Origin: Acidobacteriota bacterium
Lineage (GTDB): Bacteria > Acidobacteriota > Holophagae > Holophagales > Holophagaceae
Length of the DNA stretch: 64,000 nucleotides
Assembly (NCBI GenBank): GCA_016195985.1
Contig: JACPYP010000019.1
Span: 1 to 64,000, forward strand
Reading direction: 5' to 3'
Part shown: in pieces, positions 1 to 64,000 of the stretch
Numbering within the stretch: position 1 is the first letter of the stretch
Layout: every line of letters begins with the position of its first letter
The notes under the pieces: model-generated
Database searches by the model: none
Told to the model about the DNA's origin: nothing
Seen by the model: the letters and a program-made list of their open reading frames with translations, nothing else
Program-made: the position numbers and the translations under genes

Positions 1-786
1 CACCATCTCCCGCAGCCCCTCGTTGGTCCGGTTGAGGGTGCGCCCCAGTTCGCCCAGCTCGTCCTTGGAATCGATCTCCACCCGCTGGGTGAGATCGCCC
101 TGGGCCACGGTTTCGATGACCGCGCCCATGGTCCGCAGGGGCTGGAGGATGCTCCGGGTGATGAGGAAGGCCAGCACAGCTCCCAGCGCCAGGGCCAGCC
201 CCATGACGGTCAGCATGATCAGGGTGGCCTCCTCGTGGGCGGCCGCAGCCCGGATGTGAGCCTTCTCCAACTGCTCCCGGAAGTATTTGGAGGCCCGGCC
301 GAGGCTGTCCTGCAGGGCCTGGGTGCTGGCCCGGGCCTCCCCGAAGAGCATGCGGTTGGCCTCCGCATCCTTCCCGGCCATAGCCAGGGCCAGGACCTTC
401 CCGTTGCCCTCCCGCGCCTTGGTGTGCAGTTTCAGGATCTCGGCCAGGATCGCCCTGGACTCGACGGACCGGGTGCTGGCTTCCAGCGCCCTGGCCAGCT
501 CATCGAAGGTTTCCACCGCCTTCCCGACCTTCTGCGCATTGACCTGCTTGTCCGCCTGGTTGTCCATGAGCAGGACGGTGCGGATCAACCGCGAGACAAG
601 GAAGACCTGTTCAGCCAAGTCCCGGGCCATGCGGTCCTGCGCGTAGTAGTGAGACACGATCTTGTCCGTATCCGCCGACATGGCGCCCATGCGGTTGAGT
701 CCGGTCCCCGTGATCACCAGAAGCAGGGCCAGAATCAGCGCGAAGCCCGCCGCCAAACGGGTTCCGATCTTCAGGTTCGTCAGCAT
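1..786 (-). CDS. Methyl-accepting chemotaxis protein, N-terminal part (cut by window edge)
   Basis: First 262 codons of a chemoreceptor; the signalling domain lies beyond the window start. The start is the ATG at 786, which has a GGAGGA ribosome site just upstream. The protein begins MLTNLKIGTRLAAGFALI, the typical MCP opening with a first transmembrane helix. A periplasmic four-helix-like sensor follows (about residues 30-185), then a second transmembrane helix (about 188-210) and a HAMP domain (ILQPLRTMGAVIETVAQGDL onward). It should sense a ligand in the periplasm and control CheA. The ligand cannot be told. This frame is not the longest open frame here, but it is the only one with family similarity. 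Confidence 0.9.
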   Translation of the reverse strand, partial: MLTNLKIGTRLAAGFALILALLLVITGTGLNRMGAMSADTDKIVSHYYAQDRMARDLAEQVFLVSRLIRTVLLMDNQADKQVNAQKVGKAVETFDELARALEASTRSVESRAILAEILKLHTKAREGNGKVLALAMAGKDAEANRMLFGEARASTQALQDSLGRASKYFREQLEKAHIRAAAAHEEATLIMLTVMGLALALGAVLAFLITRSILQPLRTMGAVIETVAQGDLTQRVEIDSKDELGELGRTLNRTNEGLREMV

Positions 787-887
787 CGGATCCTCCAGCG
801 GGCAGGCATGGGCCTGGAATGGGAATGGATTCCTTATCGGATGACTCCATCATCTTCAACAGAAATGGCGGCCGGCTCTGGATATGC

Positions 888-913
888 AAGAAGCCGCCCG
901 AAGGCGGCTTCTT
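888..913 (-). terminator. Hairpin terminator after the C45 peptidase gene
   Basis: An 11-bp perfect stem (888-898 with 903-913) closes a CGAA loop on the plus strand. It lies 18 bases past the stop of the minus-strand gene at 931-4047. Only a short T-containing tail follows, so termination strength is uncertain. Confidence 0.6.
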
Positions 914-930
914 CAGGGGCATCATCCGGT

Positions 931-3900
931 TCAAGGCTTGAAGGTCTGGACCAACCCTTCGGCCAGGGCATGTCCCTTCGATTGCACCTCGCTGCCCCGG
1001 TAGACGGCCCAGCCGGGCAGGCCGCGGGGAATGGCCTTGCTCATGGCCCACTGCTGGGTGCGGCTGTTGGACAGCGCCAGCACCAGCATGCGCTTGGGGT
1101 TCCAGGGATTGGGAAGGGCCAGGAACAAGCCCTCGTCCGGCCGCCCGTACGTGCGACCCTGCCATTTGAACCAGCCGGAGCCTGCCTCGAGGGGCAGCTT
1201 TCCCTCGGCCTGGAGACGGGCGCTGAGACCGTTCTCCGCGGGCCCGCCGAAGACCACCAGATCGCTGGCGGCCAGATCTGCGTCGCTCAGTTCCGCATCG
1301 GCTTCCACGGGCAGCAGCACCTCGGTCATGCCGTCGGCCAGGGCATCGCGGTAGCCGAGGGCCAGGGTGCGCTGCGCTTCCACCTCGCGGCCGGTGCCGT
1401 AGACGATCCGGGTGGCGCTCCAGTCATCAAGCACGTTGCCGGGAATCCAGAAATTGGCGCGGGAAAGGGGGATGTCGTTCCCGGCATTGAAGGCCACGCG
1501 CACAGGCGCCGCCTCGCTGGCGAAGCTGAACGAACCGGAGGCGCCGCTCATCTCCACGCGCTCCAGCTTCGAGCCTTTCTCCGTCTCCACCGCCACGAAG
1601 GCGACGAAGGGATAGGGGTAGCCGCTCTGCTCCACACCGAGCTTCACGTCATAACCCGCCCCGGACTTGACCACTTCGGCCCGGATCCTGGGCGCGGGCA
1701 GGTCCGCCCGCTCCAGCCAGGGCTTCAGGATGGGCGACACGTCCTTTCCGGCCCCGTCGGAAAGGGCTTTCAGGATCCCGGCCGTGGTTGCGGGCTTGCC
1801 GCTGAAGCGGGCATGGGCCGCCTGCATGGCCCTGGCGAAGGCGGCATTGCCCAGGTGCAGCCGCAGCTGGTGCAGGGCGAAGAGGCCGCGGATGCGGGGG
1901 ATCTGGTAGGCCCCATAACGGTCGTACTCGGTCCTGGTCGCCAGGGGCGCCTTCACGCCTTCCTTGGCCTCCAGCCAGAGATGACGGGTGTTCAGATCCC
2001 CGAAGGCGGCACTCTGGGCCTCGAAGGCCTTGGCGGTAGCCGTGGGCAGGTTCTTCAGTTGCTGCCAGTAGGCGGCCGAAGCGCTGACGAACCAGTTCTC
2101 AGCATCCGTGGCGGGCCTGACAGTCCCTGTCCAGAGCCCCTTCGCCTCATAGCTGAACGCCTCCTTCACGCCCGCCACATCGGGCGCAGGCGCGGCCTTG
2201 GCGGCCTTCTCCGGCTTCCAGGAGGCCTTCGCGGCCTGGAGCTTTTCCGTGATCCAGATGGGGCTGAAGGCGGTGTAGCCGTGGGTGAGGTGCGGGGTGG
2301 CGCCGGGCAGCTCGGGAATCCAGCGGCCGCCCACCATCTTTTCGCGCAGCGTGGTCTTGCCCTGGTGGGCGATGAACACGAGCTTTTCCGCCATCTCGGA
2401 GGTGGTGAGCTTGGCATCGCAGGCGTGGGGGCGGTTGATGGGGCTGGTGGCCATGACACGGGTGGCGATGTCGATGTCGAAGCCCTTCCGGCCGTAGGCT
2501 TTGAAGACATCCTGGAAAGCGATGTCGCGGTTCCAGGTGTTGAAGGCCAGGTCCGCCGGGGCGTTCTCGGGGTTCGCCCCGTACTCGCCCCGCACGTCCA
2601 GGTCGCGGTTGTTGTTGTTGGCCCAGATGAAGTCGAGGTGGTCGCCCGGGGTATCCGCCGGCTTGCCCTTGGTGCCGGTGCGCCACATGCGGGTCTTCTC
2701 GGTGCCCAGCAGGAAGCAGGCGCCTTCATCGGTTTTGGCGTCGGCCATGGTCCAGTCGTTGGTGTAGAGGCCGTTGTTCTGCTTGAAGAGGATGGCCGCA
2801 GCCTCGTCGATGGAATTGGCGTACTGGGCGGCCTTGCGGATGCGGTTGCTCTGGGGCGTGCCGTCGGCGTTGAAGGGAGTCTGGCCCACGGTGGTTTCGC
2901 CCATCACCAGGCCCGAGGCGTTCAGATACCAGTCGGTGCCGCTGTGGATGCCGCCCGCGAAGGTCTGCAGCACCAGGCGGTGCCCCTTCTCCGGCACGAT
3001 GTCCAGCATCACGTTCCATTCGGTGCCCGTGTAGCCATTCCACATGAACATCTGAGTGAGGATGAAGCGGCCGCTCTTGGTGGCGCCCTTGGTGGCCACG
3101 AAGGAGGAGCAGTGATCGCCCTTCCCACCCTTCTCCACCTCGTCCTCGCCGCTCATGAAGGTGCGGCCCGTGAGCGGATTCGGCGCGTGGGCGAGGCCCT
3201 CCTGCAGCGAGCTCATGTCCACCGCGCTGTTCAACGTCACGATGTCCAGCAGATCGACGGGGCGGCCCCTGAAGCTGGCGCCGGCCTTGACGGCACCGTC
3301 GGCGATGCCCTTCATCTCTTCCAGGAATTCCACGTCGTACTTGCGGAAGAACAGCGCGTCCGCCATCTGCCGCTGGTCGGCCCAGCCGCGGGCGGGATCC
3401 GCCGCGTTTTTCTGCACACCCAGCTTGGCGATGTAGCGGACGATCTCGTCGGCCATGAGCTCGCCGTGCTGGCGGCCCCGCGCGTAGGGGGCGCCTTCGA
3501 TGTGCAGGAAGGTCCAGCCGCCCATCTCGTAGCGGAAGCCCTTGCCCGCCCAGCGCACGGTCTCCATGGGGATGAAGGCGGTGACGTCCTCCACCTTTTC
3601 CAGCTTCACGTCGCTGAAGGCGGCCGCGCCCCGGGCTTTGCCGTTGCGGCCCAGGTGCAGTTGCACGCGGTCGCTGGGGCTGGTGGCCAGGAACAGGGTC
3701 GAGACCTTGCGCTCGGCCGTGCCGGCCACGCTCTGCGAGGCATTGGTGAAGGGAAAGCTCTCCATGGAGAGACAGGCCCCCAGCGCCGTGGGATAACGCG
3801 CCAGCGCGTCGGCCTTCACCCCTTCGGCGCGGATGGTGGCGCTGAGGCGGTACAGCTCGCCCACTTTCAGACTCACGGGCGCCGAGAGCAGGGTGGCTTC

Positions 3901-4047
3901 CGATCCCTCCGCCGCCGCTTCCAACCGCAGGGCCGAAGCCTTGGCCGAGGAGCCCGGCTTCAGCGTCCAGCCGGACACAGGAAGGTCCGCCGCGGCGGCA
4001 ATCACCGCCGCAGCCATGAGCAGGCCGGCGCGAAGCATTCGGATCAT
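931..4047 (-). CDS. Secreted C45-family acyltransferase/peptidase with M1-like C-terminal region
   Basis: A 1038-residue exported protein. A signal peptide (1-20) is followed by a beta-rich region (about 25-150). The core (about 165-640) resembles the C45 / acyl-CoA:6-aminopenicillanate acyltransferase and phospholipase-B-like Ntn hydrolases: GAPYARGRQHGELMADEI at the domain start and GDHCSSFVATKG, whose Cys313 is the probable autoproteolytic nucleophile. The last 350 residues (helical stretch ALHQLRLHLGNAAFARAMQA, then a beta domain) look like the C-terminal part of M1-type aminopeptidases, without a zinc motif. The expected role is hydrolysis of amide or peptide bonds outside the cytoplasm; the substrate is unknown. 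The ATG at 4047 has a GGAG site. Confidence 0.75.
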   Translation of the reverse strand: MIRMLRAGLLMAAAVIAAAADLPVSGWTLKPGSSAKASALRLEAAAEGSEATLLSAPVSLKVGELYRLSATIRAEGVKADALARYPTALGACLSMESFPFTNASQSVAGTAERKVSTLFLATSPSDRVQLHLGRNGKARGAAAFSDVKLEKVEDVTAFIPMETVRWAGKGFRYEMGGWTFLHIEGAPYARGRQHGELMADEIVRYIAKLGVQKNAADPARGWADQRQMADALFFRKYDVEFLEEMKGIADGAVKAGASFRGRPVDLLDIVTLNSAVDMSSLQEGLAHAPNPLTGRTFMSGEDEVEKGGKGDHCSSFVATKGATKSGRFILTQMFMWNGYTGTEWNVMLDIVPEKGHRLVLQTFAGGIHSGTDWYLNASGLVMGETTVGQTPFNADGTPQSNRIRKAAQYANSIDEAAAILFKQNNGLYTNDWTMADAKTDEGACFLLGTEKTRMWRTGTKGKPADTPGDHLDFIWANNNNRDLDVRGEYGANPENAPADLAFNTWNRDIAFQDVFKAYGRKGFDIDIATRVMATSPINRPHACDAKLTTSEMAEKLVFIAHQGKTTLREKMVGGRWIPELPGATPHLTHGYTAFSPIWITEKLQAAKASWKPEKAAKAAPAPDVAGVKEAFSYEAKGLWTGTVRPATDAENWFVSASAAYWQQLKNLPTATAKAFEAQSAAFGDLNTRHLWLEAKEGVKAPLATRTEYDRYGAYQIPRIRGLFALHQLRLHLGNAAFARAMQAAHARFSGKPATTAGILKALSDGAGKDVSPILKPWLERADLPAPRIRAEVVKSGAGYDVKLGVEQSGYPYPFVAFVAVETEKGSKLERVEMSGASGSFSFASEAAPVRVAFNAGNDIPLSRANFWIPGNVLDDWSATRIVYGTGREVEAQRTLALGYRDALADGMTEVLLPVEADAELSDADLAASDLVVFGGPAENGLSARLQAEGKLPLEAGSGWFKWQGRTYGRPDEGLFLALPNPWNPKRMLVLALSNSRTQQWAMSKAIPRGLPGWAVYRGSEVQSKGHALAEGLVQTFKP

Positions 4048-4134
4048 GGGAGCCTCCGGTTAATAGCATGCCAAACATGGCCTGAAACTGCCTCGTTTTT
4101 TGAGGCAATCCGAGGCACCGGCTAATCTGAAGCC

Positions 4135-5004
4135 ATGGCCTTAAAAAAATGGACCTTCACAGTGGACTCCGAAGATGCAGAACTGCGTCTCGATCAACTC
4201 ATCGCCCTGCGCACGGAACTGTCGCGCCGTTCGGCGCGGGAGGCCCTGAAGCTGGGCGGCGTGCAGGTGGACCGCAAGCGGGTGAAGGTGGCGGGCAGGC
4301 TCCTGAAGCCCGGCACCGAAGTGCGGGTGGCCTTCGATCCCGACCTGCCGCCGGTGCCCGACGTGGCCATTCCCGTGGTCTTCGAGGATGCCTGGATCCT
4401 GGCTGTGGACAAGCCTGCGGGCATCGCCACCCAGGGCACCTGGGCTTCGGACCGCCACGATCTGCTGGCCCTGCTGAAGACCCAGCGCCCGGAACTGAAG
4501 CTGGCCCTGCACCACCGGCTGGATCAGGGCACCTCGGGCCTGCTGGTCCTGGCCAAGGATCCCAAGGCCAACGCGGGCTTGGCGGCCGCCTTCGCCTCGC
4601 GGGACCTGGTGAAGCTTTATCTGGCACGGATCGCCGAACCTCTGGAAACCTGCACCGTGGAGGAGCCCATCGGCCGCCTGCGCGGCGCCGATCCTGGCCG
4701 TTTCGGCTGCCGGGGCGACCTCATGGAGCCCAAATCCGCCCGCACGGATTTCCGGCCGGCCACCGCCGAAGAATCCGCCGGGCTTACGCCCGGCCATTGG
4801 GTCGTGGCCCGCATCCACACGGGCCGCACCCACCAGATCCGCGTCCACCTGCAGCACCTGGGCAGGCCCATATTGGGCGACAGCCTCTATGGCGGCGCCC
4901 CCTCGGATCAGCTCTGGCTCCATGCCTGGCGCCTGGGCCTGAAGCACCCGGTCACCGGAGAGGCCCTGCTGCTGGAAGCCCCGCCGGTCCGCTTCCGGCC
5001 CTGA
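4135..5004 (+). CDS. RluA-family RNA pseudouridine synthase
   Basis: A 289-residue cytoplasmic enzyme that isomerises uridine to pseudouridine in rRNA or tRNA. An S4-type RNA-binding domain occupies about residues 15-75. The catalytic domain has the HRLDQGTSG motif at 127-135, with Asp130 as catalytic residue, and the C-terminal GRTHQIRVHLQHLGRPILGD block. Length and order match RluA/RluC/RluD enzymes. Which RNA position it modifies cannot be decided from sequence, so no specific symbol is given. It is divergent from the C45 gene and stands alone; three 19-bp tandem repeats follow its stop. Confidence 0.93.
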   Translation: MALKKWTFTVDSEDAELRLDQLIALRTELSRRSAREALKLGGVQVDRKRVKVAGRLLKPGTEVRVAFDPDLPPVPDVAIPVVFEDAWILAVDKPAGIATQGTWASDRHDLLALLKTQRPELKLALHHRLDQGTSGLLVLAKDPKANAGLAAAFASRDLVKLYLARIAEPLETCTVEEPIGRLRGADPGRFGCRGDLMEPKSARTDFRPATAEESAGLTPGHWVVARIHTGRTHQIRVHLQHLGRPILGDSLYGGAPSDQLWLHAWRLGLKHPVTGEALLLEAPPVRFRP

Positions 5005-5013
5005 GATCCCAGC

Positions 5014-5070
5014 CCCGCGGGCCAAACGCCGACCCGCGGGCCAAACGCCGGCCCACGGGCTAAATGCCGG
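5014..5070. repeat. Three 19-bp tandem repeats between convergent genes
   Basis: Three head-to-tail 19-bp units at 5014-5032, 5033-5051 and 5052-5070. The first two differ only in their last base; the third differs at three internal positions. The third unit includes the stop codon of the minus-strand gene ending at 5060, so the array looks like duplication of that gene's 3' end. Confidence 0.85.
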
Positions 5071-5890
5071 CCTCCAGGGAGCGTTTCATGGAGGCCCGGT
5101 CGAGGTTCTCAAAGCCCTTGGCCAGGATGATCCGGAAGGCGTCCCCCTTCATCCGGGCGTCGGCCTCGGCACCCGCGCCGATCTTCACCCGCTTCAACTG
5201 GCTCCGCAGGGCCGCCAGTGCCAGGGAGTCGCGCGCCATTTCCTCGAAGATGGATTCAAGGTCGTCCAGCGCGTTGGCCAGGCGCTGGCGGAGGCTGGGA
5301 GGCTCCGCCAGATCCTGCCACGCCGCCTCAAGGGAGATGGGCAGCCCGATGTGGCGCCCCAACTGTTCTTCCAGCCTCGCCACGTGGCGCTCCAGCTCCA
5401 AACGGGTGGGCGCCTCCGGCTCGGGCGCGAAGCGCGGGGCATCGTGCAGAACCACCGCGCTGATGGACCACAGAGGCAGGTACATGACGTCATAGCCGAT
5501 GCTTTGGAGTTCCGGCCCGGGGAGGTGGAAGACGAGGACCCAATGCCCGTCTTCCACTGCGGCCAAGCGCATGGCGTACCCGGTAAAACTCAGGCCGGAA
5601 TGCAGATGCAGGGTGAGTTTGGGGAGGGCCAGGCCCGGTTCCTGCTCGCGCCGCGCCGCCAAGGCGCACATGTCGCCCAGCAGGTCTTGGCAGGATTTGG
5701 CCTCAAGCCTCAGAAGCGCCCGGCTCTTCGATGAGACCCATCCGGCCATGGGGGGAGTATCCATGGCTTTCCTGAGCCCGGGCTCTCCGAGCAGGATGCC
5801 GGCGCCGGCGGCTGCGGTGAATTCCCTTTGGAACGGAGGGGGCTGACGGTCCCTGATGCCATTGACTTGCCGGCGTTCATCCAATCCCAT
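5060..5890 (-). CDS. Hypothetical protein with C-terminal helical region
   Basis: A 276-residue protein I do not recognise. The ATG at 5890 has a strong AGGAGG site, so I chose it over the internal ATG at 5764 (AGGAAAG upstream), although conservation could favour the shorter form. No signal peptide or transmembrane segment is evident. Residues from about 165 are rich in Leu, Glu, Arg and Ala and probably helical; the N-terminal half is mixed alpha/beta. It is convergent with the pseudouridine synthase. No function is proposed. Confidence 0.6.
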   Translation of the reverse strand: MGLDERRQVNGIRDRQPPPFQREFTAAAGAGILLGEPGLRKAMDTPPMAGWVSSKSRALLRLEAKSCQDLLGDMCALAARREQEPGLALPKLTLHLHSGLSFTGYAMRLAAVEDGHWVLVFHLPGPELQSIGYDVMYLPLWSISAVVLHDAPRFAPEPEAPTRLELERHVARLEEQLGRHIGLPISLEAAWQDLAEPPSLRQRLANALDDLESIFEEMARDSLALAALRSQLKRVKIGAGAEADARMKGDAFRIILAKGFENLDRASMKRSLEAGI

Positions 5891-6054
5891 GGCTGCCTCC
5901 TGGGTTCACAGATGCCTCGGACGGGGGGTGGCACCGGACGACTGAACCAATACCAATGCCGGTGGAATCCATCATTGGGAGGTCTGGACGCCGGGCCCAG
6001 ATCCACTTTTAAAAAAAACAATTGGACCGCTTTTCCCACCCCGCCAGATAAACC

Positions 6055-6084
6055 AAGGGCGGGTCCATCTCTGGACCCGCCCTT
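6055..6084 (-). terminator. Rho-independent-type hairpin
   Basis: A 13-bp stem (6055-6067 with 6072-6084) closes a TCTC loop, 20 bases past the stop of the minus-strand gene at 6105-6941. A GGTTTATC tail follows on the minus strand. It probably terminates that gene. Confidence 0.75.
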
Positions 6085-6104
6085 TGCATCGAAGAGGACT
6101 GAAG

Positions 6105-6941
6105 CTACTCGGCCTTGTCCCAGGAACGGGGATGAGCTGCGGGTAGCTTCCAAAGCACGATGTGCTCGCGGTCGGCCATGTAGAGACCGCCTTCGGCGCC
6201 GCCCGCATAGCCCACCCAGGACTGGTAGGCCACCCGGTTGAGGGAGCCGCCGGTGTAGACCGTCTTGGTCTTCTTCGTGGGATCCGCCGTGAGTTCGGCC
6301 ACCGCCGACTCGTAGACGGTGTCGGCCACCAGGCCGCGGCCGCTGGGTTCGAGTTCCGTGAACATCACCTGGCGGAACACCTTGCCGGGGCGGTGGGTGG
6401 CGTACCACGCATATTCGATGGGCGTCAGGTTGGAGAGCACCACCAGTTCCACCGGCGCCAGCACCATGTACAGGCGGGGCTTGCGCGCGGCAGGCTTGGC
6501 GGATCCCGCCAATTCGGCGATGTCATCAGGGCGGAGCGTCTGGCCCCAGGCGTAGGTGTGGGCCTTCGTGCGGGCCAGTTCGACCTTGGCTTCCAGCGGC
6601 AGGGTCTGGCCGCCGGTCTTGGCGAGCGCCACGCCCTGGTAGGCCTCGATGGGCGTGATGCTGAAGCCGTTGTTGGACAGAGCCGTCTTCGTCCGCTTCT
6701 TCCCGTCCTTGCAGGCATCCAGAGCTACCGCGGTGTCGCCCGCTGCATCCCGCCATCCGCCTTCTTCCTGATAGCTGAAGCCGGGCTTCCCGCCGGACAC
6801 CGCCAGATCCACATAGACTTCGCGGCCCTGGAAGTAGCGCCCGGCGCCGGGGCTGCGGTGGAGGGCCAGGCCCTCCATGCCGAGGGAGGTCGCGATCACC
6901 GAACCCTGGGGTATGGCCAGGACCAGATTGAGCTGGGGCAT
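6105..6941 (-). CDS. Hypothetical protein
   Basis: A 278-residue protein starting MPQLNLVLAIPQGSVIATSL; the ATG at 6941 is preceded by a GGAG site. The open frame runs further upstream, but that part overlaps the divergent lipid-kinase gene and has no ribosome site. There is no clear signal peptide. The sequence has a possible nonpolar stretch (LYMVLAPVELVVLSNL) and ends with a Trp/Lys/Pro-rich tail. I recognise no family. It is divergent from the lipid kinase gene with about 105 bases between starts, and is followed by a hairpin terminator. Confidence 0.6.
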   Translation of the reverse strand: MPQLNLVLAIPQGSVIATSLGMEGLALHRSPGAGRYFQGREVYVDLAVSGGKPGFSYQEEGGWRDAAGDTAVALDACKDGKKRTKTALSNNGFSITPIEAYQGVALAKTGGQTLPLEAKVELARTKAHTYAWGQTLRPDDIAELAGSAKPAARKPRLYMVLAPVELVVLSNLTPIEYAWYATHRPGKVFRQVMFTELEPSGRGLVADTVYESAVAELTADPTKKTKTVYTGGSLNRVAYQSWVGYAGGAEGGLYMADREHIVLWKLPAAHPRSWDKAE

Positions 6942-7046
6942 GTGGTGGTCTCCGTGATGAAAGCAGCGTCTGTGCGGAAAGGATGCCAGCCCGCGCCAAT
7001 CCTGGGAAGCCGTAAAGCGGCCCGCCTGATGGAGTATCCTCGCCTG

Positions 7047-7994
7047 ATGAAGGCGCCTCTCCTCTTCAACCCTGCTTCGGGAAGCTCGCCCAAGGATCCG
7101 GACGCGCTGTTCCGGGATCTCCCGAAGGAGTTGCGGGAGCGGGTGCAGCCCCTCGCCTTCGGCCCGCCATGGGACTTTGAACCCGCCATCGCCCAGGCCC
7201 GGCAGGCAGGCCTGCCACTGTTCGTCTGGGGGGGCGACGGCACGCTCCACCACGCCGCCAAGGCCTTGATTCAGCACGGCAACCCGGTGCCCCTCGCTGC
7301 CATTCCCGGCGGCAGCGGCAACGGGCTGGTGAGGGGAATCCGCACGCCGCTGGAGCCATCCGGGGCGCTTCGGCGCCTGCTGGAGGGCCGCGAGCTGCGC
7401 ATGGACCTTCCCCGCCTCGACGGGGAGCCCTTTCTGAACATCTGCGGCACCGGCTTCGAGGCCGCCGTGGCCCATCGCTTCGCTGCCCTGCCCGGCCGCG
7501 GTATTGCCAGGTACGTCCGGGCCAGCCTGTCCCTGTGGCGCGGCTGGCCCGATGCGCAGCTCTCCTGGGAAGCCGAAACCCGCCCCATGCCGGTTGAAAC
7601 GGCCCGGCTGGCCCGCATCAAGGCGGCCTTCCACGTGGCGGCCCCGGAACTGCCGGAATCTGCCTGGAGCCTATGCTTCGCCAACCTGCCCCAGTACGGT
7701 TCCGGCCTCTGGATCGCCCCCGGGGCAGATCCCACCGACGGGGCCCTCCAGTGGGCGACCCTGGCCAAGCCCTCCCTCCTGGACCTCGTGACAGATGGAC
7801 CGGCCTTGTTCCGGGAGGGCGGCCACTCGTCGCTACGCCGGGAGGGACAGTTGCTCTGGGCCACCCTGCGCCTGGACCGCCCCCTGCCCTGGCACCTGGA
7901 TGGAGAACCGGCGCCCGAACGGGATCGCGCCGAACTCCACGTCGAGCCCCGCGGCTTTCGCATGCAGGTCACCGACGCCTGCCCCTGGATGTAG
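7047..7994 (+). CDS. Diacylglycerol kinase-family lipid kinase
   Basis: A 315-residue soluble lipid kinase of the DagK/YegS/LCB5 catalytic family, which phosphorylates diacylglycerol or related lipids at the membrane using ATP. The N-terminus LLFNPASGSS is the family opening; VWGGDGTLHHAA carries the nucleotide-binding GGDGT motif and IPGGSGNGLVRGI the second glycine motif. A beta-sandwich C-terminal domain follows with DGALQ. The start could also be the in-frame ATG at 7029; neither has an ideal ribosome site. The exact lipid substrate is not deducible. Confidence 0.88.
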   Translation: MKAPLLFNPASGSSPKDPDALFRDLPKELRERVQPLAFGPPWDFEPAIAQARQAGLPLFVWGGDGTLHHAAKALIQHGNPVPLAAIPGGSGNGLVRGIRTPLEPSGALRRLLEGRELRMDLPRLDGEPFLNICGTGFEAAVAHRFAALPGRGIARYVRASLSLWRGWPDAQLSWEAETRPMPVETARLARIKAAFHVAAPELPESAWSLCFANLPQYGSGLWIAPGADPTDGALQWATLAKPSLLDLVTDGPALFREGGHSSLRREGQLLWATLRLDRPLPWHLDGEPAPERDRAELHVEPRGFRMQVTDACPWM

Positions 7995-8008
7995 GGAAGC
8001 AGGAGCGG

Positions 8009-8866
8009 CTAGCGCGGATAGACCGCCGGTCCCGTGAGGCTCGGTCCGCGGAACTGGGCGCTCACGCTGGGCATGGCGCCCCAAAGGCCGGCCACCATCT
8101 TGACCTCGCTGAGGTCCGTTTTCGCCGGATCCCAATCCCGGCGGATCAGCAGGGTGTAGGGATCCCTCGCATCAGACCACCATCCGGGGTCGTCAACAAT
8201 GAGGTAGACGGCGCGGGCCTCCTTGCTGGGGTTCTTGTAGAACACTTGAATGGGCCGGTAGGCGATGGAGGACTCCAGCATGCCGGGGCCAGGCTGACCC
8301 CACTTGTCCATGAGCATGAGCCGGAACCAGGCGGATTTCGGATGCTGCACCTCCAGTACCACGGTGCCGCCCGCGGGCACGGACACCCCATAGGCCCTCC
8401 AGCCGGCCGGCAGCTGCGAGTAGTCCGTGAGCATGTCCACCGAATCGCCGATGGGGCTGACGGGAATGAACCCGGACCGGGCCATCCACTTGATTTCGGC
8501 CATGAGATCGCGCTCATGCCAGTAGGCCGGCGTCGGAAACAGAACGGCCCGGTCCAGGCGGCGGGGAACGATGGTCCTGGAGCCCGGATAGTAGTGCGGA
8601 CGGACGGAGGTTCCACCGGCGACCAGGGGGCGCTGCGAAGTCACGCCCCGGTCATTCTGGCCCCGCAGGAAGGGACGCGCCCCCCCATCGGAGGTTCTGA
8701 TGGGCTCCCGGGACTGGGATGCCGTGGGCGGGGCCAACGGCCTCTGGGTGTTGGGGGCGGGACGTTGCACGATGCGATCCTGAGGCACTACGCCACACAG
8801 GCGGGGCCCGCCTGCCAAGGTTGCGATCAGAACCAGATTGAGCACTGACGGGACAGTTCGACTCAT
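8009..8866 (-). CDS. Hypothetical exported protein
   Basis: A 285-residue protein with an N-terminal signal sequence (MSRTVPSVLNLVLIATLAGG) and a Pro/Arg/Gln-rich segment to about residue 75. The rest is a probable beta-rich domain with many aromatic residues. A Cys at position 24 does not sit in a proper lipobox, so I call it a Sec-exported rather than a lipid-anchored protein. The 3' end lies 14 bases from the convergent lipid kinase stop. No recognised family and no functional proposal. Confidence 0.6.
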   Translation of the reverse strand: MSRTVPSVLNLVLIATLAGGPRLCGVVPQDRIVQRPAPNTQRPLAPPTASQSREPIRTSDGGARPFLRGQNDRGVTSQRPLVAGGTSVRPHYYPGSRTIVPRRLDRAVLFPTPAYWHERDLMAEIKWMARSGFIPVSPIGDSVDMLTDYSQLPAGWRAYGVSVPAGGTVVLEVQHPKSAWFRLMLMDKWGQPGPGMLESSIAYRPIQVFYKNPSKEARAVYLIVDDPGWWSDARDPYTLLIRRDWDPAKTDLSEVKMVAGLWGAMPSVSAQFRGPSLTGPAVYPR

Positions 8867-8979
8867 GATTCCCTCCTTGGCCAGTGGACTGGACCGCCCG
8901 CCGCGAGAGGTGGTGCGAGAGGCATGCCAGGAACCTGGCAGGGCGGTATCCTGGCGGATTCAATGATGGGGGCTCTCAG

Positions 8980-10347
8980 GTGTTTGGCAAGATCCAGCAC
9001 ATCCATTTCGTGGGCATCGGCGGCATCGGCATGTCCGGCATCGCCGAAGTGCTCGCCAACCTGGGCTACCAGGTGTCCGGTTCGGACCTCAAGGAAAGCT
9101 CGGTCACTCAGCGTTTGCGAAGCCTGGGCATCACGGTGCACCTGGGCCACCACGGCCGCGCCATCGAGGGCGCCCAGGTGGTGGTCATCAGCTCCGCCGT
9201 GAAGGGCGACAATCCCGAGGTGGTGGCCGCCCACACCGCCAAGGTGCCCGTGATCCCCCGCGGCGAGATGCTGTCGGAATTGATGCGCATGAAATACGGC
9301 ATCGCCGTGGCAGGCTCCCATGGCAAGACCACCACCACCAGCATGGTGGCCCAGGTGCTCAGCCAGGGCGGCATCGACCCCACCATCGTCATCGGCGGCA
9401 AGCTGGGCACCATCGGCAGCAACGCCAAGCTGGGCAAGGGGCCCTTCCTGGTGGCGGAGGCCGATGAAAGCGACGGCAGTTTCCTCATGCTCAACCCCAC
9501 CTTGGCCGTCATCACCAACATCGACCGCGAGCACCTGGACCACTACAAGGACCTGGACGAGATCCAGGACGCCTTCGTGGCCTTCGCCAACAAGGTGCCC
9601 TTCTACGGTTCTGTGTTCCTCTGCATGGACGACGCCAACGCCGCGGCCGTGCGGCCCCGCCTTAAGCGCCAGGTGCGCACCTACGGCACCCACCCCCAGG
9701 TGGACATCCGCGCCCGCGAGATCCGCCAGGAGGGCTTCCGCACCCACTTCAAGGTGACGGCCCACGGCACGGACCTCGGCGCCTTCAGTCTGGGCGTGCC
9801 GGGACACCACATGGTGCTGAACGCCCTGGCCGCCATCGGCATCGCGCTGGAACTGGACGTGGAGCCCGAGGTCATCCGCGCCAGCCTCTCCAGCTTCACG
9901 GGCGCTGACCGCCGCTTCCACCTCAAGGGCGAAAAGGGCGGAGTGCTGGTGGTGGACGACTACGGCCATCATCCCACGGAGATCGCAGCCACCCTGGACG
10001 CCGCCCGCGCTGGCTTCCCGGACCGGCGCCTGGTCGCAGCCTTCCAGCCCCACCGCTACAGCCGGACCAAAGCCCTGCTCGAAGAATTCGGCACCGCGTT
10101 CTTCCAGGCGGATTCCGTCATCGTCACCGACATCTATCCCGCCGGGGAACAACCCATCCAGGGCGTGGACGGCGCCGCGGTGGCCGAGGCCCTGCGGGCC
10201 CACGGCCAGAAGGAAGTCCATCTGGCGGGCCGCGTCGAAGATCTGCCCGCGGCGCTGAAGCGCCTTACGCGCAACGGAGATCTGGTCATCACCTTCGGAG
10301 CCGGATCCATCACCCACGCCGGACCGGCCTTCCTGGAACTGGATTGA
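8980..10347 (+). CDS. murC: UDP-N-acetylmuramate--L-alanine ligase
   Basis: A 455-residue cytoplasmic ligase that adds L-alanine to UDP-MurNAc, the first amino acid step of peptidoglycan stem-peptide synthesis, with ATP. It opens with [17 protein letters not shown] (UDP-sugar binding) and has the Mur ATP loop [10 protein letters not shown] at residues 111-120, then [11 protein letters not shown] and [10 protein letters not shown], all diagnostic for MurC. The GTG at 8980 has a GGGGG ribosome site 8 bases upstream and gives normal length; the open frame extends 96 bases upstream without support. The downstream M14 peptidase gene starts 2 bases after its stop, so the two are probably cotranscribed. 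No other mur genes are nearby. Confidence 0.97.
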
Positions 10348-10349
10348 CC

Positions 10350-12980
10350 ATGCGGAGCCCGCGTCTGGCCCTTCCCGTCCTTCTGGCGGCCGCACCCCTG
10401 TGGGCGGGGCTGCCCGCCGGGCTGCCGCCCTCCGCGGATCACCGGCCTGAGGTGCCCCAGCCCTCCGTTGGAACGCACTACACGCCCCACGCGGAGCTGA
10501 TGGCCTACGCCCGCGTCCTGGCCGCCGCGGCCCCGGACCGGGTGCGGCTGTCGGCCTTGGGCACCACGGAAGAGGGCCGGGAACAGCCCTTCCTGGTGAT
10601 CACCTCCCCGGAGAACCTGAAGCGCCTGGAGGAATGGAAAGCCCGCAACGCCAAGCTGGCGGACCCCCGGACCTGTTCCGAGGAGGAGGCCCGGCGCATC
10701 ACCGAGACCAACCCGGTCTTCGTATGGCTGGGCTACTCCGTCCACGGCTCCGAGGCCTCCGGCTCGGAAGCGGCCCTGGCCGTGGCCTACCACTTCGCCT
10801 CGGCCCGCAGCCCCGAGGTGCTGAAGCAGCTGGAGCGAGTGGTGCTCCTCATGGACCTCACCCAGAACCCCGATGGCCGCGCCAGGCACATCCAGTCCGT
10901 GGCCGAGGCGGCCATGCCCTTTGTGGCGGACGATCCCCTGGACGCCCAGAACTCGGGCCGCTGGCCCAGCGGCCGCTTCAACCACCGGCTCTTCGACCTG
11001 AACCGCGACTGGGCCTGGCAGACCCAGGCGGAAACCCGCGCGAAAACCGCGGCCTTCCTCCAGTGGGCCCCCCAGGTGGCCGCGGATGTCCACGAGATGT
11101 GGGCCGAGGCTTCGTACTATTTCCCGCCCACCATGCAGCCCATCCACGAAGCCCTGCCCGAATCCTTTTCGGGCCGTTGGCAGGCCGCCTTCGGCAAGGG
11201 CATCGCCCGGGCCTTCGATGCCCAGGGATGGTCCTACTTCAGCCGCGACGTCTTCGACCTGTTCTACCCCGGCTACGGCGATTCCTGGCCCACTTTTCAG
11301 GGCGCCGTGGGCATGACCTTCGAGGCCGGCGGCCAGGGCGGCCTCGCCTACAAGCGCCTGGACGGCGAGGTGCTCACCCTGGAATCCCGCGTCCGCCGCC
11401 ACACCGCCGCCAGCCTGGCCACCGTGGCCACCGCCGCCAGCGAGCGGCAGGCCCTGCTGTGGGATTTCCAGCGCGCCCGGCGCGAACGTGTGGCCCTCGG
11501 CGACAAGGCCGGCGCCTTCCTGCTGGCGGAGGGCGCTGATCCTGCCCGCACCCGCGCCCTGGTGGCCCTCCTCCGCCGCAACGGCATCGAGGTGCAGCGC
11601 ACCGGCGGCGAACTCTCCACCGCAGGACTGGAACCCATCGGCCTGGCCCAGATCGGCCCCCAGGTCAAAACGATTCCCGCCGGCAGCTTCCTGGTGCCCC
11701 TGGATCAGCCCCGGGGCGCCCTGGCCCAGGCCCTGCTCGAGGCCGAGGCCCACATGGGCCCCAAGCCCACCTACGACACCACCGCCTGGAGCCTGCCCCT
11801 GGCCTTCCACACGCCGGCCTGGCACGCCAAGGCCCGACCCAGGGTCAACGTCGTCGCCGAGGGCGCCGTGCCCGGCGCCCCGGAACTGGACGAAGCCGCC
11901 TGGGGCTACCTCGTTCCCGCGGGCCGCGAAGGCGTGGAACGCACCCTGGCCACCCTGCTGCAAGAAGGCTACAAAGCCACGGTCCTGGCCGAACCGGCCA
12001 CGCACCAGGGCCAGCGCCTGGAAGCGGGCACCCTCGTATTCCCCCGCCGGGCGAATCCCCCCGCCCTCCGGACCAGGCTCCAGGCCCTGGCCGGGGAGAA
12101 TCAGCATCCCGTGCTGCCCACGGACACCGCCCAGATGTCCGCAGGCCCCGATCTGGGATCGAACCGCACCCTCATCCTGAAGGCCCCCCGCATCGCCCTG
12201 CTCATGGATCGTCCGGCCAATCCCACGGCCTTCGGCGCCCTGGCCCACACCCTTGCGGAGGCGGGCCTTCCCTTCGTGCAGCTGCGCGCCGAACGCCTGG
12301 GCGCCGCCACGCTGAGCCGCTACACCCACGTGATCATGGTGGATGACGGCGGCGCGGGCCGGGGCTGGCAGCAGGTGCTGGGCGAAGGCGGCGCCGCCAA
12401 GCTGAAGGCCTGGATCGCCGGAGGCGGCAACCTCCTGGCCTTCCAGGGCGGCGCGGCCTACGCTTCCCGGGCGGGCCTCACTTCCACGGGCTACCGCCTG
12501 CTGGGCAAGGCCGCGGAGGAGGCCCGCCTCAAGGAGAAGGATCCCAAGCGGGAGGCCCCCAAGGCGGATCCCGCCGACCTTCTGCGCCCCTGGGACAAGC
12601 GCGAGGAGCGCGCCCTGGAGGAGAGCATTCCCGGCGCCTTCCTGAAAGTCCACGTGGACGGCAGCCACCCCCTGGCCTGGGGCCTCCACGCGGAACAGGG
12701 CGCCGCCGTGCTGAACACCAGCGATCCCATCCTCGAACTGAGCGCCGGGGGGGAGAATCCCCTGTCCTACCCCAAGGACGGGCTGAGGGTGTCGGGCCTG
12801 ATGCCCAAGGGCCTCGAGGCCAAGCTGCAGCAGACGGCCTACGCCATCCGCGAACACTCGGGCCTCGGCACCCTCGTCCTGGTGGCGGGCGATCCCGTCT
12901 TCCGGGCCCAGACCCCCTTCACGCGCCGCCTCCTCTTCAACGCCATCTTCTTCGGCGCCTACCGGCCCGCCGGAGACTAG
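10350..12980 (+). CDS. Secreted M14-family zinc carboxypeptidase
   Basis: An 876-residue exported metallopeptidase. A signal peptide (about 1-20) precedes the M14 domain: YSVHGSEASGSEAA supplies zinc ligands His132 and Glu135, NPDGR and NHRLFDLNRDW are substrate-contact blocks, and DVHEMW supplies the third ligand, His248. The catalytic Glu is likely in MTFEAGGQGG. The long C-terminal part includes a glutamine-amidotransferase-like fold (VIMVDDGGAGRGW ... GGGNLLAFQGGAAY), a common arrangement in large bacterial M14 proteins. It probably trims peptides outside the cytoplasm. I chose the ATG 2 bases after the murC stop; a TTG at 10344 would overlap murC. Confidence 0.88.
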   Translation: MRSPRLALPVLLAAAPLWAGLPAGLPPSADHRPEVPQPSVGTHYTPHAELMAYARVLAAAAPDRVRLSALGTTEEGREQPFLVITSPENLKRLEEWKARNAKLADPRTCSEEEARRITETNPVFVWLGYSVHGSEASGSEAALAVAYHFASARSPEVLKQLERVVLLMDLTQNPDGRARHIQSVAEAAMPFVADDPLDAQNSGRWPSGRFNHRLFDLNRDWAWQTQAETRAKTAAFLQWAPQVAADVHEMWAEASYYFPPTMQPIHEALPESFSGRWQAAFGKGIARAFDAQGWSYFSRDVFDLFYPGYGDSWPTFQGAVGMTFEAGGQGGLAYKRLDGEVLTLESRVRRHTAASLATVATAASERQALLWDFQRARRERVALGDKAGAFLLAEGADPARTRALVALLRRNGIEVQRTGGELSTAGLEPIGLAQIGPQVKTIPAGSFLVPLDQPRGALAQALLEAEAHMGPKPTYDTTAWSLPLAFHTPAWHAKARPRVNVVAEGAVPGAPELDEAAWGYLVPAGREGVERTLATLLQEGYKATVLAEPATHQGQRLEAGTLVFPRRANPPALRTRLQALAGENQHPVLPTDTAQMSAGPDLGSNRTLILKAPRIALLMDRPANPTAFGALAHTLAEAGLPFVQLRAERLGAATLSRYTHVIMVDDGGAGRGWQQVLGEGGAAKLKAWIAGGGNLLAFQGGAAYASRAGLTSTGYRLLGKAAEEARLKEKDPKREAPKADPADLLRPWDKREERALEESIPGAFLKVHVDGSHPLAWGLHAEQGAAVLNTSDPILELSAGGENPLSYPKDGLRVSGLMPKGLEAKLQQTAYAIREHSGLGTLVLVAGDPVFRAQTPFTRRLLFNAIFFGAYRPAGD

Positions 12981-13001
12981 GAGCAGCCATTGGGAGCCAG
13001 C

Positions 13002-13571
13002 ATGGGCCTCCGCTTCACCCTTGCCATCACCGGCGCCTCCGGCTCCGCCTTCGGCGTGGCCGCGCTGAGGCGCCTCTCCGCCAACCCGGCGGTGGAACAG
13101 GTGGCGCTGCTGCTGTCGCCCACGGGGAAGCGCTGCCTGCTCGACGAAACGGGCCTGACGCCCAAGGATCTTGCGGCCCTGCCCAAGGTGGGCCTGCGCG
13201 ACGAGCGCGATCTCGGCGCCGACATCTCGTCCGGCTCCCACCGCCACGACGGCATGGCCATCGTCCCTTGCAGCGCGGGCGCCATGGGACGCATCGCCTC
13301 GGGAGTGAGCGAATCCCTGGTGAGCCGAGCGGCGGACGTGTGCCTCAAGGAACGCCGTCCCCTGGTGGTCTGCCTGCGCGAAACGCCGCTCAACCGCATC
13401 CACCTGGAGAACATGCTCCGCCTCCACGATGCCGGCGCCGTGGTGATGCCCATCATGCCGGGCTTCTACAGCGGCCCGAAGAACCTCGACGATCTCTTCG
13501 ACACCTTCGCCACCCGCGTGCTGGACCAGCTGGGACTCCGTGAATCCGATGCACGGCGGTGGAAGGGGTGA
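13002..13571 (+). CDS. ubiX: UbiX-family flavin prenyltransferase
   Basis: A 189-residue enzyme that joins dimethylallyl phosphate to FMN, making the prenylated flavin cofactor for UbiD-type decarboxylases. Family marks are TLAITGASGSAFGVAALR at the N-terminus (FMN binding), VPCSAGAMGRIASGVSESLV in the middle, and RETPLNRIHLENMLRL followed by IMPGFYSGPKNLDDL. The ATG at 13002 has GGGAG 5 bases upstream; a TTG 12 bases earlier is less likely. No UbiD partner is in the window. The stop codon abuts the convergent ftsX stop with no base between. Confidence 0.92.
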   Translation: MGLRFTLAITGASGSAFGVAALRRLSANPAVEQVALLLSPTGKRCLLDETGLTPKDLAALPKVGLRDERDLGADISSGSHRHDGMAIVPCSAGAMGRIASGVSESLVSRAADVCLKERRPLVVCLRETPLNRIHLENMLRLHDAGAVVMPIMPGFYSGPKNLDDLFDTFATRVLDQLGLRESDARRWKG

Positions 13572-14501
13572 CTAACCCGCACTCTCCATGAGCGCGGCTT
13601 CTTCGCGCTGGGCCTTGCGGGTGCTCCAGAAGGCCCAGAGGGCGCCCAGGGCGCCCGTGGCCGCGCCCACGAAGGTCAGCAGGAACATGCTGACCCAGGA
13701 GAAGAAGCCCAGGCGCGCCAGCTCCACGAGCATCGGCGAAAGGCCGCCCACGCCGCGGGACAGGGGCAGCCAGAGGCCGAAGAGGCCCAGCAGCGCGATG
13801 AGGCTGCCCCCCACGCCCAGGAAGGCGCCTTCCAGCAGCAGCGGCGTCCGGATGAAGGATTCGGAAGCGCCCACGAGGCGCATGATGACGATCTCCTCTT
13901 CACGCGCGAGGATGCTCATGCGGATGACGTTCCCGGTGGCGAACCCGGCGGCCAGCAGCAGCAGCACGCCCAGGGTGGTGAGGCCCGAACGCAGCATGCG
14001 CGCCATGCGCTGCAGGTTCTCCAGGCGCTCCTGGTCGGCCAGGACATCCCCCACGCCGGGCAGGCTGCGCAGGCTCTCGCCCACTTCCACGGCTCGCGCC
14101 CCCGTGGCCAGGTCCGCCCGGAGGCTCAGCTCGAGGCTCTCAGGCAGGGCGTCCTTGCCGGCGCTCTCCAGCAGCAGCCCCGCTTCGCGGGTGGCCGACA
14201 TGAAGCGCTGGCGGTTCTCCTCGGCGCTCATGCGGCGCACCTCGCGGAAGCGCGGATCCCGCTTCAGGCGCGCGGCGGTTTCATCCAGCGAGCGGCCTTC
14301 GGCGGCATAGACCACCACCTTGGCCATGCCCTCCAGCCGGCCCACGAAACGGTCGAGGCTTTCCACCAGCAGCAGGCCGCCGCCCGCCAGCAGCAGGCCG
14401 GAGGCCAGCGTGAGCACGGCGAGCACGTACTGCCCCCGGTGGCGGAAGAGGTCCCGGAGCACGTCCTGAAGCAGCAGCCCCAGCAGGCGCAGGCTCGTCA
14501 C
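13572..14501 (-). CDS. ftsX: Cell-division ABC-type membrane protein FtsX
   Basis: A 309-residue inner-membrane protein of the FtsX family, which couples the FtsE ATPase to peptidoglycan hydrolase activation at the septum. It has one N-terminal transmembrane helix (YVLAVLTLASGLLLAGGGLLL), an extracytoplasmic domain (about 55-180) and three C-terminal helices, with the family stretch LAREEEIVIMRLVGASESFI. The GTG start at 14501 overlaps the stop of the upstream lipoprotein gene (GTGA), implying translational coupling. The usual ftsE partner is not adjacent, which is unusual. Confidence 0.88.
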   Translation of the reverse strand: MTSLRLLGLLLQDVLRDLFRHRGQYVLAVLTLASGLLLAGGGLLLVESLDRFVGRLEGMAKVVVYAAEGRSLDETAARLKRDPRFREVRRMSAEENRQRFMSATREAGLLLESAGKDALPESLELSLRADLATGARAVEVGESLRSLPGVGDVLADQERLENLQRMARMLRSGLTTLGVLLLLAAGFATGNVIRMSILAREEEIVIMRLVGASESFIRTPLLLEGAFLGVGGSLIALLGLFGLWLPLSRGVGGLSPMLVELARLGFFSWVSMFLLTFVGAATGALGALWAFWSTRKAQREEAALMESAG

Positions 14502-15571
14502 GAAGCATTCCCGTCCACGGCCAGGCCCTTGAACACGCTTCCGCTGGCGGCCGTGGCCGTCTTCGCCGCCGTGCCGCCCAGGGGGGACTTCCAGATGAGG
14601 ATGGTGTTGTAGCCGGTGGTGCCGTTGCCCCGCAGGCCCACCAGCCAATCCTTGGTGCCCGGATGGGAGAGGACGCGCAGATCAGGCTGGCCCGCGGCGG
14701 TGCCCACGGTGAGCGAGGGGGCCTGGTTGTAGGACAGCCCGAACTGGCCGGTGCGGAAGGCCTGGATGGGCGCATCCGTGCTGGCCGCGTCGGTGTTGTG
14801 GCGCGCGACGAACAGGTAGTTGTTTCCCGTGTCCAGGGCCAAGGAGCCGTAGATGCCGAGGGTAGTCAATTTGCCCAGGATGACCTGGGAGGCGTCGAAG
14901 GAAACCGAACTGCCCTTGCGCAAGCGGGGCCCGGTGAGCGCGTCGGTGCCCACGGTGCCGCCGTCCTTGAAGAAGGCGTAGACCACTCCGCTTCCGGCCG
15001 CCACGCCGGTTCCGCCCGAATCGCCGCTCATCTGCAGGGCCTGGAGGGCGATGCTGGCATCCTGGATCTGGCTGCTGGCGCTGGCCACCACCCAGATCTG
15101 GGTGCTGCTGTCGCCGGACTCGGTGATGAAAAGGGTGTCGTTCTGCGTGTCCAGGGCGATCTGGCCGAACTTGCCGTTGGTGAGCCTTCCCGTGCTGGAG
15201 AGGCTGAAGGAGTAGACATCGCCCGTGGGCACCGAGCCGGACTGGGAGCGGATGTTGTTCACCCGCACGATGGTGCCGGTATCGGACACCATGTAGAGGA
15301 TGCCGCGCTGCCGGTCGAAGGCCAGCCCGCCCCAGGCCAGGTTGGACACCTTGCTGAAGAGGCTGGAGGTGATCTGGTAGGTGGGCGAAGGGGTGGTCGT
15401 GCTGTCGTAGACCGCGCCCAGGTCTTTCCAGACGAACACCTGGTTGGAGGTGGAATCGAAGGTGTAGAGGGCCGCGCCGCTGGTGCCGCCGGAGGATCCG
15501 TCCGGATCCTTGCATCCTGCCGCCAACAACAACAGAGAGGCCGCGAGGCCGAGCCACAGACGCGATGTCAT
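14498..15571 (-). CDS. Propeller-like lipoprotein of unknown function
   Basis: A 357-residue lipoprotein: signal peptide MTSRLWLGLAASLLLLAAGC with a lipobox ending in Cys20, then a Gly/Ser linker. The mature part has several repeats with the pattern hydrophobic-A-hydrophobic-D-x2-N/R-x3-hydrophobic (FDRQRGILYMVS, LDTQNDTLFITE, LDTGNNYLFVAR), like blades of a beta-propeller. No catalytic motif is evident. It is second in a three-gene operon (DUF4388 protein, this gene, ftsX) and overlaps ftsX by 4 bases, so a role linked to division or envelope is possible but only inferred. Confidence 0.75.
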   Translation of the reverse strand: MTSRLWLGLAASLLLLAAGCKDPDGSSGGTSGAALYTFDSTSNQVFVWKDLGAVYDSTTTPSPTYQITSSLFSKVSNLAWGGLAFDRQRGILYMVSDTGTIVRVNNIRSQSGSVPTGDVYSFSLSSTGRLTNGKFGQIALDTQNDTLFITESGDSSTQIWVVASASSQIQDASIALQALQMSGDSGGTGVAAGSGVVYAFFKDGGTVGTDALTGPRLRKGSSVSFDASQVILGKLTTLGIYGSLALDTGNNYLFVARHNTDAASTDAPIQAFRTGQFGLSYNQAPSLTVGTAAGQPDLRVLSHPGTKDWLVGLRGNGTTGYNTILIWKSPLGGTAAKTATAASGSVFKGLAVDGNAS

Positions 15572-15579
15572 CGGAAACC

Positions 15580-16704
15580 CTATTTGGTGGAGAAGAGGGC
15601 CTTGAGGTGGGTGTTCAAGGTGCGCACCATGTCCGCGTCGCAACCCGCGTCCACGGCGCCACGGCTGATGGCCAAGGCGAGGCCCTTGACCGCCTCGGGG
15701 CCGTCTCCGGAAATGATCTGCTGGGTGGCCTTGGCCTGGAGCCGGTTCACCATTTCATGCTGCGCCTCGGGCAGCACCATCTTGGCCGCCTGGGCGATGC
15801 GCTGCGTGAAGTTCATGAGCTTGACCATGCGCTGGGGGTCGTCCACAGGAGCGGGTTTGGGGGCCGTCGCCTGCACCGGGGGCGGGAGGGGTGGCGCGAG
15901 CGGGGGCGTCAGGGGAACGCCACCGGCCACGCCGCCTCCCACGGTTTCGGGCAGAGGCTCCTCGTTTTCCGGAAACCCGTGCATCTGAGGCATGGGTGGC
16001 GGGGCCTGGAGCCGGACGATGGCCGTTTCCTCTTCCGGGAACTGCGGCGCCACCGGCCCGGAGGCGGCGAACATGGCGGAGGCGGGCACCAACTCCTTGG
16101 CGGGCTCCTTGGCGGGGGGCGCCTCGGGCGGGGCTTCCACCTTCGGGGCCCTGCCGGACCTGATCCCCTTCATGACCAGGTGCCCGGCCATGACCAGGCC
16201 GTAGAGATCCTTGGCCACGCTGAGCACGGGCTTCTGCAGGACTTCCGCCAGTTCGGCCACGGTGTAGTAGCCCGTGGCCAGGGCCAGCAGCTTGGCCTCG
16301 CGGGGATTGACCCCGTGGGGCGTGTCCCCAGGCAGAAGGGTGGACGCGGGGTAGAGCTCCACCGAAGGAACCTTCTGGCTGATGACGCGCCATTCATCCA
16401 TGCGGCGCCCCAGCTCCATCAAGATGGAGGCGTTGGGCTTGGTGATGGTGGCCTGCACATCCGCCGCTTCCTCCTCGAAGCGGTAGGTGCCGTCCAGCCA
16501 CAAGGCCACTTCCATGAGAGCCTCAAAACCCTCGCCCGCATGAGTCACGGCGTGGATGATGCGGCCGTCCTTCAGGTAGATCCGGGCCCGGGAGGCCTCC
16601 TGTTGCACGTGGAAACAACCGGACTTCCCGCCTTGGCTGACGAGCTGGATGATGTCGGGCAGCGGCGCCTCGCGCATGGAGCCTTGGATCACACCCTGGG
16701 ACAT
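15580..16704 (-). CDS. DUF4388 (PatA-like) domain protein
   Basis: A 374-residue cytoplasmic protein. The N-terminal domain, residues about 5-100 (MREAPLPDIIQLVSQGGKSG, ARIYLKDGRIIHAVTHAGEGFEALMEVALW), matches the DUF4388/PatA N-terminal domain found in regulators of Myxobacteria, Acidobacteria and Cyanobacteria. A winged-helix-like segment (REAKLLALATGYYTVAELAEVLQKP) follows, then a Pro-rich linker and a C-terminal helical domain. The ATG at 16704 has a GAGAGGAA site; the frame is open further upstream, but that sequence belongs to an intergenic element. First gene of the operon leading to ftsX. Confidence 0.8.
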   Translation of the reverse strand: MSQGVIQGSMREAPLPDIIQLVSQGGKSGCFHVQQEASRARIYLKDGRIIHAVTHAGEGFEALMEVALWLDGTYRFEEEAADVQATITKPNASILMELGRRMDEWRVISQKVPSVELYPASTLLPGDTPHGVNPREAKLLALATGYYTVAELAEVLQKPVLSVAKDLYGLVMAGHLVMKGIRSGRAPKVEAPPEAPPAKEPAKELVPASAMFAASGPVAPQFPEEETAIVRLQAPPPMPQMHGFPENEEPLPETVGGGVAGGVPLTPPLAPPLPPPVQATAPKPAPVDDPQRMVKLMNFTQRIAQAAKMVLPEAQHEMVNRLQAKATQQIISGDGPEAVKGLALAISRGAVDAGCDADMVRTLNTHLKALFSTK

Positions 16705-17090
16705 GGGTTGTTCCTCTCGGGAAGATGAATCGGATGCCCAACCATACCACGGAGTGCGTCCGGAAGAGCGCCTAGCAGAACCCCACGAGGCCGCGCGGAG
16801 GCGTGCCTGGCGAGGAATGCGAATTAAGGCGCAGCGGGTACGACGCGCAACGCGCACGGCGTGGCATTGCGACGCCAGCCATCCTCGCCCAGGGGCGCCA
16901 GGTCCCTCGAACAACGAACCACGTTGCCCTGCGGGCCCTTCTTTCTCGGTATCGCTTACGGCGATACACGAGACAAACGGATATCTGCACTGCATCCCGC
17001 CTGGAATCATCACGGCACCGCGGGGTTCTGTTAGGCGCTATCGAGTGCGCACTTCCCCAGGAAGGTCTCATGAGCGATCCTGGAGGTCCT
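16705..17090. other. 386-base divergent intergenic region
   Basis: Holds the structured element at 16806-16893 and a second imperfect hairpin around 16944-16972 (CTCGGTATCGC pairing with GCGATACACGAG). It must contain the promoters of both flanking operons, but I see no clear sigma-70 pair. I looked for the conserved core of an FMN riboswitch, expected upstream of rib genes, and did not find it. Confidence 0.5.
16806..16893. repeat. Structured intergenic element, possible dispersed repeat
   Basis: Outer arms at 16806-16816 and 16882-16893 pair over 11 bp with one bulge, and an inner pair (16816-16820 with 16864-16868) plus a small GCGC hairpin lies inside. It fills part of the 386-base gap between the divergent DUF4388 and ribBA genes. 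It resembles GC-rich repetitive elements that give phantom ORFs in other bacteria; only one copy is in this window. Confidence 0.45.
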
Positions 17091-18239
17091 ATGAGCACCC
17101 GCCCCGACTCCCCTTTCGCCTCCATTGAGGAAGCCATCGAAACCATCCGCCAGGGCCGCATGGTCGTGGTGGTGGATGACGAGGACCGGGAAAACGAAGG
17201 GGACCTCACCCTGGCCGCCGAGCACGTGAGCCCGGAGGCCATCGCCTTCATGGCCACCCACGGCCGCGGCCTCATCTGCGCCGCCTTCGAGGGGCCGCTC
17301 CTGGACAAGCTCCAGATCCCCCTCATGGTCCGGGACAACACCAGCCCCTTCGAAACGGCCTTCTGCGTGTCCGTGGAGGCCCGGGAGGGCACCACCACGG
17401 GCATCAGCGCCCAGGACCGCTCCCGCACCATCGAGGCCCTCATCGCCCCGGACGCCAAGCCCCAGCATTTCGTGAAGCCGGGCCACGTCTTCCCCCTGCG
17501 CGCCCGCCCCGGCGGCGTGCTCACCCGCACGGGCCAGACCGAGGCCAGCGTGGACCTGGCCCGGCTCGCGGGCCTGCACCCCAGCGGCGTCATCTGCGAG
17601 ATCATGAAGGATGACGGCACCATGGCCCGGGTGCCGGACCTCGTGCCCTTCTGCCGGAAGCACGGCCTGCCCCTGGTCACGGTGGCCGACCTGGTGGCCT
17701 ACCGCCTGCGCCAGGAGCCCCTGGTGAAGCTCCTGGAAACCCGCACCATGCCCAGCCTCTGGGGCGAGTTGAAGGTCCACCGTTTCCAGAGCCTGCTGGA
17801 TGGCGGCAGCCACTTGGCCTTCGTGCTGGGCGATCTCGCCCCTGACTCGACCCCGGGCGGCGAACCGCCCCTGGTGCGGGTGCACGTGGAAACCCTGCCC
17901 GACGACCTCCACGGCTTCGAATCCGGCCTGTTCCAGAAGGCCATGGGCGTTCTGGCCAAGGAGGGCCGCGGCGCCATGGTCTACCTGCGCCGCCATGCCC
18001 ACACGCCTGGCGTGGCCGACGAAGGCCCGGCGCAGCCCCAGACCATGAGCGACCGGGATTTCGGTGTGGGCGCCCAGATCCTGAGACAGATCGGCATCGG
18101 GAAAATGCGCCTCCTCAGCCGCCACGAAACCAAGTACATTGGCCTCCGTGGCTTCGGCCTCGACCTTTGCGCCCACGTGCCATTGGAACCCGCCGCTGCC
18201 CACTCCTCTCCGGATAAGTCCACTCTGGATAAGCGTTGA
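17091..18239 (+). CDS. ribB: 3,4-dihydroxy-2-butanone 4-phosphate synthase with degenerate GTP cyclohydrolase II domain
   Basis: A 382-residue RibBA-type protein of riboflavin synthesis. The N-terminal half converts ribulose 5-phosphate to dihydroxybutanone phosphate: VVDDEDRENEGDL at 28-39 holds the acidic metal/substrate loop, and REGTTTGISAQDR and RPGGVLTRTGQTEASVDL are conserved. The C-terminal half keeps RibA endings (RDFGVGAQILRQIGIGKMRLLS, YIGLRGFG), but where GTP cyclohydrolase II has its three zinc cysteines there is VRVHVETLPDDLHGFESGL with no Cys. It is probably inactive as RibA. Two in-frame ATGs (17070, 17091) each have a good ribosome site; I prefer 17091 (GGAGG). First gene of an operon with the next two. 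Confidence 0.9.
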   Translation: MSTRPDSPFASIEEAIETIRQGRMVVVVDDEDRENEGDLTLAAEHVSPEAIAFMATHGRGLICAAFEGPLLDKLQIPLMVRDNTSPFETAFCVSVEAREGTTTGISAQDRSRTIEALIAPDAKPQHFVKPGHVFPLRARPGGVLTRTGQTEASVDLARLAGLHPSGVICEIMKDDGTMARVPDLVPFCRKHGLPLVTVADLVAYRLRQEPLVKLLETRTMPSLWGELKVHRFQSLLDGGSHLAFVLGDLAPDSTPGGEPPLVRVHVETLPDDLHGFESGLFQKAMGVLAKEGRGAMVYLRRHAHTPGVADEGPAQPQTMSDRDFGVGAQILRQIGIGKMRLLSRHETKYIGLRGFGLDLCAHVPLEPAAAHSSPDKSTLDKR

Positions 18240-18730
18240 TCGACGCCACCTTCCTGACCCAGTCTCCCCTGTTCAAGAACCTGGACGAGACGGAGCGCGC
18301 CCAGATCCTCTTCATCGGCCAGAGGCGCGCCTGCCAGGTCGGCGAAGTGCTGTTCCGGGAAGGGGATGCGGGCGACGGCCTCTACATCGTGGTGAAAGGC
18401 TCTGTGCGCATCTCCAAGCAGAGCGCCACGGGCGAGGAGGCTCTGGCCGTGCTGGAGCCACCCGCCTTCTTCGGCGAAATGGCCCTCATCGATTTCTCGG
18501 CCCGGGCCGCCGATGCCATCTCCAACGAAGCCACCGAGCTGTTCTTCATCCCGCTGCAAGATCTGCGGGCGCTCATCGAAGTGCAACACCGCATCGCGCT
18601 GAAGATCCTGTACGCGCTGTGCGAAGTCCTCGCCCAGCGCCTGCGGGAAACCAACGAACGCTACATGAGCATTTTCACCATCGCCCAATGGGGGGGCTCC
18701 AATCCCGACGGCCCCCTTCCCGTACCATGA
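18236..18730 (+). CDS. Cyclic nucleotide-binding domain protein
   Basis: A 164-residue single-domain protein of the CRP/cNMP-binding fold. VLFREGDAGDGLYIVVKGSVRISK and PPAFFGEMALIDFSARAADAISNEA are the beta-roll and phosphate-binding cassette (GEMALID, then R at the S-A-R position). It ends after a C-terminal helix; there is no helix-turn-helix, so it is not a CRP-type DNA-binding regulator. The TTG start at 18236 overlaps the ribB stop (TTGA). It may sense a cyclic nucleotide or relay a signal to a partner that is not evident. Confidence 0.85.
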   Translation: MIDATFLTQSPLFKNLDETERAQILFIGQRRACQVGEVLFREGDAGDGLYIVVKGSVRISKQSATGEEALAVLEPPAFFGEMALIDFSARAADAISNEATELFFIPLQDLRALIEVQHRIALKILYALCEVLAQRLRETNERYMSIFTIAQWGGSNPDGPLPVP

Positions 18731-18750
18731 AGAACTTGAAAGGAGTTCCC

Positions 18751-19071
18751 ATGTCCGACCTCGTTGCGCACATCACCGACGCCGAGTTCCCCCAGGCGGT
18801 GGCCCAGGGGGTGACCCTGGTGGATTTCTGGGCCCCCTGGTGCGGCCCCTGCAAGATGATCGCCCCCGTCCTCGACGAGCTGGCCTCCGAGATGCAGGGG
18901 AAGGCCAAGTTCGTGAAGATGAACGTGGACGACAACCCGCAGGTGGCGGGCCAGTTCGGCATCATGAGCATTCCCACGCTCATCGTCTTCAAGGACGGCA
19001 AGCCCGTGAACAAGCTCGTGGGCGGCCAGCCCAAGCCCCAGCTCAAGGCCTTCGTGGAAGGCGCTTTCTGA
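18751..19071 (+). CDS. trxA: Thioredoxin
   Basis: A 106-residue cytoplasmic thiol-disulfide reductase. VDFWAPWCGPCKM carries the active site Cys31-Gly-Pro-Cys34; the cis-proline loop is MSIPTLIVF and the end KLVGGQPKPQLKAF matches TrxA. The ATG at 18751 has an excellent AAAGGAG ribosome site; the in-frame ATG at 18727 would only add eight residues. It follows the cNMP-binding gene by 20 bases and is closed by a hairpin terminator. Confidence 0.96.
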   Translation: MSDLVAHITDAEFPQAVAQGVTLVDFWAPWCGPCKMIAPVLDELASEMQGKAKFVKMNVDDNPQVAGQFGIMSIPTLIVFKDGKPVNKLVGGQPKPQLKAFVEGAF

Positions 19072-19094
19072 GGGGTCAGTCCTCGGTCTTCAGG

Positions 19095-19125
19095 GAAGCG
19101 GCGCCGAGGCGCCGCTTCTGCTTTT
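19095..19125 (+). terminator. Terminator after trxA
   Basis: An 11-bp GC-rich stem (19095-19105 with 19108-19118) followed by CTGCTTTTA, 24 bases past the trxA stop. It probably ends the ribB-cNMP-trxA transcript. Confidence 0.8.
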
Positions 19126-19154
19126 ACTGAGGATTGAAGACCGGTGCCTGAAGA

Positions 19155-20066
19155 CTATTTCCTCCTCAGCACCAAACGGATCTGGTTGCCCTTGTCGCTG
19201 AAATGGACTTCGTCCATCACCAGCATGATCAGCGGCAGTCCGCGCCCGCAGTGGGGGGCCATTTCGGAATCGCCTCGCAGCGGCGACAGCTTGCTGGCGT
19301 CGAAGCCGGTGCCCTCGTCGCTGATCTCCACCTCGAAGCGCTCGGTATCCATGGCCAGGCGCACCTCAATGAGCCGGCCCGCGTAGGCCGGATCCGCCAT
19401 GCGCTGGTCCCGCAGGAGCCCGTAGGGATCCTCCTTGGCGAAAAGGTCGCCCTTGAGGCTGGAATCCAGTTCCAGGTTGCCGTGCTCCAGGGCGTTCACC
19501 AGGGCCTCGTGGAAGGCCATGGCAATGACATCCAGGTTGCTGGTGGAGGCGAACCCCATGGGCACCAGACGGTCCGTGAGGTGCCGCACCAGGCTGGGCA
19601 CGTTCAGCTCGTCCGAGCGGAACAGGAAGTGGCGCCGCTCGTTCACCAGCCCCCGCAGGCCATCGTCGGCCAGGCGGAAATCCCGGTGCAGGTCCACCAG
19701 ATGGAAAACGCTCTGCACCAGGTCGCGGATGGCGATGGGCTTCATGAACAGGTTCGCGGCGCCCAGGCGCATGGCCCGGATGGCGTAGTCCACCGAGGCC
19801 TGGCCCGTCATCAGCACCACCGGCAGACGCGGATGGGTGGACTTCACCTTGTGGATGACGTCGAAACCGTCCAGCCCCTCCATGTTGATGTCGGAGATCA
19901 CCAGATCGAACTCCGGCGCGGCGGGATTCTGGATGAGCTCCAGGGCAGGAGCCGCCTCGGAGTAGGCATGCACTTCCATGCCGTAATGAGTCAGGGCGGA
20001 CTGGACCATGTCCAGCACCGCCGCATCGTCATCAATGAGGAGGATATGGGTGGCCTTGCGATTCAT
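19155..20066 (-). CDS. Response-regulator receiver fused to an anti-sigma-type ATPase domain
   Basis: A 303-residue signalling protein. Residues 1-125 form a receiver domain: acidic DDD at 12-14, phosphoacceptor Asp59 in LVISDINMEG, then LMTGQ and MKP. After a helical linker comes a GHKL ATPase domain of the RsbW/anti-sigma kinase kind: N-box FHEALVNALEHGN and G-box ISDEGTGFD, with CGRGLPLIMLVMDEV at the end. There is no histidine phosphoacceptor domain. Phosphorylation of the receiver likely controls a partner-switching output; no anti-anti-sigma factor or sigma factor lies nearby. The ATG at 20066 has a GGAG site. Confidence 0.85.
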   Translation of the reverse strand: MNRKATHILLIDDDAAVLDMVQSALTHYGMEVHAYSEAAPALELIQNPAAPEFDLVISDINMEGLDGFDVIHKVKSTHPRLPVVLMTGQASVDYAIRAMRLGAANLFMKPIAIRDLVQSVFHLVDLHRDFRLADDGLRGLVNERRHFLFRSDELNVPSLVRHLTDRLVPMGFASTSNLDVIAMAFHEALVNALEHGNLELDSSLKGDLFAKEDPYGLLRDQRMADPAYAGRLIEVRLAMDTERFEVEISDEGTGFDASKLSPLRGDSEMAPHCGRGLPLIMLVMDEVHFSDKGNQIRLVLRRK

Positions 20067-20105
20067 GGCGGCTCCGTTGGAGCGATTCTATCCAACCCCG
20101 GGCCC

Positions 20106-21353
20106 CTAAACCCTGGGCAAATGGGGCTCGATCAAGGCCCAGGTCCGATCCAGGGCTCCGGTCAGGGCGTCCGGCAGGGCCGGAGCGGGGCCGGGCCTCA
20201 GGGAGGCTCCTTCCAGCGCGGCGACGACCCGCCCGCCGAGCGCCCCTGCTTCCACCACCTCCAGCCTTCCGGCCGCCTGCAGCGGAGGCACCAGGTCCTC
20301 GAAATTGGCGAAGCCCGGTCCCAGCAGCGTGGCCACCCCCGCCCGCACGGGCTCCAGCGGGTTGTGCCCGCCCGGCGCGGTCCAGCCTCCGGCCACCAGG
20401 GCCACGGTGCCCTCGGCGTAGGCGGCGGACAGTTCGCCCAGGGTGTCCAACAGAAGGATTTCCGTGGCGGTGAAAGCGGCCTCATCGGGCCAAGGAGCGG
20501 AGGCGCGGCGGAAGGCCAGGCCCCTGGCCGCGAAATTCTTCGCCACGCCCTCGAAACGCCGGGGTTGCCTCGGCGCCAGGATCAGGCGAAGCCCCGGCAC
20601 TCGGGTCCGGGCGGCTTCCCAAGCTTCGACGATGAGGGACTCCTCCCCTTCCACGGTATTGCCCGCCACCAGGATGAGGTGCTCCGCCCAGGCTCGCCGC
20701 AGCGCGTCCCATCCGGAATGCAGGGGCTTGGGTGCCGGCAGATCCGCCTTCAGGTTCCCGCCGAGGGCCACCCTGGGAGCGCCCAGCTGCCGGAAGGCCC
20801 CGGCGCTGGCTTCGTCCCGGGCCGCCACTTGGGTGAGCCGCGAAGCCGCCCGCCGCAGCCAGGCCCCGCCCCGTTGAATGGACTTCCCCGTCAAGCGGCC
20901 GTTCACCACCAGGCGGGGCACGCCGCGGACTTCCAGGGCCTGCAGCAAGCCTGGCCACAGTTCCGTTTCCAGGGCGATGAAGGCCCCGGGGGAATGGAGC
21001 AGGAAAGGCTCCATCCCAGCGGGATCGTCCAGGGGGAAAGCGCCGCCCGTGATGCGGCCCGCGCCTTCGTCCCAGCCCGGCAGGCGCCGCGCCAGCAGCT
21101 CCAAGCCCGCGGGCGTGCCCGTGCTCACGTGCACCCGGTGCCCGGCCTCCCGCAGCCGCTTCAGCAGCCCGTCCGCCAGCAGCAGTTCCCCCACGCTCAC
21201 CGCGTGCAGCCAGATCCAGCGGCCCGCGGGCAGATCCGGGCACCCCGCCTCCAGGCGCACGCGCCAACCCTGGGGCAGACCGCGGACACAGGCGCGGGCT
21301 GCGGCGCCGGCCAGGGACACCGCCAGTCGGTAGCTGAGGTCGAGAGCATCCAC
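20106..21353 (-). CDS. waaA: 3-deoxy-D-manno-octulosonic acid (Kdo) transferase
   Basis: A 415-residue membrane-associated glycosyltransferase that transfers Kdo from CMP-Kdo to lipid IV-A, joining lipid A to the LPS core. It shows the family landmarks: WIWLHAVSVGELLLADGLL, ALETELWPGLLQAL, LVVNGRLTGKS, GNLKAD, LAGNTVEGEE-like substrate block and APGGHNPLEPVRAGV. Length is normal for KdtA. There is a short hydrophobic N-terminal region. It follows the receiver/ATPase gene on the minus strand in gene order but is upstream of it; 39 bases separate them. Confidence 0.93.
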   Translation of the reverse strand: MDALDLSYRLAVSLAGAAARACVRGLPQGWRVRLEAGCPDLPAGRWIWLHAVSVGELLLADGLLKRLREAGHRVHVSTGTPAGLELLARRLPGWDEGAGRITGGAFPLDDPAGMEPFLLHSPGAFIALETELWPGLLQALEVRGVPRLVVNGRLTGKSIQRGGAWLRRAASRLTQVAARDEASAGAFRQLGAPRVALGGNLKADLPAPKPLHSGWDALRRAWAEHLILVAGNTVEGEESLIVEAWEAARTRVPGLRLILAPRQPRRFEGVAKNFAARGLAFRRASAPWPDEAAFTATEILLLDTLGELSAAYAEGTVALVAGGWTAPGGHNPLEPVRAGVATLLGPGFANFEDLVPPLQAAGRLEVVEAGALGGRVVAALEGASLRPGPAPALPDALTGALDRTWALIEPHLPRV

Positions 21354-21398
21354 GCCTCCACGCTCTCACATTTCCCATTCGGGCGGCATCATGGATGG

Positions 21399-22427
21399 AT
21401 GGACGCGACCCGCCCCCAGAATCCCCTCCTGGACATCCTCATCGTCACCGGACCCCTCGGGGCCGGAAAGACCACCCTGGTGAACCGCCTGCTGAAGGCC
21501 GAAGTGGCCGCGGGCCGACGCGTGGCGGTACTCATCAACGAATTCGGCGCCGTCAGCGTGGACGGCGCGCTGGTGGATGCCGAACGCCCCGAGCTGGCCG
21601 GCGTGGAGAACCTGGTGAACGGCTGCGTCTGTTGCAGCCTGCGGGACGACGTCGTGGCCACGCTCCGGGCCTGGTGCGACCAGCCCCTGAGCCAGCGGCC
21701 CGAGCGCGTGGTGCTGGAAACCACGGGCCTCGCCGACCCCACGGATCTGCTCGATCTGGAGCAGGAGCCCGAACTGGCCGGGCGTCTGCGTCTGGCCGGC
21801 CTGCTCACGGTCCTCTCCTGCCTGGCCCCGGTGGACCATCTGAAGACCAAGCCCCTGCTCCACCGCCAGGCGGCCCTGGCCAGCCTCATCCACCTCAGCA
21901 AGGCGGACCTGGATCCCTCGGGGGCCGTGGCCTGGGAAAGCGAATTGCGGGCGGCCTTCAAGCGGATCCCTGTGGTGGCCACGCGTCAGGGCTTGGCCCC
22001 GGAAGGCAGCCCGGATCCCTGGCTGGGCGACGTGCGGCCATTGCCCGAAGGCTGGGAGGCATCGAAAGGGGCCAGCTTCGCGGAGGCCAGGGCCTTCCAT
22101 CTGGCCCTCGACCATCCCGTGGATCCGTCTGCGCTGGAAGCCCTGCTGCTGGCGCCGCCGGCCCAGGGCGAAGTGCTTCGCGCCAAGGGCGTCTGCGCCT
22201 TCGCCGGCTGGGCCCGCCGCAACGACGGCAGCGACCGCTGGGCTTTCCAGCTGGCGGACGGCCGGCTGGAGATCTCCCCGCTTCCCCTGAAAGCGGACGG
22301 CACGGCACCCGGTTGCGTGGCCGTGGTCATCGGCACGGACCTGGATCAGATCCGCTGGAAGAAAGACCTGCGCGCCCTGGAAGTGGTGCCGCAGGGGGCC
22401 CGCCGGAAAATCATTCTCGATCTCTGA
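21399..22427 (+). CDS. CobW/COG0523-family GTPase, probable metallochaperone
   Basis: A 342-residue GTPase. The Walker A loop is TGPLGAGKTTLVNRLL (17-32) and the metal-binding CxCC-type motif is Cys76-Val-Cys78-Cys79 in NGCVCCSLRDDV, as in CobW, YeiR, YjiA and ZNG1. VLETTGLADP is the switch II region and LSKADL the guanine-specificity motif. A C-terminal CobW domain is recognisable from about 240. These proteins deliver or guard Zn or Co for target metalloenzymes; the client is not indicated. The ATG at 21399 has only a weak ribosome site. It is divergent from waaA. Confidence 0.9.
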   Translation: MDATRPQNPLLDILIVTGPLGAGKTTLVNRLLKAEVAAGRRVAVLINEFGAVSVDGALVDAERPELAGVENLVNGCVCCSLRDDVVATLRAWCDQPLSQRPERVVLETTGLADPTDLLDLEQEPELAGRLRLAGLLTVLSCLAPVDHLKTKPLLHRQAALASLIHLSKADLDPSGAVAWESELRAAFKRIPVVATRQGLAPEGSPDPWLGDVRPLPEGWEASKGASFAEARAFHLALDHPVDPSALEALLLAPPAQGEVLRAKGVCAFAGWARRNDGSDRWAFQLADGRLEISPLPLKADGTAPGCVAVVIGTDLDQIRWKKDLRALEVVPQGARRKIILDL

Positions 22428-22586
22428 GTTTGATCTCCGCGCACACGCTGCATGCGGCTCCCGCGGATCCAGGCGGGAGCCCGCTTCTGGACTGCACTTT
22501 GGACCCCGCCAAGCCCCGACCAAGCAGTGGACGCCTGTCCTTGGTATGATCACGGTTCCCGCTGGGAAAGATCGCAAGGAGCAGGT

Positions 22587-25136
22587 GTGGATCAGGTGCT
22601 GGACCTCATGGCCAAGGAGCTCAAGCTCCCCCGCGCGGGTGTGGCCGCCATCGTGGCGCTGCTGGAGGAGGGCAACACGGTCCCCTTCATCGCCCGTTAC
22701 CGGAAGGAAGCCACCGGTTCTCTGGACGAAGTCGCCATCCGCGCCGTGGAAGACCGGCACGCCTACTACAAGGACCTGCTGGACCGCCGCAAGACCGTGC
22801 TCAAGTCCATCGACGAGCAGGGCAAGCTGACGCCGGAGCTGAAGACCAAGATCGAGACCACCTGGATCAAGGCCGAGCTGGAAGACCTCTACCTGCCCTA
22901 CAAGCCCAAGAAGCGCACCAAGGCCACCGTCGCCCGCGAGCGGGGCCTGGAGCCCCTGCTGGATTCCCTGCTGGCCGACGCCAGCGGTGCCGATCCCTTC
23001 ATCATCAGCGAGCCCTTCATCAAGGATGAGGACGGGCTGCGCTCGCCCTCGGAATGCCTGGAGGGCGCCGGGCACATCCTGGCCGAGCGCCTGGCTGAGG
23101 ATGCGGCCATCCGCGCCTGGCTGCGCCTGGAATTCCACGAACAGGGCGTGATGCACTCCGTCATCCGTGAAGAGCGCAAGGCCGACCAGGCCGCGCTGCG
23201 CTTCAAGCCCTACTTCGAATTCTCCGAGCCCATCCGCAAGATCCCCAGCCACCGCCTGCTGGCCCTGCGCCGCGGCGAGAAGGAGGAGATCCTCTCGGTG
23301 AAGCTCCTAGTGGAGCGCGAGAACCTGGTGAGCCAGCTGGTCTCCAAGGTCGAGGTGAACGCCGCCAGTGGCTACCGCCGCTGCCTCAACGAGGTCTGCG
23401 GTGACGCCTTCGATCGCCTGCTGGCCCCCACCATCGAATCCGAAGTGCGGTACGAAGCCAAGAAGAAGGCCGATCTGGAGGCCATCAAGGTCTTCCAGAC
23501 CAACCTCGACCACCTGCTGCTGGCGCCCCCCGCAGGCCAGCGCTGCACCCTGGGCGTGGATCCCGGCATCCGCACCGGCTGCAAGCTGGTGGTGATCAAC
23601 CGCCTGGGCCAGCTGGTGCAGAACGACGTGATCTACCCGCTGGAGCCCAAGCGCGACCTGGAGGGCAGCCGCGCCATCCTCGAGAAGCTCTGCACCGGCA
23701 ACCCCGTGGAAGCCATCGCCATCGGCAACGGCACCGGCGGCCGCGAGGTGGAAGCCTTCATCCGCGAGTGGCTGCGCGAGACGAACCGCACGAACCTCAT
23801 CTGCGTGAGCGTGAGCGAGGCCGGCGCCTCGGTCTACTCCGCCAGCGACATCGCGCGCGAGGAATTCCCCGAGCATGACGTCACCGTGCGCGGCGCCGTC
23901 AGCATCGCCCGCCGTTTCCAGGATCCCCTGGCCGAGCTGGTGAAGGTCGATCCCAAGAGCATCGGCGTGGGCCAGTATCAGCACGACGTGAACCAGACCT
24001 CCCTCAAGAAGGGCCTGGATGACGTGGTGGAAAGCTGCGTGAACCGCGTGGGCGTCGATCTCAACAGCGCCTCCTACAAGCTGCTGGCCTACGTGGCGGG
24101 CATCGGCGAAGGGCTGGCCAAGAGCATCGTGTCCTACCGTTTCGAGCATGGCGCCTTCAAACGCCGCGAACAGCTCCTGGAAGTGAGCCGCTTCGGCGCC
24201 AAGGCCTTCCAGCAGGCCGCGGGCTTCCTGCGCATCCGCGACGGCGAGGATCCTCTCGACGCTTCCGCCGTCCACCCGGAAAGCTATCCCGTGGTGCAGC
24301 GCATCTGCCAGCTGGCGGGCAAGACCGTGCCTGAGCTCCTCGGCAACGACGCGGTGCTGGATGGTCTGGATCCCAAGCTGCTCGTCGACGAGAAGTTCGG
24401 CATCGAAACCGTGAAGGACATTCTGGGCGAACTGAAGAAGCCCGGCCGCGACCCCCGCCACCAGTTCGAGGTCGTCCAGTTCCGCGAAGGCGTCAACAAG
24501 CCCAGCGATCTGGAAGTGGGCATGGAGCTGCAGGGCATCGTCACCAACGTCACCGATTTCGGCGCCTTCATCGATATCGGCGTGCACCAGGACGGCCTGG
24601 TGCATCTCTCCGAAATCGCCCACCGCTACGTGAAGAATCCCGCCGACGCCCTCAGCGTGGGCCAGGCCGTGAAGGTGAAGGTGCTGGCCGTCGACCTGGA
24701 GGCCAAGCGCATCGCCTTGTCCATCAAGGCCACCCTGGCGGCGCCCGAGGGCGCCGGGCAACCTCAGCAGCACCGCCGTCGCCCCGCCCGCGTCGAAGGC
24801 CAGCAGGCCCGGGCCGAAGGCCAGCAAGGTCGGCCTCAGGGCGCGCCCCGGCCCCCCCGCCCCGAAGGCGCGCGTCCTCAGGGCCCCCGTCCTCCCCAGG
24901 GCTTCCGCCCGGAGGGCCCACGTCCGCCCCGGCCCGAAGGGCCCCGGCCTCCTCGGCCCGAAGGGCCCCGGCCGCCCCGGCCTGAAGGCTCGCGTCCTCC
25001 CCGGCCCCAGGACGCCCGGCCGCCCAGGCCCGAACGGGAACTCCGTCCGTCCCAGGCCAACCGTGAGCCCGCCGTGGCCGCTTCCGGCGCCTCGCTGACG
25101 GATCTGATGGCCAAGTTCAACAAAGGCCACCGCTGA
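22587..25136 (+). CDS. tex: Tex-family S1 RNA-binding transcription accessory protein with repetitive tail
   Basis: An 849-residue cytoplasmic nucleic-acid-binding protein. The order is Tex N-terminal helices (VPFIARYRKEATGSLDE), YqgF-like RNase-H fold (GVDPGIRTGCKLVVI), helix-hairpin-helix region (VGVDLNSASYKLLAYVAGIG) and S1 domain (LQGIVTNVTDFGAFIDIGVHQDGLVH). The final 110 residues are a Pro/Arg/Glu/Gly tail with tandem RPPRPEGP units, ending in a short conserved-looking SLTDLMAKFNKGHR. Starting at the GTG at 22587 (AGGAG, 5-base spacing) removes a 45-codon open extension without similarity. The stop overlaps the next start (TGATG). Confidence 0.94.
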   Translation: MDQVLDLMAKELKLPRAGVAAIVALLEEGNTVPFIARYRKEATGSLDEVAIRAVEDRHAYYKDLLDRRKTVLKSIDEQGKLTPELKTKIETTWIKAELEDLYLPYKPKKRTKATVARERGLEPLLDSLLADASGADPFIISEPFIKDEDGLRSPSECLEGAGHILAERLAEDAAIRAWLRLEFHEQGVMHSVIREERKADQAALRFKPYFEFSEPIRKIPSHRLLALRRGEKEEILSVKLLVERENLVSQLVSKVEVNAASGYRRCLNEVCGDAFDRLLAPTIESEVRYEAKKKADLEAIKVFQTNLDHLLLAPPAGQRCTLGVDPGIRTGCKLVVINRLGQLVQNDVIYPLEPKRDLEGSRAILEKLCTGNPVEAIAIGNGTGGREVEAFIREWLRETNRTNLICVSVSEAGASVYSASDIAREEFPEHDVTVRGAVSIARRFQDPLAELVKVDPKSIGVGQYQHDVNQTSLKKGLDDVVESCVNRVGVDLNSASYKLLAYVAGIGEGLAKSIVSYRFEHGAFKRREQLLEVSRFGAKAFQQAAGFLRIRDGEDPLDASAVHPESYPVVQRICQLAGKTVPELLGNDAVLDGLDPKLLVDEKFGIETVKDILGELKKPGRDPRHQFEVVQFREGVNKPSDLEVGMELQGIVTNVTDFGAFIDIGVHQDGLVHLSEIAHRYVKNPADALSVGQAVKVKVLAVDLEAKRIALSIKATLAAPEGAGQPQQHRRRPARVEGQQARAEGQQGRPQGAPRPPRPEGARPQGPRPPQGFRPEGPRPPRPEGPRPPRPEGPRPPRPEGSRPPRPQDARPPRPERELRPSQANREPAVAASGASLTDLMAKFNKGHR
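24905..25030 (+). repeat. In-frame tandem repeat in the tex tail
   Basis: About four 24-bp units encode RPPRPEGP-type octapeptides, followed by diverged copies. It is a low-complexity, positively charged tail; copy number is likely variable between strains. Confidence 0.8.
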
Positions 25137-25738
25137 TGCCTTCCCGCCTGGCCTGTCTGGCGCCTGCGGCGCTCCTCCTGCTCCTGGCCTGCCAGCCGCG
25201 GACGACCGCATCCGTCTTCGGCCCCTGGGAAGAAGGCCTGACCCTTCACTACGAGGATCCCTCCCTCCCCCAGCCGAAGCGCTTCGAGCAGCGTCTGCAG
25301 ATCCGGGTGGCCAAGGCCACTTTCACCCCGGGTGCGCCCACCCTGGTTCAGCTCGACATGGCCAGCCAGCATGGCCAGCTGCCCCTGCTCCTCCGGTACG
25401 ACCGGGGCGGCATCGCCCTGGTCGACGGCCAAGGACAAGTTCTCCGCCAACCCCTGCCTCAGGGCTTCCCCCAGACCGACCGCTGGTCGGACCAGGACAT
25501 CCAGTACCGCATCGTGGGCCGGGCGGCCTGGGACGGCGCTTCCATCCTGCCGGCCTCTTCGGATCCCGTCGGCTACTGGGTGGAGGCGCGGACGCCCAAG
25601 GGCCTGGTGCAGAGAACCCTCTACCTGCCCAATCTGGGCGAAGTGGAATCGCAGGAACTGCGGGATGGCACCTGGGTGACCACCAGCCGCCTCGTGGCCC
25701 GCGGCTTCATCGACATTCCCGCCATCAAACGCTCCTGA
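25136..25738 (+). CDS. Small lipoprotein, function unknown
   Basis: A 200-residue lipoprotein: signal MPSRLACLAPAALLLLLAC with lipobox LLAC (Cys19). The mature part is beta-rich with no recognised family; segment WTLxY-like repeats are absent. It overlaps tex by one base (TGATG) and precedes the signal peptidase gene by 23 bases, so it is probably in the same transcript. No function proposed. Confidence 0.75.
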   Translation: MPSRLACLAPAALLLLLACQPRTTASVFGPWEEGLTLHYEDPSLPQPKRFEQRLQIRVAKATFTPGAPTLVQLDMASQHGQLPLLLRYDRGGIALVDGQGQVLRQPLPQGFPQTDRWSDQDIQYRIVGRAAWDGASILPASSDPVGYWVEARTPKGLVQRTLYLPNLGEVESQELRDGTWVTTSRLVARGFIDIPAIKRS

Positions 25739-25761
25739 GCGCCTCTCCCCCCGGAGCCCCC

Positions 25762-26643
25762 GTGACCGAATCCGTGAAGCAAGCGACCAGCCCCGACGAG
25801 CTAGAGATCGCGCTGCCCCCCGGCGCCGAGAAGGGCGCGGTCCGCGACAACCTCGAAGTGATCTGCTTCGCCATGGTGCTGATCCTGTTCTTCAAGGCCT
25901 TCGTGGGCCAGCAGTTCAAGATCCCCTCGGCCTCCATGCGGAACACGCTGATGATCGGCGACCACCTGCTGGCCAACAAGTTCATCTTCGCCAAGCCGCA
26001 GTGGGCCTGGGAGGAGAAGCTCTTTCCCATGCGCGGCGTGAAACGCGGCGACATCATCGTGTTCCGCTATCCGCTGGACCGCGACCAGGATTACGTGAAG
26101 CGGTGCGTGGCCCTGGAAGGCGACATGGTGGAGATGCGCAACAAGCGCCTCTACGTGAACGGCAAGCAGGTCACGGGCCCCTTCGAACACCAGTTCGGCC
26201 GCAGCCCCGAAGGCCCCACCCCGGGGCCCTGGCCTCCGCAGCGCTACGCGGGCGAGGCCGAGCATCCCGTGGGCCTGTGGCGCCACGCCGACGCGGAGGT
26301 GCTGGCCCTCCATGCCCACAACCAGATGCAGGCCATGAACAGCCTCATCCAGGAAGGATTCAAGGACAACCTGGGCCCCATCACCGTGCCCGCGGGCCAC
26401 GTGTTCGCCATGGGCGACAACCGCGACAACAGCATGGACAGCCGCTACTGGGGCTTCCTCCCCATGGACCACTTGCGGGGACGGCCCTTCATCGTCTGGT
26501 GGAGCTTCCGCGAAGGCGACACGGACAACGACAACGGCCGCGTGCCCGAAGGCCCGATGGACGTGGCGTCGGATTTCATCGACGCCGCCCGCCACTTCTT
26601 CACCCGCACCCGCTGGGACCGCACGGGCACCATTCCCGAGTAG
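25762..26643 (+). CDS. lepB: Signal peptidase I
   Basis: A 293-residue inner-membrane serine protease that removes Sec signal peptides. One N-terminal transmembrane helix (about 31-48), then KIPSASMRNTL with catalytic Ser58, YVKRCVALEGD with general-base Lys113, and VFAMGDNRDNSMDSRYWGF, the conserved box E. A roughly 60-residue insertion between the Lys motif and box E carries several His residues. The start is GTG at 25762 with GGAG upstream. The insertion is longer than in E. coli-type minimal forms but the active site is intact. Confidence 0.94.
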   Translation: MTESVKQATSPDELEIALPPGAEKGAVRDNLEVICFAMVLILFFKAFVGQQFKIPSASMRNTLMIGDHLLANKFIFAKPQWAWEEKLFPMRGVKRGDIIVFRYPLDRDQDYVKRCVALEGDMVEMRNKRLYVNGKQVTGPFEHQFGRSPEGPTPGPWPPQRYAGEAEHPVGLWRHADAEVLALHAHNQMQAMNSLIQEGFKDNLGPITVPAGHVFAMGDNRDNSMDSRYWGFLPMDHLRGRPFIVWWSFREGDTDNDNGRVPEGPMDVASDFIDAARHFFTRTRWDRTGTIPE

Positions 26644-26649
26644 CCCCGC

Positions 26650-27468
26650 ATGAAGATCCCCCTTCTGGCCCTCTGCCTGGCTGTCCTGCCCCTCGGGGCC
26701 TGGGGCGACAAGGGGCATCGCGCCGTGTCCATCCTCGCCCTGCGCTCTTTGCCCAAGGAGCCCGGCGACTGGTTCCGCGGACGTGAATCGGAGGTGGCCG
26801 ACCACGCCTCGGACCCTGACCATTGGAAGCAGGACCGCAAGGAGGGCCCCCGCCACTTCCTGGACGTGGAGCCCTATGGGGGGCCTGACCGCGTGCCCTT
26901 CACCCAGGAAGAGGCCCAGGCCATGCTGGGCGGCGATTACGCGCGCCGAGGCGTGCTGCCCTGGATCATCCAGGACCGCTGGCGGGACCTGGTGGCGGCC
27001 TTCAAGGAGGGCGATCCGGCCAAGGTGGCGCTCGCCACGGCCATTCTCGGCCACTATGTCGGCGACGCCCATGTGCCCCTGCATACCACCCTCAACCACG
27101 ACGGCCAGCTCACGGATCAGCAGGGCGTCCACAGCCGCTGGGAAAACGGCCTTGTGGAGCGCCATGTCTCCGTAGAGTCCCTTTCCGTTCCGGCGGCGCG
27201 ACCGGATCCTTCCTTTCTGAACCGCCCCTGGGAATGGCTGCGGGCCTCGCATGGCCTGGTGGCGCAGCTGCTGGCCGACGACCGCGAGGCCGACCGCACC
27301 ACCCCCCAAAACAGCCGGGGCCCCCAGCGCGGCCAGGCCTACTGGGCGATCCTGTCCGACAAGCAGGGGCCCGTGGTGAAGCAGCAGCTTCAGCTCGCGG
27401 GGCAGCATCTGGGCGAAGCGGTCCTCAGCGCCTGGATCGCCGCAGGCAAGCCCGCGGCGCCGAAATAG
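26650..27468 (+). CDS. S1/P1 nuclease-family protein
   Basis: A 272-residue exported zinc enzyme. The signal peptide (1-18) would leave Trp19 or Gly20 as the mature N-terminus, as in the family, where the terminal Trp binds zinc. GHRAVSILAL, DHASDPDHWK, HFLDVEPYG, ILGHYVGDAHVPLHTTLNHDG and HSRWENGLVERH supply the conserved His/Asp zinc ligands of S1/P1 nucleases and phospholipase C. It likely degrades extracellular nucleic acid, releasing nucleotides or phosphate. It begins 6 bases after the lepB stop. Confidence 0.88.
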   Translation: MKIPLLALCLAVLPLGAWGDKGHRAVSILALRSLPKEPGDWFRGRESEVADHASDPDHWKQDRKEGPRHFLDVEPYGGPDRVPFTQEEAQAMLGGDYARRGVLPWIIQDRWRDLVAAFKEGDPAKVALATAILGHYVGDAHVPLHTTLNHDGQLTDQQGVHSRWENGLVERHVSVESLSVPAARPDPSFLNRPWEWLRASHGLVAQLLADDREADRTTPQNSRGPQRGQAYWAILSDKQGPVVKQQLQLAGQHLGEAVLSAWIAAGKPAAPK

Positions 27469-27583
27469 CTCTCCCCAAAGCGGGCGGGAGAGATTTCCCA
27501 GAGATCACCGAATCGTCACAGCGGCCGAACCCGGCCGTTCCAGACCAGGCGGAGCCTTGGGGAAATCCCTCCTGGAGTTCCCC

Positions 27584-28996
27584 ATGCCGACGCGCCCTCT
27601 GCTTCCTCTTCTCCTGGCGGTCCTGGCCGCCGCCCCGGTCCAGGCCCAAGTGAGGCTCGTCGCCATCGGCACCCTCAGCGCCCAGTACGAGGACCTGGCC
27701 CACGCCACCGCTCCCCCCCTTGAGAACGGCGTTCCGGGAAACCGGCTGGGCGGCCTGGGCTCGGGCCTAGCCCATGCCGGAGGGACCACCTTCCTGGCCT
27801 TGCCGGATCGCGGCCCCAATGCGAAGCCCTACAACACCGGCGTGGATGACACGGCCTCGTACCTCCCCCGCTTCCACACCCTGGATCTGAGCCTGGCCCC
27901 CAGTGACCCTGGTTCTCCCCTGCCCTTCATGCTCACGCCCTCCCTGCGGGACACGACGCTGCTCTCCAGTTCCCAGCCCCTGGTCTACGGATCGGGCAAG
28001 GCCCTTGGCCTGCCGGGCGGCGCCCCCGTCCTGAACAGCCGGCACACCTTCTATTTCTCGGGCCGCTCGGACAACTTCGACGCCACCCGCCCCTCCACCC
28101 ATCCCTGGAACGGCCGCCTCGATCCGGAGGGCATCCGCGTCTCCCGCGACGGGCGCAGCGTGTTCATCTCCGATGAGTACGGCCCCTTCCTCTATCAGTT
28201 CGATCGCCACAGCGGCCGCCGGTTGCGCGCCTTTCAGCTGCCCGCCAAGTTTGCCGTCCAGAACCTCAGCCCCAAGGGCGACGCTGAAGTCAGCGGCAAC
28301 ACCGCAGGCCGGGTCGCCAACAAAGGCATGGAGGGCCTGGCCATCACTCCCGATGGGCGCATCCTGGTGGGCGCCATGCAGAGCCCCCTCCTTCAGGATG
28401 GCGGCACCAGCGCCCCCTTCATCCGCCTCGTGGCGGTGAACCTCCGCACCGGCGCCACCCTGGAGTACGCCTACGAGCTCACGAACCTCGGCACCGCCTC
28501 CAAGCCCAAATACCCGACCGTGAGCGAAATCCTCGCCATCAACGACCATGAGTTCCTGGTGGACGAGCGGGACGGCAAGGGGCTCGGCGACGGATCGGCG
28601 GCCGGCTACAAGCGCATCTACCGCATCGATCTGCATGGGGCGCCGGAGGTGGGTAACCTCGCAGGCGCCGCCAGCCTCGCGGGCAAGGCCGTGGCCAAGA
28701 GCCTCTTCCTGGATGTGGTGGCCGCCCTGGGCGCCCAGGGCCTCACTCCCGAGCAGATCCCCGCCAAGCTCGAAGGCCTCGCCTTCGGCCAGGATGTGCG
28801 GGTGGATGGCGTCCTGAAACACACCCTCTTCCTGGCCAGCGACAACGACTACACCGCCGTGGTCACGGACAACCTGCATCCCGCCGGCGCCCCGAACCCC
28901 AACCAGTTCTTCGTGTTCGCCTTCAGCGACGATGACCTGCCAGGCTTCGCGCCCCAGCGGATCTGCGGCGAAGAGCCGGATCGCGGCGACGACTGA
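27584..28996 (+). CDS. Phytase-like esterase domain protein, exported
   Basis: A 470-residue exported protein with signal peptide MPTRPLLPLLLAVLAAAPVQA. The remainder matches the esterase-like-activity-of-phytase domain: GGLGSGLAHAGGTTFLALPDRGPN near the N-terminus, LDPEGIRVSRDGRSVFISDEYGPFLYQF, NKGMEGLAITPDGRILVGAMQSPL and the ending FLASDNDYT. This beta-propeller family is linked to phosphoester hydrolysis outside the cytoplasm. The ATG at 27584 has CTGGAG upstream; a TTG 27 bases earlier is rejected. With the nuclease just upstream it suggests phosphate scavenging (inference). Confidence 0.85.
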   Translation: MPTRPLLPLLLAVLAAAPVQAQVRLVAIGTLSAQYEDLAHATAPPLENGVPGNRLGGLGSGLAHAGGTTFLALPDRGPNAKPYNTGVDDTASYLPRFHTLDLSLAPSDPGSPLPFMLTPSLRDTTLLSSSQPLVYGSGKALGLPGGAPVLNSRHTFYFSGRSDNFDATRPSTHPWNGRLDPEGIRVSRDGRSVFISDEYGPFLYQFDRHSGRRLRAFQLPAKFAVQNLSPKGDAEVSGNTAGRVANKGMEGLAITPDGRILVGAMQSPLLQDGGTSAPFIRLVAVNLRTGATLEYAYELTNLGTASKPKYPTVSEILAINDHEFLVDERDGKGLGDGSAAGYKRIYRIDLHGAPEVGNLAGAASLAGKAVAKSLFLDVVAALGAQGLTPEQIPAKLEGLAFGQDVRVDGVLKHTLFLASDNDYTAVVTDNLHPAGAPNPNQFFVFAFSDDDLPGFAPQRICGEEPDRGDD

Positions 28997-29022
28997 GGGC
29001 GGCGGGTCGCGGCCGGACCGGC

Positions 29023-29490
29023 CTACTTCGCCTCTTCCCACCGCTTGCGGTCGAGCCACACCTGCTCTTCCTTGCCGCGGGCGTCTTTGCCGCGCCAGTG
29101 CAGCTTCAGCGGCCCCTTAGCGTCCTTCTTCTGCACAGAAAGCCCGGCGCCTTCCCCGGTCCGCAGCAGCCGCAGCAGCCCTTCCACGCTTTGCACCTGG
29201 GGCAGGAAGGGCAGCGGCAGCTGGGCCAGGGAAGCGGCACGTTGATCCACCTTCTGCCTCGGCACCTGCAGGCGGTAACCCGAAGCCCTGTCCCCCTCCA
29301 GCAGCATGAGCCGCTCCCCGGGCGCGTGAAGTTCCAACACCAGGCGGCCGGTGGCGGCCTCCAGCAGCAGGCTGAGGGTGCCCACGCCCTCTCCGTCGGG
29401 ACCCGTGTAGCCCCAGCCGTACTGAGCCCGGACGGGACCCGCGGCGGCCTGGGCCGGAGCGGCGATGGCGGGCGGCGCTTGCAGGGGCAT
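29023..29490 (-). CDS. Hypothetical protein
   Basis: A 155-residue protein I do not recognise. It starts at an ATG overlapping the upstream TPR gene's stop (TGATG), so is translationally coupled. The N-terminus is Ala/Pro-rich but not a clear signal peptide; the rest alternates beta-prone and charged segments, ending in a basic tail (HWRGKDARGKEEQVWLDRKR). Position suggests a role with the exported TPR protein. No functional proposal. Confidence 0.6.
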   Translation of the reverse strand: MPLQAPPAIAAPAQAAAGPVRAQYGWGYTGPDGEGVGTLSLLLEAATGRLVLELHAPGERLMLLEGDRASGYRLQVPRQKVDQRAASLAQLPLPFLPQVQSVEGLLRLLRTGEGAGLSVQKKDAKGPLKLHWRGKDARGKEEQVWLDRKRWEEAK

Positions 29491-31352
29491 CACTGATCGT
29501 CCTCGTCGTCCTCGTCGGGCTTGGCAGGGACCACGGGCGGCGGGGCCGGAGCGTCAAGCCCCGCCGCCTGCTCCTTGGCGATGCGAAGGCGGAGATCGCC
29601 CAGGCGCTTTTCCAGGGCAGCGCGCTCCGGGAAGACGAAAGCCAGGGCCCGGTCCCACTGTTCCGCGGCTTCGACCAGCTTGCCCTGCTTCAAAAGCACT
29701 TCGCCGAGGTGCTTGCGCACTTCAGGGCTGAAGGGGTTCAGCTCCGCGGCGCGCCGCAGCGTGGTCTCCGCTTCGCTGACGCGGCCCAGCTTGAACTGGG
29801 CCCAGCCCAGGCTATCCACGACGTTGCCGTTGTCCGGCGTAGCCTTGGCGCTGGCCTCGATCAGCGCGGCGGCCTCCTCAAGGTTCTGCTCCTGCTCCAG
29901 CAGCAGGTAGCCGAGGTTGTTCTGAACCAGCGGATTGGCGGGCTCCAGGACCTGGGCCTCCCGCAGGGCCGCCAGGGATTCCGCGTGCCGGCCCAGCTGG
30001 TCGAGGGCCTGGCTTTCCATGATGAGCATGTCCACGTGCCGCACGGGCGACAGCTTGGCTGCCTGCTCCAAGGCCTCCAGGCACTTGTCCCAGCGCTGGA
30101 ATTCCTGCCAGAGGGCGGCCATGCCTTCGAGGTGCATCTGTTCCAGGGCGGCGCGGGTTTCCTTGCGCGAGAAGAAGGCATATTCCAGATACTTGGGAGG
30201 CAACTGGCTGGCCTGCTTGAAGAAGCCGATCTTGGGATAGCGGGCGATGCCCTCCTTCAGCACCTCCAGGCCGCTCTTCCAGTCGTTGAGGCTGATGAGG
30301 GCCTGGGCCTTGAAGACCAGGGCCTCACCATCCGTGTGGGGATTCGAGGGGCGGTCCTTGAGGAAGGCCAGCAGGGCCTTGCCCTTCCCCTGCAGCAGCA
30401 GCGCCTCCGCGTAGAGCATGGGCCCGCCGTCCACCACGCGCGGCGAATCGGCGGGCTGGGAAAGAATGCCCTTGAGGCGCTTTTCCGCCTCCTCGAAACG
30501 TCCCAGGTTCATGAGGGCCTGGGCCGTGTAGAAACCCAGGGCAGGAGTGGGTTTCAGGGCCTCGGCCTTGGCCAGGGTCTCCAGCGCCTCCGCATAGCGG
30601 GCGGTCTGCATCCGCACCAGAGACACGTTCTCCCAGAGCCCCGCTTCCTGGGGCAGATGGTGGGCCAGCAGAAGAAAGCTCTCCTCCGCATGGGCCAGGT
30701 ATCCCGCCTTGATCTGCTCCCGCGCCAGTTCCTCCAGCAGGCGCAGGTGCCGGTCCTCCGGATTGCGGGCATTGAGGGCCAGCAGCGCCTCGCGCTTGCC
30801 TTCGTAATTCTGCGTGGCCCGCGCGTGGATGAACGCGCGCTCCCAGGCCGGCGCGAAGCTGGGGCGCATGCGGCCGAGACGCAGCCAGGCCTTCAGGGCG
30901 CTCTCGCCATCCTTCATCTGTTCGGAGACCTCGCCCAGCCGCGCCCAGAGCTCTGGATCCTGCGGCAGCCGCAGGGCCGCGGCCTTGAGTTCCTTGGCCG
31001 CCTCGGGGGCCAGGGTGGCGTCGCTCTGGGCCCGCTGATACTGCAGCAGGGCCAGATGGGCCTGGGCCTCGGCGTTCTGAGGGGCCAGCTCCACGGCCCG
31101 GCGGGCCGGCGCCAGGGCCCCATTGGCATCCTGGGCCTCCTGAAGGGCCTCGGAGAGCCGCAGGTTCGCTTCGGCGCTGTCGGGCACCAGGGACAACACG
31201 CGCCGGTAGATGGCCGCCGCCGCCGCAGGATCGGCGCCTCCCCCCCGCAGTTGCAGGGCGCGGGCCTGGAGCATCAGGGCGCGGACATCCTCCCCGAAGG
31301 CCGGGGCCGCCGCGAGGAGAACCGCAAGAACGGGGATGCGAATGTCACGCAC
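29490..31352 (-). CDS. Exported tetratricopeptide-repeat protein
   Basis: A 620-residue protein: signal peptide (RIPVLAVLLAAAPAFG) then about a dozen TPR units (for example AAIYRRVLSLVPDSAEANLRL, AEALETLAKAEALKPTPALG, AETTLRRAAELNPFSPEVRK), ending in a Pro/acidic tail. It is a periplasmic interaction scaffold; partners are unknown. The start is GTG at 31352, six bases after an AGGAGG site; a second GTG at 31358 is too close to it. The gene begins inside the 3' end of aroB (8-base overlap) and its stop overlaps the next gene. Confidence 0.85.
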   Translation of the reverse strand: MRDIRIPVLAVLLAAAPAFGEDVRALMLQARALQLRGGGADPAAAAAIYRRVLSLVPDSAEANLRLSEALQEAQDANGALAPARRAVELAPQNAEAQAHLALLQYQRAQSDATLAPEAAKELKAAALRLPQDPELWARLGEVSEQMKDGESALKAWLRLGRMRPSFAPAWERAFIHARATQNYEGKREALLALNARNPEDRHLRLLEELAREQIKAGYLAHAEESFLLLAHHLPQEAGLWENVSLVRMQTARYAEALETLAKAEALKPTPALGFYTAQALMNLGRFEEAEKRLKGILSQPADSPRVVDGGPMLYAEALLLQGKGKALLAFLKDRPSNPHTDGEALVFKAQALISLNDWKSGLEVLKEGIARYPKIGFFKQASQLPPKYLEYAFFSRKETRAALEQMHLEGMAALWQEFQRWDKCLEALEQAAKLSPVRHVDMLIMESQALDQLGRHAESLAALREAQVLEPANPLVQNNLGYLLLEQEQNLEEAAALIEASAKATPDNGNVVDSLGWAQFKLGRVSEAETTLRRAAELNPFSPEVRKHLGEVLLKQGKLVEAAEQWDRALAFVFPERAALEKRLGDLRLRIAKEQAAGLDAPAPPPVVPAKPDEDDEDDQ

Positions 31353-32439
31353 GGACACCCTCCTGGTGGAGCAGAGACAGGAGCCGGGCATGGGAGGATT
31401 CCCAAGCCTGCGGAGGCAATACCCGCTGCACGGCGGACTCGCCCGGACGCGGAAGGATGCAGTGGATCTGGATGGCGGTCCCAGCCGGGCCAGCACCTTG
31501 GCCAACACCTTGGCCAGCACCTTGACCGGGGCCGCGCTCGGCCTTCTTGTCCCGGGCCAACAGGGGCAGACAGGCCTCCCAGGGGGCGGCCAGGTGGGCC
31601 AAGGGCGCCAAGCGGCGGGCCAGGGCCCCCAGCACTTCATCGGGGAAGGGCTTCAAGCCCTGCTCTTCCGCCAGGAAACAGGCCGCCGCCAGGCCCATCC
31701 CCACGGCCTCGCCGTGCAGCAGCTGATAGCCGGATGCGGCTTCCAGCGCATGGCCCAGGGTATGGCCCAGGTTCAGCAGGCGGCGTTCTCCTGATTCGCG
31801 GGGGTCACGGTGCACCACGCCGGCTTTGAAGGCCAGGGCCCGCTCCACCCAGGGCAGTTTGATGGGGCCTTCCCGCAGCATGTCCAAGGCCCAGTCCATC
31901 TCGCCCTGGATCAGGGCGGTCTTGATGAGCTCCCAGCGGCCGTTATCCAACTGGCGCCCGGGCAGACTCTCCAGCAGGTCCGTGCAGGCCACGAGACGGC
32001 GCGGCGCGTGGAAGGCGCCCACCAGGTTCTTGCCCGCTTCGAGATCCGCGCCGGTCTTGCCGCCCAAGGAGGCGTCGGCCATGGCCAGCAGCGTGGTGGG
32101 CCACACCTGCCAGGCCACGCCCCGCAGGAAGAGCGCCGCCGCCAGGCCTGTCAGGTCGCTGAGCACCCCGCCTCCGAGGGCCACCACGGTGGCGTCCCGG
32201 TGGAGGGGCACCCGGGCCCAGTGCTCCAACCAGGGAATCACGGTACCGAGGCGCTTCTCCTCCTCGGGCACGGACACCCACAGGGCATGCTCGGGCTCGG
32301 GCATGCCCGCCTGGGCCCAGGCGGCGCGAAGGCGCTGGTCTCCCACCAGGGTCCAGGGGCCCTCCGGCAGCAGGGCCGCATCGGGCCCTTCGAGCAGGAA
32401 GACCTCCGTGGCGAAACCGGCCGGAGTGGCAAGCCTCAT
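31345..32439 (-). CDS. aroB: 3-dehydroquinate synthase
   Basis: A 364-residue NAD- and zinc-dependent enzyme, second step of the shikimate pathway. Family blocks: VVALGGGVLSDLTGLAAALF (NAD binding), LGGKTGADLEAGKNLVGAFH, ELIKTALI, NLGHTLGHALEA and LLHGEAVGMGL (zinc His). Between LLARDKKAE and the final IQIHCILPRPG strand there is a Gly/Gln-rich insertion encoded by a 12-bp tandem repeat. The start ATG at 32439 overlaps the M28 peptidase stop (ATGA). A shikimate kinase is encoded at 37.3 kb in an unusual fusion. Confidence 0.93.
   Translation of the reverse strand: MRLATPAGFATEVFLLEGPDAALLPEGPWTLVGDQRLRAAWAQAGMPEPEHALWVSVPEEEKRLGTVIPWLEHWARVPLHRDATVVALGGGVLSDLTGLAAALFLRGVAWQVWPTTLLAMADASLGGKTGADLEAGKNLVGAFHAPRRLVACTDLLESLPGRQLDNGRWELIKTALIQGEMDWALDMLREGPIKLPWVERALAFKAGVVHRDPRESGERRLLNLGHTLGHALEAASGYQLLHGEAVGMGLAAACFLAEEQGLKPFPDEVLGALARRLAPLAHLAAPWEACLPLLARDKKAERGPGQGAGQGVGQGAGPAGTAIQIHCILPRPGESAVQRVLPPQAWESSHARLLSLLHQEGVRA
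31488..31523 (-). repeat. 12-bp tandem repeat inside aroB
   Basis: Three contiguous 12-bp units (31488-31499, 31500-31511, 31512-31523), the middle one differing at one base, plus a partial fourth. In aroB they encode GQGA/GQGV tetrapeptides. Being a multiple of three, copy changes keep the frame. Confidence 0.85.
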
Positions 32440-34187
32440 GAGCGGCCCTTCAGGGTGGCTTCGGCCTTCATCAGCCGGTCCCCGCGCAGCCACTGGACGA
32501 CCACCTTGTCGCCGGGCTTGTAGGCGCCCAGGGCGCCCATGAAGTCGTAGACATTCTTCAGCGTCTTGTCTCCGAACTGGATGAGGATGTCGCCGGGTTG
32601 CAGGCCGATGGCTTCCGCGGTGCCTCCCTGGGAGACGCCGTTGATGCGGAAGCCCTTGGGATTGTCCGCGTAGTCGGGGATGGTTCCGAACGCGATGCGC
32701 ATGGGGCCGCCGTCGCCGCGGGAAGGCAGCTTGGCGGTTTCCGGGTCGAAGGCCGGCAGGATGTCCGCGTTGGCCAGATCCAGCGTCACCGCCTTGCCGA
32801 AGGCCGCCAGCTTCACCATGCCCGGGTAGTTGATGCGGTCGGCCGTATCCGTGGGGCGGTGGTACTCGCCGTGGATGCCCGTGAAGAAGAAGAAGGTGGG
32901 AATCCTGGCCTGGGAGAAGCTCATGTGATCCGAGCCGCCCACGCTGGCGCCCACGTCGGCGCTGACGGAGAAATCCCTGGGCACGAACTTCTGGGCGGCT
33001 TCCACGGCGGATTTCGGGGCGCCCAGGCCGCCCATCATGAGTTTGGGGGCCTTCGCATCGAGGCGCCCCACCATGTCGAAGTTGAGCATGAACTTCACGG
33101 CTTCCAGCGGATGGGTGGGATGCTGCACCCAGTACTGGGAGCCCAGCAGCCCTTCCTCCTCGCCCGCGAAGTGGAGCAGCAGGATCGAGCGCCGGGGCTT
33201 CGCCTTCTTCAGTTCCCGCGCCAGTTCCACCACCAGGGCCGTGCCCGAGGCGTTGTCGTCGGCGCCGGGATGGATCTGGCCGCGGGCTTCGGCCCCGCCC
33301 ATGCTGTGCCGTTCGCCCAGGCCCAGGTGGTCCATGTGCGCGCCGAGCACGATGAATTCCTTGCGCAGCTTGGGATCCCGGCCCGGAATCACCGTCACCA
33401 CGTTGGGGATCTGCGCCTCGTCGCGGCGCAGCTTGAGATCCAGGGAGAAGGCCGCCGCTGCGGCTTCCGGCGCGGCGGGCTTGCCGGTTTCCTTGATGGC
33501 CTTGAAGCGGGCGGCCACGTCGCCGCAGGCGCCGCCCAGGCCCTCGATCGTCATGCCCACCACGGGCAGATCCACCTTTACGGGGCCCTCCTCCCGCTGC
33601 AGGGGCCGGAGGGCGTCCTCCAGCACGATGACGCCCGCGGCCTTGGCGGTCTCCAGCTTCTTCAGCCGGGCCAACAGGCCCCGTTCGCCGCGCGGAAGGT
33701 GGGCGAAGACGTCCAGATCGGGCACCGCCCGGGCGATGACCACCACGCGGTCCTTGAGATCGAGGCCTGCGAAATCGTCGTAGCCGCCGGGCACCTGCAC
33801 GCCGTAGCCCGCGAAGACCAGGGGCTTGGCCTTGAAATCAGCGTCGCCGCTCAACCCCAGGGCCTCGATGTCCTTTCCCCAGACCAGGGAACGGGTGCCG
33901 CCCTCCGCCGCCACCACCGCTTCCTGCCTTTCCCGGACGACCCGGGCGATGAAGGGGAAGCGCTGGATCTGAGTCTGGAGGCCCAGGGCTTTCAGCTCGC
34001 CCTGGACGCGCCTGGCGGCCTCATCCAGCTCGGGGTAGCCGTTGCCCCGGCCCTTCAGCTCCGGCGCCGCCAGAAAGGCCACGTCCCTGCGCAGGCGCTG
34101 CTCGGCGGCCAGATCCGCCTTGCTGGCTGGAGCCTGGGCGGAGGCCACGAGGGCGGCGGCGGAAAGGAAGGGCATCCAGGAACGCAT
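32436..34187 (-). CDS. M28-family aminopeptidase with C-terminal PDZ domain, exported
   Basis: A 583-residue exported zinc peptidase. Signal peptide 1-18; then a protease-associated insert and an M28 catalytic domain with zinc ligands in LGAHMDHLG, GADDNASGTALVVE, FAGEEEGLLGS and NFDMVGR, ending with GGSDHMSF. A PDZ domain (KGFRINGVSQGGTAEAIGLQPGDILIQFG) makes up the last 90 residues. It likely trims peptides in the periplasm or outside. The ATG at 34187 has a CTGGAG site. It is the first gene of the minus-strand run with aroB and the TPR gene, all joined by short overlaps. Confidence 0.9.
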   Translation of the reverse strand: MRSWMPFLSAAALVASAQAPASKADLAAEQRLRRDVAFLAAPELKGRGNGYPELDEAARRVQGELKALGLQTQIQRFPFIARVVRERQEAVVAAEGGTRSLVWGKDIEALGLSGDADFKAKPLVFAGYGVQVPGGYDDFAGLDLKDRVVVIARAVPDLDVFAHLPRGERGLLARLKKLETAKAAGVIVLEDALRPLQREEGPVKVDLPVVGMTIEGLGGACGDVAARFKAIKETGKPAAPEAAAAAFSLDLKLRRDEAQIPNVVTVIPGRDPKLRKEFIVLGAHMDHLGLGERHSMGGAEARGQIHPGADDNASGTALVVELARELKKAKPRRSILLLHFAGEEEGLLGSQYWVQHPTHPLEAVKFMLNFDMVGRLDAKAPKLMMGGLGAPKSAVEAAQKFVPRDFSVSADVGASVGGSDHMSFSQARIPTFFFFTGIHGEYHRPTDTADRINYPGMVKLAAFGKAVTLDLANADILPAFDPETAKLPSRGDGGPMRIAFGTIPDYADNPKGFRINGVSQGGTAEAIGLQPGDILIQFGDKTLKNVYDFMGALGAYKPGDKVVVQWLRGDRLMKAEATLKGRS

Positions 34188-34265
34188 CTTGTCTCCAGGG
34201 AGGCTCCAGTTTACATGAGGCCAGCGGACATCTCCGGACGGGCCCGCATGTGGGACAATGACCGC

Positions 34266-36062
34266 ATGTCCGAACAGGGAGCCTTCTTCCAATCCGACCG
34301 CGCCGGCGAAAGGCCCATGCGCCATGCCCTGCTCTGGCGGCTCGCGGGCTACCTGCGCCCCCAGTGGAGGGCGCTGCTGCTGCTGTTCGCCCTGATGGGC
34401 CTGGGCGCCTTCCTGGAGGTGCTGCCTTCGGAAATGACGCTGCGGCTCATCAACCGCTTCATGGGCCAGGGCACTTTGAAGGGATCGGCCCCTCTGGTGG
34501 CGGGCTTCTTTGGGGTGCTCATCGCCGGATTCGTGGTGAGTTTCGCGCGCTATTTCATGCTGGCCAAGGTGGGCCAGAAGGCCATGCTCGACCTGCGCGT
34601 GCAGCTCTTCCAGCACCTCATGGGCCGCAGCACGGACTTCTTCCACCGCAATCCCGTGGGGCGCCTCATGACCCGCGTCACCAGCGATGTGCAGAATCTT
34701 AACGAAATGTTCGCATCGGGCTTCGTGGCCATCGTGGGCGACGCCCTGTCCCTGCTGGCCATCGTGGCATGGATGTTCTGGACCCATCCGGGCATGGCGA
34801 CGGTGGCCCTGGTGATCCTGCCCTTCCTGCTGGTGGCCACGGAATTCTTCCGCCGCCGCGCCGGAGAGGCTTTCCGGGAGACCCAGAGGCGCTACGCCTC
34901 CATCAACGCCTTCCTTCAGGAACAGATTTCCGGCATGGGGCTGGTGCAGATCAACAGCCAGGAGAAGCACAGCGACGCCCGGTTCCAGACGCTCAACGAG
35001 GACTACTTCCAGGCCTTCCTGCGCACCATCTTCGCCTACGCCGTGTTCTTCCCCGTGGTGGAGTTCATCACCTCCAGCACCCTGGCGGCCCTCATCTTCT
35101 ACGCGGGCATCAAGCTCAAGGCCGGCGCCATCACCTGGGGCCTGCTGCTGGCCTTCATCCAGCAATCCAGCCGCTTCTTCCGGCCGATCCGCGAACTGGC
35201 CGAGCGCTACAACGTCATGCAGACGGCCCTGGCCTCCAGCGAGCGCATCTTCCGCCTGCTGGACAACCAGGAGCAGATCCCCGAGGCGCCAGACGCCAAG
35301 GAGGCCGCCCTGGCCCGCGAGATCCGCTTCGAGGATGTCTCCTTCGCCTACGAGGCCTACGAAGAGGGCGGCCGCCAGGTGGTGCGCGGACTCAGCGGCG
35401 TGATCCCCAAGGGGCACCGCGTGGCCGTGGTGGGGCACACCGGCGCGGGCAAGAGCACCCTGATCAACCTGCTCATGCGCTTCTACGACGTGAGCGAAGG
35501 CCGCATCACCATCGACGGCGCCGATGTCCGGAGCCTGAAGCTCCGCAGCCTGCGCAGCCTCTTCGGCCTGGTGCTGCAGGACGTCTTCGTGTTTTCCGGA
35601 ACGCTGCGCGACAACATCGTGCTGGACCGCCCCCTGGAGGAGGCCCGGCTGGCCTCGGTCCTGGAGCAAAGCCAGCTGAAGGACCTGGTGGGCCGCCTGC
35701 CGGAAGGCCTGGACACCCAGGTGGGCGAACGGGGCCAGAAGCTCAGCGCCGGCGAGAAGCAGCTGCTGGCCTTCGCCCGCATGCTCTACCTGGAACCGGC
35801 CGTGCTGCTGCTGGACGAAGCCACCGCGAACATCGATTCCGAAACCGAATCGAAAATCCAGACCGTCATCGAGCGCGTGAGCCACCGCCTCACCACCTTC
35901 ACCATCGCCCACCGGCTTTCCACCATCCGCGAAGCGGATGAAATCTGGGTCATGGACCAGGGCCAGCTGGTGGAACGCGGCACCCACGACGGCCTCATCG
36001 CCCAGGACGGCGTCTACGCCAAGCTGGTCCGGCTGCAGTTCGCCGACAGCGAAGCGGCCTGA
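34266..36062 (+). CDS. MsbA-like ABC exporter (fused permease-ATPase)
   Basis: A 598-residue half-transporter that should act as a homodimer in the inner membrane. Six transmembrane helices (about residues 25-320) carry the type-IV ABC exporter coupling region; the ATPase has Walker A VVGHTGAGKSTLINLLMRF, Q-loop VLQDVFVFSGTLRDNI, signature LSAGEKQLLAFARM and Walker B VLLLDEATANIDSETE, with H-loop AHRLSTI. It fits lipid or drug export; MsbA-type lipid A flipping is plausible beside LPS genes in the window but unproven. An in-frame ATG at 34248 is an alternative start. Confidence 0.88.
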   Translation: MSEQGAFFQSDRAGERPMRHALLWRLAGYLRPQWRALLLLFALMGLGAFLEVLPSEMTLRLINRFMGQGTLKGSAPLVAGFFGVLIAGFVVSFARYFMLAKVGQKAMLDLRVQLFQHLMGRSTDFFHRNPVGRLMTRVTSDVQNLNEMFASGFVAIVGDALSLLAIVAWMFWTHPGMATVALVILPFLLVATEFFRRRAGEAFRETQRRYASINAFLQEQISGMGLVQINSQEKHSDARFQTLNEDYFQAFLRTIFAYAVFFPVVEFITSSTLAALIFYAGIKLKAGAITWGLLLAFIQQSSRFFRPIRELAERYNVMQTALASSERIFRLLDNQEQIPEAPDAKEAALAREIRFEDVSFAYEAYEEGGRQVVRGLSGVIPKGHRVAVVGHTGAGKSTLINLLMRFYDVSEGRITIDGADVRSLKLRSLRSLFGLVLQDVFVFSGTLRDNIVLDRPLEEARLASVLEQSQLKDLVGRLPEGLDTQVGERGQKLSAGEKQLLAFARMLYLEPAVLLLDEATANIDSETESKIQTVIERVSHRLTTFTIAHRLSTIREADEIWVMDQGQLVERGTHDGLIAQDGVYAKLVRLQFADSEAA

Positions 36063-36082
36063 ATGGCCCTTGGATTCAGGCC
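36056..36082. terminator. Bidirectional hairpin spanning two convergent stop codons
   Basis: A perfect 9-bp inverted repeat (36056-36064 with 36074-36082) with a 9-base loop. It contains the stop of the plus-strand ABC gene (36060-36062) and of the minus-strand VOC gene (36076-36078). There is no T-tract, so it may act as a weak terminator or 3'-end stabiliser. Confidence 0.55.
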
Positions 36083-36462
36083 TGCCCGGCCCCGGTGTTG
36101 GAAAGGCTCAGCACGTTCCCGTCGGGATCCTTGAACCAGGCGACCTCTGCGCCGCCTGGCGCCCTCCACACGCCTAGGTCGCTATCCTCCACGAAGGGGT
36201 ATTTCTCCGTTTCGACGCCGCGTTCCCGCAGCCACCGCGCCGCGTTCGGTACATCGGGAACCTCCCAACCCAGGACGGTGCCTTGAACCGGCTGGAAATC
36301 CGGAACCCGGGAGATGCGGACCCTGGTGCCTCCGGCACGGATGACCAGCGCGAAAGCATCTTGGGACTCCACTCGGAAACCCAGGATGCCTTCGTAGAAG
36401 GCCCGGGCACGGGCGTAGTCCGTAGTGAATAGAAAGCCGACGATGGGGGCACGGTCCAGCAT
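36076..36462 (-). CDS. VOC-superfamily (glyoxalase/bleomycin resistance-like) protein
   Basis: A 128-residue single vicinal-oxygen-chelate protein: IVGFLFTTDYARARAFYEGILGFRV opens the first beta-alpha-beta-beta-beta unit and EVAWFKDPDGNVLSLS closes the second. A metal-binding Glu/His set cannot be firmly assigned; the N-terminal His of glyoxalase I is absent. It may be an isomerase, dioxygenase or binding protein. The ATG at 36462 has a GGAGG site. It is divergent from the AraC-type regulator. Confidence 0.82.
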   Translation of the reverse strand: MLDRAPIVGFLFTTDYARARAFYEGILGFRVESQDAFALVIRAGGTRVRISRVPDFQPVQGTVLGWEVPDVPNAARWLRERGVETEKYPFVEDSDLGVWRAPGGAEVAWFKDPDGNVLSLSNTGAGQA

Positions 36463-36530
36463 GGTTCCTCCGATGGGACCCCAGCATGGTCCAGTTCGGG
36501 TTGAACGCGCTTCCGCTAGAATGCCAATCA

Positions 36531-37334
36531 ATGTCTGAAAAGTGCCATAGTCTCCTCCGGTCGCCTCAGGGCCGCCTAACCGCCCATGTGGCCACCGTCT
36601 CCTGCGAATTCGCCCCGGGACTGACGCTTCCCGAGCATGAGCATCCAGAGGACCAGCTGGTCTTCGCCTCCCGTGGGGTGATGACGGTGCGGACCCGCGC
36701 CGGACTCTGGGTGGTGCCCCCGTCCCGGGCAGTCTGGATTCCGGCGGGCATCCCCCATGCCGTGGAAATGTCGGGCGCCGTGTCCATGCGCTCGCTCTAT
36801 TTCGCGCCTGGCTTGATGCGCGGCTTCCCCAACAGCTGTTCGGTGGTAACCGTAGGGCCATTGCTGCGGGAGCTGATCGTGCATGTCTGCGCCATCGGCC
36901 GGCTGAACAGGCGCCGCCCGGTTCAGGCCCGTCTCTTGGCCGTCCTGCTGGACCAACTTGGTCTGACGCCGACCCTCCCCCTCCAGCTGCCCCACCCCAT
37001 CGATCCTCGCGCCCAGCGGATCGCGCAGCTCCTCCTGGACAACCCTTCCGACTCCCGCACACTCGATCAACTCTGCGCCACCTCTGGCGCGAGCCGGCGC
37101 ACGATCCAGCGTCTTTTCCTTGCTGAAACCCGCATGGCCTTCCAACGATGGCGGCAGCAGCTTCGGCTCCTGCACGCCCTACAGCAGCTCGCCGCAGGTG
37201 AGAAGGTCACTGCGACGGCGCTAGAAGCGGGCTACAGCAGCCCAAGCGCCTTCGTCTCCATGTTCCGAAGGCAGCTAGGAACCACCCCAGCCCGCTACCT
37301 CGCCTCCGGCGGCAGCGGTGCCCTCCAAGGGTAG
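36531..37334 (+). CDS. AraC-family transcriptional regulator
   Basis: A 267-residue DNA-binding regulator. The N-terminal cupin-like effector domain has EHEHPEDQLVFASRGVMTV and WVVPPSRAVWIPAGIPHAV. The C-terminal AraC domain has two helix-turn-helix units: LDQLCATSGASRRTIQRLFL and TATALEAGYSSPSAFVSMFRRQLGTTPARY. It resembles the NimR/YdeO-like cupin regulators that control neighbouring efflux genes. Start choice between the ATGs at 36486 and 36531 is uncertain; neither has a strong ribosome site. The divergent VOC gene is a candidate target. Confidence 0.85.
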   Translation: MSEKCHSLLRSPQGRLTAHVATVSCEFAPGLTLPEHEHPEDQLVFASRGVMTVRTRAGLWVVPPSRAVWIPAGIPHAVEMSGAVSMRSLYFAPGLMRGFPNSCSVVTVGPLLRELIVHVCAIGRLNRRRPVQARLLAVLLDQLGLTPTLPLQLPHPIDPRAQRIAQLLLDNPSDSRTLDQLCATSGASRRTIQRLFLAETRMAFQRWRQQLRLLHALQQLAAGEKVTATALEAGYSSPSAFVSMFRRQLGTTPARYLASGGSGALQG

Positions 37335-37342
37335 ACTGGGCC

Positions 37343-38488
37343 ATGCTGCATCTGCCGCCCCTCTACCCCATCACCGACGCCACGCTTGCGGAGCCGCTCT
37401 CCGCCCAGATCCGCCGCCTGGGCGAAGCGGGCTATCCGCTGGTGCAGTTCCGGGGCAAGCCCCTGGATGCCCAGGCCCAGTGGGCGGAACTGCGGAAGGC
37501 CCTGGCCGAAGCGGCCGCCAACGGCGGCTGGCCCTTCATCTGCGTCAACGACCGGGCCGACTTGGCCCTTCTGGCGGCCCGGGAAGGCCTGGCCCCCTGG
37601 GGCCTGCACCTGGGGCAGGAGGATCTTCCCGCGGCCGAAGCGCGCCGCCTTCCGGGTCTGGAGAAGGCCCACCTGGGAACGTCCACCCACCAGGCCGGCG
37701 AATGGAACCTCGTGGACCCGGCCTGCGACCATGCGGGCGTGGGCCCCTTCCGCGGCACCGCCACCAAGACCGATCACGCGACCCCCATCGGCCTGGAGGG
37801 GCTGCGTTCTGGCTGCGCGGCCCTGCGCCGCCAAGGCCGGGCGCCCATCGCCATCGGAGGACTGGCCCTCGCCGATGCCTCCGCCTGTTTCGAGGCCGGA
37901 GCGGAGTCCCTGGCCATGGTGGGCGAGGTGCACCGCAGCGCCGACCCCGCCTCCCTGGGATGGGAGCTTCAGCGCCTGCGCTGGCGCGCCCGGCCGCCCT
38001 TCGAGCGCGGGCAAGGGCTGGCCCTCATTGGGGGCAGCGGCGCCGGCAAGACCACCTTCGGGCGACAGTTGGCCTGGGCCCTCGGCCTGCCCTTCCACGA
38101 CCTGGACGCGGCCATCGAGGAGCAGGAGGGCCGCCCGGTGGCAGAGATCTTTGCGACCTCCGGAGAGGCGGCCTTCCGCAACCTGGAGACGGAACGGCTG
38201 CCCGCCTTGATGGCCAGACCCGGCGTGGTGGCCCTGGGCGGCGGCGCCTGGGAGGCGCCCGCCAACCGGGCGGCGGTGGCCGGGGCCGGCTTCGCCCCGC
38301 TCTGGCTGGCGGTTCCACCACAGCAGGCCTGGGAACGGGCCAGCCGCGACCCCAACAGGCCCCTGGCCCGGGACCGGGCGGCCTTCATGGCCCGCTGGGC
38401 CGCCCGCATGCCCGCCTGGTCCCTGGCCCCCATGGTCCTTAGTTTTGGTCACAGTTCCCGGGACCTGGTGTCCGCCTTGCTAGACTAG
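37343..38488 (+). CDS. Fusion of thiamine-phosphate synthase and shikimate kinase
   Basis: A 381-residue protein joining two enzymes. Residues 1-205 are ThiE-like: YPITD, VQFRGKPLDAQ, FICVNDRADLA, GLHLGQEDLP, HLGTSTHQ, GVGPFRGTATK and IAIGGLAL follow the thiamine-phosphate synthase order, with the metal/pyrophosphate residues apparently kept. Residues 222-381 are shikimate kinase: Walker A GGSGAGKTT at 230-238, DLDAAIEEQEGRPVAEIF (Asp253, Asp255), AFRNLE (Arg279), VALGGGAW and RDPNRPLARD. The expected reactions, coupling of thiazole and pyrimidine to thiamine phosphate and phosphorylation of shikimate, share no pathway. The open frame is continuous with no internal start needed. Confidence 0.87.
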   Translation: MLHLPPLYPITDATLAEPLSAQIRRLGEAGYPLVQFRGKPLDAQAQWAELRKALAEAAANGGWPFICVNDRADLALLAAREGLAPWGLHLGQEDLPAAEARRLPGLEKAHLGTSTHQAGEWNLVDPACDHAGVGPFRGTATKTDHATPIGLEGLRSGCAALRRQGRAPIAIGGLALADASACFEAGAESLAMVGEVHRSADPASLGWELQRLRWRARPPFERGQGLALIGGSGAGKTTFGRQLAWALGLPFHDLDAAIEEQEGRPVAEIFATSGEAAFRNLETERLPALMARPGVVALGGGAWEAPANRAAVAGAGFAPLWLAVPPQQAWERASRDPNRPLARDRAAFMARWAARMPAWSLAPMVLSFGHSSRDLVSALLD

Positions 38489-38509
38489 GGTCACTCCCCC
38501 GGACTCCCA

Positions 38510-39250
38510 TTGGACCTGATCCTCTCCGATCTGCATTCAAACCTGCACGCCCTCCGGGCCGTGCTGCGCTTCGCGCGGCGCCGGGCCATCCACCGCTTCG
38601 TGTTCCTGGGCGACCTGGTGGGATACGGCGCCAACCCTAATCAATTGTTGGATAAGCTAAGAGAGCTGCGCCCCCGCTTCATGGTCCGGGGCAACCACGA
38701 CAAGGTCTGTGCCGGGCTCGAGCCCGATGCTTCCTTCAGCCTGCCGGCCCGTCAGGCGGCGGACTGGACGCGGGAGCGCCTGCGCCAGGACAACTGGCGC
38801 TTCCTGGCGGAACTGCCCGCGGGCCCTGCCTGGGTGGGCGAGGATTACATGATCGCCCACGGTTCCCCCATGGACGAGGACGCCTACCTGCTCCACATGC
38901 GGGAAATCAGCCAGGCCTTCGACGCCTTCCAGGGCCAGCTCTGTTTCTTCGGCCATACCCATCTGCCCGGCTGCTTCGAGCTGGATGAGGGCCGGGGCCA
39001 GCTGAACTGGATCTGCCTGACGCCGGGAGAATGGTTCCAACTGCAGCCCCACTGCCGCTACCTCGTCAATCCTGGCTCCGTGGGCCAGCCCCGGGACCGG
39101 GACCCACAGCTGTCCTTCATGACCTTCGACCCCAAGGGGAGGCGGCTGCGGCTGCACCGCCTCGACTACGACGTGAAAGGTGCCGCCAAGGCCATTCTGG
39201 CCGCTGGATTGCACCGCAACTTGGCCGACCGCCTCAGCCAAGGCATCTGA
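38510..39250 (+). CDS. Metallophosphoesterase
   Basis: A 246-residue calcineurin-like phosphoesterase. The motif set is complete: LILSDLHSNLHAL (DxH), VFLGDLVGYG (GDxxxxG), MVRGNHDK (GNHD), IAHGSP and FFGHTHLP (GHTH), which bind two metals. It resembles the bacterial YfcE/DUF-type phosphodiesterases that cleave small phosphodiesters; substrate unknown. The start is a TTG at 38510 since no ATG or GTG precedes the first motif. It follows the ThiE-AroK gene by 21 bases and probably shares its transcript. Confidence 0.88.
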   Translation: MDLILSDLHSNLHALRAVLRFARRRAIHRFVFLGDLVGYGANPNQLLDKLRELRPRFMVRGNHDKVCAGLEPDASFSLPARQAADWTRERLRQDNWRFLAELPAGPAWVGEDYMIAHGSPMDEDAYLLHMREISQAFDAFQGQLCFFGHTHLPGCFELDEGRGQLNWICLTPGEWFQLQPHCRYLVNPGSVGQPRDRDPQLSFMTFDPKGRRLRLHRLDYDVKGAAKAILAAGLHRNLADRLSQGI

Positions 39251-39264
39251 AAGGCAGATCCACC

Positions 39265-39963
39265 ATGGGCCACGCATCTCTCCTGTCCCCGCCCGTTCTG
39301 GAGCAGTTCCTCATCCAGGCCCGTCTCACCAAGGCGGTGGTGAGCCTCAGGCTGCAGGGCACCCCGTCCCGCCTGCTGGGCGACCTTCGCATTCACGCCT
39401 TCCGCGTGGGCGGCTCGTTGGAGCTTTCCGGCCTGCACACCCGGGATCTGGTGCCTGCCGCGGGCACGCCCGTCACCCTGACCATCCTGCTGGGCGACGA
39501 GGTCGTCACCCTGCAATCCGTCCTGCTGCCCCCGGACGGAACCGGCGAAACCAACCCCACCCTGCTGAGGCTGAGCTGGCCCCAGGAGCCGGCCCGCCTG
39601 CACCGCCGGAGGGATATGCGCGTGGCCGCCCCGGACCAGTCGCCCCTCAAGGTGAAGGTGAGCGTGGGGGGGCGCCAGCTGGAAGCCCTTCTCGTGAACC
39701 TCACGGAGACCGGCGTGGGGCTGGCGCTGGAAGAAACCCTGATGGTGGAGCTCCATGCCATGGTGGACATCGACGCCGAACTGCCGGACGGCTCGCTGCT
39801 CCGCTGCCCGGCCGAAGTGCGGCACCTCACCTGCATCGAGGGCCAGCCCTTCCCCACCCGGCTGGGCCTGGTGCTGCGCCCCGGCCCCGCCACGGACCTG
39901 GCGCCCATCCACCGCTTCATCCAGACGCGGAGGACCGATCGCTCCCACAGCTTCCGGCAGTAG
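39265..39963 (+). CDS. PilZ-domain protein, probable c-di-GMP receptor
   Basis: A 232-residue protein of YcgR-like layout: an N-terminal beta domain (about 1-110) followed by a PilZ domain. HRRRDMR supplies the RxxxR c-di-GMP motif and NLTETGVGL the second motif, with Thr in place of the usual Ser. It likely adjusts motility or envelope output to c-di-GMP levels. The ATG at 39265 has AAAGG ten bases upstream. The stop lies 3 bases from the convergent POT transporter stop. Confidence 0.82.
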   Translation: MGHASLLSPPVLEQFLIQARLTKAVVSLRLQGTPSRLLGDLRIHAFRVGGSLELSGLHTRDLVPAAGTPVTLTILLGDEVVTLQSVLLPPDGTGETNPTLLRLSWPQEPARLHRRRDMRVAAPDQSPLKVKVSVGGRQLEALLVNLTETGVGLALEETLMVELHAMVDIDAELPDGSLLRCPAEVRHLTCIEGQPFPTRLGLVLRPGPATDLAPIHRFIQTRRTDRSHSFRQ

Positions 39964-39966
39964 GCT

Positions 39967-41442
39967 TCAGCGCTTGGCGAAGCTCACCACCATGCCGCCC
40001 GCCCCCAGAAGCAGCATAATCACCGCCTGCACCAGGGTTTTGTAGGACACTTCCGCGCCGCCGAAGATCGACGAGTGGAGGAAGAGCAGGCCTGCCGCCA
40101 GCAGCAGCCCATAGATGCCCATCATGATCTTGCGCGCCTTGGCGTTGGTCTCTGGCGTGTCCTGGGCGAACATGCGGTCATAGATCACCAGCCCGATGGC
40201 CGCGCAGATATTCAGCGCCACGAAGATCAGCCAGAACTTCCGGGCCGCCGCCGCGGCGCCGGGCAGGCCCACCACGGGTTTGAGCATGGAGCCGTAGAGC
40301 GCGCCTCCCAGGCTGGAGCCGATGAGGCTGCCGATGACGCCGTAGAGGAAGGCGTAGCCCATGTAGACGGCTTTCTTGTCCGCGGGAGCGACGAGGCCGA
40401 CGTAACTGTAGTACTTCGGGTGGGCGGTCATCTCTCCGATGGAGAACACCGACAGGCCCAGGATGAACACCCAAACACTGGTGGAGGCCGCCAGGCAGAG
40501 GAAGCCCAGCGTTCCGATGACGATGCCCGACACCATGGTGGGCAGGGGCCTGACGTTCTTCACCACGCGGCTCACCAGCACCTGCAGCAGGATGATGGTG
40601 CCGCCATTCACCACGGTGACATGCTCCGTATCGAACTTCAGGGGCACGCCCAAGGAGGCGAAGAAGGCGTTCACGGGCTGGGTGTTCACGAAGTCTCGCA
40701 GGTACCAGAGCACCGAACCGAAGGTTTGGAAGTAAAGGATCCAGAACCCGGAATACACCACGATCATCAGCATGAAGCGGGCGTCGCCCAGCACCATGGC
40801 GGCGCCGCGGGCCACTTCGCCCAGGCTCTTGGTGTTCGTGGGCTTCGGCGGATCCTTGAACAGGAACACCGTGGGCAGCAGCATGGCGGCGCAGTAGAGG
40901 GCGGAGGCGATGAAGACGTAGCGCCAGGAGAAGCCCTTCAGCACGGTCACGAGAAGCGGTGCCAGGAAGGCGCCGATGTTGATCATCCAGTAGTAGATGC
41001 CGAAGCCGAAGCCAGAGTTCTCTTCCGTGGTGGTGCGCGCCAGGGTGCCGGAGATGATGGGCTTGAAGAGGCCCGCCCCTGTGGCCATGAACAGCAGCGA
41101 AGCGAACACGGCGCCGTAGGCCGTCACGTTGCCCGCCACGAAGTAGCCCGCCGACAGGATCGAGAAGGCGAAGAGCAGCATGCGCCGGTAGCCGTACCGG
41201 TCCGCCAGGGCCCCGCCCGCGATGGGGATCACGTAGGTGAAGGCGTAGATGAGGCTCTGCAGGAACCCCACAGACTGCTCCGTGAAGCCCAGGCCTCCTT
41301 GGGACACCTTGTTGGTGAGGTAGACCGCCAGCACCGAATTGAGGCCGTAATAGGCGGCCCGCTCGAAGAGCTCCATGACGTTCGCCAGCCAGAAGACTGG
41401 GGGAAAGGAGCGGAGGATTCCGGAAGAGCGCGGCGTCGACAT
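39967..41442 (-). CDS. POT-family proton-coupled oligopeptide transporter
   Basis: A 491-residue major-facilitator transporter with about 14 membrane helices. The first helix carries ELFERAAYYGLNSVLAVYL, the ExxERFxYYG-type signature of the POT/PTR2 family (here with Ala for Phe), and GALADRYGYRRML is the MFS loop motif. It would import di- and tripeptides with protons. This fits the secreted peptidases in the window. The ATG at 41442 follows a weak ribosome site. Confidence 0.9.
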   Translation of the reverse strand: MSTPRSSGILRSFPPVFWLANVMELFERAAYYGLNSVLAVYLTNKVSQGGLGFTEQSVGFLQSLIYAFTYVIPIAGGALADRYGYRRMLLFAFSILSAGYFVAGNVTAYGAVFASLLFMATGAGLFKPIISGTLARTTTEENSGFGFGIYYWMINIGAFLAPLLVTVLKGFSWRYVFIASALYCAAMLLPTVFLFKDPPKPTNTKSLGEVARGAAMVLGDARFMLMIVVYSGFWILYFQTFGSVLWYLRDFVNTQPVNAFFASLGVPLKFDTEHVTVVNGGTIILLQVLVSRVVKNVRPLPTMVSGIVIGTLGFLCLAASTSVWVFILGLSVFSIGEMTAHPKYYSYVGLVAPADKKAVYMGYAFLYGVIGSLIGSSLGGALYGSMLKPVVGLPGAAAAARKFWLIFVALNICAAIGLVIYDRMFAQDTPETNAKARKIMMGIYGLLLAAGLLFLHSSIFGGAEVSYKTLVQAVIMLLLGAGGMVVSFAKR

Positions 41443-41479
41443 CCGGCGATTATACGTGACAGTCGGGTCGGGAACCCCT

Positions 41480-41524
41480 CAAAGAAAAGGCCGGCGGCCC
41501 CTCCGGAAAGAGGGCTGCCGGCCG
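41480..41524 (-). terminator. Strong terminator after the PKD-domain gene
   Basis: GC-rich stem of about 14 bp (41489-41503 with 41510-41523), then TTTTCTTT on the minus strand. It lies 9 bases beyond the stop of the gene at 41533-43689. Confidence 0.88.
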
Positions 41525-41532
41525 GGCAGGCG

Positions 41533-43689
41533 TCAGAACCCGGACACCTGGAAATCGTCGAAATTGACCCGCCGCGAGGAGCCGTCCGTCTTGCGGATTT
41601 CGAAACGGATGGGGCCCGGAACGCTGAGCGTGAAGGTCGCGGTCTGCAGGGTGGGCGAAGCGGTGGTGACAGTGCCGCCTACCTGGGTCCAGGTGCTGCC
41701 ACTGTTGGTGGAGTACCAGAGGGTCCAGGTGGTGCTGGCGTCGGAACCATAGCTGCCATGCTTCACGGAAACGCTTTGCGCCCCGTTCGCCCAGTTGGTT
41801 TTCATGGTCAGCTTGCCGCTGTTGCGCGTGCGCACGCTTTGCGCGCCGTTCTTGGGATCGGCGCTGGTGTTGCCCAGCAGGGCGTCGTTCAGGGTCCAGG
41901 TGCCCGAGGGGAAGGTCACGTCTCCCGTGGCGTAGGCGGCCTTGGTGCCCGTGTCGAAGGTTTCCGTGAACGAGGTTCCACCACTGGTGGCGAAGGCCGC
42001 CGCGATGCTGTGATTCGCGGCCACGTTGGAGAAGGTGTAGGTGGCCAGGGCCCCCTGGTTCACACCATCTACGGTCACACTGCTCACTTGGTAGCCTGCA
42101 TTGGGCGTCATGGTGAAGGACTGGCTGGCACCCGCGCTCACGGAAACGGCGCCCGAGGGCGCGATCGTTCCGTTGGCCCCGGCGGAGGCCGTGATGGTGT
42201 AGCTCTGGCCCCCAGGCGCCACCGTGATGAGCCGCGTGGCGCTGGCGCTGGCCCCGGAGGCGTCCGAGGCGGTGAACGTCACGGTGTAGGTGACGGCACT
42301 GGCGGTGGCGTTGCTGAAGGTGTGGGTGGCGCTGACGCCCGTGGCCGTTCCGCCATCTCCAAAGGTCCAGCCATAGGTGATCGTGGCTGTGCTGCTGCTG
42401 TCCGTGGCGCTGCCCGCGAAGGACACCGACACGCCGGCGTTCACGCTGAGGTTGCCGCTGGGGGTGGTGATGGCCGCCGTGATGACGTTGGGCAGCACGG
42501 TACCCGCGTTGTAGGAGCCCACCTTGAAGGTGGTGGGATCGTACCACTTGTAGCCAGCGGCCGGGGTGGCCCAGGGTTCGGTCTGGGGTTCCGTGGAGCT
42601 GGCCGGATCCTCCATGGCCAGCAGCGCCGTGGGGGTGTCCAGCTGGAGACCCGCCACCTGGCTCAGCGCCGTGTAGGATTCATGCGTGGCCAGCCAGTCG
42701 ACGAGGTTGGACATGAGCGTGGCATCGTTCTGCTCCTGCCATCCCGCGTACGTGGTCTTGGCGCCGCCGGTCTCCTCCTTCAGGTATTTCGGGGTGGCGT
42801 CCTCGACGGGCGAGGAATCGCCGATGAAGGCGGCCTTCCCCAGGCCCACCTTGGCGATGGCCGCCATGGGACCTTCGGCGCGCCCGCCGCCGTTGTACAC
42901 GCCCTGGTCCACGGCGCTGGACCACTTCACCGTGGTGGCGGGCAGGTAGACCAGGCCCTTGGCCTTGGCGGGATCCAGGATCGCCAGCGTCGCGCCCGCG
43001 TGCATGGCCACCGTGGCCACGCCCGTGGTGATGTTGAAGGCCTGGCTGGGCACCACGATGTCGTTGGCCACGAGATCGCCCAGGGCGTTGTAGCGGAAGC
43101 GCACGCCGAAATTCGTGGCGAGCCAGTCCGAGCTGACCACCCCCTGCATGGGGTACGAGGCCGCCTCGGCGGCGCTCATGCCCTTGGCAGGATTGGTCCA
43201 AGCGCCCCGCCGGTATCCGTTGAAGACTTCAGAGCCGTCCCAGCGGTTCTTGTTGCGGTCGGCGTTGTAGTGGTCGGCGATGAGGAAGAGGGAGCCTCCG
43301 TTCTGGACGTACTGCAGCAGGGCCGCCTGCTCCGAGGTCTTGAAGGGGATGTTGCACTCGGCCATCACCACCACGTCCCAGCCTGTGAGATCCGCCAGCG
43401 TGATGGGCGTGACCTTGCGGAGCTCCTTCACGTAGTAGCCCTTGTCCGCCAGGGCGTTGGCGAAGTCCGAAAAGGCGCCGTCGATGACCCAGTCCGCCGC
43501 GCCGGCGGTGGAACCGTGCGTGTTGTCGAAGAGCACTTTCTTGCCGTTGACGGTGCCGCGGGCGGCGATGGAAGGCGCCGGATCGTTGGCGCCCTCGGCG
43601 GGGAGAGAGGTGGAGCCCGCCGCCCACAGCAAGGCCGCAAGCAGGGGATGGAAGACGCGGCGCGCGCGATCCGCCAGAGGGGAGGCCAT
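41533..43689 (-). CDS. Secreted ThuA/glutamine-amidotransferase-like protein with PKD domain
   Basis: A 718-residue exported protein. After a signal peptide (to about residue 33), residues 45-330 form an alpha/beta domain (KKVLFDNTHGST, WDVVVMAECNIP, QYVQNGGSLFLIADH) like Gldg/ThuA-type flavodoxin-fold domains. A PKD domain (ITYGWTFGDGGTATGVSATHTF) spans about 400-480, then an Ig-like repeat of the GYQVSSVTVDGV type, and a C-terminal beta-sandwich (about 560-718) like a concanavalin-type carbohydrate module. No catalytic residues are identified. It probably acts on or binds extracellular polymers. The flanking genes do not suggest a substrate. Confidence 0.78.
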   Translation of the reverse strand: MASPLADRARRVFHPLLAALLWAAGSTSLPAEGANDPAPSIAARGTVNGKKVLFDNTHGSTAGAADWVIDGAFSDFANALADKGYYVKELRKVTPITLADLTGWDVVVMAECNIPFKTSEQAALLQYVQNGGSLFLIADHYNADRNKNRWDGSEVFNGYRRGAWTNPAKGMSAAEAASYPMQGVVSSDWLATNFGVRFRYNALGDLVANDIVVPSQAFNITTGVATVAMHAGATLAILDPAKAKGLVYLPATTVKWSSAVDQGVYNGGGRAEGPMAAIAKVGLGKAAFIGDSSPVEDATPKYLKEETGGAKTTYAGWQEQNDATLMSNLVDWLATHESYTALSQVAGLQLDTPTALLAMEDPASSTEPQTEPWATPAAGYKWYDPTTFKVGSYNAGTVLPNVITAAITTPSGNLSVNAGVSVSFAGSATDSSSTATITYGWTFGDGGTATGVSATHTFSNATASAVTYTVTFTASDASGASASATRLITVAPGGQSYTITASAGANGTIAPSGAVSVSAGASQSFTMTPNAGYQVSSVTVDGVNQGALATYTFSNVAANHSIAAAFATSGGTSFTETFDTGTKAAYATGDVTFPSGTWTLNDALLGNTSADPKNGAQSVRTRNSGKLTMKTNWANGAQSVSVKHGSYGSDASTTWTLWYSTNSGSTWTQVGGTVTTASPTLQTATFTLSVPGPIRFEIRKTDGSSRRVNFDDFQVSGF

Positions 43690-43783
43690 AATGATCCTTT
43701 CAGGAAGTGAGGGGCCAAGCTTAACCAGCGCAGCGGCGCCTTCCCGCCGACGGGCCTGTTAATTGATGTGAATTTTTGGATCT

Positions 43784-44689
43784 ATGGAGAACCGCCCCGT
43801 GAAAACCATTTCGCTGCGCGTGGACGTGGACACCCTGGAAGGCTCGTTGGCGGGCATTCCCACCCTGCTGCGCCTGCTGGACAAGCACCGGATGCAGGCC
43901 AGCTTCTACTTCAGCTTCGGCCCCGACAACAGCGGCAAGGCCATCCGCCGCATCTTCCGCAAGGGCTTCCTGGACAAGATGCGCCGGACCAACGGCCCGA
44001 AGCTCTACGGCTTCAAGACCATGATGTACGGCGTGCTGATCCCCGCCCCCATCATCTGGAAGAAGGCAGCGGCCCAGATGCAGTCCGCCAGGGCCGCCGG
44101 GCACGAGGTGGGCATCCACGGTTGGGACCATGTGCAGTACCACGATCTGCTGGATCGCAAATCCCGCCGCTGGCTGGCGGACTGGTACGCGAATGCCCAC
44201 GAGGCCTTTGGTTCAGTCTTCGGCAGCAAGCCCCTGGGCGCCGTGAGCCCGGCCTGGCGCTGCAACGACACCACGCTGGAGCTGCAGGAGGCCTATGGCC
44301 TGGCCTATGCCGGCGACTGCCGGGGCTTCGCGCCCTTCTATCCCATCGTGAAGGGCCAGGTGCAGAGGACCCTTCAGATCCCCACCACCCTGCCCACCCT
44401 GGACGAGTTGCTGGGCCTGGACGGCCGCACCCCGGACCAGGTGAACCGGGAAGTGTGGGACCTGGTGCGCGAGGACGCCCTCAACGTCTACGCGCTGCAC
44501 ACGGAAGTCGAAGGCGGCGCCCTCTTCGAAACCTTCGATGCCTTCCTGGCCGGCCTCAACGAACGCGGCGTCCGGGCCCGCACCCACGCCGACTGGCTGC
44601 CGGAGCTGCTCGCCGCCCAGCCCCCCGCCAAACAGATCACCCGCCGCGACATCCCCGGCCGGGCCGGCTGGGTGAGCTGGGAAGGGTGA
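43784..44689 (+). CDS. arnD: ArnD-like polysaccharide deacetylase-family deformylase
   Basis: A 301-residue NodB-fold hydrolase closely resembling ArnD, which deformylates undecaprenyl-phosphate-4-formamido-arabinose in the periplasm for lipid A modification. LRVDVDTLEGSLAGIPTLLRLL, FYFSFGPDNSGKAIRRIF, GHEVGIHGWDHVQYHD (metal His-x3-His type region) and SPAWRCNDTTLEL follow the ArnD order; QIPTTLPTLDELLG is also characteristic. No other arn genes are in the window, so the substrate may be a different lipid-linked sugar. The GTG at 43799, which has GGAG upstream, is an alternative start. Confidence 0.82.
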   Translation: MENRPVKTISLRVDVDTLEGSLAGIPTLLRLLDKHRMQASFYFSFGPDNSGKAIRRIFRKGFLDKMRRTNGPKLYGFKTMMYGVLIPAPIIWKKAAAQMQSARAAGHEVGIHGWDHVQYHDLLDRKSRRWLADWYANAHEAFGSVFGSKPLGAVSPAWRCNDTTLELQEAYGLAYAGDCRGFAPFYPIVKGQVQRTLQIPTTLPTLDELLGLDGRTPDQVNREVWDLVREDALNVYALHTEVEGGALFETFDAFLAGLNERGVRARTHADWLPELLAAQPPAKQITRRDIPGRAGWVSWEG

Positions 44690-44774
44690 GCTGGGAAGGC
44701 ACAGGAGGCCCCCGTGGAGCCCTCGCAAGGCGAGGTTCCCTGCGGTAGCCTCAGGATCATCCTTCGAGGTCGCC

Positions 44775-45782
44775 ATGCGCCTGCCCTTCCTCCTTGCCGC
44801 CCTCCTTCCCCTGATGGCCCAGGAACCTGCCTCCGAAGCGCGCCTCAAGCATGTGGAGGGCCGCGTGAACGGCCTGCACTGGGAGCTGGACGCCCTCCGC
44901 AAGGCCACCGACGACCAGCTCTGGTTCCAGCGCCTCTCGGACGTGGCCGTGGTGGACAAGGTGACCTACACCGGCCCGCCGAACCCCCGGGGCGAGGAGC
45001 CCTACGGCATCAAGAACGAACGGCACCCCCTGAAGATCCAGCAGTACGTCTTCGTGCCCCGCAAGGCTGAGAAGGGAAGGAAACTGCCCCTCATCGTCCT
45101 GCCCCATGGCGGTGTCCACAGCGACTTCAGCACCTACCACGCCCACATCGTCCGCGAGATGGTGGAGCGCGGCTACATCGTGGTGGCACCTGACTACCGG
45201 GGCTCCACGGGCTACGGCAAGGGGCACTACGACGCCATCGACTACGGAGGCCTGGAAGTCGACGATGCGGTGGCGGGCCGCGACTGGGCCGTGGAGCACC
45301 TGCCCGTGGATCCCAAGCGCTGCGCCATGGTGGGGTGGAGCCACGGCGGCCTCATCGCCCTCATGGCCGTTTTCGACCACCCGGAGAAGTTCGCCGCCTG
45401 CTACGCCGGCGTGCCCGTCTCGGACCTGCTGATGCGCGTGGGCTACGCGGGGGAGGAATACCGGGACGACGCCGTGGTCCGCACGTTGTTCGGCGGCAAG
45501 ACCCCCAGCGAGGACGTGGATCTCGTGCGCCGCCGCAGCCCCGTGTGGAACGTCCACAAACTCCGGACGCCCCTCCTCGTCCACAGCACCACCAACGACC
45601 GCGACGTGAACGTGGTGGAGGTCGAATCCCTCCTCACCGCCTTGAAAGCCGCCGGCAAGACCTTCGAGTCCAAGATCTATCCCGACGCCCCCGGCGGCCA
45701 CAGCTTCAACCGCATCGACACCACCGTGGCCCTGGAATCCAGGAAAGAGATCTACGCCTTCCTCGAGAAACACCTGAAGTAG
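44775..45782 (+). CDS. S9/alpha-beta hydrolase-family peptidase, exported
   Basis: A 335-residue hydrolase with an N-terminal signal sequence (to about residue 15). The catalytic triad is Ser189 in VGWSHGGLIA, an Asp in STTNDRDVNV (Asp275 or Asp277), and His309 in PGGHSFN. The stretch PHGGVHSDFSTYHAH forms the oxyanion region. It looks like the catalytic domain of a dipeptidyl/acylaminoacyl peptidase without the propeller. The ATG at 44775 is preceded by GAGGT. Two terminator-bearing repeats follow its stop. Confidence 0.85.
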   Translation: MRLPFLLAALLPLMAQEPASEARLKHVEGRVNGLHWELDALRKATDDQLWFQRLSDVAVVDKVTYTGPPNPRGEEPYGIKNERHPLKIQQYVFVPRKAEKGRKLPLIVLPHGGVHSDFSTYHAHIVREMVERGYIVVAPDYRGSTGYGKGHYDAIDYGGLEVDDAVAGRDWAVEHLPVDPKRCAMVGWSHGGLIALMAVFDHPEKFAACYAGVPVSDLLMRVGYAGEEYRDDAVVRTLFGGKTPSEDVDLVRRRSPVWNVHKLRTPLLVHSTTNDRDVNVVEVESLLTALKAAGKTFESKIYPDAPGGHSFNRIDTTVALESRKEIYAFLEKHLK

Positions 45783-45806
45783 GGCCCGACCTGAATGGAT
45801 GGAAAC

Positions 45807-45835
45807 GAAGAAGCCCGGCTTTGCCGGGCTTCTTC
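45807..45835. terminator. Bidirectional terminator hairpin, copy 1
   Basis: A 13-bp perfect stem with a TTT loop, 24 bases after the S9 hydrolase stop. It can serve that gene; the second copy at 45898-45926 can serve the convergent secDF transcript. Confidence 0.7.
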
Positions 45836-45986
45836 GTGGGGGTCCGGGGGTCTTCGCGCAGCGAAGCGGAGCGTGGAACCCCTGGGGGAACATCAAAGAA
45901 GAAGCCCGGCTCTGCCGGGCTTCTTCGCGGGGGTCCGGGGGTCTTCGCGCAGCCAAGCGGAGCGTGGAACCCCGGGGGAACATCAA
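45807..45986. repeat. Tandem 90-bp direct repeat with terminator hairpins
   Basis: Two near-identical copies, 45807-45896 and 45898-45986. Each starts with a hairpin (stem of 13 bp around a 3-base loop; 45807-45835 and 45898-45926) and continues with a conserved G-rich part containing a CTTCGC/GCGAAG inverted repeat, ending CATCAA. The unit resembles a mobile REP-like element; it fills the whole gap between convergent genes and touches the secDF stop. Confidence 0.85.
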
Positions 45987-48829
45987 GCATGCTGTTTGAG
46001 CTTGTCCTTGCCGCCGAACCACTGGTCCCAGTACACCACCACGGGCGCGGCAATGTAGATGGACGAGTAGGTGCCGGTGATGACGCCGATGACCAGCGGG
46101 AAGGCCAGATCGTGCAGGGCCGGGCCGCCGAAGAGCCAGAGGCAAACGGACACGAAGAGCACCGAGAGGGAGGTGAGAATCGTCCGGCCCAGGGTCTGGT
46201 TGATGGAATCGTTCACCAGTTTCGTAATGCTGGCCCGGCGGTACTCGGGCCGGTGGCTGTTCTCGCGGATCCGGTCGAAGACCACGATCGTGTCGGCCAT
46301 GGAGTAGCCCATGAGGGTGAGGAAGCTGGCCACCACGGGCACGTTGAACTCGTAGCCGAAGGCCGCGAAGAGACCCAGGGCCATGAGCAGGTCGTGGATG
46401 AGGGCCACGATGCCGCCCACGGCGAAGCTCGCAGTGAAGCGGAAGATCACGTAGACCAGGATGGCCGCCATGGCCAGGGCCACGGCCGTGAGCGTCTTGC
46501 TGGTCCACTCGCCGGAAATGCTCGGGGAGAAGCTTTCGTTCTTGCGGATGGCCACCGCGCCCAGGCGGTACGTGGTCTGGACCGTGTCCTTCACCGCCAC
46601 AGGCAGGTCCTGGGGCAGCTCGCTGAAGGCATGGTAGAGGCCCGAGGTCAGGCGATCGCGGCTGGCGATGATCTTCTCCGCCAGGGGAGTGTAGGTGGAG
46701 GTGAGGATCGTTTCGTCGTTGGCCGCATGCAGCGGGTTGGCCTTGGCGAGGGTGTCCGCCAGGGTCTTGGAGCCTTCCAGGTTCAGGGCGGGCAGCGGGT
46801 TGCCGGCGGCATCAGGATCCAGCTGCTTGAAGATGGCCCGCAGGGCGTTGGCCTGGACGGTGCTGTCCTTCTGGTCCCCCTCTTTGGAGGCCTTCACTTT
46901 CACTGCGAAATCGCGCACGGACTTGTCGGGGTTCTCGTAGGGCACTACGGTGGCGTCAGTGAAGCCTTGCTTGGCCAGAGCGGCCCGGATGGTCTCCGCC
47001 TCGATGTTGCCGCGGAACCGCACGGTCATGTCGTTGCCGCCCACGAACTGCATGCCCAGCTGGATGCGGTTGTTGTGGGTCAGGTTCCAGGGCCGAACGT
47101 AGAGCAGGCAGAGCACGATGATGCCCCAACTAATGGCCAGGGCCATGCCCTTGTACTTCATGAAATCGAAGGACGAGCCCTTGAAGAAGGTGTGGACGCC
47201 CACGGAGAGGGTCTTGGTGCCCGGATGCTGTTCCAGCACCCAGTCATAGATGAAGCGGCTGATGTAGATGCTGGTGAACAGCGAGGCCACCACACCCACG
47301 GTGAGGGTCACGGCGAAGCCCTTCACCGGACCAGTGCCGAAGATGAAGAGCAGCAGGGCCGCGAAGAGCTGGGTCACGTGGCTGTCCACGATGGTCCAGA
47401 ACACGCGGTCGAAGCCCGCATCGATGGCGCCGGGCACGCTCTTGCCCAGGGCCAGTTCCTCCTTGATGCGCTCGAAGATGAGGATGTTGGCGTCCACCGC
47501 CATGCCCAGGGTGAGCACGAAGCCCGCGATGCCAGGCAGGGTCAGGGTGGCGCGGAAAGAGCCCAACAGGCCCATCATCACGATGACGTTCACCACCAGG
47601 GCCGTGATCGCGTTGGCGCCGGACCAGCGGTAGAAGTAGACCATGAAGCCGATGATCACCAGGAAGCCCACCAGGGCGGAGGTCACGCCGGCGTGGATGG
47701 AATCGCGGCCCAGGCCGGGGCCGACCACGCCTTCCTCCAGGAACTTCATGGGGGCGCGCAGGGCGCCGCTGCGAAGCTGGCTGGCGAGGTCGTCGGCCTC
47801 CTGGGCGGAGAAGCTTCCGGCGATGCGCACCGCGCCGCCGATGATCTTCTCCTTGGCGCTGAGCTCCGTAACGATCTTGTGGTCCAGCACGATGGCGATG
47901 AGGCGGTTCTCCTCCGCCGCGATGCCGGTGAGGCGCGCGAAGTCGTCATCGCCCTTCTTGTTGAGGGTGAAGTTCACTTCGTTGGCTTCGGTCTGGGAAT
48001 TGGAGGCGCGGTGTGAATCGATGATGTCGGCGCCGTCCACCGCCACCCGGCTTTCCAGCAGCACCCAGCGGCTGATCTTCTCTTCGCCCGGCTTGGCCTT
48101 CACCACGGGCTGGCCCGCGCGGCGGGCCTGGCGCTCGCTTTCGATTTCCGGCAGCAGCTCGAATTCCGGGGGAATGGCGCCTTGGTAGGCGGCAAGCCCT
48201 TCTTCCTTGGTGGCGAAGTAGACCTGGGGAGCCTTGGCCACAAGCCGCTGCTCCAGGTGGCCGGGCGTGGCCAGCAGCTTCTTGATGCGCTCGCGGTCGC
48301 CTTCCTCGATGCCCGGGATCTCCACCACGATGCGGTTGCCTTCGGCGCCGCTGGCCGTGATTTCGGGCTCCAGCACGTTGGCGGGGTCGATGTCCCGGAT
48401 GCGCTTCTCGATGACTTCCAGGGCCCGCTTGTTGGCGTCGTCCTTCAGCTGCTTCTGGTAGGAATCCTTCTGGGTCAGGCGGAAACCGTCACCGTCCGCG
48501 GCCACCGAGTAGCCTGGGAAGTAGTCCTTGGCGACCTTCTCCACCGTGGCCTTCTGCTCGGCGCCCACGCCATCCACCCGCAGGACCGCGCCGTCCACGC
48601 GCACGGCGGCCCCGGGCAGGCCCTTCTCCTTCAGGCGGGAGATCAGCCGGTCCTTGCCGTCGCGCAGATCGGCGGCAAGGGCCTCCTGGCCCTGGACCTC
48701 CAGTTCGAAGTGGACGCCGCCCCGGAGATCGAGGCCCAACTTCACTTTGGACAACGGCAGGAAGAAATAGCCACAGCCGAACAGCACGGCCAGGACAACA
48801 GCGAGGCGCCAGAGGCTCCGTTTGGTCAC
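45983..48829 (-). CDS. secDF: SecD-SecF fusion protein-export subunit
   Basis: A 948-residue inner-membrane protein with both SecD and SecF halves in one chain. SecD part: VKLGLDLRGGVHFELEV, the first periplasmic domain and TLPGIAGFVLTLGMAVDANILIFERIKEEL. SecF part from about residue 590: MQFVGGNDMTVRF, then FLTLMGYSMADTIVVFDRIREN and SINQTLGRTILTS. Twelve membrane helices are expected. It uses the proton gradient to complete Sec translocation. It is downstream of yajC by 71 bases and in the usual tgt-yajC-secDF order. Its stop abuts the 90-bp repeat. Confidence 0.95.
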   Translation of the reverse strand: MTKRSLWRLAVVLAVLFGCGYFFLPLSKVKLGLDLRGGVHFELEVQGQEALAADLRDGKDRLISRLKEKGLPGAAVRVDGAVLRVDGVGAEQKATVEKVAKDYFPGYSVAADGDGFRLTQKDSYQKQLKDDANKRALEVIEKRIRDIDPANVLEPEITASGAEGNRIVVEIPGIEEGDRERIKKLLATPGHLEQRLVAKAPQVYFATKEEGLAAYQGAIPPEFELLPEIESERQARRAGQPVVKAKPGEEKISRWVLLESRVAVDGADIIDSHRASNSQTEANEVNFTLNKKGDDDFARLTGIAAEENRLIAIVLDHKIVTELSAKEKIIGGAVRIAGSFSAQEADDLASQLRSGALRAPMKFLEEGVVGPGLGRDSIHAGVTSALVGFLVIIGFMVYFYRWSGANAITALVVNVIVMMGLLGSFRATLTLPGIAGFVLTLGMAVDANILIFERIKEELALGKSVPGAIDAGFDRVFWTIVDSHVTQLFAALLLFIFGTGPVKGFAVTLTVGVVASLFTSIYISRFIYDWVLEQHPGTKTLSVGVHTFFKGSSFDFMKYKGMALAISWGIIVLCLLYVRPWNLTHNNRIQLGMQFVGGNDMTVRFRGNIEAETIRAALAKQGFTDATVVPYENPDKSVRDFAVKVKASKEGDQKDSTVQANALRAIFKQLDPDAAGNPLPALNLEGSKTLADTLAKANPLHAANDETILTSTYTPLAEKIIASRDRLTSGLYHAFSELPQDLPVAVKDTVQTTYRLGAVAIRKNESFSPSISGEWTSKTLTAVALAMAAILVYVIFRFTASFAVGGIVALIHDLLMALGLFAAFGYEFNVPVVASFLTLMGYSMADTIVVFDRIRENSHRPEYRRASITKLVNDSINQTLGRTILTSLSVLFVSVCLWLFGGPALHDLAFPLVIGVITGTYSSIYIAAPVVVYWDQWFGGKDKLKQHA

Positions 48830-48900
48830 GGGGCGCTCCTTACAGGAAGCGGACCGACGTCTGATCGAGAGGGGCGCCGGTCCGGAAGGTCATGGAGAGA

Positions 48901-49215
48901 TCAGTTCTGCTTGGTTTCGGGTTCGGTGGCCAGCGAGGCGACCGCCGTGCGGCGGGCCTTCACCACGGAGCTGCCCAGCTTCACCCAGATATGCTTGTCC
49001 TCGACGCGGTCGATGGTGGCGTAGAGGCCGGAACTGAGCACCACTTCATCGCCGGCCTTCAGCTTGGAGAGGCGGGCTTCCATCTCTTTGCGGGCCTTGC
49101 TCTGGGGCCGGATGAGAAGGAAGTAGAACATCAGGCCCATGCCGCCGATGAAGACGAACTGGGTCCAGCCCGGGGGGCCTGCTGCGGGGGTCTGCTGGAA
49201 CAGGGCGAAGGTCAT
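48901..49215 (-). CDS. yajC: Preprotein translocase accessory subunit YajC
   Basis: A 104-residue membrane protein with one helix (FVFIGGMGLMFYFLLI) followed by RPQSKARKEMEARLSKLKAGDEVVLSSGLYATIDRV, the YajC signature region. It associates with SecDF. The ATG at 49215 directly follows the tgt stop (TGAATG), so translation is coupled. Confidence 0.94.
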   Translation of the reverse strand: MTFALFQQTPAAGPPGWTQFVFIGGMGLMFYFLLIRPQSKARKEMEARLSKLKAGDEVVLSSGLYATIDRVEDKHIWVKLGSSVVKARRTAVASLATEPETKQN

Positions 49216-50364
<1,149 letters not shown>

Positions 50365-50382
50365 GACAGCAACCTGGCTTTC

Positions 50383-50400
50383 TTAACAATATTTAACAAT
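50383..50400. promoter_or_regulatory. AT-rich direct repeat between tgt and tonB
   Basis: Two TTAACAAT units 10 bases apart (50383-50390 and 50393-50400) in an otherwise GC-rich region, 19 bases upstream of the tgt start. It could be an operator or promoter element for either divergent operon; iron or Fur control of tonB is only a guess. Confidence 0.35.
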
Positions 50401-50493
50401 TCCATCCTTTTCCCGGCTTAAAGGATGTCGCGGTGATCATGAAAAAACAGATGAATACCGTATCTACGTGGGCTTGCAGGCAGTTTCTAAGGC

Positions 50494-50522
50494 TTGACCA
50501 ACCGCCGCCCCTTTGCCATCTT
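50494..50522 (+). promoter_or_regulatory. Possible promoter for the tonB operon
   Basis: TTGACC at 50494-50499, a 17-base spacer, and CATCTT at 50517-50522. The -35 is good and the -10 poor, giving a leader of about 100 bases before tonB. Confidence 0.3.
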
Positions 50523-50627
50523 AGCCGCTGGGCTTGCCCCAGTTCTTTTCCCTAAACCTTGTGGCCGAACCGGTGTTCCCGCTGGCTCGGCTTGTTTTTT
50601 TCCTCCTGGATCTTTCAAGGGAGTCGC

Positions 50628-51428
50628 ATGAGCAAAGATCCCCAGAAACCCGTTCCCGCCAAGTCGGCTGCCCCCGCAGAGACGCTGGAGGATTCCGTTT
50701 ACCGGTCCTCTCTCTCTGCCGGAAACGAAGCCATCAAGCGGGGCAATCCCATGGTCACCATCCCGACGACGGTGGCCATGTACGCGCTCTTCGGCTTCGT
50801 TGCCCTCCAGCTGGCCAAACAATCGTCAGTGGTCAAGGAGAAGCTGAAGACTGTGGGCATCGATATCAGCGAGAAGGCTGAAGACGCTCCGCCGCCGCCT
50901 CCTCCCCCCCCGCCTCCGCCACCACCGCCCCCGCCGCCGCCGATGGCCGCTGTCAGCTCCAAGGCTGACACGACCCCCATCGACCCCCGGCAGGAAGTGG
51001 TGCCCGAGCAGGCTCCGAAGGAACTGCCCAAGCAGGATCACTCCCTGGGCGGCGTCCCGGGCGGCGTTCCCGGCGGCGTTCCCGGCGGCGTCATCGGTGG
51101 TGTGGTCGGCGGTGTGGTCGGCGGCGTGGTCGGCGGTCAGGGCAAGGTCGTGGATTTCGACTTCAGCCAGATCAAGATCAAGTACCAGCCCCCCGCGCCT
51201 CCCTACCCCCCCCTCGCCAAGATCGCGAAGATCCAGGGCACTGTGGTGGTGGAAATCACAGTCGGACCTGACGGCGTGCCCACGTCGGCCGTGGCCAAGG
51301 AAGGCCCTCCCCAGCTGCGTCCTTCCGCCGAGGCCTACGCCATGATGTGGAAGTTCGAGCCCGCCATGCTGAACGGACAGGCCCAGTACGCCCGCTTCAA
51401 GCTGACGATGCCCTACCGACTCAAGTAG
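50628..51428 (+). CDS. tonB: TonB energy-transducing protein
   Basis: A 266-residue protein that carries proton-motive energy from ExbB-ExbD to outer-membrane receptors. A membrane helix lies at about 45-65 (TTVAMYALFGFVALQL), then a run of 18 prolines, a Gly-Gly-Val repeat segment, and a C-terminal TonB domain (PPLAKIAKIQGTVVVEITVGPDGVP ... MWKFEPAMLNGQ). The N-terminal cytoplasmic part is longer than usual. The ATG at 50628 has AAGGGAG. It begins an operon with exbB and two exbD genes. The Oar-like receptor at 56.5 kb is a plausible client. Confidence 0.93.
   Translation: MSKDPQKPVPAKSAAPAETLEDSVYRSSLSAGNEAIKRGNPMVTIPTTVAMYALFGFVALQLAKQSSVVKEKLKTVGIDISEKAEDAPPPPPPPPPPPPPPPPPPMAAVSSKADTTPIDPRQEVVPEQAPKELPKQDHSLGGVPGGVPGGVPGGVIGGVVGGVVGGVVGGQGKVVDFDFSQIKIKYQPPAPPYPPLAKIAKIQGTVVVEITVGPDGVPTSAVAKEGPPQLRPSAEAYAMMWKFEPAMLNGQAQYARFKLTMPYRLK
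50889..51139 (+). repeat. Proline run and Gly-Gly-Val repeats in tonB
   Basis: 54 bases of proline codons (50889-50942) and eight GGV-type units (about 51047-51139). They form a rigid periplasm-spanning linker; the second array is built from 12-bp units that could vary in number. Confidence 0.8.
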
Positions 51429-51479
51429 CCCACCCAACCCCGTCATCCACCTTTTCTCCTTCCCTCATAAGGAAACCTC

Positions 51480-52208
51480 ATGAACCTGCTTTCCTCCCCC
51501 CTCATGCTCGCCCTCGCTGAAGGCGGCCACGACAGCTTCTCCCCCAAAGAGCTCTTCATGGCGGCCTCCCCCGCGAACAAGGGGATCATCATCATCCTCT
51601 TCATCCTGCTGGCGTACCAGATCTACGTGACGGTCGAGCGTTTCGTCACCTACGCCCAGAGCAATGCGGCCTCCGACAAGTTCCTGAAGCTCTTCATGGA
51701 CACCCTCCGCCGCGGCGATTTCGAAGCCGCCAAGCGCGCCGCCACCACCCACAACAAGAGCCACGTGGCCCTGGTGCTCAAGCACGGCCTGGACATCTTC
51801 CAGTACGAGAAGCAGCTCAAGACCATGAACCCCAACCACGATGCCATCCAGCCCGTTGAGCGCGCCATCGCCCGCGGCACCGCCGAAGTCCTCGAGCTCC
51901 TCAAGAAGGGCATGAGCGGCCTGGCCACCATCGGCGCCCTGGCCCCCTTCATCGGCCTGCTCGGCACCGTGATCGGCATCATCAAGGTCTTCTCCGACCT
52001 GAAGACCAAGGGCGCTGGCGACATCAACGCGCTGGCCGGCTCCATCGGTGAGGCCCTGGCCACCACCGCTCTCGGCCTCATCGTCGCCATCCCCGCCGTG
52101 TGGATCTACAACCTGCTGACCAACAAGCAGGACGTCGTCGTCACCAACATCAACAATGCGGCCTCCCAGATGATCGACGAGTTCATCCGCCGCGAGAGCC
52201 AGAACTAA
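51480..52208 (+). CDS. exbB: Biopolymer transport protein ExbB (MotA/TolQ/ExbB)
   Basis: A 242-residue inner-membrane proton-channel subunit. Helix 1 (IIIILFILLAYQIYVTVERF) is followed by a cytoplasmic region and then the conserved GLATIGALAPFIGLLGTVIGIIKVF and GSIGEALATTALGLIVAIPAVWIYN helices, which carry the MotA/TolQ/ExbB signature. The ATG has AAGGAAA upstream. It starts 51 bases after tonB. Confidence 0.94.
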   Translation: MNLLSSPLMLALAEGGHDSFSPKELFMAASPANKGIIIILFILLAYQIYVTVERFVTYAQSNAASDKFLKLFMDTLRRGDFEAAKRAATTHNKSHVALVLKHGLDIFQYEKQLKTMNPNHDAIQPVERAIARGTAEVLELLKKGMSGLATIGALAPFIGLLGTVIGIIKVFSDLKTKGAGDINALAGSIGEALATTALGLIVAIPAVWIYNLLTNKQDVVVTNINNAASQMIDEFIRRESQN

Positions 52209-52266
52209 GCAGACTTTCCACCCCGTCCGGGGGCGCGAGCCCCCGGGCCATTCAGAGGAGCACACC

Positions 52267-52764
52267 ATGGATGCAGGTGGTGGCAAGAAGGGTGGCGTGA
52301 AGTCGGACATCAACGTCACGCCCCTCGTGGACATCGTGCTGGTGCTGCTGATCATCTTCATCGTGATCACGCCCGCGGTGAACAGCAGCGTGAAGCTGCC
52401 GCTCGCCAAGCACAGTCCCAAGGCCGAGAAGAACAAGGATGAGAAGTACCTCACCCTGCTCTTCCAGTCCAAACGCAACGACAAGTATGAAGTGATCGGC
52501 CCCGGCCCTGTCCTCATCGACGACAAGGACGCCAAGGACGAAGTCTTCTTCGTCAACAACGAAGCCCAGCAGCAGAAGCTCATCGACTACATCAACCGCA
52601 ACGTCTCGGCCCTGAGCCAGAAGGTTGTGTTCGTGAAGGCCGACGCGGATCTGCCCTTCAAATACGTCAACGAACTGTTCCAGGTCTGCCGGAAGGGTGG
52701 CGCCGACGAGGCGTCCATCGTCACCAGCGAAGACAAGGCCGAAGAGAAGAAAGGGGGCAACTGA
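52267..52764 (+). CDS. exbD: Biopolymer transport protein ExbD/TolR, first copy
   Basis: A 165-residue single-helix periplasmic-anchored protein. SDINVTPLVDIVLVLLIIFIVI carries the conserved channel Asp (Asp at the PLVD position) and the transmembrane helix. The periplasmic part has an insertion (about 45-90) rich in Lys/Asp compared with the second copy. The ATG at 52267 has GGAG upstream. Its stop overlaps the next start (TGATG). Confidence 0.92.
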   Translation: MDAGGGKKGGVKSDINVTPLVDIVLVLLIIFIVITPAVNSSVKLPLAKHSPKAEKNKDEKYLTLLFQSKRNDKYEVIGPGPVLIDDKDAKDEVFFVNNEAQQQKLIDYINRNVSALSQKVVFVKADADLPFKYVNELFQVCRKGGADEASIVTSEDKAEEKKGGN

Positions 52765-53261
52765 TGGACGCCGGCGGCCCCAAGGGCAAACAGAAATCCG
52801 ATATTAACGTCACCCCCCTGATCGACATCGTGCTCGTGCTCCTCATCGTCTTCATCGTGATGGTGCCCGGTCTCGACAAGGCCACCAAGGTGGTGGTGCC
52901 CCAGGTGGTGGTGCAGAACAAGCCCACGCCTCCCGACCCGAACAACATCCTGATCCAGGTTGACCAGGACGGGAACATGACCCTCCAGCAGGACAAGGTC
53001 GACGCCCAGGGCCTGAAGGACAAGCTTCCCGATGCCGTGATGCTCCAGCCCCTCGGCTACCGGAAGGTCTTCCTGAAGGTGGATGAGGACGTGAAGTTCC
53101 AGGCCATGGTGGATGTCCTCGACGCCATCCGCGTCGCGGGCGACATCGCCAAGAAGAAGTCCCTCGAACAGGTCGACAAGTTCCAGGGCCAGGACGGCGG
53201 CGATACCAAGGTCGCGGTCTCCCTCAGGAAGCGCGCCGCAGCCACCGCTCCGGTCAGCTAA
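52764..53261 (+). CDS. exbD: Biopolymer transport protein ExbD/TolR, second copy
   Basis: A 165-residue paralogue beginning MDAGGPKGKQKSDINVTPLI, with the helix DIVLVLLIVFIVMVPG. The conserved Asp is kept. The periplasmic domain differs enough from the first copy to suggest the two form a heterotypic ExbD pair rather than recent duplicates. Last gene of the operon; a strong terminator follows. Confidence 0.92.
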   Translation: MDAGGPKGKQKSDINVTPLIDIVLVLLIVFIVMVPGLDKATKVVVPQVVVQNKPTPPDPNNILIQVDQDGNMTLQQDKVDAQGLKDKLPDAVMLQPLGYRKVFLKVDEDVKFQAMVDVLDAIRVAGDIAKKKSLEQVDKFQGQDGGDTKVAVSLRKRAAATAPVS

Positions 53262-53279
53262 CGCCTGAAGGTCGTGAAG

Positions 53280-53310
53280 AAAAGGGCCCGCTTCGGGCCC
53301 TTTTCTTTTT
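53280..53310 (+). terminator. Rho-independent terminator of the tonB operon
   Basis: Perfect 11-bp stem (53280-53290 with 53294-53304) and CTT loop, followed by CTTTTT. It lies 18 bases after the second exbD stop. Confidence 0.93.
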
Positions 53311-53327
53311 GGGCCCGCCATATCCAG

Positions 53328-54098
53328 TCAATGGCTGATGGGGCCCGGGGAAACGGCGAAGTCATCGTTGAAGGCCGTTTCTTCCTTCCTGGTCGCGTAG
53401 GAGGCGTCCGAACCGCCGAAGAAGGTGCTGAACTGGAAGGCGTCGATGCCGAAAGCAGACGTATCCCGGAACCGGAAATCCTGCCGGTCGAAGGCCAGCC
53501 TTCCGTCGATCCAGCCCTGGACGATGCCGTCGTGCTGCCCGGGCGTATTCATCCGCACCCGGTGTTCGATCCAGTGCCAGGTGCCCGGCCTGAAGACAAC
53601 CGGCGCGCCTCAGCGTCCAGGCCAGTTCATCGCCGTAGGCTCCCGTCGTCGTTCCGGGCCCCCCAGCCAGGCCGTGCATTTTTGCCCTCTTTGACGAAGT
53701 CGAATCCGCTTTGGACCTTCACCCGGTAGGCCACGTACAGCTCCTCATGCGACTGGAGGGCTCCCCCCGCCCCGAACGGCGTGTTCCAAACCTCGCCTCC
53801 CCCGGGGTACCGGATCTTCATCGACCTTCCCCCCTCATAACCCTCGGGGCCTTCCACCACGCTGAGATAGCCCTCGTCCGGGCCATCGGTCCAAGGCGGC
53901 CGGTTCCAATCCGCCGCCAAGGTCGAAGGGCCGTACAACCCCACGGAATCCTGGAAAAGGTCGAGGAGAACACCCGAAGCGGCAAGGGGGAGAGGAGGTC
54001 GCCCCAGAGCCGCCGCCCCCGCAACCTTGGGTTCCGGCCAGCAGGACCAGCGCTCCCACAGCAGATGGCACCCCCCTCCAGCTTTTTGCCTGATTCAT
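53328..54098 (-). pseudogene. Frameshifted polysaccharide-lyase-like lipoprotein gene
   Basis: Reading the minus strand gives a lipoprotein signal (ALVLLAGTQGC) in frame one, then SGVLLDLFQDSVGLYGPSTL to FVKEGK in a second frame, then KMHGLAGGPGTTTGAYGD in a third, and finally GTWHWIEHRVRMNTPGQHDG to FGIDAFQFSTFFGG in another. The pieces form one protein in the right order resembling PL14-type lyase beta-jellyroll domains. At least three single-base changes are needed; one falls in the five-base T run at 53679-53683 of the plus strand. Either a decayed gene or assembly errors. It follows the SnoaL-like gene by 10 bases. Confidence 0.7.
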
Positions 54099-54108
54099 GG
54101 GCAGCATT

Positions 54109-54696
54109 TCAGGCCCTCCGGAGCTTCCGGAACGCCCATTTCGCCATGGCCCATGCGGCCCGCTCCACCACCACGATGCCCAGCACCAGGACCGCGGCAA
54201 GCCCCAGGATCCAGCCCTTGCGCTGCGAGACCGCCTGGCTGTAAGCCGAAAGGCTGTCGAAGCTGGTCCACTCGTCATGGATGCGGCCATCCACCACCCG
54301 CCACAGGGTGATTCCCTTCATGGCCACGCGGGCCCCCGTGGGAGGAAGCCCTCCGTAGCCAGCGCGGGTATGCGTGCCGCGGAAAATCCAGAGCGTGGCC
54401 ACCCAGTCTCCTTCGGCGATGGTCCGTTCCACAGTCATGGTGAGATCCGGGAAGGCCTGCTTCTCGGCCCGGACCGCCGCCTGATCCTCCGCCAGGCCCA
54501 CGGACTGGCGGAGGCCATGATTCTGAAAGTCCGGCGCGTAGATTTCATCTGCCACGGCGAACCGGCCTTGATTGAAGATTTCGTGGAACACCCGTTGGAC
54601 GACGGCCTTGTTCCGGGCCGGGCCGTCCGGCGCCTGGGAGGCCAGCGGAGTGGGGACAGCCAGGCACAAGGCGGCCAACACGAGGGACAGGCGCAT
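54109..54696 (-). CDS. SnoaL/ester-cyclase-like protein with C-terminal membrane helix
   Basis: A 195-residue exported or membrane protein. A signal peptide (about 1-20) precedes a SnoaL-like NTF2-fold domain: RNKAVVQRVFHEIFNQGRFAVADEIYAPDFQNH, AFPDLTMTVERTIAEGDWVATLWIFRGTH and WRVVDGRIHDEWTSFDSLSAY. A C-terminal hydrophobic stretch (GWILGLAAVLVLGIVVVERAAW) probably anchors it. No catalytic residues can be assigned. The gene may share its transcript with the frameshifted lyase gene downstream. Confidence 0.8.
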   Translation of the reverse strand: MRLSLVLAALCLAVPTPLASQAPDGPARNKAVVQRVFHEIFNQGRFAVADEIYAPDFQNHGLRQSVGLAEDQAAVRAEKQAFPDLTMTVERTIAEGDWVATLWIFRGTHTRAGYGGLPPTGARVAMKGITLWRVVDGRIHDEWTSFDSLSAYSQAVSQRKGWILGLAAVLVLGIVVVERAAWAMAKWAFRKLRRA

Positions 54697-54828
54697 GGAG
54701 CACCTCCGTAGGTTTTGAGGGGGAGATAGGGCCCTTTACGGCTGACCCTTCTCCAGGTTTAGCCCGCCGGCCTCCGAATCACCCCGGGGCCCTCTCAGGC
54801 CGCCGCCGGGCTTGGATGGCAAATCCCC

Positions 54829-56325
54829 TCAGGGGTTGTAGGCCCCCTGCGGCTGGTTCAAGCCGGCGGCGTGGAAGGCCGAAGCCAGCGCTCCGCCCCG
54901 GAAAGCGCCGCGATCTGCCGCTTCCAGATGATCCAGCAGATGACTGAGGTTGGCACCGCTGGGCACCGCGGGAACGCCCAGGTCCGCCGCCAGTTCAGGC
55001 AGGGTGAGGTCATCCAGGAAGGTCCCCTCCTCCCGCACCACCGCACCCCTCAAGGTGTACTGGTCCGTCGGGCCCGTCACCGTTCGCAGGCTGGCGGAAG
55101 GCACCACCACCGCATCCACCCAAGGGACGGCGCCTCCTCGTTCCATTCTTCCGGACTGCGCCTCCCGGTCCGCATGGGCGGCGTACTTCAGATCCTCGCC
55201 GCAAAGCAGGCCCGCCACGGTGACGGATTCACCGAAGCTGAAGTTCTTCGCGGGGATCACGCGCAGGTGGCTGCCCACGGCGCGGTTCAACTCCGCCACC
55301 ACGCGGCTGAGGGTGGGGGCGAAGCTGGAGCCCGTAAGCATCAGCACCCGGCGCCCGGCGAAGCCCCGGGCCCGCGGGCTCTTGATGAAGCGGCGGCTGT
55401 GCTCAAGAAAGCGCCGCACCAGGCCAACTCCGTTTTCCAACTGGGCCCAGGAGCGGGAATAAAAGGCCCGGCCCGGCACTTCGATGCCCGCCCGGGTGAA
55501 CCATTCGTCCGCCAGCAGCAACCAGGGCTCGCCATCGTTGGCCTTGGCGTAGCGCCGCACCTCAGGGGTCCAACGCGCCACCCATTCACGGGCGAAATCC
55601 GGCCCCACGTCCTTCACATCCGGCAGGTTCTCCCGGTGGGCCGTGAGGCCCACGGGGACACAGGAAAGGCTCAGCACGCTGCCCCGCCCTTCCCGCCGGC
55701 GGGCCCACAAGTCGTCCAGGGTCCGCTGCCAGATGGCTCCGTCGTTCAGATCCGGCGCCACCACCGCCTGGGTATGCACATCGATGCCTCCCGCCAGCAG
55801 CCGGTCGATCTTGCGGAGGATGTCGCCCTCCCGGGGATTGCCCACCACCTTCACCCGGGCCGCGGGGTCCGTGGCGTGCACGGAGACATGAATGGGGCTC
55901 AGGCGCTCCCGCACGATGCGGTCCAGTTCCGCGTCGTCGCTGCTCGAAAGCGTCGTGAAATGACCATAGAGGAAGGAAAGGCGGACGTCTTCATCCTTGA
56001 GATACAGCGATTTCCGGAATCCCTTGGGCATCTGGTGCACGAAGCAGAACACGCAGTTCTGCTTGCAGACCTTCACCTCATCCTGGGCCAGATCCACCCC
56101 GATGCCTTCGCCGCCGTTCTCCACGAAGGTTTCGAACCGGCTGCCATCCGGCCGCTGCAGCACCAGCCCGGCCTCGTCCTCCCGGGAGATGAGGAACTGG
56201 TAGTTCAGCTGGTCCAGCACCGCCTCGCCGTGGATCTCCAGCAGCGTGTCGCCCGGGCGGATCCCCGCCTCCTCCGCGAGGCTGCCCGGTTCCACACTGA
56301 TGATCTGAACGCCCTTCTGTGCCAA
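54829..56325 (-). CDS. Radical SAM protein with PDZ and DUF512 domains
   Basis: A 498-residue cytoplasmic protein. Residues 1-65 form a PDZ-like domain (VEPGSLAEEAGIRPGDTLLEIHG); the 4Fe-4S motif is Cys87-x3-Cys91-x2-Cys94 in VCKQNCVFCFVHQMPKG; residues about 230-470 form the DUF512 domain, with RVLMLTGSSFAP and VTVAGLLCGEDL. This is the conserved DUF512 family of unknown activity, found in Firmicutes, Acidobacteria and others. A radical SAM modification reaction is expected, but the substrate is unknown. It is preceded by a PDZ start and no ribosome-site peculiarities. Confidence 0.9.
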   Translation of the reverse strand: MAQKGVQIISVEPGSLAEEAGIRPGDTLLEIHGEAVLDQLNYQFLISREDEAGLVLQRPDGSRFETFVENGGEGIGVDLAQDEVKVCKQNCVFCFVHQMPKGFRKSLYLKDEDVRLSFLYGHFTTLSSSDDAELDRIVRERLSPIHVSVHATDPAARVKVVGNPREGDILRKIDRLLAGGIDVHTQAVVAPDLNDGAIWQRTLDDLWARRREGRGSVLSLSCVPVGLTAHRENLPDVKDVGPDFAREWVARWTPEVRRYAKANDGEPWLLLADEWFTRAGIEVPGRAFYSRSWAQLENGVGLVRRFLEHSRRFIKSPRARGFAGRRVLMLTGSSFAPTLSRVVAELNRAVGSHLRVIPAKNFSFGESVTVAGLLCGEDLKYAAHADREAQSGRMERGGAVPWVDAVVVPSASLRTVTGPTDQYTLRGAVVREEGTFLDDLTLPELAADLGVPAVPSGANLSHLLDHLEAADRGAFRGGALASAFHAAGLNQPQGAYNP

Positions 56326-56475
56326 TGCGATGCTCCACAGGTAGAGCCATCACAACAGGGCTCCAGAATCAATTCTGACAGGCTGGGCGCCCAGATCCGA
56401 TCAGCATATCAAACCAAGAAAAAGCTCGGGTTACCTCAAACATCCTTCATGACAGGATTCGCCTGAACCCGTCAA

Positions 56476-56508
56476 AGAGCGCCCCCGGGATCCCCAGAGG
56501 CGCTCTTC
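56476..56508 (-). terminator. Hairpin after the Oar-like receptor gene
   Basis: A 9-bp stem (56476-56484 with 56500-56508) 25 bases past the receptor stop; CTCTTTGACG follows on the minus strand. A modest terminator. Confidence 0.65.
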
Positions 56509-56532
56509 TAAGTTCACGGTTGCTGGCCTTCG

Positions 56533-59532
56533 TCAGAATTTCACGCCCGCGGACACCAGGTAGGATCTTGGAGCCGCGAAGTCGGAGGCGCTGCGGGGCT
56601 TGCCGAAGGTTGCGCTGTTGGTCGGAGTCCAGGGGTCTCCCAGAGTGGAAGCCTCGGCGTAGGCCGTGTCCCAACGGAGCTGCTGCTGGTGGTTCCAGAC
56701 ATTGAAGGCCGAGATCTTGATGTATCCCACAACAGCCTTCTCCCGGACCTTTGCAATCGTGAAATCCTGCTGAAGAGAGGCATCCAGGTTGGCGAAGCCG
56801 TTGAACACGCCCGTTCCGCGCCGCCCATCAGCGAACTGGAACACGGTGATGTCGTGGGAATTGGGATTGGCCGCCAGGTTCGGAACATCCGTGCCGACAT
56901 CATAGGTCCGGCCCACGTTGTAGTGCTGTCCGGACCTGAAACGGTAATTCAGTCCGAAGGTCACTTTCCCGTAGCTGTTCTCCCCCATGTGGGAGGCCTG
57001 GACGTTGTAGGCCAAGGGGGATTGGGCCCCGATGGTGGCGAGCCTGCCGGTGGGATTGTGAGTCTTCCAGTTGTAGTTGACCGTGCCAACGGGATAGATG
57101 TCGTAGTTCCGGAGGAACTCGCCGGACCCCGGAGAACTCAACCCCTCGCCCACATAGTTTCCTCTCAGATCGGACCAGGTGATGTTGGCAGCCAGGAACC
57201 AGGCTCCGCGCTGCAACTGGCCATCGAGTTCCAGGGACTTGTATTTCTTTTCGGCATCTGAAGAATTCGTCCAGTAGTTGATGTCCAGGATGTTCCCCGA
57301 GGGATCGCTCACCGAACCGTTCTGCCCCACAATCGCGTCCTGCAGATTGGACCATGTCTTTTGGACCGCGGTGGCCCTGACGAATCCCGATCCCATTTCG
57401 GGGTGCTTGAAGTTGTACGTCAGCGTAGCCTGCATCTCGTCCACCTGCGTGGGCTTGAGATGAGGGTCGAATGTCACGTTCAGGGCAGCGTTGGTGTAGG
57501 AGTAGCTCCCCGGCGTCGTGTCGAAGTACTGGAGCGGATTGCTCGCCTTGTTCAACCTCGACAGGTCGTACCAGGTCGATTCAGCTGCCGCCCCTGCATT
57601 GCCCGCGGCGGTCACATCGCTGTTCGCTCCGAATGTTCCATTGCTGAAGAAGCGATAGGAGACCGCGTTATTGACGTAGGTGGCGCCGGAAAGAGTGGAT
57701 TCCAGGGGGCGGCCCTGAAGACGGCTGAAGCTGAGCCCAGCCACCAGCTTGGAATCTCCGAACAGGTCGAACTTCATGCCCAGGCGGGGTGACAAGGTAG
57801 AGGCCGATGCCACCTTGCCCACGGCCAGCGACTTGGAGTCATACCAATCGAAGCGGAGGCCGATGTTGAACAGCCAATGGCTATCGAGGGTCCATTTGTC
57901 ATTGATGTAAAGGCCATTGAGGTTGGTTGTCAGCTTATCGGGCACGTACTGGAGAACATCCATGTAGGCTCCCCCGTCGTCCCAGGCGAACTTACGGGAC
58001 AGCGGATCGTAGGTGTTGACCCGTATCCGCCACATGTCGAGGTTGCTTCCGATGCCCGGGATATCCACGCGGCCGGAGCTCTGGTAGCCAGAGGCCTCGA
58101 TGGTTCCCACGTAGTTGTCGAAGCCCAAATCCGTTTCGTGGCTACCCGCGGCGCTCCAGAACGCGCTCAGTTTGATGGCGGCCGTCTTGTTCTTCCGTTG
58201 GTCGAACATGGGATCCGTGTGGTCCCAGTAGCCGCTGCCGTAGTAGGCGCCATTGGCACGGCTGATGATCAACCCATCGAAATAGGAAAGCGGATTGGCC
58301 TTCTCGTTTCCCAGCGACTGCTCCTTGGTCCCGTATCTCGCCGTGAGGGTCAGCGACGTGGTCAGGATGGAGCGCCAGGAGAGGTTCCAGAACTTGCCGG
58401 TGGTCGCGAACTGGGCCAGAGCGGCCTCTTCGCCCGCTCCCACGCTGCGGTTGTAGGCGAGCTTGCTGTTGTTGTACGTGGCCGTGAGGGTGTTGGTGGA
58501 GTTGGGAGAGAAGGTCAGCTTCATTTCCCGCCTGTAATCGCTCTGATTTTGGATGTAGTCGATGGGCCCCATGGGCGGGACATATCCGCCCGGCCCACGC
58601 CCTGTGGTCTTCGTGAACGTGGCGGGAGTGGATGGATGGGAATCGAAATACCCCCCGAAAAACCAGAGGATATCCTTGACGATAGGGCCGCCGAAAGTCA
58701 CGGAGCGGTTGTCGGTCAGGTTGTTGGGAAGGGAACCGCGGCTCTGCTGGGGGGCATAGGCATTCCACGCCGGATTCTGCAGATCCCAACGGACCGAACC
58801 GGAGAATTCGTTGCCGCCGCTCTTGGTGATCTGGTTGATGACACCGCCCTCGATATAGCCGTATTCGGCCGGAATGGCGCCAGTAAGCACCTGGGTTTCT
58901 TCTACCGCCTCGAAAATGGTGCCGATGCGCTGGCCGCCGTAGAGGTTGTCCATGATGTTCTGGCCGTCGACCATGACAAGATTGCCGCTGCCCTGGGCGC
59001 CCCGGATTTCGATTTCACCTTGGGCGGCATTGCCGCTCTGCACCACGCCCGGGGATAGATAAGCCACGCTCAAGGCGCTGTCCCGGTTGACCGGAAGCGA
59101 ATCGATCGCGTCCTTCGTGTAATTGATGGCCGTCTTGAATTCGGCCTTGTCGGCGCCAGCGGCAGTGGCGACGATCTCCACCACGGCCGATCCCACCGGA
59201 GACAGCGTCACCCGAGGGCTGGAGATCTGTTCGAGCCCGATGCGCTGCGTCAAGGTGACACTTTCGAAGCCTTCCTTAGAGAGAGAGATCGTGTAGGTTC
59301 CGGGCGGGAGGAGCCGCGCGATGAAGCGGCCGTCTTCGCCGGAAAGGATGATGCGCTGTCCCTGCATGGAGGGAGAGGAAAGGACCACCCTCACCCCCTC
59401 GAGTTTTTTACCGGTCCTGTCCACGGCTTGACCGGACAAGCTGGCGGTTTGTGTTCCCTGGGCCGAGGCGGGAATAACGCCCGCAACGATGGTCAGGGCC
59501 ATGAAGCCCAGGCGGGTACCAATTCGACTCAT
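56533..59532 (-). CDS. Oar-like TonB-dependent outer-membrane receptor
   Basis: A 999-residue outer-membrane protein. Signal peptide 1-24; carboxypeptidase-regulatory-like domain about 28-110 (ASLSGQAVDRTGKKLEGVRVVL, EDGRFIARLLPPGTYTISLSKEGF); TonB plug about 130-250 (IEIRGAQGSGNLVMVDGQNI, PAEYGYIEGGVINQITKSGGNEF); the rest is a 22-strand-type barrel ending in Phe (SYLVSAGVKF). This layout is the Oar/SusC-like class that is abundant in Acidobacteria. The ligand may be a peptide or glycan. The ATG at 59532 has AAGGAG. A palindrome-rich leader lies upstream. Confidence 0.92.
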   Translation of the reverse strand: MSRIGTRLGFMALTIVAGVIPASAQGTQTASLSGQAVDRTGKKLEGVRVVLSSPSMQGQRIILSGEDGRFIARLLPPGTYTISLSKEGFESVTLTQRIGLEQISSPRVTLSPVGSAVVEIVATAAGADKAEFKTAINYTKDAIDSLPVNRDSALSVAYLSPGVVQSGNAAQGEIEIRGAQGSGNLVMVDGQNIMDNLYGGQRIGTIFEAVEETQVLTGAIPAEYGYIEGGVINQITKSGGNEFSGSVRWDLQNPAWNAYAPQQSRGSLPNNLTDNRSVTFGGPIVKDILWFFGGYFDSHPSTPATFTKTTGRGPGGYVPPMGPIDYIQNQSDYRREMKLTFSPNSTNTLTATYNNSKLAYNRSVGAGEEAALAQFATTGKFWNLSWRSILTTSLTLTARYGTKEQSLGNEKANPLSYFDGLIISRANGAYYGSGYWDHTDPMFDQRKNKTAAIKLSAFWSAAGSHETDLGFDNYVGTIEASGYQSSGRVDIPGIGSNLDMWRIRVNTYDPLSRKFAWDDGGAYMDVLQYVPDKLTTNLNGLYINDKWTLDSHWLFNIGLRFDWYDSKSLAVGKVASASTLSPRLGMKFDLFGDSKLVAGLSFSRLQGRPLESTLSGATYVNNAVSYRFFSNGTFGANSDVTAAGNAGAAAESTWYDLSRLNKASNPLQYFDTTPGSYSYTNAALNVTFDPHLKPTQVDEMQATLTYNFKHPEMGSGFVRATAVQKTWSNLQDAIVGQNGSVSDPSGNILDINYWTNSSDAEKKYKSLELDGQLQRGAWFLAANITWSDLRGNYVGEGLSSPGSGEFLRNYDIYPVGTVNYNWKTHNPTGRLATIGAQSPLAYNVQASHMGENSYGKVTFGLNYRFRSGQHYNVGRTYDVGTDVPNLAANPNSHDITVFQFADGRRGTGVFNGFANLDASLQQDFTIAKVREKAVVGYIKISAFNVWNHQQQLRWDTAYAEASTLGDPWTPTNSATFGKPRSASDFAAPRSYLVSAGVKF

Positions 59533-59593
59533 AAACAGACTCCTTTTGGAGAAGGCGGCACAAGGCCGCGGCCAGAAAAGGACCGGCTATTGA

Positions 59594-59648
59594 GCCTTTT
59601 AAAAGGCAGACCCCCCGCATGCTCATGCGAGGGGATTGCCCATATGGG
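59594..59648 (-). promoter_or_regulatory. Palindrome-rich 5' leader of the receptor gene
   Basis: Three palindromes in a row: GCCTTTTAAAAGGC (59594-59607), CGCATGCTCATGCG within a C4/G4 clamp (59612-59634), and CCCATATGGG (59639-59648). They lie 61-116 bases upstream of the receptor start. They may be operators or attenuator hairpins; no known riboswitch core was recognised. Confidence 0.45.
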
Positions 59649-59679
59649 GGCTGAAAGACCGGTGGGGGGGGATCCGGCC

Positions 59680-59709
59680 ATCATACGTGTAATTTTTTTG
59701 TGCCTACAA
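59680..59709 (-). promoter_or_regulatory. Possible promoter of the receptor gene
   Basis: On the minus strand TTGTAG (59704-59709), an 18-base spacer and TATGAT (59680-59685), beside an AT-rich stretch (59690-59800). The -10 is good, the -35 weak. It would give a leader of about 140 bases containing the three palindromes. Confidence 0.4.
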
Positions 59710-59935
59710 TTATTTTTTGATGATGCTAAATTAAATATAAAATAACTGTTTTTAACATTAATACCACCACCCAAAGATACGGCGGCATTGATTTTATGAT
59801 TCCTGCAATTGAATTCGATTTGAACGTTTATTGCCCATTGGCCATCTGCGAAAACAGGGTTTGCGCAGATGAATTCGACTTCGAGGCCAGTCGATTATCC
59901 CTTTCTCCTGCGGGTCCAGGCCGGACCGCCCTCAG

Positions 59936-59970
59936 GAGAAAGGCCGGCCCAGAATGGGCCGGCCTTTCTC
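59936..59970 (-). terminator. Terminator of the EF-G-like gene
   Basis: A perfect 15-bp stem (59936-59950 with 59956-59970) with a 5-base loop, 40 bases past the stop of the minus-strand EF-G-like gene. The T-rich tail is within the stem, so some uncertainty on efficiency. Confidence 0.8.
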
Positions 59971-60009
59971 AGACGGATGGAAGATGCGGCTCGAATCGAT
60001 CCAGTCGGA

Positions 60010-62049
60010 TCAGGCCGGCGCCTTGGTCTGCTTCCGCGCTTCGACCACCTTGTCGGCGTCGCGGCCGACGAGTTCCTGCAGGTGGTGGAAGGCCCAGGTG
60101 AACGAACCCACGCCCATGGTGAGGCTGCGCAGTTCCACCACCACGTCGCCCATTTCCGCCTGGGGGATGTAGGCGGATACCACGTCCCAGCCATTCCAAC
60201 CGGCCCGCGCGTCGAAGCCCAGGACCTGGCCTCCGCGCCGTCCGGTGACGAGGCGCTGCGCCTTGGGCGTGAACTCGCTGGGCACACAGATGTGCACTTC
60301 GCAGATGGGCTCCAGCAGCACCGGATGGCAGACGGCGCCGGCCTCGTTCATGCCGATGCGGGCGGCGGTCTTGAAGGCCATGTCGGAGCTGTCCACGGTG
60401 TGGTAGCTGCCGTCCACCAGGGCCACGTAGATGTCCACCACGGGGAAGCCCAGGGGCCCGCGCTTCATCCAATCCACGATGCCGTGCTCCACGGCACCGA
60501 AGAAGTTCTTGGGCACCACGCCCCCCACGATCTTCTCTTCGAACTCGAAGCCTTCGCCGCGGCCCCGGGGCTTCACTTCCAGCCACACGTCGCCGAACTG
60601 GCCGTGGCCTCCGGTCTGATGCTTGTGGCGGCCGTGGACCTTCGCCGGCTTGGTGAAGGTTTCGCGGTAGGGAACCATGGGCGGATGATGCTCCACATCC
60701 AGGCCGAAGCGGCTCTTGAGGCGGTCGAGCGCGCACTTGAGATGGACCTCGCCCTGGCCCCAGAGGATGCGCTCCTGGGTTTCGGCGTTCTGCTCCACCT
60801 TCAGCGAAGCATCCTCTTCGCAGAGGCGCTGCAGCGCCAGGGACAGCTTCACGTCGTCGCCGCTCTTGGTGGTGTGCAGGCTCAGGGCCAGCATGGGCTG
60901 CAGCGGCTCCGGCCAGGCCAGCCCCACCTTGGCGGTAGGCGTGAGGCCTTCGCTCGTATGCACGTCATCCATGCGGCCCAGGGCCACCACTTCCCCCACC
61001 GTGGCCTTCTGCTGCTTGATCTGCTGCGAACCGAACAGCCTGTTGACGCCGCTCACGCGGCTGCCCGCAAGGGAGGAGCCATCGGCCACTTCGCCGCGCC
61101 AGACGCGCGAGATGCTCAGCTTGCCCACATGCTGGGCATGGACAGTCTTGAACACCTGCACCAGCGTCTCCTTGCCCTCAGGAATGCCCAGGCGCGCGGC
61201 CGTGGCAGGCGCATGCGGCGCTTCGTCGCAGAGGGCCTGGAAAAGACGGCGGACGCCGGCATCCTTGTCGGCGGAACCGAAGAAGACCGGCACCAAAAGG
61301 TCGTCCTGCACATCCTTGGCGAGATCCTCGGCCACCTCCTCCAGGGGGGGCGCCACGTCGCTGAGCAGCTCCTCCATCAAGTGGTCGTCGAAATCCGCCA
61401 GCTTCTCCAGCATGAGCTGCCGGGCCTCGTGCTCCTCGGGCAGGACCGATTCAGGCAGCTGAATCAGGTCGGCGTCTTTGCCCGCTTCGTACTTGTAGGC
61501 GTGCTCGCTGATGAGATCCACGTAGCCCGTGATCTGGTCGCCTTCCCGGATGGGGATCTCCACCAGCACCAGGGGGCGCTCGGAGACCACCTGAAGGGCG
61601 TTCAGCACGTCCTTGATCTTCCCGGCGCTGCCCGCAGCCTCCATCTTGTTGATGAACAGGACGTGGGGGACCTTGTGGTCGTCCAGGAATTTCAGCGTGG
61701 GCGCCACCATGAGGGCGCGGCCCGGATCCGGATCCACCACCACGACGGCGATGTCGGCGGCCATGAGGGCGTGGGCGGTCTCCTGGCCGAATTCCACGGA
61801 TCCGGGGCAATCGATGAGGGTCCAGACCTGGTTCTGGTAGGTGCAAGCCGCCAGGCTGGATTCCACACTCATCTGGCGGGCCTTGGCCTCCATGGAGGCG
61901 TCGCCGACGGTGTTCCCCTCCTTGACGGAGCCCTTGCGCGGCAGGGCGCCTGCCACGAAGAGAAGGCTCTCCATCAAGGAGGTCTTTCCGGAGAGGTAGG
62001 GACCCACGATGGCCGCTACCCGTGGAGTTGACTGAGAATTTCCGCTCAC
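60010..62049 (-). CDS. Elongation factor G-like translational GTPase
   Basis: A 679-residue protein of the EF-G fold, of the diverged EF-G-like lineage rather than the canonical fusA. G1 is GPYLSGKT (16-23). The G3 motif reads DCPGS (80-84) instead of DxPGH, so the catalytic His is Ser, and G4 reads NKME (134-137) instead of NKxD. Later domains are kept: ILWGQGEVHLKCALDRL, HGRHKHQTGGHGQFGDVWLEV, FFGAVEHGIVDWM, GRRGGQVLGF. It may act on ribosomes with altered GTPase use. The GTG at 62049 has AGGGGG upstream; an open frame extends further without support. Confidence 0.88.
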   Translation of the reverse strand: MSGNSQSTPRVAAIVGPYLSGKTSLMESLLFVAGALPRKGSVKEGNTVGDASMEAKARQMSVESSLAACTYQNQVWTLIDCPGSVEFGQETAHALMAADIAVVVVDPDPGRALMVAPTLKFLDDHKVPHVLFINKMEAAGSAGKIKDVLNALQVVSERPLVLVEIPIREGDQITGYVDLISEHAYKYEAGKDADLIQLPESVLPEEHEARQLMLEKLADFDDHLMEELLSDVAPPLEEVAEDLAKDVQDDLLVPVFFGSADKDAGVRRLFQALCDEAPHAPATAARLGIPEGKETLVQVFKTVHAQHVGKLSISRVWRGEVADGSSLAGSRVSGVNRLFGSQQIKQQKATVGEVVALGRMDDVHTSEGLTPTAKVGLAWPEPLQPMLALSLHTTKSGDDVKLSLALQRLCEEDASLKVEQNAETQERILWGQGEVHLKCALDRLKSRFGLDVEHHPPMVPYRETFTKPAKVHGRHKHQTGGHGQFGDVWLEVKPRGRGEGFEFEEKIVGGVVPKNFFGAVEHGIVDWMKRGPLGFPVVDIYVALVDGSYHTVDSSDMAFKTAARIGMNEAGAVCHPVLLEPICEVHICVPSEFTPKAQRLVTGRRGGQVLGFDARAGWNGWDVVSAYIPQAEMGDVVVELRSLTMGVGSFTWAFHHLQELVGRDADKVVEARKQTKAPA

Positions 62050-62121
62050 AGTGCCCCCTGATTGTCTGGTTCCGATGTGGACCGCCCCAAGTGTTCCGAG
62101 CTTGTCACACCCTGGCAACAC

Positions 62122-62149
62122 GAAAAAAAGCCGCCCTAGAAAAGGCGGC
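62122..62149 (-). terminator. Rho-independent terminator after the FadB-like gene
   Basis: A 6-bp GCCGCC stem (62130-62135 with 62144-62149) followed on the minus strand by a run of seven T. It lies 64 bases past the stop at 62213. Confidence 0.88.
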
Positions 62150-62212
62150 ATAAGTCACAAATCCTTAAGGCGTTGCGAAACCCGGCGAGGCATTCACCGC
62201 GGTTGGCGGTTT

Positions 62213-64000
62213 TCAATTCCGCAGCGGCTTCCCGGTCTTCAAAATGGCTTCCATACGGGCCTGGGTCTTCTCGTAGCTGCACAGGCGGGCGAAGGCCCGC
62301 CGCTCCAATTCGAGGATCCGCTCCTCGCTGACCTCCTGCACCAGGCTCACGTCACCGCCGCAAAGGATGTTGGCCAGCTCGCCCATGATGATGGCGTCGT
62401 GTTCGCTGGCCAGGCCCTGCAACTGGAAGTCCCGCACGGCCATCCTGAGGGCCTCGCTGCCGCCCCTGCCCGGCAGGCGCAGCGTGCGCTCCTTCACGGG
62501 CTGGAAGCCCGCGGCCATCTTCAGCACCTCCTGCTTGGCCTCGTTCAGGAGGAAGGCCTTGTTCATGACGCGGCGGTCGCTGCGGCGCAGGTAGCCGTTG
62601 CGCTGGGCCTCGTCGAAGCTGGTATGCACCGTGGCCGTGCCGATGCCCTGGAAGCTGGCCTTCACCTTGGGCATGGGACCCAGCTCCCCCTTGGCGGCCA
62701 TGGCGTCTTCCATCCTCAGGAGCATTTGCAAGCAGCCGCCGCCGGCGGGAATGACGCCCACGCCCACTTCCACCAGACCGATGTAGAGCTCCGCGTGGCC
62801 CACCACCCGCTGGCAGGCCATGGACATCTCGCAGCCGCCGCCCAGGGCCAAGTTGAAGGGCGCCGCCACGGTGGGGAACGGCGCGTAGGTGAGCATGCGG
62901 CCCGCGTACTGCAGGCGACGGGCCACCTCTTCGATGAGATCGTACTGCTTGTCCTTGGCGGCGTTCAGCACCATCACCAGGTTCGCCCCGGCGCTGAAGT
63001 GCTGGCCCTGATTGCCCAGCACCAGGCCGCGGAAGCGGCCTGGAACGTGCTTCTGCACGGCGTCTTCCATGAGGCCGATGATGCCGTCATCCAGGGCGTT
63101 CATCTTGGAGCGGAAGCTCAGGCAGGCCACCTCGTCGCCGAGGTCCAGCAATTGGCAGCTGCCGTTCTCGGCGATGACCCTGCCCTTCCCTTCCTCCCGC
63201 TTGAGGATGATCACGCGCCGGTCTTCGAGGATGGCGTCGTAGGCCAGGGTCCCGGGATTCAGCTGGGCCACGGGCACGCCGTGCTCCCAGCGGTAGAAGC
63301 TGGCGAGGCCCTTGGCCAGCATCCGCTCCACGAGCGGGGGAATGGGCCGTTCCTCGAAGCGCAAGCGGGCCGCCACGCGCTCCACGCCCAGCACGTCCCA
63401 CAGCTCAAACGGGCCCAGCTCGAAGGCGAAGCCGTTGCGGATGGCGCGGTCCACGTTCAGGGGCCCGTCCGTCACCTCGCCCAGGCGGTTTACGGCGTAG
63501 ATGAGGTTCGGCGCGATGCAGCGCCAGGCCAGGCGCCCGGCCTCGGTATCGCTGGTGAGCAGGGTCCGCACCTTTTCCGCGGGATCGTCGATGCCCTTCA
63601 ATTCCTTGAGCAGGGGCCAATCCTTCTTCACCTGCGGAACGTATTCGCGGGTGGCGGGATCGATGGCCAGGAAAGTCTTCTTGCCCTTGGCGTCCTTGGG
63701 TCCCTTCTTGAAGAAGCCCTGCTTGACCTTGTTGCCGAAGAGCTTGTTGTCCAGCATCCATTGGAGGAACTCGGGGAACTTGAAGACGTCGCGCACCTCA
63801 TCGTCGGGGCACAGATCGTAGACGTTCTTGGCCGTGGCGGCCAGGATGTCCACCCCCGCCAGATCCGCGGTGCGGAAGGCGGCGCTCTTGGCTCGCGCCG
63901 CCGCATCGCCCAGCACCAGGTCCAGAACCTCGAAGGGAACCTTCTCCTCCAAGGCCAGGTGCAGCGTGGCCATGATGCCGTGGATGCCGATGCGGTTGCC
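62213..64000 (-). CDS. 3-hydroxyacyl-CoA dehydrogenase/enoyl-CoA hydratase, C-terminal part (cut by window edge)
   Basis: The last 595 codons of a FadB-type multifunctional beta-oxidation enzyme; the NAD-binding part lies outside the window. Visible are GNRIGIHGIM (3HCDH), the linker with ARLAWRCIAPNLIYAVNRLG, and an enoyl-CoA hydratase-type fold near the end: VACLSFRSKMNALDDG, GLVLGNQGQHFSAGANLV (oxyanion-hole region) and VAAPFNLALGGGCEMSMACQRVVG. Domain order (dehydrogenase then hydratase) is the reverse of E. coli FadB. The open frame has an ATG at 63973 but the sequence homology runs on through the window edge. It would degrade fatty acids. Confidence 0.88.
   Translation of the reverse strand, partial: GNRIGIHGIMATLHLALEEKVPFEVLDLVLGDAAARAKSAAFRTADLAGVDILAATAKNVYDLCPDDEVRDVFKFPEFLQWMLDNKLFGNKVKQGFFKKGPKDAKGKKTFLAIDPATREYVPQVKKDWPLLKELKGIDDPAEKVRTLLTSDTEAGRLAWRCIAPNLIYAVNRLGEVTDGPLNVDRAIRNGFAFELGPFELWDVLGVERVAARLRFEERPIPPLVERMLAKGLASFYRWEHGVPVAQLNPGTLAYDAILEDRRVIILKREEGKGRVIAENGSCQLLDLGDEVACLSFRSKMNALDDGIIGLMEDAVQKHVPGRFRGLVLGNQGQHFSAGANLVMVLNAAKDKQYDLIEEVARRLQYAGRMLTYAPFPTVAAPFNLALGGGCEMSMACQRVVGHAELYIGLVEVGVGVIPAGGGCLQMLLRMEDAMAAKGELGPMPKVKASFQGIGTATVHTSFDEAQRNGYLRRSDRRVMNKAFLLNEAKQEVLKMAAGFQPVKERTLRLPGRGGSEALRMAVRDFQLQGLASEHDAIIMGELANILCGGDVSLVQEVSEERILELERRAFARLCSYEKTQARMEAILKTGKPLRN

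Follow-up and report, generated by a model that had tools for sequence, protein, structure and literature searches.

Gene fusions are commonly taken as a sign of a shared pathway or complex. Thiamine phosphate synthase (ThiE; PF02581; B. subtilis ThiE, PDB 2TPS/1G4T) is known as a module of several multidomain proteins: in THI6 (PDB 3NL6) it is combined with a thiazole kinase, so that steps of one pathway are joined; in the ThiE-ThiD proteins (NF007070) the partners likewise belong to the same pathway, and in the Nudix-ThiE proteins (NF006530) the partner is a hydrolase. Shikimate kinase (SK; AroK/AroL, PF01202; M. tuberculosis SK, PDB 2IYQ) is a module of the AroK-AroB proteins (NF010556, NF010627) and of the pentafunctional AROM (PDB 6HQV), where its partners are shikimate enzymes, and an SK-like domain is coupled to a DNA-binding domain in a benzoate regulator (NF006015). 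The main text of PMC11237513 describes an AroE-AroK fusion in archaea, whose partner is again a shikimate enzyme. None of the known SK fusions compared has a vitamin enzyme as its partner, unlike the protein analyzed here, in which ThiE is joined to a shikimate-pathway kinase. Literature searches recovered no description of a ThiE-SK fusion, both enzymes themselves being of known kinds, and a term search of the main texts of PMC4921024 and PMC11237513 returned none.

This fusion is encoded in a 64,000-nucleotide stretch of DNA (the window) from a Geothrix genome; Geothrix belongs to the Holophagaceae, a family of bacteria from soil and sediment. Its ORF begins with the ATG at 37343, ends with the stop codon at 38488 and has no internal stops; the frame is open 5' of the ATG, yet the relatives align from 37343. 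The 381-residue product contains a full-length TMP-TENI domain (PF02581, residues 7-195; 102 bits against a cut-off of 27) and an SKI domain (PF01202, residues 233-347; 108 bits against a cut-off of 22), with no third Pfam domain beyond these. The first half has its best solved relative in B. subtilis ThiE, the second in M. tuberculosis shikimate kinase. The ORF is a genuine and intact ThiE-SK fusion, as a sequence-only reading of the window had claimed; its coordinates, single frame and lack of internal stops are borne out by the ORF check and Pfam. The features concerned are:

about 31345..32457, minus strand: aroB, 3-dehydroquinate synthase (Pfam; conserved nearby)
34221..36062, plus strand: ABC transporter gene (matches the ABC transporter of L042, itself typed by Pfam; conserved upstream in Holophagaceae)
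37343..38488, plus strand: ThiE-SK fusion gene, 381 aa (Pfam; recurrence in relatives)
37343..37957, plus strand: ThiE (TMP-TENI) half, residues 1-205 (Pfam; motifs QFRGK, VNDR, HLGQED, STH and TATK; fold match to B. subtilis ThiE)
37946..37990, plus strand: helix leading from the ThiE half to the SK half, residues 202-216 (AlphaFold2 model)
38006..38485, plus strand: SK half, residues 222-381 (Pfam; residues; fold match to M. tuberculosis SK)
38030..38053, plus strand: SK Walker A motif GGSGAGKT, residues 230-237 (sequence; column conservation)
38510..39250, plus strand: metallophosphoesterase gene (Pfam Metallophos_2; conserved next to both the fusion and separate SK genes)

The N-terminal half shares with ThiE its fold and the QxRxK, ND, HLGQ-D, SxH and TxTK motifs, and all the ThiE residues for substrate, Mg and pyrophosphate (QxRxK, ND, HLGQ-D, S, TxTK) are present. 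It differs from ThiE in its fusion to SK, in scoring 96 bits with the equivalog model TIGR00693 against a cut-off of 145, and in bearing Gly at two usual positions, Glu of the B. subtilis enzyme being replaced after QFR and Ser near the barrel end. These ThiE residues are intact in 49 of the 51 distinct Holophagaceae fusions, the exceptions being those of genomes G051 and G072; in the fusions of genus g2, Pro and Ser replace Thr at positions 139 and 141 of the residue alignment. Judged by its residues and genomic context, this half is a divergent TMP-TENI domain that probably works like ThiE. An identity as TenI (thiazole tautomerase) was considered and is ruled out by the presence of the ThiE motifs.

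Besides the fusion, the same genome has one other TMP-TENI match, a weak one of 184 aa and 44 bits (C30, near 269563; L041:7276-7827, plus strand). The latter protein is without the ThiE ND, HLGQ and TxTK motifs and is perhaps TenI-like; weak matches of its kind are present in most Holophagaceae genomes.

The C-terminal half shares with AroK/AroL the fold, the Walker A motif, DxD, FR, GGGA, RPL and the last shikimate-binding Arg, the residues present being K236 of Walker A, D253, D255, R279, G299, G301, R339 and R355, which together represent Walker A, the Asp pair, the Arg residues that bind shikimate, GGG and the LID Arg. Apart from D253, which is replaced by Glu once, all of these residues are invariant where covered among the 51 distinct fusions, and no decayed SK half was seen among the fusions examined. 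The best equivalog match is NF010552 (101 bits against 186), these cut-offs having been made for whole proteins and narrow groups. Besides its N-terminal ThiE domain, the protein departs from AroK/AroL in that the Tyr of R-x-P-x-Y is Trp in nearly the whole family. The sequence-only reading had noticed this substitution (W359), which is real, and took it as a reason to test the kinase as well. Position 359 is Trp in 47 of the 50 distinct family sequences covering the site and Leu in three g2 sequences; judged by this conservation it is a lineage signature of Holophagaceae and by itself gives no ground for doubting the kinase.

The AlphaFold2 model of A1 has a mean pLDDT of 93.3 and a pTM of 0.91, and in it the helix of residues 202-216 runs into the first SK strand at 226. 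Both halves are modelled with high confidence as a single body. Foldseek matches them to solved ThiE (TMt about 0.76) and SK (TMt 0.86) structures; among the 50 matches listed there is no solved ThiE-SK fusion, and only THI6 spans both parts of the model, at high rmsd.

A search with profile A1, built from 11 fusions, recovered a full-length single-frame fusion from 67 of 77 Holophagaceae genomes, covering all 11 of the 11 genera. In the remaining ten the gene was incomplete or not found; of the five inspected, four have matches that reach or come near the end of the stretch examined, and in G016 that stretch contains N. The same profile found no fusion in 16 genomes from two other families of the class. 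The named relatives, 66-81% identical, come from Geothrix (including G. fermentans DSM 14018, G. paludis, G. fuzhouensis and G. limicola) and uncultured Holophagaceae, and across the 11 genera the fusions have diverged to about 40% protein identity without acquiring stops. Genus g2, with small genomes of 0.9-1.2 Mb, retains the fusion together with ThiC and ThiG. SK is nearly always present in one copy per Holophagaceae genome, and in the window's own genome the fusion is the single SK match, no second SK having been found.

The genomic complement of thiamine genes, with presence and absence calls drawn mostly from draft genomes, bears on the role of the first half. Canonical ThiE (about 200 bits) occurs in only ten genomes of the family, all from genera g3, g7 and g9, and none was found as a separate gene in the window's own genome. 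ThiN, a substitute TMP synthase, was found in none of the 77 genomes, this one included, and is rejected as a stand-in. Given these distributions, the fused domain would be the only recognizable TMP synthase in Geothrix and several further genera. ThiC is present in 72 and ThiG in 64 of the 77 genomes, and the window's own genome encodes both, along with a ThiD/PdxK-family kinase. Since the latter genome has these three and no other SK, canonical ThiE or ThiN, both halves are probably the working enzymes of the cell. The sequence-only reading had proposed that separate thiE and aroK genes beside a fused form stripped of catalytic residues would tell against its interpretation; neither gene was found in this genome and both halves keep their catalytic residues, so that this objection falls away there.

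We propose, with a probability of about 0.8, that the fusion is a bifunctional enzyme whose single chain carries two active sites that work independently. Its residues 1-205 would form a divergent ThiE barrel that makes thiamine phosphate from HMP-PP and thiazole phosphate; the helix of residues 202-216 would link this barrel to a complete SK (about 222-381), which is predicted to convert shikimate and ATP to shikimate-3-phosphate. As the thiamine and shikimate pathways share no intermediate, channelling between the halves is not expected. The fused ThiE would stand in for the canonical enzyme that Geothrix and several other genera lack.

The exceptions to the conservation of the first half are informative. 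In G051 and G072 the ThiE half has lost its catalytic residues while staying in frame with an intact SK half; G051, a one-contig genome, has two further ThiE genes, one of them immediately upstream of ThiG, and G072 (89% complete) has neither a ThiC nor a ThiG match. A third case outside the family, G540 (family f34, another class), likewise joins a decayed in-frame ThiE half to an intact SK half, and ThiC was not found there. Decay of the ThiE half is tied in these three genomes to pathway loss or redundancy. This is not a rule: eight genomes (G050, G060, G062, G063, G065, G066, G069 and G070) encode canonical ThiE and yet preserve the fused ThiE half intact, so a redundant copy does not always lead to its loss. 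The loss of one activity, which the sequence-only reading had entertained, is thus seen elsewhere and in the ThiE half only, and not in the window's own genome. By the Nei-Gojobori method, the ThiE half of Geothrix pairs has a dN/dS of 0.10-0.21 and their SK half one of 0.17-0.39, so that purifying selection in this genus is at least as strong on the former as on the latter; for G050 versus G051 the values are 0.51 and 0.33, and several wider pairs, whose synonymous sites are saturated, are uninformative.

Against this background, three other explanations can be weighed. That a sequencing or assembly error merged two adjacent genes might be entertained because relatives do have separate adjacent thiE and aroK, but neither such error nor chance accounts for a full-length single frame shared by 67 genomes from 11 genera, among them those of isolates such as Geothrix fermentans DSM 14018, at protein identities down to about 40%; the search for the fused architecture thus disposes of the error that the sequence-only reading had named as its refutation, and we consider an artefact ruled out. 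It is improbable, though less so, that SK alone is catalytic and the ThiE fold merely acts as a scaffold for folding or dimerization. The persistence of the ThiE half in frame without catalytic residues in G051, G072 and G540 suggests that the fold itself may aid the kinase, and the modelling of both halves as one body is compatible with this. Such a role, however, sits poorly with the catalytic residues kept in nearly all 51 distinct fusions, with the selection on the Geothrix ThiE half and with its position as sole recognizable TMP synthase alongside ThiC and ThiG, and is at odds with family f34, most of whose genomes read carry SK without a ThiE half.

Less probable still is a sensor role for the ThiE-like half, which would bind thiamine phosphate or precursors of it and control the kinase, tying aromatic synthesis to thiamine status. 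The retention of two unrelated pathways in one chain across the family, the low ThiE equivalog score and the eight genomes in which an intact fused half coexists with canonical ThiE could all be read in this way. Sensing need not require the whole catalytic set, however, which is nevertheless kept, and the half has decayed just where an enzyme would, in the absence of ThiC and ThiG (G072) or in the presence of other ThiE genes (G051); moreover, G053 and G003 have ThiC and ThiG but would then lack a recognizable TMP synthase. We retain the bifunctional enzyme as the preferred reading.

The surroundings of the gene suggest how the fusion arose. The order in the window (a TPR protein and aroB on the minus strand, a peptidase-like gene named by eye only, the ABC transporter on the plus strand, the fusion, the metallophosphoesterase, a PilZ protein and a POT/MFS-family transporter) is conserved in Geothrix and largely so in other genera. 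A glyoxalase-like gene (minus strand) and an AraC-type regulator (plus strand) separate the ABC transporter from the fusion in the window (36076-37334) and have no match in the other loci compared. The sequence-only reading was right in placing aroB near 31.3 kb (Pfam confirms it), but not in its suggestion that the aro set has been rearranged here: across the Holophagaceae loci compared, aroB usually lies on the opposite strand a few kb from the fusion. The AroB protein itself (about 31345-32493, minus strand) contains a repetitive Gly-Gln-rich stretch, GPGQGAGQGVGQGAGPAG, ahead of its C-terminal part.

Among 396 Acidobacteriota genomes searched, the fusion was also found in families f54, f67 and f78. 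The last two belong to one class, in which a cluster of separate genes in the order thiE, SK, metallophosphoesterase is frequent; many of its genomes have thiE followed by aroK on the same strand, either adjacent or with one gene between them, which by eye resembles a sodium:neurotransmitter symporter (six loci). The metallophosphoesterase gene comes after SK in most loci fetched, and in Holophagaceae, f54, f67 and f78 it comes after the fusion; outside Holophagaceae its products are about 41-50% identical to the Geothrix protein. It thus adjoins the fusion and also SK in distant Acidobacteriota with separate thiE and SK genes; its substrate might bear on the persistence of the cluster. The neighbourhood of thiE and SK is not always an operon, since in L138 (G172), from another family, the two are adjacent on opposite strands. 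In most of the f34 genomes read, SK and the phosphoesterase are present but SK carries no ThiE half, which indicates that this SK lineage can dispense with it; none of the four f34 genomes tested gave a ThiC match. Separately, in L169 and L172 (family f3, of the same class as Holophagaceae) SK appears by eye to be in frame with shikimate dehydrogenase, a within-pathway AroE-AroK fusion.

The joining of neighbouring thiE and aroK genes upstream of the metallophosphoesterase gene is the simplest account and best explains the origin of the fusion as far as gene order and sequence comparison indicate. With trees from quick searches and of modest support, AU tests on the SK half reject a single clade of all fusions (p 0.016) and do not reject one that unites Holophagaceae, f67 and f78 (p 0.117); on the ThiE half a single clade of all fusions is not rejected (p 0.371); more than one origin in the phylum appears favoured but not settled. 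In the tree, canonical ThiE from Holophagaceae clusters with its counterpart from family f3 (SH-aLRT 90), so the fused ThiE looks, with modest support, like a second lineage rather than the class's own ThiE. We regard as improbable the more far-reaching combination in which the fusion couples the thiamine and shikimate pathways family-wide, replaced canonical ThiE in several genera, lets thiamine status modulate the kinase by way of the packed two-domain structure and had more than one origin in the phylum.

A fusion fixed throughout Holophagaceae thus joins enzymes of unrelated pathways, and its relatives display a likely earlier stage, with separate adjacent genes, and later stages, with the ThiE half decayed or absent. 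This makes it a clean test case for a fusion that reflects gene neighbourhood more than shared chemistry. For annotation, it implies that Geothrix seems to be without separate thiE and aroK, yet one protein probably has both functions.

Follow-up and report, generated by a model that had tools for sequence, protein, structure and literature searches.

Replacement of the catalytic histidine of a translational GTPase by serine has a described precedent in IF2, where the His-to-Ser protein bound GTP (Kd 19 compared with 10 μM) and was reported not to hydrolyse it either with or without ribosomes (PMC7037019). The IF2 H301S change is reported to be dominant lethal, and a non-hydrolysing factor may therefore block ribosomes unless it leaves them easily. 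In Bacteroides, EF-G2 is a second EF-G beside a canonical one, and a citing paper describes it as lacking GTPase activity and enabling translation without GTP. For the EF-G2 of Thermus thermophilus, whose G3 and G4 motifs are DAPGY and TKLD, ribosome-dependent GTPase activity has been reported (PMC3832671), together with an intrinsic GTPase activity higher than that of EF-G (PMC3150367). For the EF-G2 of Mycobacterium smegmatis, with DTPGY and TKLD, no ribosome-dependent activity was observed according to PMC3832671. Since these two DxPGY proteins are the subject of opposite reports, loss of the histidine is not decisive by itself.

EFG II proteins, of which Bacteroides EF-G2 is a distant member, are widespread, and a 2015 survey (PMC4342817) described their role as unknown. 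The available text of Margus et al. 2011 (PMC3150367) gives R/HxMS/GV as the G2 pattern of an alphaproteobacterial/cyanobacterial sub-subgroup; for EFG II it describes a P-loop in which Gly replaces Ala and Leu replaces Thr at specific positions, and it calls a G4 motif of NKxD conserved. A literature search, mostly by title and in a limited collection, found no GTPase study of the alphaproteobacterial/Holophagaceae branch considered here. FusA2, an EF-G, is listed in the extracellular proteome of R. etli (PMC9855851), in a passage that does not state which EF-G copy is meant, and PMC2912261 and PMC4941405 concern, in their available text, canonical EF-G.

The gene and its predicted fold

The window, by which we mean the whole 64,000-nucleotide stretch of DNA analysed, contains an EF-G-like gene, and the position that a preliminary description had given for it proved correct.

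60010..62049, minus strand: EFG II gene, 679 amino acids, from a GTG start (62049) to the stop codon (60010)
62059-62054, minus strand: ribosome-binding site AGGGGG, read from the sequence, preceding the GTG

An in-frame ATG at 62151 offers an alternative, longer start. It is unlikely to be used, because a terminator-like hairpin (62130-62149) has its foot there and the GTG has a ribosome-binding site in front of it; relatives keep both the GTG start and an AGGAGG-like site. An antisense open frame of 720 amino acids (59869-62031, plus strand) runs across the whole gene, as expected for GC-rich coding DNA. Similar antisense frames run through the EF-G gene at 16 other loci, 10 of them Geothrix-type and six others.

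Pfam matches cover the GTP-binding domain and EF-G domains III, IV and V, and domain II is covered by a full-length NCBIfam match and by a whole-chain AlphaFold2 model. This model, made with an alignment of 35 sequences that we chose, has a mean pLDDT of 90.9 and a pTM of 0.86. In Foldseek it matches T. thermophilus EF-G2 best and canonical EF-Gs almost as well, and VIA-align of the model with ribosome-bound EF-G gave Z values of up to 46.9. The gene is thus predicted to encode a complete EF-G fold. The DCPGS and NKME motifs of the preliminary description were confirmed in the sequence, and G1 and domains II–V are recognisable, as it had stated.

Family assignment and phylogeny

The best-fitting family model, over the full length of the protein, is NCBIfam NF009379 (alphaproteobacterial/cyanobacterial EFG II), with a score of 983 bits compared with a cut-off of 513. 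NF009891 (PRK13351.1-1, likewise named elongation factor G) also scores above its cut-off, more narrowly, at 637.8 compared with 597 bits. Scores lie below the cut-off for canonical EF-G (TIGR00484, 402.4 compared with 659.4 bits), Bacteroides-type EF-G2 (NF058620, 327.6 compared with 1000), the tetracycline ribosomal protection proteins (tet_protect, 206.5 compared with 775), and LepA, BipA and RF3 (37.1, 59.5 and 106.9 compared with 533.9, 757.3 and 473, respectively).

Two trees placed the protein consistently. In a tree of 100 rows it falls within a 68-row alpha-type EFG II clade, and in a mixture-model tree of 43 rows within a 27-row alpha-type clade, each with SH-aLRT 100; both are quick trees made without bootstrap, from sets containing no cyanobacterial sequence. 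The 100 rows are what remained of 132 after removal of 32 Geothrix-type rows, one of which was the window's own protein again, and the relatives were gathered as the best 80 of 177.

On these grounds the window protein belongs, as judged from its sequence, to the alphaproteobacterial/cyanobacterial type of EFG II. It shares with the sub-subgroup of PMC3150367 and NF009379 the G2 pattern (RQMSV fits R/HxMS/GV), the EFG II-specific P-loop residues (Gly16 and Leu25, both present in GPYLSGKTSL), the full-length model match and the position in the tree. It differs in its host, Holophagaceae (Acidobacteriota) lying outside the groups named in the available text of PMC3150367, and in the Glu of its G4 motif, NKME, where that text calls NKxD conserved in EFG II. 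As G4 departs from NKxD in 16 of the 68 alpha-type rows, however, NKxD does not define the branch. Two features of a canonical EF-G are absent: there is no catalytic His after DxPG, and RQMSV stands in place of RGITI.

Sequences from Holophagaceae and Myxococcota and those labelled as deltaproteobacterial form one 32-row clade (support 99), which adjoins a mostly Rhodospirillales group (89 for the join). The simplest reading of this arrangement would be horizontal entry into the Holophagaceae from the alphaproteobacterial side, a direction that we infer.

Two placements stand apart. The copy in one Holophagaceae genus (L137) falls apart from the other Holophagaceae and beside a sequence from a deltaproteobacterial MAG (L115), which suggests more than one transfer. 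A MAG labelled Stygiobacter (Ignavibacteriota) has a copy (L087) nested among Magnetospirillum sequences, which would reflect either contamination or a recent transfer.

Nucleotide-site motifs and their conservation

The motifs of the nucleotide site and of the domain IV tip are located as follows.

61981..62004, minus strand: G1/P-loop GPYLSGKT, amino acids 16-23, read from the sequence
61864..61878, minus strand: G2/switch I RQMSV, amino acids 58-62, with Ser replacing the usual Thr, read from the sequence; alphaproteobacterial/cyanobacterial EFG II pattern
61798..61812, minus strand: G3 DCPGS, amino acids 80-84, with Ser at the place of the catalytic His of canonical EF-G, read from the sequence
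61639..61650, minus strand: G4 NKME, amino acids 134-137, with Glu replacing the guanine-reading Asp, read from the sequence
61270..61278, minus strand: G5 GSA, amino acids 258-260, read from the sequence
60589..60612, minus strand: domain IV tip loop GGHGQFGD, amino acids 480-487, read from the sequence
60385..60414, minus strand: domain IV tip loop DGSYHTVDSS, amino acids 546-555, with His550 present in all 68 alpha-type rows

At the place of the catalytic His, the 68 alpha-type rows have Ser in 62 cases, Asn in four, Ala in one, Pro in one and His in none. The residue preceding the G3 Pro is Cys in 63 rows; in the 35-sequence alignment C81 does not vary and S84 is conserved to at least 90%. 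At the last G4 position 52 rows have Asp, 15 Glu and one (L094) Asn; the tree requires at least seven changes there, either towards Glu or Asn or in the opposite direction, including a return to Asp inside the Geothrix-type genus. The rows that do carry His at G3, 14 in all and none of them alpha-type, all have Asp as the last G4 residue. Among the 25 genomes of the genus, the window's own included, DCPGS is found in every one, and the last G4 residue is Glu in 24 and Asp in one. The Ser is thus, on this sampling, a trait of the branch and not peculiar to one genome, whereas NKxE is a local change, a trait of the Geothrix-type genus at a site that is relaxed in the alpha-type branch. The motifs had previously been treated as peculiar to the window protein, which for G3 does not hold.

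The remainder of the nucleotide site varies little. G16, G21, K22, P82, G83, N134 and G258 are invariant in the 68 rows and D80 and A260 are each kept in 67; K135 is present in 65, with Arg in the others, and T23 in 64, with Ser in four. From this near-complete conservation, nucleotide binding is probably kept. Switch I Ser61 is found in 60 rows, with Gly in five and Pro in three. At the domain IV tip, G480, G481, G483, D487, H550, V552, D553 and S554 are invariant in all 68 rows, and Q484, a residue that matters for frame maintenance in EF-G, is replaced by Ala in 16 rows and by Glu in two.

A Sphingobium plasmid copy combines G3 DIPGS with G4 NKIE. Three rhizobial copies (L165, L166 and L172, on large replicons) have DVPGN or DAPGP with NRMD, and in the alignment they show a gap through most of switch I, with the P-loop and domain IV kept. 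The G3 Asp binds magnesium; in one Holophagaceae sequence (L138, genome G307) the motif reads SCPGS, this Asp too having been lost and being now Ser.

Selection on the gene is purifying, with dN/dS values of 0.04–0.19 between the window gene and 11 orthologues; four comparisons of canonical EF-G gave 0.04–0.24. Using domain borders that we set ourselves, each of the 11 comparisons gave a higher dN for domain I than for domains III and V, with domain IV varying. A pseudogene or a sequencing artefact is ruled out by the presence of DCPGS in all 25 genus genomes together with dN/dS well below 1.

Other translation factors in the same genome

One other EF-G is found in the genome (L001), with DTPGH, NKMD and RGITI. 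Its gene lies between those of ribosomal proteins S7 and S10 (recognised by eye), which is the str operon arrangement, so that the str-type locus holds the canonical gene and not the one in the window. The two proteins are alike in their five-domain architecture and domain IV tip; they differ in the three motifs just given and in gene neighbourhood, and share only 30% identity. EF-Tu, LepA, BipA, RF3 and IF2 are encoded by separate genes, as judged by match, length and motif. Compared with the nine other sequences aligned, the canonical protein also contains nine extra residues between its two switch regions.

Distribution and gene neighbourhood

All 25 genus genomes, including the window's own, have a match to the family model of at least 976 bits. 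In a search of 396 genomes of the phylum, NF009379-type matches of 889–1002 bits were present in 36 of the 39 listed Holophagaceae genomes; the other three have, at a loose threshold, an EF-G-length match of 484–512 bits, below the cut-off, plus shorter ones. Outside the family, six genomes of the phylum match, at only 602–619 bits, and the proteins concerned are different EFG II members, carrying DTPGF, DAPGF or DTPGY. One cyanobacterial control genome matched the family model strongly.

A collection of plasmids contains 182 records with a relative at E up to 1e-80, including 79 from Rhizobium and 77 from Sinorhizobium, and none of these relatives reaches 60% identity. Alphaproteobacterial and other relatives were drawn from these records, which are not taken to show that the window gene is mobile. 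Comparison of 53 loci, 26 of them Geothrix-type, revealed no conserved partner gene common to the window neighbourhood (48-64 kb) and other lineages, the only frames shared with other lineages being the antisense frames of the EF-G gene itself.

Putative upstream and downstream control elements

The gene is flanked by the following elements.

62090..62118, minus strand: likely own promoter, TTGCCA (62118-62113), 17 nt, AACACT (62095-62090), 40 nt before the start codon
62130..62149, minus strand: hairpin and T run resembling an intrinsic terminator, lying upstream of the promoter; 28 of 32 regions have the strict form and four have variants
62151..62160, minus strand: conserved box TTGTGACTTA, directly preceding the hairpin; TTGTGACYT in all 32 upstream regions
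59936..59970, minus strand: strong hairpin past the stop codon, a possible transcript end, from folding

The upstream comparison used 32 distinct regions, namely the window and 31 Geothrix-type loci among the best 80 of 177 relatives; the remaining loci, for which the same start or enough upstream DNA was not shown, were left out. Throughout these regions the order is the same: the TTGTGACYT box, the hairpin and T run, TTGCCA, 17 nt, AACACT, a further 39–41 nt and the start codon. The −35 box is TTGCCA in 31 regions and TTGACA in one, with the 17-nt spacing exact in every case. The arrangement is kept in two loci (L043 and L046) despite dissimilar DNA further upstream, and the strict forms of the promoter element and of the box/hairpin element each occur once in the genome. 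A consensus promoter scan reported nothing at 62090..62118; by our count the element agrees with the consensus at eight of 12 positions, and the scan demands nine. The upstream region looks like a gene-specific promoter behind a terminator, and the box TTGTGACTTA may be a site for a regulator or may belong to a leader. No RNA family reached its gathering threshold in the region.

Downstream, a 51-nt stretch containing the hairpin has a folding energy of −38.4 kcal/mol (z −6.2). It is without a long T run, and a terminator scan did not report the hairpin at 59936..59970.

Comparison with described EF-G2 proteins

The chain in PDB entries 7UVP and 8DMF, the latter titled as B. thetaiotaomicron EF-G2 on the ribosome, has DCPGS and NQLD, and the chain fragment has NCBIfam EFG2_Bacteroid as its best match. 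The molecule name given in these entries is TetQ, yet the 8DMF title and the family model both indicate Bacteroides EF-G2. A full-length Phocaeicola homologue (L167) likewise has DCPGS and NQLD. The window protein resembles Bacteroides EF-G2 (8DMF) in DCPGS, in having an altered G4, in its EF-G fold (Foldseek TM 0.85 by query) and in accompanying a canonical EF-G in the same cell, but the two are only 26–29% identical, with YGYSV as opposed to RQMSV at G2 and NQLD as opposed to NKME at G4, and the window protein falls short of the NF058620 model. It also lacks the insertion in domain IV: 29 alignment columns occupied in the Phocaeicola protein are a gap in the window protein. A region of ∼26 residues in Bacteroides EF-G2, absent from EF-G, is reportedly needed for GTPase-free translocation. 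In the 43-row tree, Phocaeicola EF-G2 lies outside the alpha-type clade on a long branch, and joining the two was not rejected (p 0.385).

The EF-G2 of T. thermophilus (PDB 1WDT/2DY1) is likewise an EFG II without the catalytic His and is the best Foldseek match, but it has Tyr in place of Ser, TKLD at G4 and a reported ribosome-dependent GTPase. That of M. smegmatis (PDB 9K0Z), which we assume to belong to the actinobacterial EFG II group, is similar in lacking the His and is reported to be without ribosome-dependent GTPase activity, but it differs in DTPGY and TKLD. Identity of motif with Bacteroides EF-G2 is a better guide to function than loss of the His alone, although the domain IV insertion is absent.

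A possible role for the protein

The reading to which we lean, with confidence that is about evenly divided, is that the window protein is an auxiliary translocase that binds GTP and hydrolyses little or none of it, an EFG II protein most likely acquired horizontally. It would bind GTP (or GDP) and would dock in the ribosomal A site as EF-G does. Hydrolysis would be very slow or nil because Ser stands at the place of the catalytic His; with little or no hydrolysis, the protein would promote slow translocation through binding and domain IV, and would leave the ribosome by slow dissociation. The cell could then supplement EF-G with it at low energy cost, as is reported for EF-G2 in Bacteroides. 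In favour of this, eight of the 68 rows have Gly or Pro in place of the switch I Ser/Thr, and most of switch I is missing from the three rhizobial members, as if hydrolysis were unneeded in the branch; the conserved nucleotide-binding loops and domain IV tip, the purifying selection and the separate canonical EF-G also speak for it. The missing counterpart of the Phocaeicola domain IV insertion counts against it, as do the loss of the G3 Asp itself in L138, the dominant lethality of IF2 H301S and the separation of the Phocaeicola protein from the alpha-type clade in the tree. The slow GTPase proposed in the preliminary description can be upheld by analogy, with the His-to-Ser form of IF2 and with the DCPGS of Bacteroides EF-G2, and is countered by the reported activity of T. 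thermophilus EF-G2, which also lacks the His.

That same activity, in a protein with DAPGY and TKLD (PMC3832671), raises the alternative of a working, ribosome-stimulated GTPase, in which another residue or the ribosome replaces the His, as seems to happen in T. thermophilus EF-G2, so that the protein would translocate in the ordinary way, only more slowly. The invariance of the P-loop Gly and Lys, Pro82, Gly83 and Asn134 in the 68 rows, and of Asp80 in 67 of them, would fit a site that is maintained. We nevertheless consider this rather unlikely: Ser is not Tyr, the IF2 protein with the same substitution is reported not to hydrolyse GTP (PMC7037019), Bacteroides EF-G2, which comes nearest in its motifs, is said to have no GTPase activity, and most of switch I is missing in three rhizobial members.

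It is also conceivable, and in our view unlikely, that the protein occupies or clears the A site outside elongation, in recycling with RRF, in protection of idle ribosomes or in rescue. EF-G paralogues specialised for recycling are reported to exist (mitochondrial EF-G2, Borrelia), and M. smegmatis EF-G2, reported without ribosome-dependent GTPase (PMC3832671), has a 70S-bound structure, to judge by its title. Such a role fits poorly with the domain IV tip, whose His and VDS stretch are invariant in the 68 rows, and none of the neighbouring genes recurs at loci outside the genus. The position of the protein within EFG II argues weakly in the same direction, as no recycling-type (spdEFG2) sequence is named in the set.

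A change of the G4 Asp to Asn switches GTPases to xanthine nucleotides. An altered nucleotide preference, as suggested in the preliminary description, in which the G4 Glu shifts the choice from GTP to, for example, (p)ppGpp or xanthine nucleotides, could draw on the repeated changes at this site and on the Asp of a single genus genome, but it is very improbable, as Glu, which retains the acid, accounts for 15 of the 16 changed rows (Asn being confined to L094), Asp is kept in most of the branch and conservation is almost complete at the other residues that bind the nucleotide.

Extended beyond the window, the reading as an auxiliary translocase with little or no hydrolysis would make DxPGS together with a relaxed G4 the mark of a whole branch of EF-G paralogues that moves ribosomes without GTP hydrolysis and spans Alphaproteobacteria, Myxococcota and Holophagaceae, with Bacteroidota added by convergence or shared descent. 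We put this forward only tentatively, and lean against it. Since the Bacteroides domain IV insertion is absent from the window protein, this protein would have to use a different structural route.

The finding holds up and is of an ordinary kind: the window protein joins a known EF-G subfamily whose biochemistry has hardly been studied. The DCPGS held in common with Bacteroides EF-G2, the one EF-G paralogue said to function without hydrolysing GTP, gives a simple prediction for a large branch that includes cultured Geothrix, Magnetospirillum and Sphingobium. If the prediction is true, slow-growing bacteria could keep their ribosomes moving when GTP is scarce, and, should it apply across the branch, translation without the GTP cost of EF-G would be widespread as a strategy instead of being special to gut Bacteroides. 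If it is wrong, the catalytic histidine of translational GTPases would be replaceable by serine.

A third, EF-G I-type paralogue was seen in three genomes of the same class (L152, L156 and L162, in G030, G026 and G028, respectively), these being the three sequences examined out of seven matches of similar score in that family. Its G domain is canonical, with RGITI, DTPGH and NKMD or NKID, whereas its domain IV tip is degenerate, reading for example AGKNLFAV and DAEMRDDEST; in this respect it is the mirror image of the window protein.
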